Origin: Desulfuromonadaceae bacterium
Lineage (GTDB): Bacteria > Desulfobacterota > Desulfuromonadia > Desulfuromonadales > Syntrophotaleaceae
Assembly (NCBI GenBank): GCA_007134025.1
Contig: SLLR01000015.1
Location: 1 to 47,584 of the forward strand
Length of the DNA stretch: 47,584 nt
Direction: 5' to 3'
Within the stretch, counting starts at the first letter, position 1; each line of letters begins with the position of its first letter. Shown here piece after piece: positions 1-47,584 of this stretch. The notes beneath the pieces were generated by a model. That model did no database searches. It was not told the origin of the DNA and saw only the letters and a program-made list of their open reading frames with translations. A program made the translations under genes and the position numbers.

Positions 1-720
1 CAGGTGGCCTTGATTACCCTCATGGCCCATATGGGCAGCCTGGTGCCGGCCCGTTCAGCTCGCATCGGCCTGGTCGATCGCATCTTTACCCGGGTTGGCG
101 CCAGTGACAATCTGGCCCAGGGTCAGTCGACTTTCATGGTGGAAATGACCGAGGCGGCACACATTCTCCGTCACGCCACGCCCCGCAGCCTGCTGGTTCT
201 GGACGAAATCGGTCGGGGTACCTCGACTTTTGACGGGATCAGCATCGCCTGGTCGGTGGCCGAGTTTCTTCACGACAATCCAGCAGTGGCGGCCAAAACG
301 CTTTTTGCAACCCATTATCACGAATTGACCGAACTGGCGATAACCTGCGAACGGGTAAAGAATTTCAATATTGCTGTAAAAGAATGGAACGACCGGATTA
401 TCTTCCTGCGGCGTATTGTTCCGGGAGGGGCCAGCCATTCCTACGGGATTCAGGTCGCCCGTCTGGCCGGTCTGCCCGAAGCCGTGCTGCTTCGGGCCCG
501 GGAGATTCTCAATAACCTGGAACAGGGCGAATTTGAGGAGCAGGGTCAACCGAAGCTGGCCCGTGGCCGCCAACCCCGCCAGGAATCCGCTGATGTGCAA
601 TTGTCTCTGTTTGCCGGGGGCGAGGATCCCCTGAGAAGTCGGTTGCAGGAACTGGACATTGCCCGGCTGACTCCTCTGGAGGGGCTTAATCTGCTCGATG
701 AATTGAAGAAAATGGTGTGA
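1..720 (+). CDS. mutS: DNA mismatch repair protein MutS, C-terminal part (5' end outside window)
   Basis: MutS recognises mismatched or looped DNA and, as an ATP-driven clamp, recruits MutL. Only the last 239 residues are present. Reading frame 1 is open from base 1 and starts just after where the Walker A loop should be ([17 protein letters not shown] follows it in MutS). The Walker B and signature segment [15 protein letters not shown] lies about 65 residues in, followed by the ABC-type H-loop region [10 protein letters not shown]. The C-terminal helix-turn-helix dimerisation part ([13 protein letters not shown]) is intact and ends at TGA 718-720. The amidase gene begins 4 bases later, so the two are probably co-transcribed. 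The family is unambiguous; only the 5' end is missing. Confidence 0.97.
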
Positions 721-724
721 GGTT

Positions 725-2479
725 ATGAATACCAGGGTTTTTACGGCATTTTGCCTGTTATTTTTCAGTGTGTTTGTTGTGAGCGGACGCTGTCTTGCCG
801 ACGCCTCGGAAAGTTACCGCCGGGTCCGGCAGGAGTACGATCTGCTTCTGGCGTCCCAGCAGAAACAACTTTATCGGGACAACTGGCAGCGGGTCATCGA
901 CAATTTTGATCGTTTTACAGCCAACCATCCCGCCCACCAAAGAGCACCGGCCGCTCTTTATCTGGCCGGCAAGGCCAGCCAGCGATTGTACGCCATCTCC
1001 CGCCGAGCTTCGGACAACGAAGCGGCAATTCTGTTCTACCAGCGTCTGGCGGAAAATTATCCTGCCAGCAATCTTGCAGACGATGCCCTGGTTCTGGCCG
1101 CCGCGGCACTGGAGACGCACTCGAACAGACCCGCCGACGCCTATCGTCTTTATCGGCAGGCGGTAGAGCGCTATCCGGACGGGGACATGATCACCCTGGC
1201 CCGCCAAGGGGTAAAACGACTGGCTGCCCATGCCCCTGCACAACGACCACCGGGTGCGTCGACGCCCGTCATGTCAAAGTCAACGACGCCGAAACCTCTT
1301 TCGGCCGGGGATTCGGAGCAAAGGCGCCTGTTGAAGATTCGCCACTGGGTCAGCCCCAACTATACCCGTGTTGTGCTGGAGATGAATCGATCGGTAGCTT
1401 TCAGCACCGGTTCCCTTCCAGGGGACCCCGCCACCGGGCTTGCGCCCCGCATCTATATCGATCTGCCTGAGACTCTTCTGGACGCCGGCACGGTCTCACC
1501 ACAGGCTTTTGAAGAAGGGTTGTTGCGACAGATTCGTACCGCGCGACAAGCCGACCGGAGTAGTCGCGTGGTACTCGATCTGGCTGTGGCTTCCGAGTTC
1601 AAGGCTTTTGCCTTGAAGGACCCCGAACGCATCGTCATCGACCTGACAGCGTCCAAACAGCAGCTCAGAGCGCCCGCTCCCGCAGCAATCCGGTCCCTGC
1701 CGCCGACCAAAGAGGATCCCATCGCCCAGGTGCTCGGGTCGCAGGTCGAAGAGCCCGCCGAGCGGGTTCGGATTGCCGAGTCCGCCACCAATCGGCTGCG
1801 AAGGATCGTGGTGGATCCCGGCCACGGTGGCAAAGACCCCGGCGCCATCGGCCCGAGAGGAACCATGGAGAAGGACGTCAATCTCGCCCTGGCCCTGGAA
1901 CTGGCCCGGCGCCTGCGTCGGGAACTCGGCTGCGAGGTCATACTGACCCGGGACACGGACGTTTATCTGCCTCTGGAAGAGCGCACCGCCATCGCCAACC
2001 GGGTTGGCGCCGATCTTTTTATCTCCATTCACGCCAACGCAAGCCAGAATCGCTCGATAAGGGGAGTGGAGACCTATTACCTGAATTTTTCCAGTAGCGA
2101 AAGGGCTGCCGCTGTTGCGGCGCGGGAAAATGGGACCTCGTTGCAGCAGATCAGCGACCTGGAAATGATTTTGTTCGATCTCATGGCCAACGCCAAGATC
2201 AATGAATCGAGCCGCTTTGCCGCGGAAATTCAAAGCAGCATGGTGACCGGTCTTCAGGGCCATTATTCCGAGGTCAGGGACAACGGGGTACGTCAGGGGC
2301 CCTTTTATGTTCTGCTCGGGGCCACGATGCCCTCGGTCCTGGTAGAAGCCGGTTATCTCAGCAATCCACAGGACGAGAATCTGCTTCGAAGCCGCAGATA
2401 CCAGGAACGGGTGGCGGATGCCATTGTCGCCGGGGTGAAAAAATTTGCCAAGGACAGTCGTATGATTGCCCATCGCTAG
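725..2479 (+). CDS. Secreted N-acetylmuramoyl-L-alanine amidase with AMIN domain (AmiC type)
   Basis: This 584-residue cell-wall hydrolase cleaves the bond between N-acetylmuramic acid and the peptide stem in the periplasm. A signal peptide is visible at residues 1-25 (hydrophobic FCLLFFSVFVV then GRCLA). Residues about 30-165 look like tetratricopeptide or YbgF-like helical repeats, followed by a Pro/Thr linker. Residues about 200-330 fit an AMIN peptidoglycan-targeting domain. The Amidase_3 domain starts near 360, with zinc ligands H367 (DPGHGG), E382 and H436 (SIHAN) and catalytic E541 (VEAGYLSN). The N-terminal helical repeat region makes it longer than E. coli AmiC. The start is ATG 725, 4 bases after mutS. 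Confidence 0.93.
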   Translation: MNTRVFTAFCLLFFSVFVVSGRCLADASESYRRVRQEYDLLLASQQKQLYRDNWQRVIDNFDRFTANHPAHQRAPAALYLAGKASQRLYAISRRASDNEAAILFYQRLAENYPASNLADDALVLAAAALETHSNRPADAYRLYRQAVERYPDGDMITLARQGVKRLAAHAPAQRPPGASTPVMSKSTTPKPLSAGDSEQRRLLKIRHWVSPNYTRVVLEMNRSVAFSTGSLPGDPATGLAPRIYIDLPETLLDAGTVSPQAFEEGLLRQIRTARQADRSSRVVLDLAVASEFKAFALKDPERIVIDLTASKQQLRAPAPAAIRSLPPTKEDPIAQVLGSQVEEPAERVRIAESATNRLRRIVVDPGHGGKDPGAIGPRGTMEKDVNLALALELARRLRRELGCEVILTRDTDVYLPLEERTAIANRVGADLFISIHANASQNRSIRGVETYYLNFSSSERAAAVAARENGTSLQQISDLEMILFDLMANAKINESSRFAAEIQSSMVTGLQGHYSEVRDNGVRQGPFYVLLGATMPSVLVEAGYLSNPQDENLLRSRRYQERVADAIVAGVKKFAKDSRMIAHR

Positions 2480-2735
2480 CTCGTTTTCATCCGGAAACGG
2501 CCTTTTTCCGCTGTAGCGGCGTCAATCTGCAGGTTTGCTTGTGACTCGGACCATCCCTGGCCCTCGCCCTTCGGGCAGCCAGGGGCTGTCCATTTCCTCC
2601 ATCCTGTGGAAATGTGCGGCGTACCGATGTACGCCTCCGCGCAATCCTTTGATTTCCTTGCCACAACGAAAAATTGCTGGTTTCCCATATGAAAACTGCG
2701 CTAGTGTCCATCCGGAGTTTCCGGATGGACACTAG
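2480..2735. mobile_element. MITE-like non-coding element with imperfect ~19-bp terminal inverted repeats
   Basis: This fills most of the 300-base gap between the amidase gene and glnD. The left end is CTCGTTTTCATCCGGAAAC; the reverse complement of the right end is CTAGTGTCCATCCGGAAAC, identical at 15 of 19 positions. The interior holds a GC-rich hairpin (CCCTGGC at 2551 pairing with GCCAGGG, with an inner CCC/GGG stem) and no credible ORF. The first 16 bases recur exactly at 40639-40654. I see no transposase, so it would be non-autonomous. Its status as a mobile element is inferred from the terminal repeats and the second copy of the end. Confidence 0.5.
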
Positions 2736-2736
2736 C
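2700..2736. repeat. Perfect 16-bp-arm palindrome (REP-like)
   Basis: The arm GCTAGTGTCCATCCGG (2700-2715) is exactly complementary to 2721-2736 around the five-base loop AGTTT. It forms the right end of the MITE-like element upstream of glnD. There is no following T-run, so it does not look like a standard terminator. The core CATCCGGAGTTTCC recurs at 40647-40660. Confidence 0.75.
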
Positions 2737-2779
2737 TATTAGGTCTTGATCGGCAGCCGGGTGGAGCAGAATAAGCGGT

Positions 2780-5485
2780 ATGAATCAGGTATTGAACACT
2801 TTATTTGACGAGGAACTGATTGCGCGCTGCAGCCGTGATTATGCGGAGCAGCGCCCTCTGCTGCTGGATGCCGCCCGCACCTTTCTGGATCGAGGTCGCC
2901 AGGAGATCTATGAACGGCACCGGCAGGGTGGCGGAGGCCGGGAGATAGTGCGGCAGCTTAGTGTATTACACGACCGGTTTTTGCAGACCCTTTATCGGAC
3001 GGTGTCCAACAGTCTCCAACAAAAGAATGGTGACCGTTGCGTACTGCTGGCCCTGGGAGGCTATGGTCGCGGTGAACTGAACCCTCGCTCCGACATTGAC
3101 CTGATGTTTTATTATTGTCGCGGCGGCAAGGAATTCGCCGAGGCCCTGGCAGAGCGAATGCTCTATCTGTTTTGGGACCTGAGTTTAGATGTGGGATACA
3201 GCGTGCGATCGGACAAGGACTGTTCGGCCTTGTCCAAGGGAGATATTACCGTGCGCACGGCGCTTCTCGATGCTCGATATATTGCGGGGAGCCGAGAGTG
3301 TCTGGTCGAATTTGAAAAATCGGCCCTCGCCTTCGCCTACAGCACCAACCGTAAGGCCTTTCTGCAGGAGAAGGCTCGAGAGTACGCTCGGCGTAAGGAA
3401 AAATACGGTTCGTCGGTTTTTTTGCTGGAACCCAATATTAAAGAGGGAGAAGGGGGACTGAGGGATTTGCAGACCGCTTTGTGGATGGCTCAGGTCAAGT
3501 ACAAGTGCCGAAACCTCAAGGAGTTGATCGCTAAAGGGGTGCTCACTGAACGGCAAGCGATGGAGTTCGAACAGGCTCTGGATTACCTATGGCGCATCCG
3601 CAACGAACTTCATTATCTCTCCAAGGGCAAGAACGAGCAGCTGCGCTTCGACCAGCAGGAAAAAATAGCCGCCTTTCTTGACTATCGGGATCGTAGCGAG
3701 GCACCGGCCGTCGAGCAGTTCATGCAGGATTATTATGCTCATGCCACCCATGTTGAGCATGTAACCTCCTGGCTGATGGCCAAGGCACAGGGCATTGTGG
3801 ACGCTAAAGGTGGATTTCTGCGCAAAGGCGGCCGGCCTCTGCGTCGCCCCGTGGAGGGCGCCTTCTATGTCCATGGCGCCGAGCTGCGGGTAGATCGGGG
3901 ACAATTGTTCGAGGAAGATCCGACGCTGATGATGCGGGCTTTTCTTCTGGCCCAGCAGCAGGGGGTACGGCTGAGCCTTCAGATCAAGACCCTGATTCGT
4001 GAAAATCTCCACCGCATCACCTACAAGATCCGCTGTTCCCGGGCAATGACCGGCGACTTCATGGCGATCCTGCGTGCTCCCCTGCGGGTGGGTGAAACCC
4101 TGAGATTGATGCACCATCTGCGTTTTTTGAATTATTTTATTCCTGAATTCGGACAACTTTACTGCAAAGTCCAGCACGACGCCTACCATATCTACACGGT
4201 GGACTTTCATTCCCTGTTTACCCTGGAAGAACTGCTTAAAATCTGGCAAGGCGAATACGATGAATCTTTTCCCCTGCTCAGGGCAGTAGCCGAGGATATC
4301 GAGAAAAAAGAACTGCTGCTGCTGGCCGCGCTGCTGCACGATATCGGCAAGGGCCAGGGCCAGGATCATTGCAATAAAGGCGCGGACATGATTCCCACTA
4401 TTGCCCGGCGCCTGAACCTCAACAAAGAAGATGCCGGGCGACTGGAATTTCTGGTGCGTTATCACCTGCGCATGGCCCATATCTCCCAGCGAAGGGATCT
4501 TCACGACGACGGCCTGATCCTCCAGTTTGCCCGACAGATGGGCATGAGTGAAAACCTGCGCATGCTGTTTTTGCTGACCGTGGCCGACATCAGGGCGGTG
4601 GGCCCTGATGTGTGGTCAGCCTGGAAGGGAATGCTGCTTCAGGAGCTCTACGAAAAAACCTATGATGTTCTGGAGCGTGGCGATTTTTACCTGGACAGCC
4701 GTTCGGAGAGAATTCGCAACAGAAAGCGCAGGGTGGTGGAACATCTGAAAAACGAGTTCAGCGAGCGGGCCGTCAAGGAACGACTTAACCTGATGAGCAA
4801 CCGTTACCTGATCGCTCAGCGCTCGGCAAAAATCATCGAACATACTCGCCTGATCATGGAGCGCGGCAACCAGAGTCTGGGTTTTTCAGTGACTCATGAG
4901 CCGAATGTCGATTATTCCGAACTGATCATTGTGATGGTGGATGTTCCCGGTCTCTTCACTATGATCACCGGGGTCATGGCCGCTTTTAACATCAATATTC
5001 TCGGAGCCCAGATCTACACGCACCGAGACGGCCTTGCCTTCGATATCCTGCAGGTAAGGGGACCGCAGGGCAATCCCATTGTGTCGGCCGACAAATGGTC
5101 TCAGGTTCGTGACGCTCTCGAAGCGGTCATCAAAGGTAGCATACTCGTTGAAGAGCTGGTGCGACAGCGGCAAAAAAATACAACGTTCTTCGCCCGTTCC
5201 AGGCCGAGCAAGCCCAGTCGCATCGATATCGATAACGAGGTTTCTGAAGGCTATACGGTTGTGGATATCTATACCCATGACAAGGTCGGGCTGCTCTATG
5301 CCATCAGTCGCACTTTGCGCGACGCAGGACTCTATATCGGAGTTTCGAAAATTTCCACCAAGGTGGATCAGGTTGCCGATACTTTTTATGTCAGAGATAT
5401 TTTCGGACAGAAAATTACAGACCCGAAGCAGATCGAGGAACTGCGTGCTCGATTGCTGCAAACCATCGACGGCGTTACCGTTTAA
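2780..5485 (+). CDS. glnD: [Protein-PII] uridylyltransferase / uridylyl-removing enzyme GlnD
   Basis: GlnD is the cytoplasmic nitrogen sensor that adds UMP to PII signal proteins when glutamine is low and removes it when glutamine is high. At 901 residues it has the family's normal length. The domains read in order: a Pol-beta-type nucleotidyltransferase with GGYGRGELNPRSDIDL near residues 93-108; the GlnD/PII helical linker; an HD phosphohydrolase domain with LLHDIGKGQGQDH near 517-530; and two C-terminal ACT domains near 713-790 and 824-895, which bind glutamine. All signature residues are present. ATG 2780 is preceded by a modest GGTGGAGCAG; xerD follows after 22 bases. Confidence 0.97.
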   Translation: MNQVLNTLFDEELIARCSRDYAEQRPLLLDAARTFLDRGRQEIYERHRQGGGGREIVRQLSVLHDRFLQTLYRTVSNSLQQKNGDRCVLLALGGYGRGELNPRSDIDLMFYYCRGGKEFAEALAERMLYLFWDLSLDVGYSVRSDKDCSALSKGDITVRTALLDARYIAGSRECLVEFEKSALAFAYSTNRKAFLQEKAREYARRKEKYGSSVFLLEPNIKEGEGGLRDLQTALWMAQVKYKCRNLKELIAKGVLTERQAMEFEQALDYLWRIRNELHYLSKGKNEQLRFDQQEKIAAFLDYRDRSEAPAVEQFMQDYYAHATHVEHVTSWLMAKAQGIVDAKGGFLRKGGRPLRRPVEGAFYVHGAELRVDRGQLFEEDPTLMMRAFLLAQQQGVRLSLQIKTLIRENLHRITYKIRCSRAMTGDFMAILRAPLRVGETLRLMHHLRFLNYFIPEFGQLYCKVQHDAYHIYTVDFHSLFTLEELLKIWQGEYDESFPLLRAVAEDIEKKELLLLAALLHDIGKGQGQDHCNKGADMIPTIARRLNLNKEDAGRLEFLVRYHLRMAHISQRRDLHDDGLILQFARQMGMSENLRMLFLLTVADIRAVGPDVWSAWKGMLLQELYEKTYDVLERGDFYLDSRSERIRNRKRRVVEHLKNEFSERAVKERLNLMSNRYLIAQRSAKIIEHTRLIMERGNQSLGFSVTHEPNVDYSELIIVMVDVPGLFTMITGVMAAFNINILGAQIYTHRDGLAFDILQVRGPQGNPIVSADKWSQVRDALEAVIKGSILVEELVRQRQKNTTFFARSRPSKPSRIDIDNEVSEGYTVVDIYTHDKVGLLYAISRTLRDAGLYIGVSKISTKVDQVADTFYVRDIFGQKITDPKQIEELRARLLQTIDGVTV

Positions 5486-5507
5486 AGCCTCTATGCGGCA
5501 AGGTATT

Positions 5508-6395
5508 ATGGACCAGAAGCTCGATATTTTTCTTAACTATCTGGTGGTTGAAAAGGGCTTGTCGGCCAACACCCTCGACGCCTACGGGCGGGATCTGTCC
5601 CGTTATGTGGGGTTTTTGCGGGGCAAGTCGATTGACAGTCTGGAGCAGGTAAGTGCCGCTCTGGTCAGGGATTTTCTCGATTTTCTTAAAAGGTCCGGGC
5701 TGGCTGCTCCCAGCCGCGCCCGCACTCTGGTTTCTCTTCGCTCCTTTCACCGGTTTCTGCTCGCAGAAGGGTACGCTACAGATAATCCGGTGAGCCGAAT
5801 TCGTGCTCCGCGAACCCTGAGCCGGCTGCCCCGCAGCCTTTCACTGGAGGAGGTGGAGCGCCTGCTGGCCGCCCCTGTCGGCGATGACTGTCTCGATCTG
5901 CGGGATCGGGCAATGCTGGATCTTCTTTACGCCACCGGATTGCGGGTTTCTGAACTGGTGGGCCTCAGGGTATCGGACCTGCAACTGGACGCAGGCTATC
6001 TGATCGCCTTTGGAAAACGCAGCAAGCAGCGGATTGTTCCCATGGGGGAGACAGCCCGGGACCAACTGCATGCCTATCTCACCCATGCAAGGCCGCTGTT
6101 GAATAAGACGGGCAGCAGCCCGATGCTGTTTCTGAACCGTTCGGGGAACGGGTTGACACGCCAGGGCTTCTGGAAGATTATTAAGCGAAGGGCCCTGCAG
6201 GCCGGTATTCGAGTCAACATCACGCCGCACACTCTGAGACACTCGTTTGCTACCCATCTTCTCGATAATGGGGCCGACTTGCGGGCCGTGCAGACCATGC
6301 TGGGACATGCGGATATTTCCACAACCCAGATCTATACTCACGTCACTCGAGAGCGTCTGAAAAAACTGCATGCCCAAATTCACCCTCGAGGATGA
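5508..6395 (+). CDS. xerD: Site-specific tyrosine recombinase XerD
   Basis: This 295-residue tyrosine recombinase is expected to resolve chromosome dimers at dif. The N-terminal SAM-like core-binding domain occupies residues 1-90 (VEKGLSANTLDAYGRDL), then the catalytic domain. The catalytic set is complete: R146 (ATGLRVSEL), a lysine in the GKRSKQR turn, H241 and R244 (HTLRHSF), H267 (GHADIS) and nucleophile Y276 (QIYTHV). I chose ATG 5508 because AAGG lies just upstream and the protein then begins at the usual XerC/D N-terminus; an ATG 15 bases earlier has no ribosome site. The host gene context argues against a phage integrase. Confidence 0.93.
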   Translation: MDQKLDIFLNYLVVEKGLSANTLDAYGRDLSRYVGFLRGKSIDSLEQVSAALVRDFLDFLKRSGLAAPSRARTLVSLRSFHRFLLAEGYATDNPVSRIRAPRTLSRLPRSLSLEEVERLLAAPVGDDCLDLRDRAMLDLLYATGLRVSELVGLRVSDLQLDAGYLIAFGKRSKQRIVPMGETARDQLHAYLTHARPLLNKTGSSPMLFLNRSGNGLTRQGFWKIIKRRALQAGIRVNITPHTLRHSFATHLLDNGADLRAVQTMLGHADISTTQIYTHVTRERLKKLHAQIHPRG

Positions 6396-6528
6396 GGGAG
6401 CAAAAACGCTTATTATCGAGGCCTGTGCAGGTACGCCTTGCGCTACGATCAAGGCACGTCTCCCGGGAGGCGAAGAATTTTGTTTTTTATTTGATATAGG
6501 CTATTGCAATCAATTTCATGAGGACTGA

Positions 6529-7740
6529 ATGAAATATCTGGTACTTTTAGGCGACGGAATGGCTGATGAGCCCCTGGCGGAACTGGACGGCAGAACTCCC
6601 CTTGAAGTGGCGAACACTCCTCACATGGATCGTCTGGCCCGGGAAGGCTCCCTGGGGATGGCCCAGACCATTCCCGAAGGGTTTCCTCCGGGTAGCGACG
6701 TTGCCAACCTGTCGGTTTTCGGTTATGACCCGGCGACCTGCTACAGCGGTCGTTCGCCCCTGGAGGCGGCCAGCATGGGTGTTGAACTGGGCCCTGGAGA
6801 CATCGCGTTTCGACTGAATCTGGTTACGCTTGAACAACGTGATGACGCCTGGTACATGGAGGATTTTTCCGCCGGGCACATCGGCACAGAAGAAGCTGGC
6901 GACATCATTTCGACTCTGGAGCAACATTTGGGTGGTGGACAATACACCTTTTATGCCGGAGTATCCTACCGGCACCTTATGGTGTGGCATGGCGGCCGGG
7001 AACAGTTGAGTTTTACGCCCCCTCATGACATCAGTGGTCGGTCGGTGGAGGACTTCCAGCCCAAGGGCGAAGGAGCCGACCAACTGCTTGATTTGTCGGC
7101 TCGGGCCGCGGAACTGCTGGCGGTTCATCCGGTCAACAGGCGGCGTGTCGCCGCCGGGAAAAAACCGGCCAACGCCATCTGGTTATGGGGCCATGGACGG
7201 GCCCCGACAATGGAAACCCTGGAAAAAAAATTCGGCATTCGCGGAGCGGTTATCTCTGCTGTTGATCTGATCAAGGGCATCGGTATCTATGCCGGCCTGG
7301 AAGTGGTAAATGTTCCCGGAGCGACAGGTTATCTCGATACCGACTATGAGGCCAAGGCGCGCTACGCTCTGAGAGCTTTGAAATCCTGCGACTATATTTA
7401 CCTGCACGTGGAGGCGCCTGATGAGGCTTCCCATATGGGCGATCTGCAGGAAAAGATTCGGGCCATTGAGTCTTTTGATTCTTTAGTGGTGGGGACACTG
7501 TTGGAAGGATTACCGGAGCTTGGTAACTTTCGGTTGCTGGTGCTGCCGGACCATCCGACCCCCTTGGCTCTCAAGACCCACACCTCCGATGCGGTTCCCT
7601 TTGTTTTGTACGATTCCCGCCATTCGGGCAAGAGTTTGCTTTATTCGGGCGAGGCCTATCATGAAAGGGCCGCCGCCGCGACCGGATACCGCATCGAGCG
7701 CGGGCACGAATTGATGAAATTGTTGATCAATAGAGGTTAA
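6529..7740 (+). CDS. apgM: Cofactor-independent phosphoglycerate mutase, archaeal/ApgM type
   Basis: The enzyme interconverts 3- and 2-phosphoglycerate in glycolysis and gluconeogenesis without 2,3-bisphosphoglycerate. The 403-residue protein belongs to the alkaline-phosphatase superfamily: metal-binding LLGDGMADEP at residues 5-14, PHMDRLAREG near 31, the serine segment PPGSDVANLSVFGYDP, and HVEAPDEASHMGDL and LPDHPTP toward the C-terminus. The length matches ApgM (about 400) and not the 510-residue GpmI. ATG 6529 follows the ribosome site GAGGACTGA. The gene stands alone, converging on the minus-strand gene at 7969-8403. Confidence 0.93.
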   Translation: MKYLVLLGDGMADEPLAELDGRTPLEVANTPHMDRLAREGSLGMAQTIPEGFPPGSDVANLSVFGYDPATCYSGRSPLEAASMGVELGPGDIAFRLNLVTLEQRDDAWYMEDFSAGHIGTEEAGDIISTLEQHLGGGQYTFYAGVSYRHLMVWHGGREQLSFTPPHDISGRSVEDFQPKGEGADQLLDLSARAAELLAVHPVNRRRVAAGKKPANAIWLWGHGRAPTMETLEKKFGIRGAVISAVDLIKGIGIYAGLEVVNVPGATGYLDTDYEAKARYALRALKSCDYIYLHVEAPDEASHMGDLQEKIRAIESFDSLVVGTLLEGLPELGNFRLLVLPDHPTPLALKTHTSDAVPFVLYDSRHSGKSLLYSGEAYHERAAAATGYRIERGHELMKLLINRG

Positions 7741-7762
7741 ATCAGCGACAGAGGACGATCAA

Positions 7763-7796
7763 AAGGGCCTTGATATCCAGAGATATGAAGGCCCTT
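7763..7796. terminator. Hairpin between convergent genes, probable bidirectional terminator
   Basis: AAGGGCCTTGATATC (7763-7777) pairs with 7782-7796 with one mismatch across a CAGA loop. Read on the minus strand the stem is followed by TTTTGATC, so it best ends the minus-strand transcript; on the + strand it follows the apgM stop by 22 bases. A T7 run at 7844-7850 behind a weak CCGG stem could add + strand termination. Confidence 0.55.
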
Positions 7797-7900
7797 CGTG
7801 CGTTTCGCGGCGAAAAGCTTTTCCGACCGGTCAGGGGCCGGGTTTTTTTGGATCAATGGAGACCAGGGCGCTCGACGATCAGGGATCCGATTCAAGGTGG

Positions 7901-7941
7901 CCCCGGGCCCGTTTTGCAATGAATCGCAGACGGGCCCGGGG
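7901..7941. repeat. GC-rich 12-bp inverted repeat downstream of the minus-strand gene
   Basis: CCCCGGGCCCGT (7901-7912) is perfectly complementary to 7930-7941; the 17-base loop can pair internally (TGC/GCA). It lies 27 bases beyond the stop codon of the minus-strand gene, a position suited to a 3' stabilising or terminating hairpin, but no T-run follows on either strand. Confidence 0.55.
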
Positions 7942-7968
7942 AGTCAGCAACCTGGACGATGCATGGAC

Positions 7969-8403
7969 TCATTTCAAATGAATGTTCCAGGCCATGGCCA
8001 TTCCCGGTTGGCTGAGAACGCCGCTGAAAGTGCTGCCAATGGGATAAACAACTGTGCATTTATGCCGCGGCACGTGTCTGGGCGGGACGCAACGGGGAGG
8101 ACCTGAGACTCTCCTTGGAGCGGGTTTCACGACCCTGTGAACAATTATCGGTGCCTGGGCAGAGCGATAAACAACGGGGCGATGGGGAGCAACCACCGGA
8201 CGTTTTTCCAGCCTGGATTGCCTGTGAACTCGGACGGGCCGCCTTGGATGCCGGTTTTGTGCTTGTGCCACATAAGGACGAGGATTGCCGATGCCGGGAT
8301 GGGGGCTTCGGTGGCCTCCCGGACGGCCTCCCGCAAAGGCGGTGCCGGCAGTTACAAGACAACCGCAGAGCATGAGACAGAAAATCATTTTTTTGCTTTT
8401 CAT
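7969..8403 (-). CDS. Small secreted Arg/Pro/His-rich basic protein, unknown function
   Basis: I do not recognise a family. The 144-residue product starts with a classical Sec signal: MKSKK, then a hydrophobic MIFCLMLCGCLVTAG and a signal peptidase site after GTAFA (about residue 24); an LCGC motif inside could alternatively be read as a lipobox. The mature part is very rich in Arg, Pro, His and Val (PRRPVRVHRQSR, RHVPRHK), strongly basic and with little predicted fold. A clear ribosome site (AAAAGGAGAAAAGCC) precedes the start on the minus strand, supporting a real gene. It is the only convincing minus-strand gene in the window. Possible roles, all speculative: a cell-envelope polyanion- or metal-binding protein. 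Confidence 0.7.
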   Translation of the reverse strand: MKSKKMIFCLMLCGCLVTAGTAFAGGRPGGHRSPHPGIGNPRPYVAQAQNRHPRRPVRVHRQSRLEKRPVVAPHRPVVYRSAQAPIIVHRVVKPAPRRVSGPPRCVPPRHVPRHKCTVVYPIGSTFSGVLSQPGMAMAWNIHLK

Positions 8404-8667
8404 GGCTTTTCTCCTTTTGTGTCGGGTTCACTTGTACAACGTGATCGGTGTTGGTTTCGGCAGCGGCTCGGCAGAAAAGAACGAGTGGAGGATTCTTTTA
8501 AGCTTTTGTCGCCGTTTGTTGCCTTTGACGGCACAGGAAGCTTCAGGTTGACGGAAACCTCCGGAAATATTTGCGGCATCAGAGGCAAGGGGTACGAGTG
8601 ACCCCCGTAAACGAGGCACAAAGGGAGGCATAAGGTACAACGGAGGCGACAAGGCACAAGGTTTGGT
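8404..8667. other. Gene-free stretch with degenerate GGCACAAGG-type repeats
   Basis: The stretch lies between divergent genes. The first part must hold the leader and promoter of the minus-strand gene, though I see no convincing -35/-10 pair for it. From about 8586 to 8661 a short motif recurs imperfectly: GAGGCACAAAGG, GAGGCATAAGG, AAGGCACAAGG. I see no ORF with a signal or known motif. Confidence 0.4.
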
Positions 8668-8696
8668 TTGCTAAAATTTTCAGGCCTTGTTATGAT
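8668..8696 (+). promoter_or_regulatory. Sigma-70-type promoter of the 2-oxoacid oxidoreductase operon
   Basis: TTGCTA (8668-8673) and TATGAT (8691-8696) are separated by exactly 17 bases. The predicted start near 8703 would give a leader of about 40 bases before GTG 8745. Confidence 0.6.
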
Positions 8697-8744
8697 TCGT
8701 CGCTTGAAGATCCCTGATACCGCCAATTAAAGGAATAGGGTCTG

Positions 8745-8966
8745 GTGAAAAAAATCATTATTGACGAAGATTTCTGCAAGGGATGTGGCTTGTGTGTCAT
8801 TGCCTGTCCCCTGGAACTGATAAAAATCAGCAAAAAAGTCAACAAGCAGGGTTATCCCCTGGCGCAGATCAGTGACGTCGACCAGGAAAAGTGTACAGCC
8901 TGCTCGGCTTGTGCCCGCATGTGCCCCGATGTGGCCATTGCCGTGTACCTGGTGAAGAAAAATTAA
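8745..8966 (+). CDS. 2-oxoacid:ferredoxin oxidoreductase (KOR/VOR), ferredoxin-like subunit
   Basis: A 73-residue 2[4Fe-4S] ferredoxin subunit that carries electrons from the thiamine pyrophosphate site to free ferredoxin. Two cluster motifs are clear: CKGCGLCVIACP (residues about 11-22) and CTACSACARMCP (about 50-61). The start is GTG 8745 behind AAAGGAATAGG. It is the first gene of a four-subunit operon (ferredoxin, alpha, beta, gamma), the usual order for 2-oxoglutarate (Kor) or 2-oxoisovalerate (Vor) oxidoreductases. Substrate cannot be settled from the sequence alone. Confidence 0.88.
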   Translation: MKKIIIDEDFCKGCGLCVIACPLELIKISKKVNKQGYPLAQISDVDQEKCTACSACARMCPDVAIAVYLVKKN

Positions 8967-9023
8967 TCCGAGGTCTATGTGGTTTTCGCGCAACAGGATG
9001 GATAAGCCCGACGGGAGGACTTC

Positions 9024-10091
9024 TTGAGTAACAGGCTCTTTGTTAAAGGCAACGAGGCGGTCTGCATGGGAGCCATTGCTGCCGGCTGCCGTCATTATTT
9101 CGGTTATCCGATCACCCCCCAGAACGAAATTCCCGAGTTTATGTCGAGGGAGCTGCCAGGCGCGGGTGGGGTGTTCCTGCAGGCTGAAAGCGAGGTGGCG
9201 GCTATCAACATGGTGCTTGGCGCTTCGGCGGCAGGTGCCCGGGTCATGACCTCCTCGTCGGGGCCGGGAATTTCCTTGAAAGCGGAAGGGATTTCCTTCA
9301 TGGCGGGCAGTGAACTGCCTGCCGTCATCGTCAACATGATGCGCGGCGGACCCGGCCTCGGAGGGATTGATGCCTCCCAGGCCGATTATTTTCAGGCGGT
9401 CAAAGGTTGTGGGCACGGCGGTTATCGCCTCATCGTACTGGCTCCGTATTCGGTTCAGGAATTATACGATCTTGCCATGACGGCCTTTGATCTGGCCGAC
9501 CGTTATCTTCTGCCGGTCATGATCCTGGGAGACGCGATGATCGGGCAGATGAAAGAGTCCCTCATCCCTCGATCCTACGATCCGCCGACCGATCTTCCAG
9601 AAAAGAGTTGGGCGGTTACCGGAAAGCAAGGTCGTGCCCAAGGTAATACCGTCAAATCCCTCTATCTGGCCGATGGCGCTCTCGAAGCGCACAATTGGAA
9701 GCTTCACGGCCGCTACCAACAGATTCAGCAGCAGCAGGTTCGCTGCGAGACCCTGGGTCTTGAAGACGCCGAGTTGCTGATTACGGCTTTCGGCAGTGCC
9801 GCCCGGATTGCTAAGACGGCGGTCGAGATGGCTCGCCAGTCAGGCCTGAAGGTAGGCATGATTCGCCCGATCACCCTTTTCCCCTTTCCGGAAAAGATCT
9901 ACCGGCAGGCAACGGAACGCTGCCGTCGAATCCTCTGCGTGGAACTCAACAATGGACAGATGGTGGAAGATGTTCGCCTTTCCGTTGACCGACAGGCGGA
10001 AGTCCGATTTTATGGCCGCCCCGGTGGAACCGGATCCATGCCGACCCCGGAGGAACTTTTTAAGCAACTGCAGAAGCATTACAAGGACTGA
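9024..10091 (+). CDS. vorB: 2-oxoacid:ferredoxin oxidoreductase alpha subunit (VorB/KorA-like)
   Basis: This 355-residue subunit carries the pyrimidine-binding side of the thiamine site and the domain II region. Diagnostic segments are KGNEAVCMGAIAAGC, GYPITPQNEIPEF, QAESEVAAINMVLGA and SSSGPGISLKAEGISF. I recall the combination with MRGGPGLGGI and VLADRY-type loops as VorB-like, but KorA is close enough that 2-oxoglutarate remains possible. The start is TTG 9024, chosen for the strong GGGAGG six bases upstream. The beta gene follows after 3 bases. In an anaerobe this enzyme either feeds the TCA cycle at 2-oxoglutarate or degrades branched-chain amino acids. Confidence 0.87.
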   Translation: MSNRLFVKGNEAVCMGAIAAGCRHYFGYPITPQNEIPEFMSRELPGAGGVFLQAESEVAAINMVLGASAAGARVMTSSSGPGISLKAEGISFMAGSELPAVIVNMMRGGPGLGGIDASQADYFQAVKGCGHGGYRLIVLAPYSVQELYDLAMTAFDLADRYLLPVMILGDAMIGQMKESLIPRSYDPPTDLPEKSWAVTGKQGRAQGNTVKSLYLADGALEAHNWKLHGRYQQIQQQQVRCETLGLEDAELLITAFGSAARIAKTAVEMARQSGLKVGMIRPITLFPFPEKIYRQATERCRRILCVELNNGQMVEDVRLSVDRQAEVRFYGRPGGTGSMPTPEELFKQLQKHYKD

Positions 10092-10094
10092 GTT

Positions 10095-10862
10095 ATGGCT
10101 GAAAGCGTGACAACCGTGTTCGAGCGTCCCCGTTCCCTCAAGCCGGTAGTCAGCCATTTTTGTGCCGGCTGCCATCACGGCACCATTCATCGTCTGGTGG
10201 CCGATGCCCTGGATCAGCTGGGATTACAGGATCAGACCATCGGGATCGCTTCGGTCGGGTGCAGTGTTCTGCTTTACGAATATTTCGATATCGATGTCGT
10301 TGAAGCTCCCCACGGAAGAGCCCCGGCCGTGGCCACCGGTGTCAAGAGGGTTCATCCGCACAGCACGGTTTTTACCTATCAGGGCGACGGGGATCTGGCC
10401 GCCATCGGCACCGCTGAAATCATTCACGCGGCCAACCGCGGCGAACAGATTACGGTTATTTTCGTCAACAATACTACCTACGGCATGACCGGTGGCCAGA
10501 TGGCGCCAACCACTCTTCCGCAACAGGTAACGACCACGACACCTTTCGGTCGTCAGATAGAGACGGACGGCAATCCCATTCGCATGGCGGAATTACTGGC
10601 GCTACTGGATGGTACCAGTTACTCGGCGCGGGTTTCCGTTGATGGTCCCAAGCGTGTCGCGCAGGCGGCAAGAGCCGTTCAAAAGGCTTTTGAAATTCAA
10701 AAAAATCGCGGCGGTTTTGCTTTTGTCGAAGTATTGGCTGCCTGTCCGACCAACTGGGGTCTTTCGGTTATTGAAGCCAACGAACGGGTCAGTCAGGAGA
10801 TGATGAGTTATTTTCCACTGGGAACCTATAAGGATCTGACGGTATCTGCGACGGGCGCCTGA
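10095..10862 (+). CDS. 2-oxoacid:ferredoxin oxidoreductase beta subunit (TPP-binding)
   Basis: This 255-residue subunit binds the thiamine diphosphate. The N-terminal CAGCHHGTIHRLVADAL contains the conserved cysteine/histidine loop; the TPP/magnesium motif is GDGDLAAIGTAEIIHAANR followed by NNTTYGMTGGQMAPTT. It is separated from the alpha gene by 3 bases and from gamma by 28. Its length matches KorB/VorA beta chains that are not fused to the gamma domain. Confidence 0.9.
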   Translation: MAESVTTVFERPRSLKPVVSHFCAGCHHGTIHRLVADALDQLGLQDQTIGIASVGCSVLLYEYFDIDVVEAPHGRAPAVATGVKRVHPHSTVFTYQGDGDLAAIGTAEIIHAANRGEQITVIFVNNTTYGMTGGQMAPTTLPQQVTTTTPFGRQIETDGNPIRMAELLALLDGTSYSARVSVDGPKRVAQAARAVQKAFEIQKNRGGFAFVEVLAACPTNWGLSVIEANERVSQEMMSYFPLGTYKDLTVSATGA

Positions 10863-10890
10863 CGACAACTTATTTGGGGATGACAATTCA

Positions 10891-11445
10891 ATGAGCGAAG
10901 ATGTTTTTATGGCCGGTTTTGGTGGCCAGGGGATTCTGCTGATCGGCAATCTGTTGGGACAGGCCGCCGTGATAGCCGATCTGAACGCGTCGTTTTTCCC
11001 GGCCTATGGTCCGGAAAAACGCGGTGGAGCTGCCATGTGCAGCGTCATCGTTTCCGATCGCGAAATTGCTTCACCGGTGGTAGGGCAACCTTCCACCGGA
11101 CTGCTTCTTAATCAGCAAGCGCTGGATAAATACTATCCGCAACTTCGTTCCGGAGGTCTCTGCATCTACAATTCCTCCCTTGGAAACGCTCGTTCCTGCC
11201 AGCGCGACGACGTTCGTTTGCTGGCGGTTCCGGCCAATGAAATTGCTACGGAGATAGGTAATGTCAAACTGGCCAACATGGTGATGCTTGGGGCACTGCT
11301 GGCCTGCAAGCCGATGGTTGCCATGGACAAGGTCAAAGAGGCCTTGGAAATAATTATTCCGGAACGTAACAAGCGCTTTGTCCCGGCCAACAGGGAAGCC
11401 CTTGACCGTGGCTACGCATTGGGCTCCAAGCGAGTACCGCTTTGA
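10891..11445 (+). CDS. 2-oxoacid:ferredoxin oxidoreductase gamma subunit
   Basis: The 184-residue gamma (catalytic-domain III) subunit completes the complex. It begins MSEDVFMAGFGGQGILLIGNLL, where GFGGQG is the glycine loop of the POR/KOR gamma family, and includes FPAYGPEKRGGAAMCSVIVSD. ATG 10891 lies 28 bases after the beta gene. IorB at 31507 is a paralogue with the same fold. Confidence 0.9.
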   Translation: MSEDVFMAGFGGQGILLIGNLLGQAAVIADLNASFFPAYGPEKRGGAAMCSVIVSDREIASPVVGQPSTGLLLNQQALDKYYPQLRSGGLCIYNSSLGNARSCQRDDVRLLAVPANEIATEIGNVKLANMVMLGALLACKPMVAMDKVKEALEIIIPERNKRFVPANREALDRGYALGSKRVPL

Positions 11446-11524
11446 GGCTTTCAGTATCCCCTGTAATGCCACCGTTCCTCAGGGGGCGGGGCTGCAAACC
11501 AACGGCACAAGGGCAGGAGCCGGC

Positions 11525-11941
11525 GTGACCCGGGTCGAATTCGTCAAGCTGCAACGGCAGGAAAAAGCCAAACATCTGTGTGAACTGGCTGAATTTTTTT
11601 TCAGCGAGGGCAACAAGGTTCTGATTACCGTCAGCGATGAGAACCAGGCTGTCACTCTTGACGGCTTCATGTGGACCTGGAGAAAAACATCATTTATTCC
11701 ACATGCTTATGACAATGGTGCGGTCGATTGTCTGTCCGAGCCGATTCTCATTGAAGTTGGTCAGCGCAATCCGCATGGTGCCGAAATCCTCATCATGGGG
11801 CATCCATGCCCTTTGGAATTCATGGGCCAGTTTCGTCTTGTTGTCGACTTTGCTGAGATGTACGATCCCCGCCTGGCTGAAAAATCCCGACAGCGCTATG
11901 TTCGTTACAAGGAGTTCGGCTTTGCCGTGGCCATGCGTTAA
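11525..11941 (+). CDS. holC: DNA polymerase III chi subunit (HolC)
   Basis: This 138-residue protein matches the chi-subunit pattern: N-terminal EFVKLQRQEKAKHLCELAEF, the central WTWRKTSFIPHAY, EPILIEV, and C-terminal RYVRYKEFGFAVAMR. Chi links the clamp-loader tau/gamma complex to single-stranded-DNA-binding protein. I chose GTG 11525 because GCAGGAG lies five bases upstream; the longer open frame upstream overlaps the gamma-subunit gene. The 3' end overlaps rsmE by about 20 bases. Confidence 0.82.
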   Translation: MTRVEFVKLQRQEKAKHLCELAEFFFSEGNKVLITVSDENQAVTLDGFMWTWRKTSFIPHAYDNGAVDCLSEPILIEVGQRNPHGAEILIMGHPCPLEFMGQFRLVVDFAEMYDPRLAEKSRQRYVRYKEFGFAVAMR

Positions 11942-12698
11942 TGCGGGTGGCTCAGAGAGCCTTATTCGACTCGACAGCATCCCGGTGCTGGAAACGGAAG
12001 TGGCCCTGCCGGAAGACTCGGTCAGGGCCCTGGCTTTTTGGAAGGTGCGACCGGGCCAAATCCTTACTCTCATCCTGTCGGAACACCGGTATTTTCGAGC
12101 CCGCTTGACACAATTGTCCGATCATGAGGCTCGGGTTGTGCCTTTTTTTGAGTTTGTTCGGCCGGTGGAAAGTTCTCTGCGACTGACGGTATTTCAGGCA
12201 TTGCCGGAGAAGGAACGATTTGAACTGATCCTGCAGAAGCTCACGGAAATCGGCGTGCAACGGATCGTGCCTTTTCGAAGCGGTCGTTCAACGACGCTGG
12301 CGCGCCGTGACGCCCTTCAGCAAAAGTCTCATCGCTGGCCGGAGGTTGTCCTGCGAGCTGCCCGCCAATGCCGCAGGGCTATGATTCCAGAGCTGTCTCC
12401 GGTAACGGAATGGCCGGCGGTTCTGGAAGAGATGGCGGATGCGCAACGGACGCTGCTGTTTTTTGAAGGACCGGGAGAGGCCCTCGGATCCCTGCCGCAG
12501 CGATCGCCTTTGCACCGACTGGCTTTGATCGTGGGTCCCGAGGGTGGTTTTGATCCTGCGGAAGTTTGCATGGCCGCCGCCAGAGGGGCGGAGGTGGTGT
12601 CTCTTGGGCCGCGACTCTTGCGGACCGAAACGGCGGCTATTGCCGCGGCAACAGCTTGTCAGGTTATCTGGGGAGACTTTGCCTTGTACGGTGCATAG
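11922..12698 (+). CDS. rsmE: 16S rRNA (uracil-1498-N3)-methyltransferase RsmE
   Basis: The SPOUT-family enzyme methylates U1498 of 16S rRNA. The 258-residue reading shows the family core: an N-terminal PUA-like part (ALPEDSVRALAFWKVRPGQ), KERFELILQKLTEIGVQRIVPF, then the knot segments LIVGPEGGFDPAEV and SLGPRLLRTETAAIAA. The start is uncertain. TTG 11922 has AAGGAG seven bases upstream, inside the end of holC, and gives an almost normal length. ATG 11941 (TAATG overlap) is out of frame with the rest, so either TTG is used or a frameshift has occurred near 11960. Confidence 0.88.
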   Translation: MPWPCVNAGGSESLIRLDSIPVLETEVALPEDSVRALAFWKVRPGQILTLILSEHRYFRARLTQLSDHEARVVPFFEFVRPVESSLRLTVFQALPEKERFELILQKLTEIGVQRIVPFRSGRSTTLARRDALQQKSHRWPEVVLRAARQCRRAMIPELSPVTEWPAVLEEMADAQRTLLFFEGPGEALGSLPQRSPLHRLALIVGPEGGFDPAEVCMAAARGAEVVSLGPRLLRTETAAIAAATACQVIWGDFALYGA

Positions 12699-12769
12699 CG
12701 GTGAGATATATCGCCCCCGCACTGCGCAACCTTACTGGAAACTGTTTATAAGGATATTTCATAGCGCTT

Positions 12770-13510
12770 ATGAGTTTCGCGAAGATTTCAGTTGTTCTGG
12801 TCGAACCCCAGGGACCTTTGAATGTTGGCTCGATATGCCGGGCCATGATGAATTTCGGATTCAGTGACCTTCGCCTGGTCAATCCGCAGACCGATCATCT
12901 TCAGGACGAGGCGCGACGCATGGCGGTCAAGGCTTCCGCCATACTGGAATCGGCCGCTCTGTTCAGTAGTCTGGAAGAGGCCCTAAGCGATTGCCATCTG
13001 TCCCTGGGAACGACACGCCGCTTTGGCAAGTATCGAGAAGACTTTCTGCACCCGGAAGAGGCGGCCAACTACCTTCTGCCCTGGTCGGAAACCGGTCGGG
13101 TTGCCCTGGTTTTTGGCCGGGAAGACAAGGGGTTGACCACCAGCGAGTTGGATCTCTGTCAAAGACTGATCACCATCCCTACCAGCGATCTTTTGCCTTC
13201 GATGAATCTTGCTCAATCGGTTGTGCTGTGCCTCTACGAAATCGTTCGCCTTCGGGGACTGCAACAGAACCGATCCTGTGGGCGCAAGAAACTTGCGACC
13301 AGCGCGGTTCTTGAGGATCTGTACGGTCATATGCGTCGAACCCTTTGCGAGATCGGTTTTCTGGACAGTCAGAACCCCGACCACATCCTGCGCAGCCTGC
13401 GGCGGATCTTTGGCCGGGCCGGACTGAACGACCGGGAGGTGCGGATACTGCGGGGTCTCTGGAGTCGGCTCGATTGGCTGGAGGGCGAACGTCGCAAGGG
13501 ACTCAAGTGA
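12770..13510 (+). CDS. trmJ: tRNA (Cm32/Um32) methyltransferase TrmJ-like (TrmH family)
   Basis: A 246-residue SPOUT 2'-O-methyltransferase. The signature segments are VLVEPQGPLNVGSICRAMMNFGF-like at the N-terminus (VEPQGPLNVGSICRAM), LVFGREDKGLT in the middle and PSMNLAQSVVLCLYE at the AdoMet knot. The C-terminal helical extension fits TrmJ, which modifies position 32 of tRNAs. ATG 12770 has AAGGAT upstream. Its last bases overlap the GTG start of rlmD. Confidence 0.88.
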   Translation: MSFAKISVVLVEPQGPLNVGSICRAMMNFGFSDLRLVNPQTDHLQDEARRMAVKASAILESAALFSSLEEALSDCHLSLGTTRRFGKYREDFLHPEEAANYLLPWSETGRVALVFGREDKGLTTSELDLCQRLITIPTSDLLPSMNLAQSVVLCLYEIVRLRGLQQNRSCGRKKLATSAVLEDLYGHMRRTLCEIGFLDSQNPDHILRSLRRIFGRAGLNDREVRILRGLWSRLDWLEGERRKGLK

Positions 13511-14814
13511 CCAGGGCGGCAGATAAAATCACTTCTCTTCAGATCGAAGCTCTGGCCTACGGCGGCAGCGGACTCGGCTATCACGAAGGGAAGGTTGTTT
13601 TTGTGCCGATGACAGCCCCGGGCGACCGGGTGAGCTGCGTCGTGTATAAGAATAAAAAGCGTTTTGCCAAAGCCCGTCTGGAGCGGGTTCTCGAACCTTC
13701 GCCGGATCGCTGCGCGGCCCCTTGCCCGGTGTTTGGCGAGTGTGGCGGTTGTCAGTGGCAACATCTGCCCTATGACCTTCAAAGCGACTGGAAACAGCGG
13801 ATTTTCAGCGACCTGCTGCGACGCCAGTCCGACATTCCAGACAACCGGATAAGGCCCTTGATTGCCGCTCCGTCGCCCTGGCACTATCGCAGTCGCGCTC
13901 AACTCAAGATGCGGGTTATCGATGGCCGATTGGTGATGGGATTTTACCGCCGGGGAAGTCATTACATTATCGATCATCGTCAGTGCGCGATTCTGCATCC
14001 TCGTCTTGGCGAGGTGGCGGCCATTTTTCGCGACGCTCTCAACGGTTCCAGTCACGCCGCCAAAATCCCCCAGATGGACCTCGGTGTCGGCGATGATGAA
14101 GCGGTGCGAATCCTTCTCCATTATCTCGGTGAAGACCGGGATCAACTTGCCGCCTTTCTGCAACCTGTGGCCCTGGCGGCGCAGGTGGCCTTGTTTCTGC
14201 AAACGGGGGATAGAGGTCAACTGCATCGGGTTTGCGGCGCGGAGGATCTGTTGATTGAGGTGGGCGACCCGCCGCTGCAACTGGCTTACGGTCCGGGCGG
14301 ATTTGCTCAGATCAATCTGGCTCAAAACCGAAAACTGGTGTCCATTGTGGTCGAAACGGTTCGCCGTCTCGGCGCCCGGCAGGTGCTTGATCTTTTTTGC
14401 GGCATGGGCAATTTGACCCTGCCTGTTGCCCGAGAGGTCGTTAGCGTCACAGGGGTGGAGGATTTTCCCCAATCCATCGACAAGGCCCGTTTTAACGCGT
14501 GCAACCAGGGAACTGGCCGGGCCGATTTTTATTGTGCGCAGGCCGAAGAAGCGCTTGCTCGTCTGAGCCGTGAGCAGGTATTCGATCTGGTTATTCTCGA
14601 CCCGCCACGCACCGGGGCCTACGATGTCATCAAGCAACTGCAGCGACTTAAACCCCGGCATATCCTCTATGTTTCCTGTGAGCCCCCAACCCTGGCCAGA
14701 GACCTGGTCCCGTTGCTGCGCAACGGCTACGCTCTCGACTGGAGCCAGCCCCTGGATTTCTTTCCCCAGACACATCATATCGAAAGCGTCACTCTGCTGC
14801 GACGCACCGGCTAA
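13507..14814 (+). CDS. rlmD: 23S rRNA (uracil-1939-C5)-methyltransferase RlmD/RumA
   Basis: The 435-residue iron-sulfur methyltransferase has an N-terminal TRAM domain (LQIEALAYGGSGLGYHEGK), the cysteine cluster C..C..C (APCPVFGECGGCQWQ), the AdoMet motif VLDLFCGMGNLTLPVA and the catalytic region DPPRTGAYDVIKQL with LYVSCEPPTLARDL. GTG 13507 overlaps the trmJ stop (GTGA) and places the TRAM domain at the usual distance from the start. RlmCD-type specificity cannot be excluded from sequence. Confidence 0.92.
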   Translation: MTRAADKITSLQIEALAYGGSGLGYHEGKVVFVPMTAPGDRVSCVVYKNKKRFAKARLERVLEPSPDRCAAPCPVFGECGGCQWQHLPYDLQSDWKQRIFSDLLRRQSDIPDNRIRPLIAAPSPWHYRSRAQLKMRVIDGRLVMGFYRRGSHYIIDHRQCAILHPRLGEVAAIFRDALNGSSHAAKIPQMDLGVGDDEAVRILLHYLGEDRDQLAAFLQPVALAAQVALFLQTGDRGQLHRVCGAEDLLIEVGDPPLQLAYGPGGFAQINLAQNRKLVSIVVETVRRLGARQVLDLFCGMGNLTLPVAREVVSVTGVEDFPQSIDKARFNACNQGTGRADFYCAQAEEALARLSREQVFDLVILDPPRTGAYDVIKQLQRLKPRHILYVSCEPPTLARDLVPLLRNGYALDWSQPLDFFPQTHHIESVTLLRRTG

Positions 14815-14881
14815 CCCATCCGGTTGAAGGCGAACATCGCGTTTCTGCCTTCAACAGCATGTATTTTGTTCTTGCAAAAGC

Positions 14882-14890
14882 TGGTATAGC
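14882..14890 (+). promoter_or_regulatory. Possible extended -10 promoter ahead of rimP
   Basis: TGGTATAGC (14882-14890) resembles an extended -10 element; the matching -35 is weak. It would start a transcript running into the hairpin at 14924-14954. Confidence 0.3.
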
Positions 14891-14923
14891 GTGGTAATGA
14901 GAATCGATAATTATTTGTTCACT

Positions 14924-14954
14924 AAAAAGTGGGCTTTCGGCTCACTTTTTTTAT
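14924..14954 (+). terminator. Rho-independent terminator/attenuator in the rimP-nusA-infB leader
   Basis: AAAAAGTGGGC pairs with GCTCACTTTTT (one G-T wobble) around TTTCG, and the stem runs straight into a T7 run. It lies only 16 bases before the rimP start. It either ends the rlmD transcript or attenuates the operon that encodes the elongation/termination factor NusA. Confidence 0.72.
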
Positions 14955-14969
14955 TTCGGGTCGCATCTT

Positions 14970-15458
14970 ATGCCGGATAATACGATTGTTAAGAAAATCA
15001 CCGAAATGGTGGAACCGATTCTTGCTGAGAGAAACCTTGAGCTGGTGCTTTTGGAGTATCGTCGTGAGGGGCGCGACCGGGTTTTGCGGTTTTTTATTGA
15101 CAAAGAAGGTGGTATCACCCTGGACGACTGTGCCGAAGTAAGCCGTGAGGTCAGCGTGCTGCTGGAAGTGGAAGACCCCATCGACACGGCCTATCGGCTC
15201 GAAGTTTCCTCTCCAGGTCTGGATCGACCGCTGCTGCGACCTGCCGATTATGAGCGCTTTCGGCAGCGTCTGGCGAAAATCAAGATGTCCGCTAAGTGCG
15301 ACCCCGATCGTCGCGGTTACCAGCGTAAGACCTTTGTCGGTATTCTGCAGGGTTTTTGTGACGGCAGGGTCGTACTCGAACAGACCGACAAAACGGGCGG
15401 GACGGTGGAATTGCCTTTCAGTGAAATCGAACGAGCCCATCTGGAAATCGAATTCTGA
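14970..15458 (+). CDS. rimP: Ribosome maturation factor RimP
   Basis: RimP helps assemble the 30S subunit. The 162-residue protein shows the N-terminal domain with LELVLLEYRREGRDRVLRFF and the sequence IDKEGGITLDDCAEVSREVS, then YRLEVSSPGLDRPL, the family's most conserved block, and a C-terminal SH3-like domain. The gene order rimP-nusA-ylxR-infB-rbfA-truB-rpsO-pnp is the standard bacterial one. Confidence 0.95.
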   Translation: MPDNTIVKKITEMVEPILAERNLELVLLEYRREGRDRVLRFFIDKEGGITLDDCAEVSREVSVLLEVEDPIDTAYRLEVSSPGLDRPLLRPADYERFRQRLAKIKMSAKCDPDRRGYQRKTFVGILQGFCDGRVVLEQTDKTGGTVELPFSEIERAHLEIEF

Positions 15459-15517
15459 GGACGGCGTTCCACGCCCTGGCGGCGAACGGGAAAAAGTATA
15501 CAGGAGATAAAAATATC

Positions 15518-16777
15518 ATGCTGGAAAATCTTAATCATATTATAGATCAGGTCGTTAAAGACAAGGGTATCGACCGTGCAGTTCTGGTGGAAGCCCTGGA
15601 GTCGGCAGTCCTGTCTGCAGCCAATAAAAAATTTCGCAACACCCGTGACCTTGAGGCACACTTCAATGACGAACTGGGCGAGGTGGAAATTTTCGAATTT
15701 GTTACCGTGGTCGATGAAGTGCTTGACTCGTACAAGGAGATTGATCTTGAAGAAGCTCGGGAGATTGATCCCGAGGTTCAGGCTGGCGATTCCCTTGGCA
15801 TGAAAATGGAGGCCGGCAACTTCAGTCGAATTGCCGCCCAGACGGCCAAGCAGGTGATTATTCAGAAAGTCAGAGAGGCCGAGCGGGAGAAGATTTTCAA
15901 TGAATTCAAGGACCGCGTCGGCGAGTTGGTTAACGGTATTGTCCGCCGCTACGAACGAGGCGACCTGATCGTGGATCTTGGTCTGTCAGAAGGACTGTTG
16001 CCCCATCGGGAGCAGGTGCCCCGGGAAAACTACCGGCAGGGGGACCGGATTCGGGTTTATATCTCGGAAGTGAAGATGGCGACCAAGGGGCCGCAGATCA
16101 TTTTGTCCCGTAGCCATCCGAACCTGGTCGCGGCTCTTTTCCAGTTTGAGGTTCCCGAAATTTCCGAGGGGATTGTCGAAATCAAGGCCGTCGCACGAGA
16201 GGCCGGCAGTCGCACCAAGATTGCCGTAGCCTCCTGTGACTCGGACGTTGATCCGGTCGGAGCCTGTGTCGGGATGCGCGGATCGCGAGTTCAAAATGTC
16301 GTCTCCGAATTGCGTGGAGAGAAGATCGATATCATTCCCTGGACCATGGATGTCGGCCGTTTTGCCTGCTCCGCACTGTCTCCGGCAGCGGTAACCCGTA
16401 TCTATGTCGACAAAGAAACCCAGTCTCTGGAAGTGATTGTTCCCGACGATCAGTTGTCTCTGGCTATCGGCAAAAAGGGCCAGAATGTGCGTCTTGCCGC
16501 TAAATTGACCGGCTGGAATATCGATATCAAAAGTGAAACAAGAGCGGCCGAAGCCGCCATGGAAGAGTTTAACGCCGGCACTGGCACGGACAGCGGGGAT
16601 GTAGACACGGAGGTCGATTCAGAACAGGAATCTGCCGAAACGGCTGACAACGTCACCGTCGAGGAACCGGGCAGGGCTGCGGACGGCGAAGATGCGAATC
16701 CTGCTGACGATGTTGCGGATTCCGGCAAAGCCGATTCCCATCCGTTGGCCGAGAACCAGGAGCGGGGCCAGGATTGA
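15518..16777 (+). CDS. nusA: Transcription termination/antitermination factor NusA
   Basis: The 419-residue protein binds RNA polymerase and nascent RNA, modulating pausing and termination. Domains in order: RNAP-binding N-terminus (residues 1-125); S1 (about 130-200, VNGIVRRYERGDLIVDLG); KH1 (PVGACVGMRGSRVQNVVSEL near 246); KH2 (SLAIGKKGQNVRLAAKL near 313). The last 60 residues are an acidic, low-complexity tail with many Asp, Glu and Ala in place of the E. coli acidic repeats. ATG 15518 follows CAGGAGATAAAAATATC. The stop overlaps the TTG start of the next gene. Confidence 0.95.
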   Translation: MLENLNHIIDQVVKDKGIDRAVLVEALESAVLSAANKKFRNTRDLEAHFNDELGEVEIFEFVTVVDEVLDSYKEIDLEEAREIDPEVQAGDSLGMKMEAGNFSRIAAQTAKQVIIQKVREAEREKIFNEFKDRVGELVNGIVRRYERGDLIVDLGLSEGLLPHREQVPRENYRQGDRIRVYISEVKMATKGPQIILSRSHPNLVAALFQFEVPEISEGIVEIKAVAREAGSRTKIAVASCDSDVDPVGACVGMRGSRVQNVVSELRGEKIDIIPWTMDVGRFACSALSPAAVTRIYVDKETQSLEVIVPDDQLSLAIGKKGQNVRLAAKLTGWNIDIKSETRAAEAAMEEFNAGTGTDSGDVDTEVDSEQESAETADNVTVEEPGRAADGEDANPADDVADSGKADSHPLAENQERGQD

Positions 16778-17373
16778 TTAAACCGTCTCAACGAGGTCCG
16801 CAGCGCACCTGCGCGGCCTGCCGCAAGATCCTTGACCAGTCACTGCTGGTACGGTATGTTCTGTCACCGCAGGGCGAGATCTTGGTCGACTACGGCAGAA
16901 AACTTCCCGGCAGGGGAATGTACACCTGCTGTGACACTGACTGTCTGGAAAAGGTGGTCCGGCGCAAACAGTTTGAACGTGTTTTCAAGGGGCGGGAATC
17001 AGCTCCCAACTACGAGAGTCTGCGACAGTCCCTGACAGATCAGCTACGGCAGAGGGTGGCCAATTTGCTCGGTATGGCGCGAAAATCCGGCGAGGTTGTT
17101 TCCGGCAGTCGTCTTGTACTTGCCGAACTCGGCCGACTTCCCGGGCTATGCCTGGTGTTGCTGAGCAAAGATCTGTCACCGGCCATTGCCGCCAAGGTGA
17201 ATGCGGCGGCCGAGGTGCGCGGGGTTCCCTGTCACGTTCTGTTTGACAAGGAGCGTATGGGGCAACTGCTGGGCAAAGGGGAAAGAAGTGTTGTGGCGCT
17301 GCGTTGCGGCTTGCTTGCGGAGACGATAAGCCATGAAATTTTAAGATACAAGCGGATAGCGGGAGAGGCCTGA
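16774..17373 (+). CDS. YlxR (DUF448) fused to L7Ae/YlxQ-type RNA-binding domain
   Basis: A 199-residue fusion of two proteins that are separate in Bacillus. Residues about 8-85 form YlxR ([35 protein letters not shown]), a nucleoid/RNA-associated regulator. Residues about 92-190 form an L7Ae-like kink-turn RNA-binding domain ([25 protein letters not shown]). The start is TTG 16774, overlapping the nusA stop, the only start that keeps the complete YlxR cysteine motif. The stop overlaps the infB ATG. Such fusions are known in proteobacteria. Confidence 0.87.
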
Positions 17374-20129
17374 TGGGTGAAAAAATGCGAGTTTATGAAT
17401 TGGCGCAAAAGCTGGGACTGGACAACAGGGCGCTTCTGGAGCGCCTCAAGGCGGAAGGCGTCGATGCCAAGAACCACCTGAGCGTGCTGGATGCGGCAAT
17501 CGTTGAGCGTTTTGACAGCGAGGAGACCGTCGCTTCGGTGACAACGGGTGAAGTCGTGGAAGAAAAGATTGAAGAGCAGCGGATCACTCCCGGCATTATT
17601 CGGCGCCGTCGCAAAGAGGTTCCGGCCGCCAAAGCAGCGGAAAAGGTCCCTGAAGCGCCGCAGACAACTGCACCTGAAACGGCCGCACCCGCCTCGGCTG
17701 AACCTGTGGAACCCATGACTGCTGACAAGTCTGAGCCGGCTACCAGTGAAACGGTTGCCCAGGAACCGACCCCCGAACAGCCCTCCGAGGCCGAAGTGCC
17801 GTCGAAGCCGAAGGATACCTCCGGTTCTGACCAACCCGCTGCCGATCCGTCACAGGAGCAATCGCAGCAGAAACCGGCCGTCCAGGCCCCTCAAACGGCA
17901 GAGCCTTCATCCGAATCACAGACTCCGGTCAAAAAGCCCGCAGAAAAAACCTCTGCGCCTTCGAAAACAGCGACTGATCCCGTCAGTGTGCCCGAAGCCA
18001 CAGCCTCGCAGGCTAAGATTCTGGGTCGCGTCGAGCTTACCCAGCCATCTCCCGCTAAAACCGAAGCTGAGCGGCCCTCACGTCAACGTGCCGAGAAACC
18101 CGCTGCCGGGGCACGACCAAAGCCCCGGCCCGTAGAGATTGCGGCACCCGAAGCGCTTGTTCCTCTAGAGGAAATTTCTCGCAACCACAAGAAGAAAAAA
18201 ACCAAGAGCGCTTCGCCCCGGGATCATGAGGTTCGTGACGGCGGTCGCGGGCGGCGACCAAAACGGGAAATTTTCGAGCCCGATCTGGAGCGTCGCCAAC
18301 GCCGGGGCAAAAGGGCTCCCAAGCCGGTTCAGAAAACCGAAGTCACTGTCTCCAAAGCCATCAAGCGCGTTATCCGCATCAGCGATGTGATTACCGTGGG
18401 CGAGTTGGCCAAGCGCATGGGGGTCAAGGGAAAAGATTTGATCAAGGAGTTGATGCGTCAGGGCAGCATGGTGACCATCAACCATCCGCTGGATTTCGAA
18501 ACCGCGTCCCTGCTGGCCTCGGAATTCAATTACGAGGTGACCAACGTTGCTTTTGATGAGGAAGTGATTCTTGAAGATATCGGAATTCCGTCTGAAAAAT
18601 CTGATGATTCCGGGAAGTTACAGGTTCGGCCTCCGGTGGTGACCATCATGGGCCATGTCGACCACGGCAAGACCAGCCTTCTTGACGCCATTCGCATGGC
18701 GAATGTTACGGCCGGAGAAGCTGGCGGAATCACCCAGCATATAGGTGCCTATGACGTTGAACTCAACGGCAAAAAGATCACCTTTCTCGACACCCCCGGT
18801 CACGAGGCCTTTACCGCCATGCGTGCTCGGGGTGCTGAAGCCACCGATATCGTTATTCTGGTGGTTGCGGCGGACGATGGCGTGATGCCGCAAACCAAAG
18901 AAGCCATCAACCATGCCAAAGCGGCCGGTGTTCCGATCGTGGTTGCGGTTAACAAGATCGACAAGCCCGATGCCAATCCCGATCGGGTGCGGCAGGAGTT
19001 GACCGAATTTGAAATGGTTCCGGAAGATTGGGGCGGTGACACGATTTTTGTCGAAGTATCTGCCAAGGAGCAGATCAATCTGGATGAACTGCTTGAGATG
19101 ATTCTACTGCAGGCCGAAGTCCTGGAGTTGAAGGCCAATCCTGCCAAGCGGGCCAAAGGGATTATCGTCGAAGCCCGGCTTGACAAAGGCCGGGGACCAG
19201 TTGCCACGGTTCTGGTGCAGGAAGGCACGCTACATGTCGGTGACCCGATTGTTTCCGGGGTGAATTTTGGTCGGGTGCGTACCATGATCAACGATCGGGG
19301 CCAGCAACTTAACGAGGCTGGTCCGTCCTGTCCGGTAGAGGTTACCGGTCTGAGCGGAGTTCCCGAGGCTGGAGACGCCTTCCATGGGGTCGAGAACGAA
19401 AAAGCGGCCAAGGATGTGGCCGGCCACCGCCAGCGGAAATTGCGTGAAGCCGAACTGGCCAGTTCCAGCAAGATATCCCTTGATCAACTCTATGCCCGTT
19501 TGCAGGAGGGTGATGTCAAGGAGCTTAAAGTTGTCATCAAGGGTGACGTTCAGGGCTCCGTTGAAGCGGTCAAAGACTCCCTTGCCAAACTTTCCACTGA
19601 AGCTTGCCGGCTGTTGGTCATTCACAGCGCTGTCGGCGGAATTATTGAGAGCGACGTGGCCCTGGCATCGGCTTCCGACGCCATCATTCTAGGTTTCAAC
19701 GTGCGCCCCGAACCCAAAGCCAGTGCCCAGGCGGACTCTGAAGGTGTCGACATCCGTCTGTACAACATCATCTATGACGCTGTTGAAGATGTCCGTAATG
19801 CCATGGAAGGACTGCTGGCACCGATTTACAAGGAAAAGCATCTCGGTCGAGTCGAGGTCCGCGAGACCTTCCATGTGTCCAAGGTCGGGACCATCGCCGG
19901 CTGTTATGTGACCGACGGCAAGGTTGTTCGCGGCGCAAGTGTGCGCCTGGTCCGGGATAGCATTGTTGTCTGGGAAGGCAGAATGAGCTCTCTCAAGCGA
20001 TTCAAGGATGACGTCAAGGAAGTTGCCTCCGGCTACGAGTGCGGTATCAGCCTGGAAAACTATAACGACATTAAGGTCGGGGACGTTATCGAGGCTTATG
20101 AAATGGAGGCCATCAAGGCCAGCCTCTGA
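17373..20129 (+). CDS. infB: Translation initiation factor IF-2
   Basis: The 918-residue GTPase brings initiator tRNA to the 30S subunit. The N-terminal IF2_N helix ([21 protein letters not shown]) is followed by a Pro/Ala/Glu/Ser-rich disordered linker (residues about 60-280), a second IF2_N (about 335-385), then the GTPase domain with G1 [11 protein letters not shown] near 427, G3 DTPGHEAF and G4 NKID. Domains II, C1 and C2 follow and end intact. ATG 17373 overlaps the previous stop; ATG 17385 is a possible alternative start. Confidence 0.97.
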
Positions 20130-20145
20130 TTTCGTTTGGTTAATT

Positions 20146-20436
20146 ATGATAGTTGGCGTTCTGCGACTGGAGTTGGCTGTACACCAGACCACCAGTCTCA
20201 AGGCAAAGCGTTCGGTAATTCGAAAGGTTGTCGAGCGGTGTCGCAACCGATTTCCGGTTTCCTGTGCGGAAACGGGCCTGCAGGATCTTTGGCGGCGAAG
20301 CCAGTTGGGCTTCGCCGTTGTCACAGATTCGGAAGCTTTCGCTCACGACCTGTTTGAAAGGATCGAACGGGAAGTGGAATCCATCGGTCTGGCCGAGATT
20401 GTCGATCGCTTTGTTGAATTTCTTCACTACGCTTAG
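20146..20436 (+). CDS. DUF503 / YlxP-like protein
   Basis: A 96-residue member of the DUF503 (YlxP) family, recognised by [21 protein letters not shown] and the following [18 protein letters not shown]. Family members sit between infB and rbfA in many genomes, as here (16 bases after infB, 8 before rbfA); the biochemical role is not settled. Confidence 0.85.
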
Positions 20437-20444
20437 AGGAAACC

Positions 20445-20801
20445 TTGTCGTCTCAACGATCTCACCGTGTCGGAGAACAGATACAAAAAGAAATTTCCGC
20501 CTTGCTGCTCAAGGGGTTGAAAGATCCTCGAGTGGGCTTTGTCACCATCACGGAAGTGCGCGTTACCTCGGACTTGAGTATTGCCCGGGTCTATTTTACC
20601 GTGATGGGTGATGACCAGGCACGTCAACAGACGACCCGTGGGCTCACCAGTGCTGCGGTTTATTTGCGCCGGGAACTGGCAAAACGGCTGCGCCTGCGAC
20701 AGGTCCCCGAACTGCATTTTGAGTTCGACACGACTCTGGAATATGGAAACCGGATCGCCTCCCTGCTACAGGAAATCAATCGAAAGGAAGACCATGATTG
20801 A
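20445..20801 (+). CDS. rbfA: 30S ribosome-binding factor RbfA
   Basis: The 118-residue KH-fold protein assists late 30S maturation and cold adaptation. Conserved parts are [22 protein letters not shown] and the KH segment [16 protein letters not shown], with [17 protein letters not shown] near the end. The start is TTG 20445 preceded by TTAGAGGAAACC. The last 8 bases overlap nrnA. Confidence 0.93.
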
Positions 20802-21744
20802 TGCCATTGTGAGTGTCATTGCACAAGGCCGCAGTTTTCTAGTGGCCTCTCATGGCAACCCTGACGGAGATGCTCTTGCCTCTACCCTGGCCCTGTCTAT
20901 CGCTCTGCGGGAGATGGGCAAAGAGGTGGTTGCCTACAATCGGGATGGCATGTCGGCGGAAATGGCTTTCTTGCCGGAAGCCGCCAGTGTTATTGACCGG
21001 TTGGACGAGGGTCGTAGCTTTGATGTGGGTTTTGTCCTGGACAGCGGGGAACTCAATCGGGCGGGAACTTTTCTGCGGAACCGGTGTACTACCCTGGTGA
21101 ATGTGGACCATCATCCCAAATCGGAAGATTTTGGAGATATTTATTACGTCGATGAAAAGTGCTGCGCCAGCGGTGCGCTGATTTATCGTATTCTGCAGGC
21201 GACCGGTCATGCCGTGTCTCTGCCGGTGGCGACCTGCATTTATGCCGCTATTCTGGCCGACACCGGGTCCTTTCGCTATGCCAACGCCGATCAGGAGGCT
21301 TTTCGCATCGCATCCGAGATGCTGGCTCTCGGGGTATGTTCCTGGGAAGTCTCCTCCAGCATGTATGAAAATCATCCGGAATGCCAACTGCGCCTGCTGG
21401 CCGCCGCCTTGAAGACACTGAAAGTCTCCGATTGCGGACGACTTGGATCCATTTGCGTCACGCAGCAGATGTTTCTTGATACCGGCACTGGTTCGGAGCA
21501 TACCGATGGCCTGGTCAACTATCCACGCTCCATCGGCGGGGTGTTGGTGGCGCTGCTGTTTCGTGAGGTAACCGAACGCTGTTTCAAGGTCAGCTTTCGT
21601 TCCAAGGGTGCGATCAACGTTGGCGAACTGGCCCGACAATTGGGGGGCGGCGGACACCACAATGCCGCCGGCACGACCCTCGAAGGTGATCTAGAGTCCA
21701 TTCAGGAGACGGTTTTGAGTCGCCTGCAGGATTTTCTGCCCTGA
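20794..21744 (+). CDS. nrnA: DHH-family bifunctional oligoribonuclease / pAp phosphatase NrnA
   Basis: The 316-residue DHH/DHHA1 phosphoesterase degrades nanoRNA and dephosphorylates pAp. Metal motifs are visible: [12 protein letters not shown] near residues 21-32, [11 protein letters not shown], the DHH triad in [24 protein letters not shown], and the DHHA1 glycine loop [13 protein letters not shown] 20794 follows AAAGGAAG and overlaps rbfA; a much longer upstream reading overlaps rbfA completely and is rejected. truB starts 3 bases later. Confidence 0.9.
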
Positions 21745-21747
21745 TCC

Positions 21748-22662
21748 ATGAACGGAATTCTGATCGTCGACAAACCTGCGGGAATGACTTCCCACGATGT
21801 GGTGCGCCGCCTGCGCAGACTCTGCGGTACCCGTCGGGTGGGGCATTCGGGCACCCTGGACCCGATGGCAACCGGGCTTCTTCTGGTCGCCGTGGGTGAG
21901 GGAACCCGAGTGATCCAGTTTCTTGTGGAGGGTGCCAAAACCTACCGCGCTACCATGCGTTTCGGAGCAGAAACCACGACGCAGGATGCGGAGGGGGAAG
22001 TCACTCGGCAGTGCTCGGTCGATCATTTGAGCGAGACAATCGTTCGGCAGGCCTGTCTGGATCTGGTCGGTGAGTTGGAGCAGGTTCCCCCCATGTATTC
22101 CGCCGTCAAGGTCGGGGGTATCCCTCTGCATCGGCTGGCACGCCAGGGGATTGAGATCGAACGTCGTTCCCGGACGGTTCATGTGCACCGTCTGATTATC
22201 GCAAAAATGGCATTACCCGAGCTTGCTTTTGAGGTAGAATGCAGCAAGGGAACCTATGTGAGAACCCTCTGTCACGATCTGGGCCGGCGGCTTGGAAGTG
22301 CGGCCCACCTTACCGCTTTGCGACGCATCCGTAGTGGCAAGTTCAGTATCGACGAAGCGGTTACTCTGGACTGGCTGGAAAAAGCCGGCCGGGACCAAAT
22401 CGGCGAAATACTTCTGGAAACCGCTTCAGCCCTGAGGGATTATCCTCATTGCGAGGTCAGCGGTGAAGGGGCTGACCGGCTGGGCTTCGGAATCCCACCC
22501 GACAGGGCTCAGGTGACAGGACCGATTGATTTTGTCGAAGGGCAGACGGTGCTGTTGCTGCATCGGGGCCAAGCTCTGGCCATGGCCCGCTTCGCTCCCG
22601 CCCGGTCTCAGGAAAAACGTGGCGATTTTGAGTTGTTAAGAGTCTTCAGTGGTGGCAAATAG
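21748..22662 (+). CDS. truB: tRNA pseudouridine-55 synthase TruB
   Basis: TruB makes pseudouridine 55 in the T-loop. The 304-residue protein has GILIVDKPAGMTSHDVV at the start, the catalytic aspartate D38 in GHSGTLDPMATGLL, and the KGTYVRTLCHDLGRRLGS block. The C-terminal extension after residue 235 looks PUA-like. Its place between nrnA and rpsO is the usual one. Confidence 0.94.
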   Translation: MNGILIVDKPAGMTSHDVVRRLRRLCGTRRVGHSGTLDPMATGLLLVAVGEGTRVIQFLVEGAKTYRATMRFGAETTTQDAEGEVTRQCSVDHLSETIVRQACLDLVGELEQVPPMYSAVKVGGIPLHRLARQGIEIERRSRTVHVHRLIIAKMALPELAFEVECSKGTYVRTLCHDLGRRLGSAAHLTALRRIRSGKFSIDEAVTLDWLEKAGRDQIGEILLETASALRDYPHCEVSGEGADRLGFGIPPDRAQVTGPIDFVEGQTVLLLHRGQALAMARFAPARSQEKRGDFELLRVFSGGK

Positions 22663-22664
22663 GC

Positions 22665-22693
22665 TTTACACTGACGGCCTTATATGGTAGAAG
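22665..22693 (+). promoter_or_regulatory. Candidate sigma-70 promoter for rpsO-pnp
   Basis: TTTACA (22665-22670) and TAGAAG (22688-22693) are spaced by 17 bases, immediately after the truB stop. The -35 matches five of six positions, the -10 four of six. A start near 22700 would leave a leader of about 60 bases. Confidence 0.45.
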
Positions 22694-22758
22694 ATCAAAG
22701 CTTTCAGGCGTATTAGCGCCCCTATCGAAGATAAACGAGTGTGAAAGGAGATGGCACA

Positions 22759-23025
22759 GTGCTGGCCACAGAACGCAAACAGGAAATTATCAACGAGTTT
22801 AAGCGCCACGAAGGCGATACCGGATCACCGGAAGTGCAGATTGCTCTGCTTTCTGAACGGATTACTTACCTGACCGATCATTTTCGGACCCACAAGAAGG
22901 ATCACCATTCCCGCCGCGGTCTGCTGAAAATTGTCGGTCAGAGACGCAGGTTACTTGACTATTTAAAAAAGGTCGATGTGGAGCGTTATCGCACCATTAT
23001 CAAGACTCTCGGTATTCGCAGGTAA
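22759..23025 (+). CDS. rpsO: 30S ribosomal protein S15
   Basis: The 88-residue S15 has [40 protein letters not shown] and the end [13 protein letters not shown] chose GTG 22759 because AAAGGAG lies eight bases upstream and the length then matches the usual 89 residues; the in-frame GTG 22741 would add six residues and put the ribosome site inside the gene. S15 binds 16S rRNA and represses its own mRNA in other bacteria. Confidence 0.95.
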
Positions 23026-23026
23026 C

Positions 23027-23076
23027 ATCAAGCAGCACACCCTTCGCCGCAGCGCTGGGTCTGCTGCTTGATTTTT
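23027..23076 (+). terminator. rpsO-pnp intergenic terminator hairpin
   Basis: ATCAAGCAGCA (23027-23037) pairs perfectly over 11 bases with 23062-23072, and the stem runs into TTTTT. This corresponds in position to the rpsO terminator of E. coli. The 24-base loop is large, so it may also be a processing site. Confidence 0.75.
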
Positions 23077-23100
23077 AGGTACAGCTCGGGAGGCTGTCCG

Positions 23101-23137
23101 GAGAGAGGGACCGGTATCAACAGACCGGTCTCTGTCT
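23101..23137 (+). promoter_or_regulatory. pnp leader hairpin, candidate RNase III / autoregulation site
   Basis: GACCGGT (23109-23115) pairs with ACCGGTC (23124-23130), with further pairing of GAGA and TCTC outside. It sits in the 140-base leader before pnp. In E. coli, pnp is autoregulated through an RNase III-cut leader stem; the parallel here is by position only. Confidence 0.5.
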
Positions 23138-23220
23138 CAGGCCAACCTCCTTTGGCTGTTTTAGGACCCAATGGCAACAACGCTTCTGCGGAGCGCCAAA
23201 CAGAAAAAAGGAGACCACAC

Positions 23221-25320
23221 TTGGCTTACCAAAAAGTGGAAATGCAATTTAATGGTCAACTGCTGACCATCGAAACAGGCAAAATGGCCCGTCAGGCGGA
23301 CGGGGCCACCGTCATCACCTATGGCGAAACCAAGATTTTGTGCACGGCAGTATCAGACAAGAAAATGAAAGAGGGGCAGAGCTTTTTCCCTCTGGTCGTT
23401 AACTACCAGGAAAAATTCTACGCCGGCGGTAAGATTCCCGGTTCTTTTTTCCGCCGTGAGCGGGGAGCAACCGAAAGAGAAACCCTCATTTGCCGCCTGA
23501 TCGACCGTCCCTTGCGGCCGCTGTTCCCGAAGGGGTACTTGTTTGAAACCCAGATCATGCCGACGGTTGTCTCCGTCGATCAGGATAACGACCCCGACAC
23601 CCTGGCACTGGTCGGATGCTCGGCGGCTGTTGCAATTTCCGACATTCCCTTCAATGGGCCGATCGCGGCGGTGCGGGTCGGCAGGGTAGACGGCCAGCTG
23701 ATCGCCAACCCCACTCATGAACAGCGTGAGTCCAGCGATCTGGATCTGATTGTGGCCGGATCCCGTGATGCGATTATCATGGTCGAGGGGGAAGCGGACT
23801 TTCTTCCTGAAGAAGAGGTTCTCGATGCGATCTTCTTTGCCCACGAAGCCATGCAACCCCTGATCGACCTGCAGCAGGAGTTGCGTAACATTGCCGGGAA
23901 GGAAAAACGCGAATTTGTTGCTGCCGAGATCGACCAGGAACTGGCTGCCCAGGTGGCGGCTCTTGCCGAGGGCCCGATGCTCGAAGCCGTGAGAATTCAC
24001 AGCAAACATGATCGTTACGAGGCTGTATGCCAGGTCAAAGAGGACATTCAGGACCAAATGTCTGCTGAACAGGAAGGCCGCCGGGAAGAGATCAGAGAGA
24101 TCCTGTCAGCCCTGCAGAAGCGAGTCGTGCGGCAGATGGTTCTTCGCGAACAGGTGCGCATCGATGGCCGTGGCATCAAAACCATTCGCCCCATCGACTG
24201 CGAAGTTGGTCTGTTGCCGCGCGCCCACGGCAGCGCTCTTTTCACCCGGGGCGAAACCCAGGCTCTGGTAGCAACGGCCCTGGGGACCAGCAAAGACGAA
24301 CAACGCATGGACAATGTCCAGTCGATGGACTTCAAAAAATTCATGCTGCATTACAATTTCCCGCCCTTCTGTGTCGGCGAAACCAGCATGCGGCTGTTTC
24401 CCGGACGTCGGGAAATCGGCCACGGAATGCTGGCGGAACGTTCTATTGCCAAGATTTTGCCTGCCTATGACGATTTTCCCTATACCATTCGAGTCGTATC
24501 CGAAACACTTGAATCCAACGGTTCCTCTTCCATGGCCAGCGTCTGTGGCGCTACCCTGGCGCTGATGGACGCCGGTGTTCCGGTGACCGATTCCGTGGCC
24601 GGTATCGCCATGGGACTGATCAAGGAAGGTGAGGAAGTTGCGGTGCTCAGCGACATCCTTGGTGATGAGGATAATCTCGGTGATATGGATTTCAAGGTTA
24701 CCGGGTCTGCCAAAGGTGTTACCGCCCTGCAGATGGATATCAAGATCGGCGGGGTTGACAAAGCGATCATGAAACAGGCGTTGGAACAGGCCAAAGAGGG
24801 TCGGATTCACATCCTTGGTAAGATGGCCGAGGCCATAGCCCAGCCTCGGGAAGAGTTGTCGCCTTACGCGCCCCGCATCACCACCATCTATGTCAAACCC
24901 GATCAGGTAAGAACCGTTATCGGCTCCGGCGGCAAGAACGTGCGAGGGATTATCGAAGCGACGGGTTGCGCCATCGACATCGAGGATGACGGTCGCATCA
25001 ATATCGCTTCGGCCGACGGCGATGCCTGCAAGATGGCCATCAAGATGATCCGTGACCTGACTCAGGAAGCGGAAAAAGGTAAGCTTTACATGGGCGTCGT
25101 CAAGAAAATCATGGAATTCGGCGCGTTCGTGGAAATTTTTCCCGGCACCGACGGCCTGGTTCATATATCCGAACTGGACTCAGAGCGGGTGCGCAATGTG
25201 ACCGACATTCTGAAGGAGGGTGACGAGGTGCTGGTCAAATGCCTCGACATTGATCGTCAGGGGAAAATCAAGTTGTCCCGCAAGGAAGCACTGGGTCAGT
25301 CTCTTTCGGAAGAGGGCTGA
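23221..25320 (+). CDS. pnp: Polyribonucleotide nucleotidyltransferase (PNPase)
   Basis: PNPase degrades RNA 3' to 5' by phosphorolysis. The 699-residue protein has two RNase PH cores (first with [20 protein letters not shown] and [12 protein letters not shown]; second with [16 protein letters not shown]), a KH domain ([16 protein letters not shown]) and a C-terminal S1 domain ([20 protein letters not shown]). The start is TTG 23221 after AAAAAAGGAGACCACAC, which gives the standard N-terminus; a longer frame upstream runs through the leader hairpin and is rejected. Confidence 0.96.
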
Positions 25321-25334
25321 AAACGTCTTGATCC

Positions 25335-26597
25335 ATGTATGAAAAAACGGTTCTCGACAACGGTATTCGCATACTAACCGAAAAAGTTCCTGGCGCGTAC
25401 TCCGCGTCCGTGGGCTTTTGGGTCGAGAGCGGTTCACGGTACGAAGCCAGGGCGCTGAACGGGATTTCCCACTTTATTGAACATATGCTGTTCAAAGGGA
25501 CGGACCGTCGCAGCGCCCTTGCTATTGCCAAAGAGATCGATTCTGTCGGTGGAGCGCTGAGCGCTTTTACCAATCAGGAGTTCAGCTGTTACTGCGCCAA
25601 GGTTGCCGGCAACAAGTTGCTGCTGGCCGTTGACCTGCTTTCCGACATGCTTTGCAATTCGCTGTTTGATTTCGATGATATCGAGAAGGAGCGGCGGGTT
25701 ATCCTGCAGGAACTCCACCGAATCGAGGATAGTCCGGAAGACCGCATTCACGATCTTCTGGATGAAGCTCTGTGGCGCGATCATCCCTTCGGGCAGCCGG
25801 TGCTCGGCACTTCCCGAACCGTGGGTTCTTTTGATCGTTCGTTGCTTCTGGATTTTTTTGCGGCGCGCTACAGAGCCGGTCATCTTGTCGTTGCCGCCGC
25901 AGGCGACCTTGATCATGGCCGCCTGGTGGAGGCTGTCGGTACTGCTCTGACAAATCTACCCTCGGGATTCGCCGAAACCTTGCCGTCCATTCCCAACAAC
26001 CCGGTACGGCAGGTGCGCATCCTTAACCGAAAACTGGAACAGGTTCTGGTCGGTCTTGGAATGCCCGCGCCCGCTCAAAACGATTCCCGCCGCTTTGCCG
26101 CTCAGATTCTCAATTCCATCCTCGGCAGCAGTATCGGTTCGCGGCTCTTTCAAAAGCTTCGAGAAGAGCGGGGAATGGTATATTCGGTCTATTCCTGTCT
26201 GAATTCCTTTTTCGATCATGGTGCCCTGGTTGTTCATGCCGGAATGGCTCCGGACGATGCCGCGCATGTTGTTGGAATTATTCTTCGCGAACTGATGTTT
26301 TTAAAGTCCCGGTTAGTCTCCGCAGCGGAACTTCAATCGGCCAAAGACCAGCTGAGCGGACAGTTCATGCTGTCTCTGGAAAATACCGACGCTCGAATGA
26401 GCCGACTGGCTAAAAATGAGCTTTACCGGCAGGATGTTCCGGCACCGGAAGCGGTGGCAGCGGCCATTAACCAGGTCGCAGCCGAAGATATTCTGGAGTT
26501 GGGGAAAGAGTTGTTTCGAGATGAAGTACTGGTGCTGCAGATGATGGGTAACATCTCCGGCGACGCTTTTTCGCTGATGGATCTGACGTTGGGCTGA
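25335..26597 (+). CDS. M16-family zinc metallopeptidase (processing-peptidase-like)
   Basis: A 420-residue pitrilysin-family protein, cytoplasmic because no signal peptide is seen. The inverted zinc motif HFIEH gives H46, E49 and H50, with the downstream glutamate in the EDRIHDLLDEALW helix. The second, inactive-like half holds RLFQKLREERGMVYSVYS, the substrate-binding R/Y region. The length matches the PqqL/YmxG-type subfamily. It follows pnp by 14 bases and is commonly linked to pnp and dut. Confidence 0.9.
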   Translation: MYEKTVLDNGIRILTEKVPGAYSASVGFWVESGSRYEARALNGISHFIEHMLFKGTDRRSALAIAKEIDSVGGALSAFTNQEFSCYCAKVAGNKLLLAVDLLSDMLCNSLFDFDDIEKERRVILQELHRIEDSPEDRIHDLLDEALWRDHPFGQPVLGTSRTVGSFDRSLLLDFFAARYRAGHLVVAAAGDLDHGRLVEAVGTALTNLPSGFAETLPSIPNNPVRQVRILNRKLEQVLVGLGMPAPAQNDSRRFAAQILNSILGSSIGSRLFQKLREERGMVYSVYSCLNSFFDHGALVVHAGMAPDDAAHVVGIILRELMFLKSRLVSAAELQSAKDQLSGQFMLSLENTDARMSRLAKNELYRQDVPAPEAVAAAINQVAAEDILELGKELFRDEVLVLQMMGNISGDAFSLMDLTLG

Positions 26598-26626
26598 ACC
26601 TTTGACTGTTCGCGGGTCAGGAAAGG

Positions 26627-27067
26627 ATGAAATCTGTGGAAGTTCAGGTAAAATTCCTACATGATCGAGCGGTTATGCCCGAATACATGACAGAGCTCGC
26701 GGCCGGCATGGACCTGGTTGCCTGCCTTGACGAACCTCTTTCGCTTCTCCCCGGAGAGCGCTGTCTGGTGCCCACCGGAATCGCCTTGGCCATTCCACCC
26801 GGATACGAGGGGCAGGTGCGCCCCCGTTCCGGGTTGGCGATTCATAATGGTGTAACACTTCTGAATGCTCCTGGAACCATCGACGCCGATTATCGAGGTG
26901 AGATCAAGGTCATTCTCATCAACCACGGTCGGGAGGTCTTTATCCTGTCCGGCGGTGAGCGTATCGCTCAATTGTTGATTACACCGGTTTCACGTGCCCT
27001 TCTGACCGCCGTGACGGAACTGGATGCGACCTGCCGTAATGCCGGAGGTTTCGGACATACGGGATGA
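26627..27067 (+). CDS. dut: Deoxyuridine 5'-triphosphate nucleotidohydrolase
   Basis: The trimeric dUTPase hydrolyses dUTP to dUMP and keeps uracil out of DNA. In 146 residues all five motifs can be read: AAGMDLVA (1), [11 protein letters not shown] (2), [17 protein letters not shown] (3), GERIAQLLI (4) and the C-terminal [10 protein letters not shown] (5), which closes over the substrate. ATG 26627 lies directly after GGAAAGG; GTG 26636 has better ribosome-site spacing and would lose three residues. Confidence 0.95.
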
Positions 27068-27203
27068 ATTGTGGGGCAGGTCGGTTGAAAAACAGCTTTG
27101 GAAGGGCAACAATATTTGGCCATATGTTGCATTCTGTCCTCAATTAAAAAGTTTTCGGCTCGTTCCTTTGACCGTTCGTTACATTTTCCAGGGAGACCTT
27201 GCC

Positions 27204-27818
27204 ATGATGCTGGCCGTTAATCCTGACAACCCGCAACTGCGCCTGATCCGGCAAATCGTTGAATGTCTTAAGCAGGGCGGGGTCATAGCCTATCCGACGG
27301 ATACCATTTACGGGCTCGGTTGCGATATCTTCAATAAAAAAGGGGTTAAAAAGATCTACCAGATCAAGCAGCGAGACCCCCGCAAGCCTTTCTCCTTTAT
27401 CTGTGCAGATTTATCGGATGTCTCCAATTACGCGCAGGTCAGCAATCTCGCCTTTAAAATCATGAAACGCTATCTTCCGGGGCCCTACACATTTGTCCTG
27501 CAAGCCAGTCGTATTGTACCCGATGTGCTGACTACTCGGCAGAAAACCGTCGGGATTCGTATTCCTGACAACCCGGTGGCCCTTTCCATTGTGCGGGAGT
27601 TGGGGCATCCTCTGGTCACAACAAGCGCCAATGTTTCCGGAGAGGAGAGTCATTGCGACCCACAGGAGATCGAACAGCAGATTGGCAAACAGTTGGATAT
27701 GGTGGTCGACGGGGGCATATTGATGGGCGAGTCGTCCACAGTTATCAGCCTCGTCGACGACAAGGTGGAAGTTCTGCGGCAGGGAAGCGGCGACACGTCC
27801 TGGATTCATCAACTGTAA
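27204..27818 (+). CDS. Sua5/YciO/YrdC family protein (threonylcarbamoyl-AMP synthase-like)
   Basis: The 204-residue YrdC-fold protein has IAYPTDTIYGLGCD near residue 32, KRDPRKPF-like QRDPRKPFSFIC and the segment PLVTTSANVSGEE. YrdC/TsaC makes threonylcarbamoyl-AMP for tRNA t6A; YciO is a close relative whose role is less clear, and the length and SFICADLSDVSNYA fit YciO better. ATG 27204 follows GGGAGACCTTGCC; the longer upstream frame overlaps dut. Confidence 0.85.
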   Translation: MMLAVNPDNPQLRLIRQIVECLKQGGVIAYPTDTIYGLGCDIFNKKGVKKIYQIKQRDPRKPFSFICADLSDVSNYAQVSNLAFKIMKRYLPGPYTFVLQASRIVPDVLTTRQKTVGIRIPDNPVALSIVRELGHPLVTTSANVSGEESHCDPQEIEQQIGKQLDMVVDGGILMGESSTVISLVDDKVEVLRQGSGDTSWIHQL

Positions 27819-27902
27819 AAGGTCGTTTTAAAGCCTCCGCAAGAAGTGATCTGCAGGGGGCGCGGTCTGATCCATCCCGTTTGTCGCAAGAGAGTCTGCC
27901 TG

Positions 27903-29591
27903 GTGACGGATTTTTTCACTCACAATCTGTTTTTCGCCCTGATCGGTGGCCTTGGTCTTCTGCTGTTTGGACTTAAAACCCTCTCCGAGGCTCTCCAGAG
28001 GCTTGCCGGTGATCGCCTGCGACGGATTTTCTCCACCGTAACCGGCAATCGCGTGCTGGGCGTCTGTATCGGGGCGATGGTTACCGCCGTTGTCCAGTCG
28101 TCCAGTGCGACGGCGGTGATGGTGGTGGGGCTGGTTAATGCCGGTCTGATCTCCATTGCCCAGGCTCTCGGGGTCTTACTGGGCGCCAATATCGGTACCA
28201 CGGCAACGGCTCAGTTGCTGGCCTTTGACATCGGCCTGTTCGCTCTGCCCGCCATCGGCGTCGGAACCGGCCTGAAGCTTTTCTTTTCCCGCAGCCGCCT
28301 TGCTCGCTACGGCGACGTGCTGCTCGGTTTCGGTATTTTGTTCCTGGGACTGACGATCTTGAAAAGCGGCTTTGTGCCGGTCAGGGACAGCCCGGCATTT
28401 CTAGATTTCCTGCTATCCGTGAGCAGAAATCGTCTTGCCGCCGTTGCTTTAGGGGCCCTGCTGACAGTCCTGGTTCAAAGCAGCAGCGCCACCATCGGCC
28501 TGACCCTGGTGCTGGCGGGGCACGGCCTGCTGCCTTTCGATATCTGTGTCGCTCTGATCCTCGGTGAAAACATCGGAACAGCCTGCAGCGCCAATCTGGC
28601 CGCTCTGAAAACAAACCTCGCCGCCCGCCGTACCGCACTGGCCCATCTCCTTTTCAACCTCATCGGGGTAATCTATGTACTGTTCTTCTTTACCCAGTTT
28701 ATTGCCCTCGTTGAACGCATCACCCCCGGAGACCCCGATTTCGTCGTCAATCCGCCTCAGCTTGCCGCACAATTTGGAACCTTTCTCGGTGACAAACCTT
28801 TCATAGGCCGTCATATTGCCAACAGCCATACCCTCTTCAATCTGATCAATGCCCTGGTTTTTCTGCCGCTGCTTCGCTGGGTGGCACGTCTGACCTCGCT
28901 ACTGATCAAAGGCCAGGTGAGTGATGATGCTCTGCACCTCAAATACCTCGATAGCCGGGTTCTGAACACGCCTGTGCTGGCTCTGGGTCAGGCCCAGATG
29001 GAAGCCCGACGCATGGCGCGGCTGACCTTGAGGGTCTATGATCAGACTCTGGCTCTGCTGCCCGGCTACAAGCAGGAGCAGTTGAATCGACTGCACCAGA
29101 AGGAACAAACCCTCGATCTGATGCAACGGGAAATCACTGATTTTCTGGTGAGCCTGTCTCAGCAATCAATAACCGCAGAGGCCTCCCGGGAGGCGGCTCT
29201 GCTGATGCACAGAGTCAGTGATCTGGAGCGAATCGGTGACCACTGCGAAGACTTGCAACGGCTTCTGGTTTTCCGCATCGATCGCAAGATCTCCTTTTCC
29301 GATACGGCTTTTGAAGAACTGGGGGCCTTGGCCGGCCAGACCCGCGAATTTCTTCTTGAGGCGGTCAACAGTATCCAGGGAGTGCCGGAAAAGGCATCGT
29401 CCGACAGCCTTCCGAAAGATTCCATCATCTCCGCAATGGAACTCGAACTGCGCAACAATCATATTCAACGATTGAGTACCGGCGAATGCAGCACCTTTCA
29501 GGGTCTTCTGTTTATCGATATCCTTCACCATGTCGAGCAGATCGGTGAACATGTGGGCAATCTGGTTCAAACTTGCCGTGACCCGGCATGA
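27903..29591 (+). CDS. Na+/phosphate cotransporter, NptA/PhoU-fused type
   Basis: A 562-residue inner-membrane protein. The N-terminal half carries two inverted Na/Pi repeats, each with a QSSSAT motif (VVQSSSATAVMVVGL and VQSSSATIGLTLVL), along with GANIGTTATAQ and GENIGTACSANL. Many hydrophobic segments run from residue 5 to 330. The C-terminal part (about 370-560) is a PhoU-like helical domain (LMHRVSDLERIGDHCEDL). I prefer GTG 27903, which starts right before the first membrane helix (FFALIGGLGLLLFGL); the ribosome site is weak. Confidence 0.87.
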   Translation: MTDFFTHNLFFALIGGLGLLLFGLKTLSEALQRLAGDRLRRIFSTVTGNRVLGVCIGAMVTAVVQSSSATAVMVVGLVNAGLISIAQALGVLLGANIGTTATAQLLAFDIGLFALPAIGVGTGLKLFFSRSRLARYGDVLLGFGILFLGLTILKSGFVPVRDSPAFLDFLLSVSRNRLAAVALGALLTVLVQSSSATIGLTLVLAGHGLLPFDICVALILGENIGTACSANLAALKTNLAARRTALAHLLFNLIGVIYVLFFFTQFIALVERITPGDPDFVVNPPQLAAQFGTFLGDKPFIGRHIANSHTLFNLINALVFLPLLRWVARLTSLLIKGQVSDDALHLKYLDSRVLNTPVLALGQAQMEARRMARLTLRVYDQTLALLPGYKQEQLNRLHQKEQTLDLMQREITDFLVSLSQQSITAEASREAALLMHRVSDLERIGDHCEDLQRLLVFRIDRKISFSDTAFEELGALAGQTREFLLEAVNSIQGVPEKASSDSLPKDSIISAMELELRNNHIQRLSTGECSTFQGLLFIDILHHVEQIGEHVGNLVQTCRDPA

Positions 29592-29641
29592 GCCGCAGGC
29601 GGGTCGTTTGCGGTATACCATTGCGGTCGTGCCGGCCGAGA

Positions 29642-29670
29642 TTGACAGGACCAATCATTTTCTTTATATT
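29642..29670 (+). promoter_or_regulatory. Near-consensus sigma-70 promoter of the ior operon
   Basis: TTGACA (29642-29647) and TATATT (29665-29670) are separated by exactly 17 bases. Transcription would start near 29677, about 67 bases before iorA. Confidence 0.78.
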
Positions 29671-29696
29671 CAAGCGCCGATCTAAGGAGTTAACGA

Positions 29697-29719
29697 CCGG
29701 ATATCTGCTGACTATCCGG
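29697..29719 (+). promoter_or_regulatory. Leader hairpin before iorA
   Basis: CCGGATA (29697-29703) pairs perfectly with TATCCGG (29713-29719) around a nine-base loop, between the predicted transcription start and the iorA ribosome site. A TAAGGAG lies just upstream at 29682 with no start codon at a useful distance. The purpose is unknown; it may protect the 5' end. Confidence 0.5.
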
Positions 29720-29743
29720 CCCATCAATCAAGGATGAAATTCT

Positions 29744-31510
29744 ATGGAACGTGCTATCCTGTCAGGTAATGAAGCTATCGCCCGCGGCGCCTACGAGGCC
29801 GGAGTAAAGGTTGCTTCGGCTTACCCTGGAACGCCAAGCACTGAAATCCTGGAAAACATGGTTCAATACCCCAGCATCGATGCATCCTGGGCGCCGAATG
29901 AAAAGGTTGCCCTGGAGGTTGGAATCGGTGCTTCTATGGGTGGCGGACGCACTCTGGTTGCAATGAAACATGTTGGAGTCAATGTCGCTGCCGATCCCTT
30001 GTTCACGCTTTCCTATACCGGTGTGAAGGGAGGGCTGGTTCTGGTAACGGCCGATGATCCCGAACTGCATTCATCGCAAAACGAGCAGGACAATCGTAAC
30101 TACGCCAAATTTGCCAAAATGCCCATGTTCGAACCGGCGGACAGTCAGGAAGCACTGATTTTTACCCGTCTGGCTCTTGAAACCAGCGAGCTGTTCGATA
30201 CTCCGGTTTTTTTGCGGACCACGACTCGCATCTCCCATTCAAAATCCATTGTCACTCTGCAAGATCCGGTGGGCAAACTTCCGGAAACCGGACTGGAAAG
30301 AAATCCGGCCAAGTTTGTCATGCTTCCGGGCAATGCGCGCAGGCGCCATCCGCTGGTTGAGGAACGACTGACCAGGATGGAAGAGTGGGCCTGTCGGCAA
30401 CCTTTCAACCGCGTTGAAAAAGGTACCGGTGATGGCCGTATCGGAGTGATTACCGCCGGAGTCAGTTATCAATACGCTCGAGAAGTGCTGCCGGAGGCGG
30501 ATATTCTTAAGCTGGGTCTGGTCTACCCCTTGCCCAAAGCGCTGATCCGCGATTTCGCCGCCCGCTACCAGACCCTGTACGTCATAGAGGAGTTGGATCC
30601 TTTCATTGAGGAGCAGGTTCTGGCCATGGGCATTCAGGTGAAGGGCAAGGCGCTGTTTCCTTTGTGCGGCGAATTGACTCCGGGACGCGTGGCACAGGGC
30701 CTTTCCAATCAGGCCGGTAAGGCCTATTACAAACACGACGAGACGTTGCCCGGCCGGCCACCAAGCATGTGTCCTGGGTGCCCCCATCGCGGCGTGTTCT
30801 ACGCTCTGAACCGTTTGAAGGCTTTTGTGAGCGGCGACATTGGTTGCTACACCCTCGGCTTTATGGAACCTCTGTCGGCCATGGATACCTGTATCTGCAT
30901 GGGCGCAAGTATCGGCAATGCGACCGGTCTGAGCAAGGTCCTCGCTCCTCAGGAGCGAAGCAGGGTGGTGGCGGTCATCGGCGATTCCACCTTTCTGCAT
31001 ACCGGGATCAACGGTCTGATGGACATGGTCTATAACAACGCTGCCTCGACGGTGCTGATTCTGGATAATCGGATCACCGCCATGACCGGTCGCCAGGAGA
31101 ATCCTTCTTCCGGATATACCCTGATGGGCGCCGACAGCTACCGGGTGGATATGGAAGAACTCTGCCGTGCGCTTGGGGTCCACCATGTCAGGGTGATTGA
31201 TCCCTACCAGGTGACTGCCACCCATAAGGCGCTGGAGGAAGAGATGGCGCGAGACGAGGTCTCGGTGATCATTGCCCGCCGGCCCTGCATGCTGGTCAAG
31301 CGTGATCCGGTAGCGCGCAAGCCGGCCTTGAGCGTTGACGGTGAGGAATGTACCGGCTGTCGGGTCTGTCTCAAGATCGGCTGTCCCGCCATTGAGTGGC
31401 GCAGCAGCGACCAGGGAAAAGGGAGCGCCCATATCAATCGCCTGTACTGTGTCGGCTGCAGCCTGTGCCGGCAGGTCTGTCATTTTGATGCCATAGGGGA
31501 AAGTCAATGA
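29744..31510 (+). CDS. iorA: Indolepyruvate:ferredoxin oxidoreductase alpha subunit IorA
   Basis: The 588-residue subunit oxidatively decarboxylates aryl-pyruvates from aromatic amino acids to aryl-acetyl-CoA. It begins SGNEAIARGAYEAGVKVASAYPGTPS, has CPGCPHRGVFYALN and the TPP site GDSTFLHTGINGLMD with LDNRITAMTG, and ends with two cluster motifs (CTGCRVCLKIGCP and CVGCSLCRQVC). It overlaps iorB by 4 bases. The downstream phenylacetate-CoA ligase supports aryl-acid specificity. Confidence 0.93.
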   Translation: MERAILSGNEAIARGAYEAGVKVASAYPGTPSTEILENMVQYPSIDASWAPNEKVALEVGIGASMGGGRTLVAMKHVGVNVAADPLFTLSYTGVKGGLVLVTADDPELHSSQNEQDNRNYAKFAKMPMFEPADSQEALIFTRLALETSELFDTPVFLRTTTRISHSKSIVTLQDPVGKLPETGLERNPAKFVMLPGNARRRHPLVEERLTRMEEWACRQPFNRVEKGTGDGRIGVITAGVSYQYAREVLPEADILKLGLVYPLPKALIRDFAARYQTLYVIEELDPFIEEQVLAMGIQVKGKALFPLCGELTPGRVAQGLSNQAGKAYYKHDETLPGRPPSMCPGCPHRGVFYALNRLKAFVSGDIGCYTLGFMEPLSAMDTCICMGASIGNATGLSKVLAPQERSRVVAVIGDSTFLHTGINGLMDMVYNNAASTVLILDNRITAMTGRQENPSSGYTLMGADSYRVDMEELCRALGVHHVRVIDPYQVTATHKALEEEMARDEVSVIIARRPCMLVKRDPVARKPALSVDGEECTGCRVCLKIGCPAIEWRSSDQGKGSAHINRLYCVGCSLCRQVCHFDAIGESQ

Positions 31511-32085
31511 GTAATCCTGTGACTAATGTGCTGATTTCTGGTGTTGGCGGGCAGGGTATCCTGCTGGCCAGCGAGGTGTTGTCCGAAGTGCTGATGCTGG
31601 CCGGGCATGATGTAAAAAAGAATGAGATTCACGGCATGTCCCAGCGGGGCGGAAGTGTTGTCTCGCATATCCGTTACGGTGAAAAAGTCTACTCGTCCAT
31701 CATCCCTGAAGGCGAGGCGGATGTTCTGCTCGGTTTTGAATTGCTGGAAACCTATCGTTATTTGCCGCTGGTGCGTCAGGGTGGCAGTATTCTGGCCAAC
31801 AATCTGCGGATCTTTCCGTCGCCGGTTACCTTGGGCAAAGAAACCTATCCGGAGAACATCCCCGCCAAGATTGCCGCGGCTTTTCCGGACTTTACCCTTG
31901 TCGAGGGTTTGAAACTGGCCGCTGAGGCGGGTAACGAACGAACGGTCAATATCGTTCTGGTCGGTGCTCTCTCCAAGCGAATTGCCATCGACGACCATTG
32001 CTGGCAACAGACCCTGCGCAAGATGGTGCCGGCGAAATACCTCGAAGAAAATCTCAAGGCGTTCAATCTGGGCCGTCAACTGTAA
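31507..32085 (+). CDS. iorB: Indolepyruvate:ferredoxin oxidoreductase beta subunit IorB
   Basis: The 192-residue partner of IorA. It starts with the glycine loop SGVGGQGILLASEVL, then NEIHGMSQRGGSVVSHIRYG, typical of the POR gamma-like fold. ATG 31507 overlaps the iorA stop (ATGA), so the two are translationally coupled. Confidence 0.93.
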   Translation: MSNPVTNVLISGVGGQGILLASEVLSEVLMLAGHDVKKNEIHGMSQRGGSVVSHIRYGEKVYSSIIPEGEADVLLGFELLETYRYLPLVRQGGSILANNLRIFPSPVTLGKETYPENIPAKIAAAFPDFTLVEGLKLAAEAGNERTVNIVLVGALSKRIAIDDHCWQQTLRKMVPAKYLEENLKAFNLGRQL

Positions 32086-32138
32086 CGATGCGTCCACAGC
32101 TAACGGGACGTCGGCAGCCGTAAGCAACAGGATAAGTC

Positions 32139-33440
32139 ATGATCTGGAACGACGAGTTTGAAACATTGCCCCGGGAAGCTCTGGCTTCGCTGCAGCTGAA
32201 GCGCCTTCAGCATACCCTGGAGAGAGTTTATGCCAGGGTACCTTTTTACCGGCAGGCCTTTGATCAGGCGGGGGTCAGACCGGAACAGATAAAACGGCTG
32301 GAAGACCTGCAGCGCCTGCCTTTTACGCTCAAACAGGACATGCGCGACAATTATCCCTACGGATTGTTTGCTGTTCCCCTGGAGCAGATTGTACGTCTCC
32401 ATGCCTCTTCGGGCACAACGGGAAAACCCACGGTTGTCGGTTATACCCGTCGGGACATCGACAACTGGTCCGAGCTCATGGCCCGTTCCTTTGCCGCCGC
32501 CGGAGTGGCGCGCGGCGACATCATTCACAACGCCTACGGCTACGGACTTTTTACCGGCGGGCTGGGGGCACACTACGGAGCGGAGAAACTGGGCGCCGCA
32601 GTGATTCCCATGTCCGGCGGCAACACCAAAAAGCAGATCATGATCATGCAGGATTTCGGTTCCACCGTCATCACCTGCACCCCTTCCTACAGCCTCTATC
32701 TTGCTGAGGCGGCGGCCGAGGAAGGTCTCGACATCCGTTCCTTCGCTCTGCGGGTGGGGATCCTCGGTGCCGAACCCTGGAGTGAGTCCATTCGACAGGA
32801 AATCGAACAGAAACTCAACATCAAGGCCATCGATATTTACGGTCTCTCAGAAATTCTCGGTCCCGGCGTTGCCATTGAGTGTATCGAAGCGCAGAACGGG
32901 CTACATTTCTGGGAGGACCACTTCATCGCCGAGATTATCGATCCGCAAAGTGGCGAAGTCGTTGCCGACGGGGACGAGGGAGAACTGGTGATCACCACGA
33001 TCACCAAGGAAGGGATTCCTATGATTCGTTATCGCACCCGCGATATCACCCGTCTGATCAGCGAGCCCTGCATATGCGGCCGCAGTCATAGGCGCCTGCA
33101 ACGAATGAGCGGCCGCAGTGACGACATGCTCATCATTCGGGGGGTCAACGTCTTCCCGTCACAGATTGAAAGCGTACTCATGCAGGTCGAAGGAGTCGAA
33201 CCCCACTATCAGTTGGTCGTTGACCGTGAAGACAATCTCGACACTCTCGAAGTGCAGGTGGAAGTTACGGAAGATATTTTCTCCGATGAAGTTCGTGTGC
33301 TGCAGGAGCTCAGCGAGCGGATTCGGCGTGAAATCAAGAGTCTGCTCAATATTACCTGCAAGGTCCGTCTGGTCGAACCCAAAACGATAACCCGCAGCGA
33401 AGGCAAGGCCAAGCGGGTAATCGACTTGCGTAAAATGTAG
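32139..33440 (+). CDS. paaK: Phenylacetate-CoA ligase
   Basis: The 433-residue AMP-forming ligase interconverts aryl-acetate plus ATP and CoA with aryl-acetyl-CoA. The ATP loop is [15 protein letters not shown] (residues about 89-103), with [22 protein letters not shown] and the C-terminal [16 protein letters not shown] hinge. Together with iorAB it can turn aryl-pyruvates into aryl-acetates or run in reverse for biosynthesis of aromatic amino acids. It starts 53 bases after iorB. Confidence 0.93.
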
Positions 33441-33461
33441 CCGCTCGAAAGGAGAGGGCAG

Positions 33462-33893
33462 ATGACAGTGCAGCAGATTTCCGTCTTTATTGAAAATCGC
33501 CGAGGTCGGCTGGCCGAGGCGACTCAGGCTCTGGGCATGGCCGGCATCAATATTCGCGCTCTTTCCCTTGCCGAAACTTCCGACTTCGGCATCCTGCGTC
33601 TGATTGTCGACAGGCCCGACCAGGCCAAACAGGTTTTTGCCGAACAGGGCTTCACCGTCGACAAGACCGATGTAGTGGCAGTACAGGTTCCCGATCGTCC
33701 CATGGGTCTTGCTCATATTCTGCAGATTCTCGACGAGGCCAGGATTGCCGTGGAGTACCTGTATGCTTTTATCGAGCGCTGCGGTGAAAACGCCATCATC
33801 ATCTTCCGCTTCGACGACAGCCGTCAGGCCATCGCCTCTCTGCAAGACCGTGGAGTCAAGGTTCTGGCCGCCGAGGCGGTTTACGGCATGTGA
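33462..33893 (+). CDS. Tandem ACT-domain amino-acid sensor protein
   Basis: A 143-residue protein consisting of two ACT domains: residues 1-70 (QQISVFIENRRGRLAEATQAL) and 72-143 (MGLAHILQILDEARIAVEYL). No catalytic domain is present. It has a strong ribosome site (GAAAGGAGAGGGCAG) and closes the ior operon. The consistent pairing with paaK suggests it senses an aromatic amino acid for this pathway; that role is inferred. Confidence 0.87.
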   Translation: MTVQQISVFIENRRGRLAEATQALGMAGINIRALSLAETSDFGILRLIVDRPDQAKQVFAEQGFTVDKTDVVAVQVPDRPMGLAHILQILDEARIAVEYLYAFIERCGENAIIIFRFDDSRQAIASLQDRGVKVLAAEAVYGM

Positions 33894-33966
33894 ATCACCT
33901 TTAAACAAATAGTTGAAATCACGAAATAAATTAGATTCATAAAGTTGCCATGGGAAGATTTTCTCC

Positions 33967-33995
33967 TTGACATTTGATACCGCATGGACAATAAT
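33967..33995 (+). promoter_or_regulatory. Sigma-70 promoter of the tRNA-Pro gene
   Basis: A consensus TTGACA (33967-33972) is followed after 17 bases by AATAAT (33990-33995, five of six). The tRNA begins 18 bases after the -10. Confidence 0.78.
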
Positions 33996-34012
33996 CCGCT
34001 CGCATTGATTGA

Positions 34013-34090
<78 letters not shown>

Positions 34091-34109
34091 TCAAACGCCG
34101 GATAACGAG

Positions 34110-34141
34110 AAAGGGATGGCCCCGGCGGCGATCCCTTTTTT
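34110..34141 (+). terminator. Terminator of tRNA-Pro
   Basis: AAAGGGAT (34110-34117) pairs with ATCCCTTT (34131-34138) over a GC-rich loop and continues into a run of Ts, 20 bases after the tRNA. Confidence 0.8.
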
Positions 34142-34267
34142 CGTTGGGCTGTTTTGCCGTCATCGGCATTGCAGGCATGGGATTATTTTTTACGGGGAAT
34201 TTCGACTCCGGCACAATAGCATTGAATTTGCTGGAAAAAAAACTATGATGAACGAATAATCGAAGCG

Positions 34268-34295
34268 TTGACGCGCCAGCGTGGCCCGGTATTCT
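34268..34295 (+). promoter_or_regulatory. Candidate promoter for the SLOG-like gene
   Basis: TTGACG (34268-34273) and TATTCT (34290-34295) are spaced by 16 bases, giving a leader of about 80 bases that contains the hairpin at 34325-34350. Confidence 0.45.
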
Positions 34296-34324
34296 GGTAC
34301 AGGCATATCTTTTTGGCGTGGCGG

Positions 34325-34350
34325 TACCGGGACGCCGGCCGGTATTTTTT
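34325..34350 (+). terminator. Terminator-like hairpin inside the leader (possible attenuator)
   Basis: TACCGG (34325-34330) pairs with CCGGTA (34339-34344) and is followed directly by TTTTTT. It lies between the candidate promoter and the ribosome site of the gene at 34383. No alternative antiterminator pairing is obvious. Confidence 0.5.
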
Positions 34351-34382
34351 GTGACAGCCCTTTATTTACGAAAGGACAGGAC

Positions 34383-34940
34383 ATGACCAAGGAAGACTTC
34401 ATCCTTTTCAGTGGCGGGGCCAAGGGAGCAGAGGCTGAATTTGGAGCCAATGCCGAACGTCATGGGCTTGAGGAAGTCAACTTTACCTTTGAAGGGCACG
34501 GAATCGTTCGCCAGCGAGGGCTCCGGGTTCTGCATCATGAAGAGTTGAAGAGCGGCGACGTCAGCCTCGAGTACGTGTCCCGCCTGCTTAATCGTCGCTA
34601 TACGGAAAGTCCGACGATCCGCAAGATCCTGCAGACCATCTGGTACCAGATCAACCATGCCCAACAGGTTTTTGTCGTTGGTGAAATTTTAACGGACAAG
34701 ACGGTCAAGGGGGGTACCGGCTGGGGAGCCGAATTCACCAAGCTGTGCAACAAGCCCTTGTATGTTTTTGATCAGAAAAAGAACTCTTGGTATCAGTGGA
34801 TCGACCTGGACTGGAAATCTCTTGAGGGTGCCGCTGAACCGCTCATCACCCAGCCTCACTTTGCCGGCACCGGGACCCGGTACCTGGAAGAGAATGGTCG
34901 TAAAGCCATTCAAAACCTCTTTGAACGTTCCTTCGCCTGA
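34383..34940 (+). CDS. Rossmann-fold SLOG-like protein of unknown function
   Basis: The 185-residue protein begins with a hydrophobic strand and glycine loop (FILFSGGAKGAEAEFG, residues 6-21), as in the SLOG/LOG/DprA nucleotide-binding superfamily. Later parts, TIWYQINHAQQVFVVGEIL and GGTGWGAEFTKLCNKPLYVFD, look like the second strand, a GGT(G) loop and an acidic pocket. I do not recognise the exact family; the superfamily assignment is from pattern only. ATG 34383 follows GAAAGGACAGGAC. The gene is monocistronic, bounded by an attenuator-like hairpin and a terminator. SLOG proteins bind or process nucleotide ligands. Confidence 0.72.
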   Translation: MTKEDFILFSGGAKGAEAEFGANAERHGLEEVNFTFEGHGIVRQRGLRVLHHEELKSGDVSLEYVSRLLNRRYTESPTIRKILQTIWYQINHAQQVFVVGEILTDKTVKGGTGWGAEFTKLCNKPLYVFDQKKNSWYQWIDLDWKSLEGAAEPLITQPHFAGTGTRYLEENGRKAIQNLFERSFA

Positions 34941-34949
34941 TAGATTATT

Positions 34950-34982
34950 AAAGCTGCATCTTTAACTCGATGCGGCTTTTTT
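34950..34982 (+). terminator. Rho-independent terminator after the SLOG-like gene
   Basis: AAAGCTGCATC (34950-34960) pairs with GATGCGGCTTT (34969-34979, one G-T pair), continuing into TTTTTT. Confidence 0.82.
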
Positions 34983-35017
34983 GCCGGTCACCACGCGTTA
35001 CGGATTAAGGGGGGGCA

Positions 35018-36886
35018 ATGATGTCTGTCGGGGTCAATGCCGGCACGCAGATCGCTGATCTTCTCGTTGAGGAAGGGCAGATCGACCAAGCGCAACTCAT
35101 TTATGCTCAGCGGGTTCGTGAGCGCCTGCCTGCCGTTCGTCCCTTAATAACAGTCCTTCAGGATCTTGGCTACGTGACCGAGATGCAGGTGCGCCAGACG
35201 CTGCGCAACCGGCGACTGGATATTCGGCTGGGGGATCTGCTTTGTGAATTGGGTTTGATTCGCGAGAGTGAATTGCAATCGGCCCTGGCGCTGCAGAGAA
35301 ACCGACCGGGACAGAAGCTCGGCCAGGTGATGATAGAAAACGGTCTGCTCAATGAGGACACCCTTCTTGACACACTGGCCGCTCAGCTCGGCTTGCCCTT
35401 TCTTCGCAACGACCTGCTGACGCCCGATGAACGGACGGTTCGGCGTCTGACCCCGGGACTGCTGCGCAAACTCCGCTGCGTACCGGTGCGGGATGGGGAT
35501 GGGCCTCTCTATCTGGTCTTTGACGATCCTTTGGCCGCCCAGTTGCCCGAGGGGTTCGAGGATCTGGTGCCGGATCATTTCGAACTGGCCCTTGCCCGGC
35601 ATCAGGTCATCGAAGATGCTCTGCTCCGTTTGGACCGCTCCGGTCCAGTTACGACCCCTATCAGCGAGTCAGTGGTGGTTCGCAAGGTCAACGACCTGAT
35701 CAAGGCCGCCATTGCCGACGGGGTCAGCGATATCCATATTGAGCCGATGAAAGACCGGCTGCGGGTGCGCATGCGTCAGGACGGTGTCCTGATACCTCGG
35801 GAAGACCTGCCGCTGGATATGGCCCGATCCCTTGTCAGCCGGATCAAGATCATGGCCGGCGCCGATATTACCGAGCGTCGCCGGCATCAGGACGGTCGCA
35901 TCCTTTACGAACACGGCGGTCTCAAGCTGGATCTGCGCATTTCCTTTTACGGCACGGTTCATGGCGAAAAGACGGTCATGCGGTTGCTGAACAACCGCAG
36001 CAGCCTTCTGGATCTCAGCGAAATCGGAATGCAGCCGAGGCTTCTGCAGCGTTTCCGGGAAGATGTGCTGGATATTCCCAGTGGCGTGACCCTGATTACC
36101 GGACCGACCGGTTCGGGCAAGACGACGACCCTTTACGGGGCCGTCAACTATCTCAATAATCCCAATACCAGCATTATCACCGCCGAGGATCCGGTGGAAT
36201 ACCTCATCGAAGGCATCAACCAATGCTCGATCAACAGCAAGATCGGCGTCACTTATGAGGAAACTTTGCGGCACATCGTCCGCCAGGATCCCGATGTCAT
36301 TGTTATCGGTGAGATTCGTGACCGTTTTTCCGCCGATACGGCCATTCAGGCCGCTCTGACCGGCCACAAAGTCCTGACCACTTTTCATACCGAAGATGCT
36401 ATCGGCGGTTTGCTGCGGCTGTTGCACATGGACATTGAGGCCTTTCTCATTTCGTCCACCGTGATTTGCGTCGTGGCCCAGAGACTGTTGCGCCGGGTCT
36501 GCCCGGCCTGCGCCACTGAGCATCGGCTCTCTCCCGACGAAATCCGGCGGCTGGGATACAACCCTGCCGAACTGCGCCAGCTCCTTTTCCGGCGCAGCAA
36601 AGGCTGCGGCGAGTGCCATTTCCTCGGATATCGAGGGCGGGTGGGGGTCTATGAAATTCTGGTTCTGAACGAGTCCGTCCGGGATGCGCTGATCCAACGC
36701 AAGACAAGCTACGAAATTCGCCGCATCTGCACTGAAACAACCCGCATGGTCACGCTGCTGGAGGACGGGCTGGTCAAGGCCGCCCAGGGTTTGACCTCCT
36801 TTGAAGAAATCATTCGTACCCTTCCGCGGCTGGACCGTCCGCGACCGATGCCGGAACTCTATCGGCTACTGGGAGTCCGTTCATGA
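35018..36886 (+). CDS. PilB/GspE-family secretion ATPase with duplicated N-terminal MshEN-type repeats
   Basis: A 622-residue hexameric ATPase of the type II secretion/type IV pilus family. Residues 1-180 contain MshEN-type repeats (IADLLVEEGQIDQAQL, LGDLLCELGLIRESEL, LGQVMIENGLLNEDTL), a fold that can bind cyclic-di-GMP. The motor domain has Walker A GPTGSGKTT near residue 362, an Asp box (DPVEYLIEG), Walker B IVIGEIRD, and a zinc tetracysteine (CPAC near 495, CGEC near 531). No other pilus or secretion genes are nearby. The stop overlaps the HDOD gene (ATGA), implying coupling. Confidence 0.9.
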   Translation: MMSVGVNAGTQIADLLVEEGQIDQAQLIYAQRVRERLPAVRPLITVLQDLGYVTEMQVRQTLRNRRLDIRLGDLLCELGLIRESELQSALALQRNRPGQKLGQVMIENGLLNEDTLLDTLAAQLGLPFLRNDLLTPDERTVRRLTPGLLRKLRCVPVRDGDGPLYLVFDDPLAAQLPEGFEDLVPDHFELALARHQVIEDALLRLDRSGPVTTPISESVVVRKVNDLIKAAIADGVSDIHIEPMKDRLRVRMRQDGVLIPREDLPLDMARSLVSRIKIMAGADITERRRHQDGRILYEHGGLKLDLRISFYGTVHGEKTVMRLLNNRSSLLDLSEIGMQPRLLQRFREDVLDIPSGVTLITGPTGSGKTTTLYGAVNYLNNPNTSIITAEDPVEYLIEGINQCSINSKIGVTYEETLRHIVRQDPDVIVIGEIRDRFSADTAIQAALTGHKVLTTFHTEDAIGGLLRLLHMDIEAFLISSTVICVVAQRLLRRVCPACATEHRLSPDEIRRLGYNPAELRQLLFRRSKGCGECHFLGYRGRVGVYEILVLNESVRDALIQRKTSYEIRRICTETTRMVTLLEDGLVKAAQGLTSFEEIIRTLPRLDRPRPMPELYRLLGVRS

Positions 36887-37725
36887 GTCAGAACGTATCG
36901 ATCTTGACCCTGGTCGAGAACGCCATTTCCGATTTGGAAAACGCCCTGCCGGCGCGCAATCAGACCGCAGTCCAACTGCAGGAAATCATTGCCGCGCCCG
37001 ATTACGATATCCAGGAGATCTTGCAGATTATCGAGTCGGATCAGGCCCTGACCGCTGAAATTCTACGCGTGGCCAATAGCCCTTTTTACGGAGGGCTAGC
37101 GGAGATTACTACGATTCGCAACGCCGTAGTGCGACTGGGTGGGGCGGAAGTGGCCCGTCTGGCAATAGCGGCGATTGAAAAGGAAAACTACCGAGTCAGG
37201 GACGTGTCTCTCGCAAAATTCATGGTCCCACTCTGGAACCACGCCATGGGCGTTGCGATGGGTTCCCGCTGGCTGGCCCGTCGTCTCGGTTACGGGGATC
37301 GGGAACACGAGGCTTTTATCGCCGGGTTGCTTCACGACGTGGGCAAACTGCTGCTGGTAAGGGTCTGCGACGATCTCAAGGAGCGAGGAATCATCATTCA
37401 GGACGTTCCCGACGCCGTCGTCCGGGAAATTCTCGAAGCCGGTCATTGCCGGCACGGCGAAGCCTTACTACAGCACTGGGGGCTGCCGTCAGTTTACCGG
37501 AAAATCGTCAGAGAGCACCACGGCAAAGAGATCGACGAACACGACACCCTGCTGCTGATTGTGCGTCTGAGCAACATCGCCTGTCGCAGTCTGGGTATTG
37601 GTCTGGAATCCGAGAGTTCCCTGAACATGAGTGCCACGGAAGAGGCGCACCTGCTCGATGTCGACGATATTCTACTGGCCGAATTGAGCATCATGCTGGA
37701 GGATAGTTTCCTGCAGCATGCCTGA
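36883..37725 (+). CDS. HDOD-domain signalling protein
   Basis: A 280-residue HDOD protein. The N-terminal region IIESDQALTAEILRVANSPF is diagnostic, followed by TIRNAVVRLGGAEVARLA and the HD-like motif GLLHDVGKLLLV. HDOD domains act as regulatory modules in c-di-GMP, motility and stress pathways. Its ATG overlaps the ATPase stop, so the pair is likely one functional unit in surface motility or secretion control (inference). Confidence 0.9.
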   Translation: MSQNVSILTLVENAISDLENALPARNQTAVQLQEIIAAPDYDIQEILQIIESDQALTAEILRVANSPFYGGLAEITTIRNAVVRLGGAEVARLAIAAIEKENYRVRDVSLAKFMVPLWNHAMGVAMGSRWLARRLGYGDREHEAFIAGLLHDVGKLLLVRVCDDLKERGIIIQDVPDAVVREILEAGHCRHGEALLQHWGLPSVYRKIVREHHGKEIDEHDTLLLIVRLSNIACRSLGIGLESESSLNMSATEEAHLLDVDDILLAELSIMLEDSFLQHA

Positions 37726-37869
37726 TGCGCTGTTCTGCGCCGCGCAGGAGAAGTGACTTCACATGGAGGCATATTTTCAAGAGTTAAACTCCTTCTGTTG
37801 TCTTGTGTACAACCCCTTTGTGAATGCGTTCTGGCCCGAATGATGAACATTTTACATCCGGAGTCTCGC

Positions 37870-39018
37870 ATGGCACATTCAGCAAAAAAAGACAACGTGC
37901 CCGGCCGTGATTTGCAGTATATAAGAGCTCGGGCGGCCCTTTCCTCGCTATTTGTGGGGGATTCTCTGGCCATGCCGGTGCACTGGTATTACAATCCGGA
38001 AGATATTCAGCAGGCTTTTCCCGAAGGTCTGTGGAAACTTGAAGCCGCGCCGGAGTCTCATCCCGGCTCAATCATGTCTTTGCACTCCACTCGCCGTGGC
38101 GGTCGTTCGAGCTCCCCGCAGCTAAACGCCCAGGCCTCTGAAATTGTCGGAGAGGTGATCCTCAAAGGGCGACGACATCTTTGGGGACAACCCAACCGTC
38201 ACTACCATCACGGCATGAAGGCCGGAGACAACACCCTCAATGCGCACTATGCCCGGGTTTTGATTCGAACCCTGATAGCCGCAAGCGGGTGTTACAATCC
38301 CGACACCTTTCTGGAAGACTACATCGCCTTCATGACCGCCGATCCGCCTCTTCACAATGATACCTATGCCGAGTCTTTCCATCGAGGGTTTTTCGCCAAT
38401 CTGACTGCGGGCAAGCCGCCCCTTCAATGTGCCGCCCTGACCCATGACACCCCCTCCATTGGAGGGCTGGTCGCGATCGGTCCGCTGGCCCTTCACCAGT
38501 CGCTTGCGGGACAGGATTCTCCAGGGCTTGCCGCGACCTGCCGTACCCATCTTTTGCTGACCCATCCCGATCGGCGACTGGGCCAAATCGCCGAGGGTTA
38601 TGCCGCATTGATTGATGGTCTTTTACATCGCCCACCGCAGGCGGACCCCAGGGCTTTGCTGGTGACAGCCGCCCGCGAAACGCTGAATCTCGATCTGGAA
38701 AGCCTGACCCGCCGCGCGCGATTCGATGAGGAGGTGGTGGGAGGTCGTTATTCGACCGCCTGCTATATCACCGATTCCTGGCCCGGGGTACTGTACCTTG
38801 CTTACAAGTATTGCGAGGATCCCAAGGCGGCTTTGCTGGCCAACGCCAACCTGGGCGGGGATAATGCTCATCGTGGAGCGGTGCTCGGATTGCTGGTCAG
38901 TTTGGCTTGCGGTCGAACGGTGGAGGAGTGGTTCGCCCAACTTCTTGACAGGCAAGCCATCAGCGCAGAAATAGACGCTCTGCTCGCGACCACGGAAGGT
39001 AATCGTGCAAGGGAATAA
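37870..39018 (+). CDS. ADP-ribosylglycohydrolase (DraG/ARH) family protein
   Basis: A 382-residue ARH-fold hydrolase. The metal and ligand motifs are LSSLFVGDSLAMPVHW (residues about 25-40), AGDNTLNAH, HNDTYAESFHRGFF and C-terminal GGDNAHRGAVLGLLVSL, where the two Asp residues coordinate Mg. DraG proteins remove ADP-ribose from arginine, but this subfamily is large and the substrate is unknown. I chose ATG 37870 after CCGGAGTCTCGC; the ORF could extend 39 codons upstream without a ribosome site. It overlaps the next gene by 14 bases. Confidence 0.85.
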   Translation: MAHSAKKDNVPGRDLQYIRARAALSSLFVGDSLAMPVHWYYNPEDIQQAFPEGLWKLEAAPESHPGSIMSLHSTRRGGRSSSPQLNAQASEIVGEVILKGRRHLWGQPNRHYHHGMKAGDNTLNAHYARVLIRTLIAASGCYNPDTFLEDYIAFMTADPPLHNDTYAESFHRGFFANLTAGKPPLQCAALTHDTPSIGGLVAIGPLALHQSLAGQDSPGLAATCRTHLLLTHPDRRLGQIAEGYAALIDGLLHRPPQADPRALLVTAARETLNLDLESLTRRARFDEEVVGGRYSTACYITDSWPGVLYLAYKYCEDPKAALLANANLGGDNAHRGAVLGLLVSLACGRTVEEWFAQLLDRQAISAEIDALLATTEGNRARE

Positions 39019-40462
39019 CCCCCATGGCCCCGTTCTGGTCACAGGGGCCACGGGCTACGTCGGAGGCCGTCTCTGGCGCCTGCTTGAAGGGCAGGGGCGG
39101 CCGGTGCGCTGTCTGGCGCGGCGACCCGACCAGTTGATGTCGCGGGTAGGAGCGACAACCGAGGTGGTGTCGGGAGATGTTCTGCAGGCCGATTCTCTGG
39201 ACGCCGCCCTTACAGGAATAGCATCAGCCTACTATCTTGTTCACTCGCTGGGAAAGGGCGAGGACTTTGCCGAGCAGGATCGGGTCGGGGCACAGAATTT
39301 TGCCCGCGCGACCCGTCGGGCAGGCATCGGTAGGATCATCTATCTGGGAGGACTGGGGCACGGCGACAATCTTTCGCCACATCTGAAAAGCCGTCAGGAA
39401 GTGGGCGAGGTGCTGCGCGAATCGGGAGTGCCGGTGATTGAACTACGTGCCTCCATCGTGATTGGATCGGGAAGCCTTTCCTTTGAGATGATTCGCGCCC
39501 TTGTGGAACGCTTGCCGCTGATGATCACGCCGCGCTGGGTTGAGGTTAAGGCCCAACCCATCGCCGTGGACGATCTGTTGGCTTATCTGGTCGCCGCCCT
39601 GGATTTGCCGCTGGAAACCAGTCGGATCTTTGAGATTGGCGGGGCCGACCAGGTATCCTACCGGGATCTCATGGCCGAGTACGCCCGGCAACGTGGACTG
39701 CGGCGAGTAATGCTGCCAGTCCCTCTTCTGACACCGAAGCTTTCGAGCCTTTGGCTGGGGCTTGTGGCACCTCTCTATGCCCGCGTCGGGCGCAAGCTCA
39801 TCGAGTCGATCAAGACCCCGACTGTGGTGCGGGAGACCTCGTCATTAAGCATCTTTTCTATTAAACCCCGTGGCATGCGCGAGGCGATTGCCGCCGCCAT
39901 CAAAAACGAAGAGCTGCAGTTCGCCCAAAGCCGCTGGCATGACGCCTTCTCTTCCGGTGGCAACGGGCGCAACTGGGCCGGGGTGCGTTTTGGCAGCCGT
40001 CTTATCGATTCCCGCGCCTGCCACGTTCCGGTCGGTGTCGCTCAAGCTTTTGCTCCGATCTGTTGTATTGGCGGTAAAAACGGCTGGTATGCCTACGACT
40101 GGTTATGGCGTTTGCGGGGTTTTCTCGATCTTCTGATTGGCGGCGTCGGCGCTCGGAGAGGTCGCCCCGACGAAGAATTGCAGGTTGGCGCTGCGATCGA
40201 TTTCTGGCGTGTCGAGGCCTATGAACCTGATCGCTTGTTGAGGCTGGCGGCCGAGATGAAGTTGCCCGGCCGGGCGTGGCTGGAATTTGAGGTCGTGCCA
40301 AATAAATATGGAACGACCATTCGGCAGACGACCCTTTTCGATCCGCTTGGTCTGACAGGCCTGGCTTATTGGTATGCCACCTATCCACTGCATCGCCTGA
40401 TCTTCTCCGGTATGCTCAAAGGTATTGCCTGCCGGGCTACTCAACCGAACAGCCTGTCTTGA
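39005..40462 (+). CDS. NAD(P)-dependent epimerase with C-terminal DUF2867
   Basis: The 485-residue protein has an N-terminal atypical short-chain reductase domain (VLVTGATGYVGGRLW, residues 9-23; VHSLGKGEDFAEQDR; VIELRASIVIGSGSLSFE) and a C-terminal DUF2867 half (about 330-480), a fold related to lipid-binding START-like proteins. The same fusion occurs widely, including in actinobacteria, with unknown substrate. The start is GTG 39005 behind CGGAAGGTAATC. The 14-base overlap indicates co-translation with the ADP-ribosylglycohydrolase. Confidence 0.85.
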   Translation: MQGNNPHGPVLVTGATGYVGGRLWRLLEGQGRPVRCLARRPDQLMSRVGATTEVVSGDVLQADSLDAALTGIASAYYLVHSLGKGEDFAEQDRVGAQNFARATRRAGIGRIIYLGGLGHGDNLSPHLKSRQEVGEVLRESGVPVIELRASIVIGSGSLSFEMIRALVERLPLMITPRWVEVKAQPIAVDDLLAYLVAALDLPLETSRIFEIGGADQVSYRDLMAEYARQRGLRRVMLPVPLLTPKLSSLWLGLVAPLYARVGRKLIESIKTPTVVRETSSLSIFSIKPRGMREAIAAAIKNEELQFAQSRWHDAFSSGGNGRNWAGVRFGSRLIDSRACHVPVGVAQAFAPICCIGGKNGWYAYDWLWRLRGFLDLLIGGVGARRGRPDEELQVGAAIDFWRVEAYEPDRLLRLAAEMKLPGRAWLEFEVVPNKYGTTIRQTTLFDPLGLTGLAYWYATYPLHRLIFSGMLKGIACRATQPNSLS

Positions 40463-40582
40463 ACCTGAAACTCGGCAGAGGGAGGGAGTAGCAAAACTCA
40501 GGATTCCTGAAACTTGTGTTTAGAACAGTTCCCTGTGAATTTCGGGCAAACTGAATCCTTTACAAACGACAAAATGGAGCAA

Positions 40583-40637
40583 GGTGAGTTGAGCAACTCA
40601 AGCTCACTTCACCCTCTCACAGAACCCTGCGTACAAG
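40583..40637 (-). other. Possible remnant of a group II intron 3' end (domain V/VI-like)
   Basis: On the minus strand the sequence reads TACGCAGGGTTCTGTGAGAG then GGTGAAGTGAGC, resembling the domain V to VI junction of bacterial group II introns (ACGGTTCTGTGAGAGG). The following GTGAG-TTGAG stem folds back over 40583-40613 like domain VI. The 5' half of domain V and any reverse transcriptase are missing, so this is at most a vestige. Confidence 0.3.
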
Positions 40638-40638
40638 C

Positions 40639-40672
40639 CTCGTTTTCATCCGGAGTTTCCGATGGATACGAG
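40639..40672. repeat. REP-like palindrome, second copy
   Basis: CTCGTTTTCATCCGGA at 40639 equals the left end of the MITE-like element (2480) base for base, and TTTCCGATGGATACGAG completes an imperfect palindrome similar to 2700-2736. It reads as a solo version of the element with the interior deleted. Confidence 0.6.
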
Positions 40673-40701
40673 CCTAGTACACAGCTGCTGTCCATCCAGA
40701 A

Positions 40702-40922
40702 GGCACCGCGCAGCAAAAGGGAAATGCGCAGGCAAAATCGGGCGTAAAATCAACCAAAAACCGTATACAAGATAAATCCCCCTGTCCGGCGGGGATTTAT
40801 GTTGACAAAGGAACGAAGGCAATTTAAAAAAATAACCAGCTTTTCGGGGAGCGATTTTCACTCCGGAAAATCCTTACTTCGCCGCCCAGGCCGTGCCCCC
40901 CCTGAAAAGCGATTACTTATCA
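40702..40922. repeat. Dispersed repeat, copy A
   Basis: A roughly 220-bp non-coding repeat whose core GTTGACAAAGG ... GAAGGC ... TTAAAAAAATAACCAGC also occurs at copy B. It includes a hairpin (AAATCCCC pairing with GGGGATTT at about 40775-40798) and ends CTGAAAAGCGATTACTTATC, shared with copy C. Confidence 0.65.
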
Positions 40923-40924
40923 CC

Positions 40925-41005
40925 TCATCACCAACCAAAGGGGACTGTCCGGGCGAAAATCTGCAAGGCAACATCTTTTTTCCGGTACGGGATTTCAGCA
41001 TCTAG
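40925..41005 (+). pseudogene. Degenerate C-terminal fragment of a metallophosphoesterase gene
   Basis: The bases match the end of the intact phosphoesterase gene (45891-45970) and its 3' flank through about 41035. After a one-base insertion near 40943 the frame reads PGENLQGNIFFPVRDFSI and stop, against PGEDLPGNSFSPDRIFSI in the intact protein. No upstream part of the gene remains. Confidence 0.7.
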
Positions 41006-41102
41006 CCCCTTCAGGCAAGACAAGAATAAGAAAACCAAGCCACGATACGCTGCGCTTTCGAAGAACTCGCATCGATTTCATTCACTCAAAGGAGAAAACA
41101 CC

Positions 41103-41723
41103 ATGGTTCAAGCACCTGAACTGCACAAAGCCAACATGCCCTACACGGTCATCAACCGGCCCTACACGGCAAAGGACATTCCTTCCTGTAACTTTGGACC
41201 CATCGGCCTTCTGGGATTCGGCATGACGACCATCCTGCTCAATATCCACAATGCCGGTTTCTATCCGGTCAGCGCCATGATCATGGCCATGGGAATTTTC
41301 TATGGCGGCATCGCGCAGATCATCGCCGGCATCCTGGGTTCGCGCAAGGGTAGCACTTTCGCAGCCACCGCCTTCATCTCCTACGGCTTCTTCTGGCTGA
41401 CCCTGGTCGCCATCTGGGTCATGCCCGAACTCGGCTGGACCGACCCAACGCCAGCGGGATACATGGGGTGGTATCTGTTCATCTGGGGTCTTTTCTCATT
41501 CTTCATGTTCATCGGCACCTTGAAGGCGAATCGTGTTCTGCAGATCATTTTCTTTTTGCTCTTCATCCTGTTCTTTTTGTTGGCCATCCACTTCTGGACG
41601 GGATCGGAAATGATCCTCAAGCTGGCCGGCTGGGAAGGTATCCTGACCGGGGCCTGTGCTTTCTATCTGGCTATTGCCGAAGTCCTGAACGAGCAGTTCG
41701 GGCGTGAAGTCCTGCCCATTTAG
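41103..41723 (+). CDS. satP: Acetate uptake transporter, GPR1/FUN34/SatP (YaaH) family
   Basis: The 206-residue inner-membrane protein is expected to carry acetate or succinate with protons. The family motif lies near residue 31 (NFGPIGLLGFGMTTILLN, followed by IHNAG). Six hydrophobic segments follow, including AMIMAMGIFYGGIAQIIAG and VLQIIFFLLFILFFLLAI. ATG 41103 follows AAAGGAGAAAACACC. It is bracketed by repeats (copy A and the phosphoesterase remnant upstream, hairpin and copy C downstream), so it has been moved or duplicated as a cassette. The Cache-containing protein downstream may sense the same acids. Confidence 0.92.
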   Translation: MVQAPELHKANMPYTVINRPYTAKDIPSCNFGPIGLLGFGMTTILLNIHNAGFYPVSAMIMAMGIFYGGIAQIIAGILGSRKGSTFAATAFISYGFFWLTLVAIWVMPELGWTDPTPAGYMGWYLFIWGLFSFFMFIGTLKANRVLQIIFFLLFILFFLLAIHFWTGSEMILKLAGWEGILTGACAFYLAIAEVLNEQFGREVLPI

Positions 41724-41731
41724 AACTTTTC

Positions 41732-41768
41732 GGGGCCTGGAGGGGGAAATACCCCCCCTCCAGGCCCC
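41732..41768 (+). terminator. Very stable hairpin after satP
   Basis: GGGGCCTGGAGGGGG (41732-41746) pairs perfectly with 41754-41768 (15 pairs). There is no T-run, so it may protect the 3' end or stop the polymerase without being a classical terminator. Confidence 0.65.
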
Positions 41769-41786
41769 GGACAATGCCTTGGTCTG

Positions 41787-41865
41787 GCGGCTTTTCACTC
41801 CAACAAACCCTTCGCCCTCCAAGCCGTGACCCCTCTTAAAAGCGATTACTTATTACCCACCATCA
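41787..41865. repeat. Dispersed repeat, partial copy C
   Basis: TTTTCACTCC ... CTTCGCC ... CCGTG ... AAAAGCGATTACTTAT matches the 3' third of copy A (40854-40920). Only this part is present. Confidence 0.55.
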
Positions 41866-42124
41866 CCGATCACCTTCTCTTCTTCTCTTATCTTTCTGAC
41901 CTGGATCGAGGCCATCCCTGTCTTCTTTCGTTAAACTTCCCTTTTCTTCCGCTGGCCGGGGCCTCCTCAGCCGCATTTGAAAAAACATCCCTTAGGAGTC
42001 TGTCGGTAGTGGAGATTTACGGCAGGCCGCCGCCGGAAATCATTTGGCAGGAAAAACGGTCAACCATTCTTTTGACCACAGCTGGGCGGGCCAGCAAGAG
42101 CCGAGCATCACCCTCAATCGAGTA

Positions 42125-42338
42125 GGGACGGCGCAGCGACAGGAAAGGGTGCGGGCGAAAAACCAACTAAAAACCATGCACAATAAAAATACCCACTGCT
42201 CGGGGGGGGGGATTTTTGTTGACAAAGGGGCGAAGGCGAATTAAAAAAATAACCAGCTATTCGGTTGGCCATATTACCCCGGCAGACCTTTACTTCGCCA
42301 CCCAATCCACGACCTGCTGAAAAGCAGTTGCTTGTAAC
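42125..42338. repeat. Dispersed repeat, copy B
   Basis: It aligns with copy A along its whole length: GCGCAGC, AACCAACTAAAAACC, TTTTTGTTGACAAAGG, TTAAAAAAATAACCAGC, CTTTACTTCGCC and CTGCTGAAAAGCAG. A run of ten Gs occupies the hairpin position (about 42202-42211). The copies differ by many substitutions, so the duplication is old. Confidence 0.65.
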
Positions 42339-42435
42339 ATTTTCTGATACTTCCGCACTGATGTTTCGAAGCCGAATGCACGAAGGCCGAAACTTTTCCA
42401 AACCGGCTCCGACTTGAAGGGTTGTTGAAAATGCG

Positions 42436-42558
42436 GCGGGAGATTGCCTTTGACAGGATAAAGTCCGACGCGCGGTGCACCTCAAAGGTCGCAGCCACCG
42501 GGGGGCGTTAGGCGGACTTTTTCCTGCGAACCTTGCGGAGCTCTCCCGCAGCCTTTTT
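42436..42558 (+). promoter_or_regulatory. Structured leader with competing terminator/antiterminator stems
   Basis: One structure nests AAAGTCCG (42460-42467) with CGGACTTT (42513-42520), ACGC (42468) with GCGT (42505), and CGGTG with CACCG inside; GCGGGAGA (42436-42443) can close it by pairing with TCTCCCGC (42542-42549). In the other structure TGCGG (42534-42538) pairs with CCGCA (42546-42550) and is followed by TTTTT (42554-42558), a terminator. The two cannot coexist because 42546-42549 are shared. I see no clear promoter upstream. The coding region starts 59 bases later. Confidence 0.45.
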
Positions 42559-42616
42559 AGGGCATAATCACGCGAGCCGCTTTTCACAAACACCATAAAG
42601 CAAGGCAAAAGCGCCC

Positions 42617-45169
42617 ATGAACCTAAAGCCCATCAACTGGCAGTTATTTCTCCTGCGCATCGCCCTGCCGGCCGTTGTCTCAGTGATCTTTTTTATCGGC
42701 CTGATCCTCTTTTTCGTCATCCCGACTTTCGAGAAGGCGGTGATGAACGAGCGGCGGGGACAGATCAAACAGCTGACCCAAACCGCTCTGACTGTGCTGT
42801 CCGATTTCCACAACGAGCAGGTGACAGGGCGGCTCTCCGATATGGAAGCGCAGGATATGGCGCGCACGGCCATCAGAAACCTGCGCTACGGCGATGACGG
42901 CCTGGATTATTTCTGGTTGCTCGATACCCACCCGCGCATGATCGCGCATCCTTTCAGATCCGATCTGGAAACCACCGACGTCACCGACTTCGAGGATCCT
43001 AAAGGCAAGAAACTTTTTCTTGAATTCACCCGGGTGGTGAAGGAGGAGGGAGCGGGCTACGTCGATTATATGTGGCAGGGGAGGGATGATCCCACGAAGA
43101 TCGTTCCCAAGCTCTCCTATGTAAAAGGCTTTGAACCCTGGGGCTGGATTGTCGGTACCGGCATCTATATCGAGGATGTCAGCGAAGAAATTGGAAATCT
43201 TACCACCGACATCCTCATCGTTTCAATTGCCTTCATCGTTTTGATCGGCGGCATCATTCTCTTCATCGTCCTCCAGAGCGTGCGCATCGAAAAAGCGCGT
43301 CAAACGGCCGAAACCAACCTGGTTGAATCGAAGGACAAATACCAGGCTCTGGTCGAGGCTTCGACCGACGGGCTGGTCATGTTGCTCGACAACCGCGACA
43401 TGATTGCCAACAAAACGATGGTTTCGATGTTGGGGTACAGTGAATCCGAATTCGCCCTGCTCAGCCTTTTTGACATCCTGGGTGATCAGGATGACGACAG
43501 TCCGGTAATAAAGTTCATGCAGGCTTTGGCGACAGGCCAGCAGGTTCCGGCTCAATTTGAGGCCAAACTGCTGAAAAAAGACGGAACTGTGATCGACGTC
43601 CTGTTGACGGCGTCAACGATTGATTTTTCCGGTCGCCCCGGGATCATCCTGATTGCCCGCGATGTCAGTAAATTTAAGCAGACGGAACGCAAACGCGCCG
43701 ACGAGGAACGCGATTCCCTGATCGCTGAACTCCAGATGTCGCTACATTTTCTGAACCACAGCATCAAGGATCTGGCGCACGACGCTGTCTCCTGCGGCAT
43801 GCAGACACCGATCCGCCAGGCCGCCCTTTTAATGGATCAGACGAAGCCTTGCGCCATCCTGGTCACGGCCGAGGACGGCCGCACAGTCGGTATCGTTACC
43901 GACCACGACATGCGTAAGCGCGCCATCGCCAGACAGATCGACCTCAATTCCCCCGTAGTAAACATCATGACCGCGCCGATCATCTCGATTTCCGACCGCG
44001 CCTTGGTGTTCGAGGCCGCCATGATCATGCACGATAAGAAAATTGCTTTTCTTGCGGTCGAGGATGCCGACGGCAATATTTGCGGCCTGATCAACCGCTC
44101 CGACCTCCTGGAGATACAGGGCTATTCCGCCGTGTCGCTGATCCAGTCGATACGACGGGCCGAAACACCGGGTGAAATCGCCGCGCGGCGCGACAAGCTG
44201 CCTACGCTGGTCAAAGCCATTCTCGACAGCGGCAGCCGACCGCGGCACGTGACTCGCGTCATTTCCAACCTGTCCGACGTCATTATCCAGAAGCTGATCA
44301 ACCTCGCTATCAGCGAACTCGGGGATCCGCCTGCAAGCTTCGCCTTCATTGTGATGGGAAGCGTCGGGCGTGAAGAACAGACCCTGTGCACTGACCAGGA
44401 CAACGCGATCATCTTCGACGACAACGTGCCCGACGACCAGATCGAAGCCGCCCGCGATTACTTCCTGGCCATGAGCCGCAAAGTCTGCGGCTGGCTGAAC
44501 GATGTCGGCTACAGCTACTGTGATGGCAATATCATGGCGCAGAATCCGGACTGGTGTCAGCCACTGGAGACCTGGAAATATTATTTCAGCCGCTGGATCA
44601 GCACCGCCGAACCGCAGGACATGCTCGAAATCAACATCTTCTTTGATTTCCGCTGCGTCTTCGGCGACAAGGGGCTGGTCGATCGATTGCGTAAACACGT
44701 AGACTTGGCTTGGCAGCAGAATCCGCTGTTTATTGTCCTGTTAGCCGAGAATGCTTTCCGTTACAAGGCCCCGCTCTCCATTTTCGGCAGCATCGTCACG
44801 TCGGCTCCCAGCGATCTGCCGGACAGTTTCGAAATCAAATCGGCGATGATGCCGATCGTCAATATCGCCCGCGCCCAGGCCCTCAAGCACCATATCAGCG
44901 AAACGAACACCATGGATCGCGTTCAACGCCTCTACGAGCAGGGGGTTTTTTCGACCCAAGAATACAGCGAGATCGAGCTCCTGTACGACTTCCTGATGCA
45001 ACTGCGTCTCAAACACCAGGCCATTGAGGCCAAGAGCGGTCAAACCATCGACAATTACATCAGCCTGAAATCCATGACCCAAATCGAGCAGATGACCCTG
45101 AAAAGCGTCTTTAATAAAATCAACGACTTTGTAACTAAGCTGCGGCAAGACTTCACGGGAACGACGTAA
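42617..45169 (+). CDS. Membrane-bound Cache-PAS-CBS-DUF294 nucleotidyltransferase signalling protein
   Basis: This 850-residue protein joins a sensor to a nucleotidyltransferase. TM1 (residues about 13-37), a periplasmic single Cache domain with YFWLLDTHPRMIAHPF near 98 and FEPWGWIVGTGIYIED near 174, TM2 (about 199-222, LIVSIAFIVLIGGIILFIVL), then PAS (about 238-350), a CBS pair (about 390-515), the Pol-beta-like DUF294 domain with GSVGREEQTLCTDQDNA near 580, and DUF294_C to the end. The GS-GR-EQ and TDQDNA motifs are those of active nucleotidyltransferases such as GlnD. The Cache subtype resembles those that bind small carboxylates. Target protein unknown; regulation of acetate uptake is inferred from the neighbour satP. 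ATG 42617 has no strong ribosome site (AAGGCAAAAGCGCCC). Confidence 0.88.
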   Translation: MNLKPINWQLFLLRIALPAVVSVIFFIGLILFFVIPTFEKAVMNERRGQIKQLTQTALTVLSDFHNEQVTGRLSDMEAQDMARTAIRNLRYGDDGLDYFWLLDTHPRMIAHPFRSDLETTDVTDFEDPKGKKLFLEFTRVVKEEGAGYVDYMWQGRDDPTKIVPKLSYVKGFEPWGWIVGTGIYIEDVSEEIGNLTTDILIVSIAFIVLIGGIILFIVLQSVRIEKARQTAETNLVESKDKYQALVEASTDGLVMLLDNRDMIANKTMVSMLGYSESEFALLSLFDILGDQDDDSPVIKFMQALATGQQVPAQFEAKLLKKDGTVIDVLLTASTIDFSGRPGIILIARDVSKFKQTERKRADEERDSLIAELQMSLHFLNHSIKDLAHDAVSCGMQTPIRQAALLMDQTKPCAILVTAEDGRTVGIVTDHDMRKRAIARQIDLNSPVVNIMTAPIISISDRALVFEAAMIMHDKKIAFLAVEDADGNICGLINRSDLLEIQGYSAVSLIQSIRRAETPGEIAARRDKLPTLVKAILDSGSRPRHVTRVISNLSDVIIQKLINLAISELGDPPASFAFIVMGSVGREEQTLCTDQDNAIIFDDNVPDDQIEAARDYFLAMSRKVCGWLNDVGYSYCDGNIMAQNPDWCQPLETWKYYFSRWISTAEPQDMLEINIFFDFRCVFGDKGLVDRLRKHVDLAWQQNPLFIVLLAENAFRYKAPLSIFGSIVTSAPSDLPDSFEIKSAMMPIVNIARAQALKHHISETNTMDRVQRLYEQGVFSTQEYSEIELLYDFLMQLRLKHQAIEAKSGQTIDNYISLKSMTQIEQMTLKSVFNKINDFVTKLRQDFTGTT

Positions 45170-45205
45170 CCGAGAATCAATGAAGCGACCTCCCGGAAGT
45201 ATGGC

Positions 45206-45970
45206 ATGAACATCCAGATCCTCTCCGATTTGCACTTCGAGGCACAAGGCGAAATTGTGATTCCTCAGGTTGAATCCGATCTGATTGTTCTGGCCGGCGA
45301 TATTGGCGAGGGGCTGGATGGCATCCATTGGGCGCTACGTCAGTCCCGTGCGCTGGGCAAGCCGATTCTCTATGTATTCGGCAACCATGAGCACTACAGG
45401 CAGAGTTTTCCCGGCCTTATCACCGAAGCCAAGCTGCTCTGCCACGGAAGCGATGTGCATGTGCTCGAACGTAATCGTTATGTCAAGGACGGCATCCGCT
45501 TCCTCGGGTGCACGTTATGGACTGATTTTCACCTGTTCGGGCCTGAACTCGCTCATACCTGCAAGGAAGTTGCACGCATCTACATGCCCGACTATGTCTC
45601 GGTGATCAAGCAAAACCAGGAACTTTTACAACCGGAAGACACCTTTTGGCTCTTTGAGCAATCGAGCAAATGGCTGCAACACGAACTCGACCAGGACTGG
45701 CAGGGAAAGACCGTCGTTGCCACCCACCACGCACCGAGCAACCGTTCAAATGACCCCAGAAATGCCGACGATCCCATGTCTGCCTCGTTCATCAGCAACC
45801 TGGACCACCTCATCAATTGCCAGAACATCGACGCCTGGGTTCACGGCCACACCCACTTCAACATCGATTACCTGATCCGCAAGACGCGGGTCATCACCAA
45901 CCAAAGGGGCTATCCCGGCGAAGATTTACCGGGCAACTCCTTTTCCCCGGACCGGATTTTCAGTATCTAA
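45206..45970 (+). CDS. Calcineurin-like metallophosphoesterase
   Basis: The 254-residue cytoplasmic phosphoesterase has the standard metal-binding blocks: SDLHFE (residues 7-12), LAGDIGEG (near 31), FGNHEHY (near 59), THHAPSN (near 173) and HGHTHFN (near 214). The family covers nucleotidases, cyclic-nucleotide and protein phosphodiesterases; the substrate is not evident. It begins 36 bases after the nucleotidyltransferase and is likely co-transcribed, so it could remove what that enzyme adds (hypothesis). A broken copy of its 3' end lies upstream of satP. Confidence 0.88.
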   Translation: MNIQILSDLHFEAQGEIVIPQVESDLIVLAGDIGEGLDGIHWALRQSRALGKPILYVFGNHEHYRQSFPGLITEAKLLCHGSDVHVLERNRYVKDGIRFLGCTLWTDFHLFGPELAHTCKEVARIYMPDYVSVIKQNQELLQPEDTFWLFEQSSKWLQHELDQDWQGKTVVATHHAPSNRSNDPRNADDPMSASFISNLDHLINCQNIDAWVHGHTHFNIDYLIRKTRVITNQRGYPGEDLPGNSFSPDRIFSI

Positions 45971-46650
45971 CCCCTTCAGACACGACAAGAGATAAAAACC
46001 GCTTAGAACGGTCATTTTGACCATGAACTGAGAAAAGGGGGGGGAGGGGGAGCGGAGGTGCCGAGAGCAAACCGTTATTTTCTACCGGGCCATCTCTCGC
46101 ACATCTCCCACCGGTGACACAAACAGGACTTTCTTCTTAAATTTTCACAGGATCGCCGCGGGAATTCCTGCCAGTGGGATTTCTGAGAATGACCGGTTCT
46201 TGTCCGTGGCGAGGCTCCATGCAACGGTCTGTTCGGACTCGGCCGTTTTTGCCTCCACGCATCACCCATTGCCCTCAAACCGTCTGTTGTTTGCCGATCT
46301 CAACACAGCCAGATGCTCAGGCTCGTGCCGGTCCGGAACCGCACCCCAATATCTTGTGCGTTTTTCTATTAGACATACAATGACGTACCGCGCAATTTCT
46401 CCCCGTCGTGTAGCACATTCCTATCCATATTCCTATCCATATTCCTATCCATGGCCCTGGAAGCCGGAACCCTTATGTTTGAAATCTCCTGGAACTCTGA
46501 TATGATGAGGATTCATTTACATCTCGCCTTGTCCTGTTTTACTCACTCGCTGTCTCTGCTCTTATACTCCCGGAACCGGCATTGTTGATAAACCGGTTCA
46601 ACGACATCTGTCGCATACCCTGATCAGAGAATAAACAAGGAGAAAAGGCC
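45971..46650. other. Gene-free 680-bp stretch with G-run and a 12-bp tandem repeat
   Basis: The first 30 bases share the CCCCTTCAG-ACAAGA flank with the copy upstream of satP. A G-rich tract follows near 46036-46060. The section 46060-46410 has short open frames on both strands with no motif or ribosome site. Three tandem 12-bp units follow at 46417-46452. The end carries the leader of the next gene with AAGGAG. No promoter is convincing. Confidence 0.5.
46417..46452. repeat. Three perfect tandem copies of a 12-bp unit
   Basis: ATTCCTATCCAT occurs three times without gaps at 46417, 46429 and 46441. It would read SYPYSYPYSYP in one frame, but there is no ribosome site, so it is more likely slippage-derived satellite DNA. 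Confidence 0.85.
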
Positions 46651-47010
46651 ATGAAAAATCCATTTTTTTACACGCTGGTCGTCATTGGAGTGATGGGATA
46701 TTTACTCTTGGCGAGAACTGCCGTTGCCCAAAAGCACCCATCCCCCACAGACAAACCACCGCAGGTGACGGATCAGAAGGAAGAGTACCCCGATCCTCAG
46801 GAATTTCTCGAACGAAAGGCTAAGAAGGCAATTCCCCCAGCTCCTCGGGCTATCCAACAACAAAAGGCACAACCCCATGATCCTTGGAGCACCAAGGGTG
46901 AAACGCATCAGCCTTGGGATCCTTTGAGCACCAAGGGTGAAACGCATAAGCCCAATGATCCTTGGAGCACCAAGGGTGAAACGCATAAGCCCAATGATCC
47001 TTGGAATTAG
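46651..47010 (+). CDS. Secreted protein with 13-residue tandem repeats, unknown function
   Basis: The 119-residue product starts with a Sec-type signal (hydrophobic residues 7-20, then ARTAVAQ, cleavage about residue 26). A proline/lysine-rich linker follows. The C-terminus is built of a 13-residue unit, DPWSTKGETHKPN, in three copies plus a partial fourth (DPWN). The repeats are 39 bases long and almost identical at the DNA level. I recognise no family. The ribosome site AAGGAGAAAAGGCC is strong, so expression is plausible. Possible roles such as peptide interaction or envelope anchoring are speculation. Confidence 0.78.
   Translation: MKNPFFYTLVVIGVMGYLLLARTAVAQKHPSPTDKPPQVTDQKEEYPDPQEFLERKAKKAIPPAPRAIQQQKAQPHDPWSTKGETHQPWDPLSTKGETHKPNDPWSTKGETHKPNDPWN
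46879..47007 (+). repeat. 39-bp tandem repeat, 3 copies plus partial
   Basis: Units begin at 46879, 46918, 46957 and 46996 (partial, 12 bases). Units 2 and 3 are the most alike; the first ends CAGCCTTGG instead of AAGCCCAAT. The repeats keep the reading frame, so copy number can vary without breaking the gene. Confidence 0.9.
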
Positions 47011-47050
47011 GTTAAGGGGCAATAGGGTCAGGATTTGATAACTTGGGAGG

Positions 47051-47305
47051 AACAATAGGAGTAGCGCAGCGGCCCTTCTTGCCGGCAAAGACGATCAACT
47101 GGCAAAGGTCATGCCGCTGCTGGACAGGGTAAGTGACTGGCAGAGTTTTCTGACCCTGGCGGGAAAAGCGGAGTTGGCTTTGCTGAAGAAGCACGAACGT
47201 AGTGGTCGTCCTCTTGGGGTGGTTGCGTTCGCCGAGCATCTGGAGCAGGAGATGGGACGCCTGCTTCGACCGGCAAAGCGTGGCCCTAAACCAAAGACAA
47301 AGTAA
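47051..47305 (+). pseudogene. C-terminal remnant of a REP-associated (RAYT, IS200-like) transposase
   Basis: The open frame reads SSAAALLAGKDDQLAKV, then LLDRVSDWQSFL and HERSGRPLGVVAF, and ends GRLLRPAKRGPKPKTK. The order of W-S-S-A, A-G-K-D-D, the DW-FL segment, GRPLG and a lysine-rich RGPKP tail is that of RAYT transposases. The catalytic histidine and tyrosine motifs at the N-terminus are absent. Immediately upstream, 47026-47045 reads ATAGGGTCAGGATTTGATAA, resembling sequence that flanks such genes, so the middle was probably deleted. Confidence 0.65.
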
Positions 47306-47395
47306 TTAAATATACTGTCCCGAATGGCGCTAGTTTAAGGTCTTTTTGCATGAGAAAGCGCCTGAAAATATTGGCTAAAGATGGCATAATGCGCC

Positions 47396-47584
47396 ATGAA
47401 AAATTCAACGCCAATGTTCCCGGGTTTTCACCTGCAAACCCTTCGTCGCAAGCCCCGCTCGGCCCAACAAAAACTTGCTGAAAAGCTGGCTCTATTGCAG
47501 CAAAAGTCGTTCAAGCAAATCGGCGCGCTCTTTGACAAGTTCATCCCTCGGAGGCTTCTCCAACCGGAGAAGGAGGGGGCCATG
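47396..47584 (+). CDS. N-terminal part of an IS4-family-like transposase (runs off the window)
   Basis: Sixty-three codons are visible: PRSAQQKLAEKLALLQQKSF, then QIGALFDKFIPRRLL and QPEKEGAM at the edge. The pattern F-x-FIP-x-x-LL after a basic coiled start resembles IS4-type transposases common in related bacteria; the catalytic DDE residues would lie beyond the window. A promoter-like TTGCAT-17-TATTGG lies at 47346-47374. No ribosome site is obvious. Confidence 0.5.
   Translation, partial: MKNSTPMFPGFHLQTLRRKPRSAQQKLAEKLALLQQKSFKQIGALFDKFIPRRLLQPEKEGAM

Follow-up and report, generated by a model that had tools for sequence, protein, structure and literature searches.

Cache-domain receptors are known to feed several kinds of output, including chemotaxis signalling, histidine kinases, diguanylate cyclases and others. 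In PscD, bound propionate is contacted by Tyr90, Trp92, His103, Phe126, Tyr143, Trp145 and Lys156, and McpP and Adeh_3718, which bind acetate, have identical residues (PMC5062169). On the side of the DUF294 nucleotidyltransferases, the CrbS/R (MxtR/ErdR) acetate regulon of Pseudomonas includes Pflu5625 and PP_0354/PP_0353, which adjoin actP/yjcH in some species; deletion of the exonuclease PP_0353 impairs growth on pyruvate, and deletion of the nucleotidyltransferase PP_0354 does not (PMC5715377, PMC9927547). In the open-licence literature that we searched, we found no biochemical activity, ligand or target for any DUF294 protein. The metallophosphoesterase PptH is a phosphodiesterase, with no phosphomonoester activity, which cleaves the phosphodiester joining phosphopantetheine to protein (PMC8557913).

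We analyzed a window of 47,584 nucleotides, the whole stretch given here, which contains an uninterrupted 850-codon frame with an ATG start at 42617-45169 (+ strand). The ORF call, Pfam and an AlphaFold model together give its product the layout TM-sCache_2-TM-PAS-CBS-CBS-DUF294-DUF294_C. Two hydrophobic, predicted membrane-spanning segments found by hydropathy (aa 6-44, 42632-42748, and aa 191-226, 43187-43294) flank an sCache_2 extracytoplasmic sensor (aa 43-192, 42743-43192; Pfam E 2e-39). They are followed by a PAS domain (aa 241-351, 43337-43669; E 3e-9), a CBS pair (about aa 385-500, 43769-44116; E 1e-16, two CBS motifs ending at 500), the DUF294 nucleotidyltransferase core (aa 527-667, 44195-44617; E 3e-47) and the DUF294_C helical substrate-binding domain (aa 704-846, 44726-45154; E 3e-33), and all these assignments exceed the curated Pfam cut-offs. 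An AlphaFold2 model built from a 57-sequence alignment had a mean pLDDT of 85 and a pTM of 0.54, so the individual domains are reliable and their relative placement is not. Comparison of the model using VIA-align matched the Cache domain to 4k08 (Z 23.7) and 5g4y (Z 23.4), and returned Z values of about 14 for PAS and about 13.7 for CBS. The initial annotation had read the same order of domains, which is thus upheld, and other folds for residues 38-195 or 238-350 are excluded by the domain search and the structure model. Pfam searches of the receptor found neither HisKA nor HATPase_c, ruling out a histidine-kinase output, and found no RNA-binding domain and, at E values up to 1, no cNMP domain. 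The cNMP-CBS-DUF294 arrangement, which the initial annotation had called the familiar one, is present in loci L024, L029 and L081 (cNMP_binding E 8e-9 to 8e-11); the idea that TM-Cache-TM-PAS has replaced the cNMP module holds as a comparison and implies no evolutionary direction. A defence-system role was rejected, with no PADLOC match for the receptor or the adjoining phosphoesterase.

Scanning a single genome for each species, we obtained 80 loci, about 60 of which carry Cache and nucleotidyltransferase domains in a single frame. Full-length relatives number 56, from more than ten phyla, and form with the window copy the 57-sequence conservation set. Record titles place relatives in the Elusimicrobia, Bacteroidetes, Ignavibacteria, Chlorobi, KSB1, Krumholzibacteriia, Latescibacterota, Fibrobacter, Acidobacteria, Aminicenantes, Chrysiogenales and Proteobacteria, and the nearest, in a ‘Proteobacteria bacterium’ MAG (L004), is 75% identical to the receptor. 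The architecture had been thought unusual; this census shows instead that it is common, and yet we found no paper in the open-licence literature describing TM-Cache-TM-PAS-CBS-DUF294, although a description elsewhere is possible. It is therefore widespread and apparently undescribed, a novel coupling of familiar parts. Besides this wide distribution, the initial annotation had missed the assignment of the sensor to C2/C3 carboxylates, the PptH-like neighbour with its conserved linkage and the SatP gene upstream, all of which are supported here. Most relatives are 950-990 aa long and have an extra PAS domain (checked in L012). Short forms of 687-700 aa (L060, L061, L062, L066 and L068) have a Cache-PAS-DUF294 layout, apparently without CBS domains (confirmed using Pfam for L060), so Cache and nucleotidyltransferase stay together even where the CBS pair is missing. 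Within the host's class, the full-length form occurs in only about 7 of 194 genomes and was not seen in the single genome of the same genus that we analyzed (89% complete); thus, the gene is patchy within the class.

The sensor retains all seven of the PscD contacts. Alignment to 5g4y identified their equivalents as Y98, W100, H111, F134, Y151, W153 and K165, of which six are invariant in 57/57 sequences and W100 is found in 56/57, with Phe once. The domain superimposes on 4k08 at 1.2 Å with 38% identity. Mean pairwise identity among relatives is 60% for Cache, 43% for the nucleotidyltransferase and 33% for PAS. A sensor is not usually the part that varies least, as Cache does among the domains compared here, and this suggests a single conserved ligand type. 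Judged from these pocket residues, the ligand is very probably a C2/C3 carboxylate. At loci L099-L102, the receptor lies next to a histidine kinase that also has a Cache domain and to an NtrC-type response regulator, so that one kind of sensor is connected to two adjacent outputs.

The closest folds to the output module were the GlnE N-domain (1v4a; VIA-align Z 26.9 over 319 residues), DrrA (Z 25.1) and the GlnE C-domain (Z 24.8). The GlnE domains and DrrA are enzymes that put AMP on a protein or take it off. Weak links in sequence point the same way, with matches to GlnD_UR_UTase in the receptor (E 0.003) and to GlnE in L060 (E 6e-5). A catalytic motif, G581-X11-D593-X-D595 (44357-44401), and a third catalytic-type aspartate, D677 in FFDFR (44645-44647), are invariant in all 57 sequences, which bears out the earlier statement that the active-site residues are kept. 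We consider it likely that the receptor catalyzes nucleotidyl transfer; whether its substrate is a protein is more evenly balanced, and we lean slightly towards it. The same contig encodes a distant relative of the output module, a GlnD-like PII uridylyltransferase (GlnD_UR_UTase, HD, ACT), at 2780-5485 of the window.

Carboxylate transporters accompany the receptor. In the window, a SatP/AceTr_1 acetate uptake transporter lies upstream at 40893-41723 (+ strand; Pfam; NCBIfam NF038013, 254.9 bits against a cut-off of 50), its core protein probably starting near 41103. About 0.9 kb (41731-42616) separates it from the receptor, and this gap begins with a perfect 16-bp inverted repeat forming a terminator-like hairpin 3' of SatP (41731-41769); SatP is therefore probably a separate transcription unit from the receptor. 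The gap had no Rfam match, and neither of its two ORFs (41826-42125, + strand, and 42114-42608, − strand), both probably spurious, matched Pfam. Elsewhere, an SSS symporter of the ActP, MctC or VC_2705 type lies no more than six genes away in 41/61 loci, mostly with a DUF485 or DUF4212 small partner. SatP is nearby in 3/61 loci, the window included, and also in L132, and a lactate MFS transporter is present in L097 and L098. Thus, three unrelated families of C2/C3-carboxylate transporter are found repeatedly near the receptor. In about half of the loci, we also observed a porin-like outer-membrane protein of roughly 400 aa beside the symporter (for example L016:13388-14617 and L005:11274-12401, DcaP-like in L005). 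At 46651-47010 in the window, a small ORF without a Pfam match starts with a signal-like segment and contains tandem DPWSTKGETHKPN-type repeats.

The tight linkage of the SSS symporter and its small subunit to the receptor would also fit a non-catalytic nucleotidyltransferase module, in which case the receptor would bind the symporter in a ligand-gated manner, for instance via the DUF485/DUF4212 subunit. We think this very unlikely: all of the catalytic-type residues are invariant (57/57), the linkage to a phosphoesterase would be left unexplained, and the transporter near the receptor in the window, L004 and L132 is SatP, not an SSS symporter. The receptor could otherwise control a process other than carboxylate metabolism, such as nitrogen control, chemotaxis or general stress, with acetate merely the cue that accounts for the nearby transporters. 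DUF294 is related to the nitrogen-control proteins GlnE and GlnD, and at L099-L102 the nearest genes are the kinase and regulator, with no recognised transporter; the recurrence of three unrelated carboxylate transporter families at receptor loci nevertheless makes this quite unlikely.

A metallophosphoesterase gene lies 36 bp 3' of the receptor at 45206-45970 (+ strand; Pfam). Its model, built from 18 sequences of the window's own group only, matched PptH (6unc) with Z 23.1 over 242 residues, the next match scoring 17.4, and PptH was its sole sequence match in the PDB. Residues D8, H10, G31, D32, G59, N60, H61, H174, G214, H215 and H217 of its motifs are invariant. A phosphoesterase lies no more than three genes away in 46/61 loci, often in translational coupling, and is the immediate neighbour in 42/61. 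Counted by position, phosphoesterases make up 43/113 immediate neighbours versus 1/250 genes at a distance of 4-6 (Fisher 7e-24, uncorrected for kinship and, because the loci are related, not a strict probability), and this dependence on position rules out chance adjacency. The Cache histidine kinase loci L070-L083 mostly lack a phosphoesterase, the single motif match being at +4 in L082, and three further loci from the host's phylum (L133, L134 and L135) show the same linkage as the window. The phosphoesterase may be upstream and co-directional, downstream and co-directional with 4-bp overlaps, or downstream and convergent; ATGA-type 4-bp overlaps with the receptor occur in several lineages, and in many Bacteroidota loci the gene is convergent, not co-directional. 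These phosphoesterases form several divergent groups, with 15-20% identity to the window copy outside its own group, and such varied placement and divergence favour repeated selection over a single inherited block.

PptH cuts a phosphodiester linked to protein, and this is the type of bond that any protein de-nucleotidylating enzyme must cut. A PptH-like fold leaves the substrate of the phosphoesterase unfixed, and that it erases the receptor's modification is a possibility which we rate a little below even. Several kinds of phosphoesterase or nuclease as partners would also be expected if the nucleotidyltransferase made a diffusible nucleotide second messenger, degraded by the neighbouring phosphoesterase or by the exonuclease of the soluble relatives. 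Those relatives contain nucleotide-binding cNMP and CBS domains, and some metallophosphoesterases, such as Rv0805 (Z about 15 to the window copy), are cyclic-nucleotide phosphodiesterases. Nonetheless, we regard a second messenger as unlikely, since the nucleotidyltransferase fold best matches protein adenylyltransferases and carries a GlnD/GlnE-type helical domain, and since we saw no conserved gene for a separate effector among the neighbour clusters. Near Cache-type receptors lacking a phosphoesterase (L012, L015, L017, L033 and L073), we observed an AP_endonuc_2 TIM-barrel gene, and at L029:7673-8542 an AP-endonuclease-type TIM-barrel gene overlaps that of a soluble nucleotidyltransferase; this TIM barrel may be a third type of partner.

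The soluble relatives have a partner of their own. On contig C139, the same genome encodes a second DUF294 protein (L084:7178-9085), a soluble CBS-CBS-DUF294 form without Cache and with no detectable cNMP domain, whose gene is abutted by that of an RNase_T exonuclease (L084:6498-9085 for the pair). Elsewhere, cNMP-type relatives have an exonuclease partner in L081 and several of L103-L131, and an SSS symporter in L024 and L081. An iterative HMM search found an RNase_T/DnaQ-like exonuclease in 0/61 Cache-type loci, which rules out for these receptors the partner used by the soluble relatives. The deletion phenotypes of PP_0353 and PP_0354 would be as expected of an eraser, whose loss is harmful, and a writer, whose loss is harmless. 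Among enzymes tried on SelO substrates, RNase Z is a de-AMPylase and RNase T is not (PMC12663964); therefore, the presence of a nuclease or phosphoesterase next door does not establish it as the eraser. Such exonucleases also bring to mind an RNA nucleotidyltransferase, acting on tRNA or mRNA under control of the sensor, with the exonuclease or phosphoesterase trimming the added nucleotides and the carboxylate genes controlled post-transcriptionally; poly(A) polymerases belong to the polymerase-beta superfamily. With no RNA-binding domain found, GlnE and DrrA as the closest folds, and a receptor anchored in the membrane beside transporters, we consider this highly improbable.

Our preferred reading, to which we give close to an even chance, is that the protein is a transmembrane receptor for C2/C3 carboxylates which adds a nucleotide reversibly to a cytoplasmic target, the phosphoesterase acting as eraser. 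An acetate-like extracytoplasmic ligand would enter the Cache pocket, and the signal would be relayed through the membrane helices and PAS to the CBS pair, which would integrate it with the state of the adenine nucleotides. The GlnE/GlnD-type nucleotidyltransferase activity would be set accordingly, AMP (or UMP) would be attached to a cytoplasmic protein involved in taking up or activating carboxylates, and the adjoining PptH-like metallophosphoesterase would strip the nucleotide off again. The convergent phosphoesterase genes of many Bacteroidota loci, the divergence among the phosphoesterase groups, and the gap and hairpin between SatP and the receptor count against this reading. More broadly, and more tentatively, we speculate that receptor nucleotidyltransferases are a widespread, undescribed form of one-protein transmembrane signalling, in which an acetate-like cue is written as a nucleotide tag and erased by a PptH-like neighbour, with a DnaQ-like exonuclease or AP-endonuclease-type TIM barrel as the eraser beside relatives. 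If this is true, nucleotidyl transfer as the output of a Cache receptor would be an additional kind of transmembrane signalling, and the partner genes would merge the function of DUF294 and the role of PP_0353 in growth on pyruvate and acetate into one testable writer/eraser hypothesis.

The receptor can be set against four kinds of known system. Like PscD, McpP and Adeh_3718, it has a Cache fold with the seven contact residues for C2/C3 carboxylates, and its Cache domain is similar to that of the histidine kinase MctS (E 4e-25); the outputs of these four proteins are MCPs or histidine kinases, whereas that of the receptor is a nucleotidyltransferase-type module. It resembles Pflu5625/PP_0354 in its CBS-CBS-DUF294-DUF294_C core with an intact active site, in its linked acetate symporter genes and in its phosphodiester-cleaving partner gene. 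In contrast, the Pseudomonas proteins are soluble, with a cNMP domain and an RNase_T/DnaQ-like exonuclease in place of TM-Cache-TM-PAS and a metallophosphoesterase. The likeness of the window phosphoesterase to PptH lies in its metallophosphoesterase fold (Z 23.1, 242 residues); the two are only 16% identical, and the locus has no phosphopantetheine context. Finally, the receptor has in common with GlnE and GlnD the nucleotidyltransferase fold, the GX11DXD motif, a helical C-terminal domain and, as we predict for it, control by a metabolite. However, GlnE and GlnD are soluble proteins with a built-in removing domain (a second nucleotidyltransferase or HD), whereas the receptor has an extracytoplasmic sensor and its putative remover is encoded by a separate gene.
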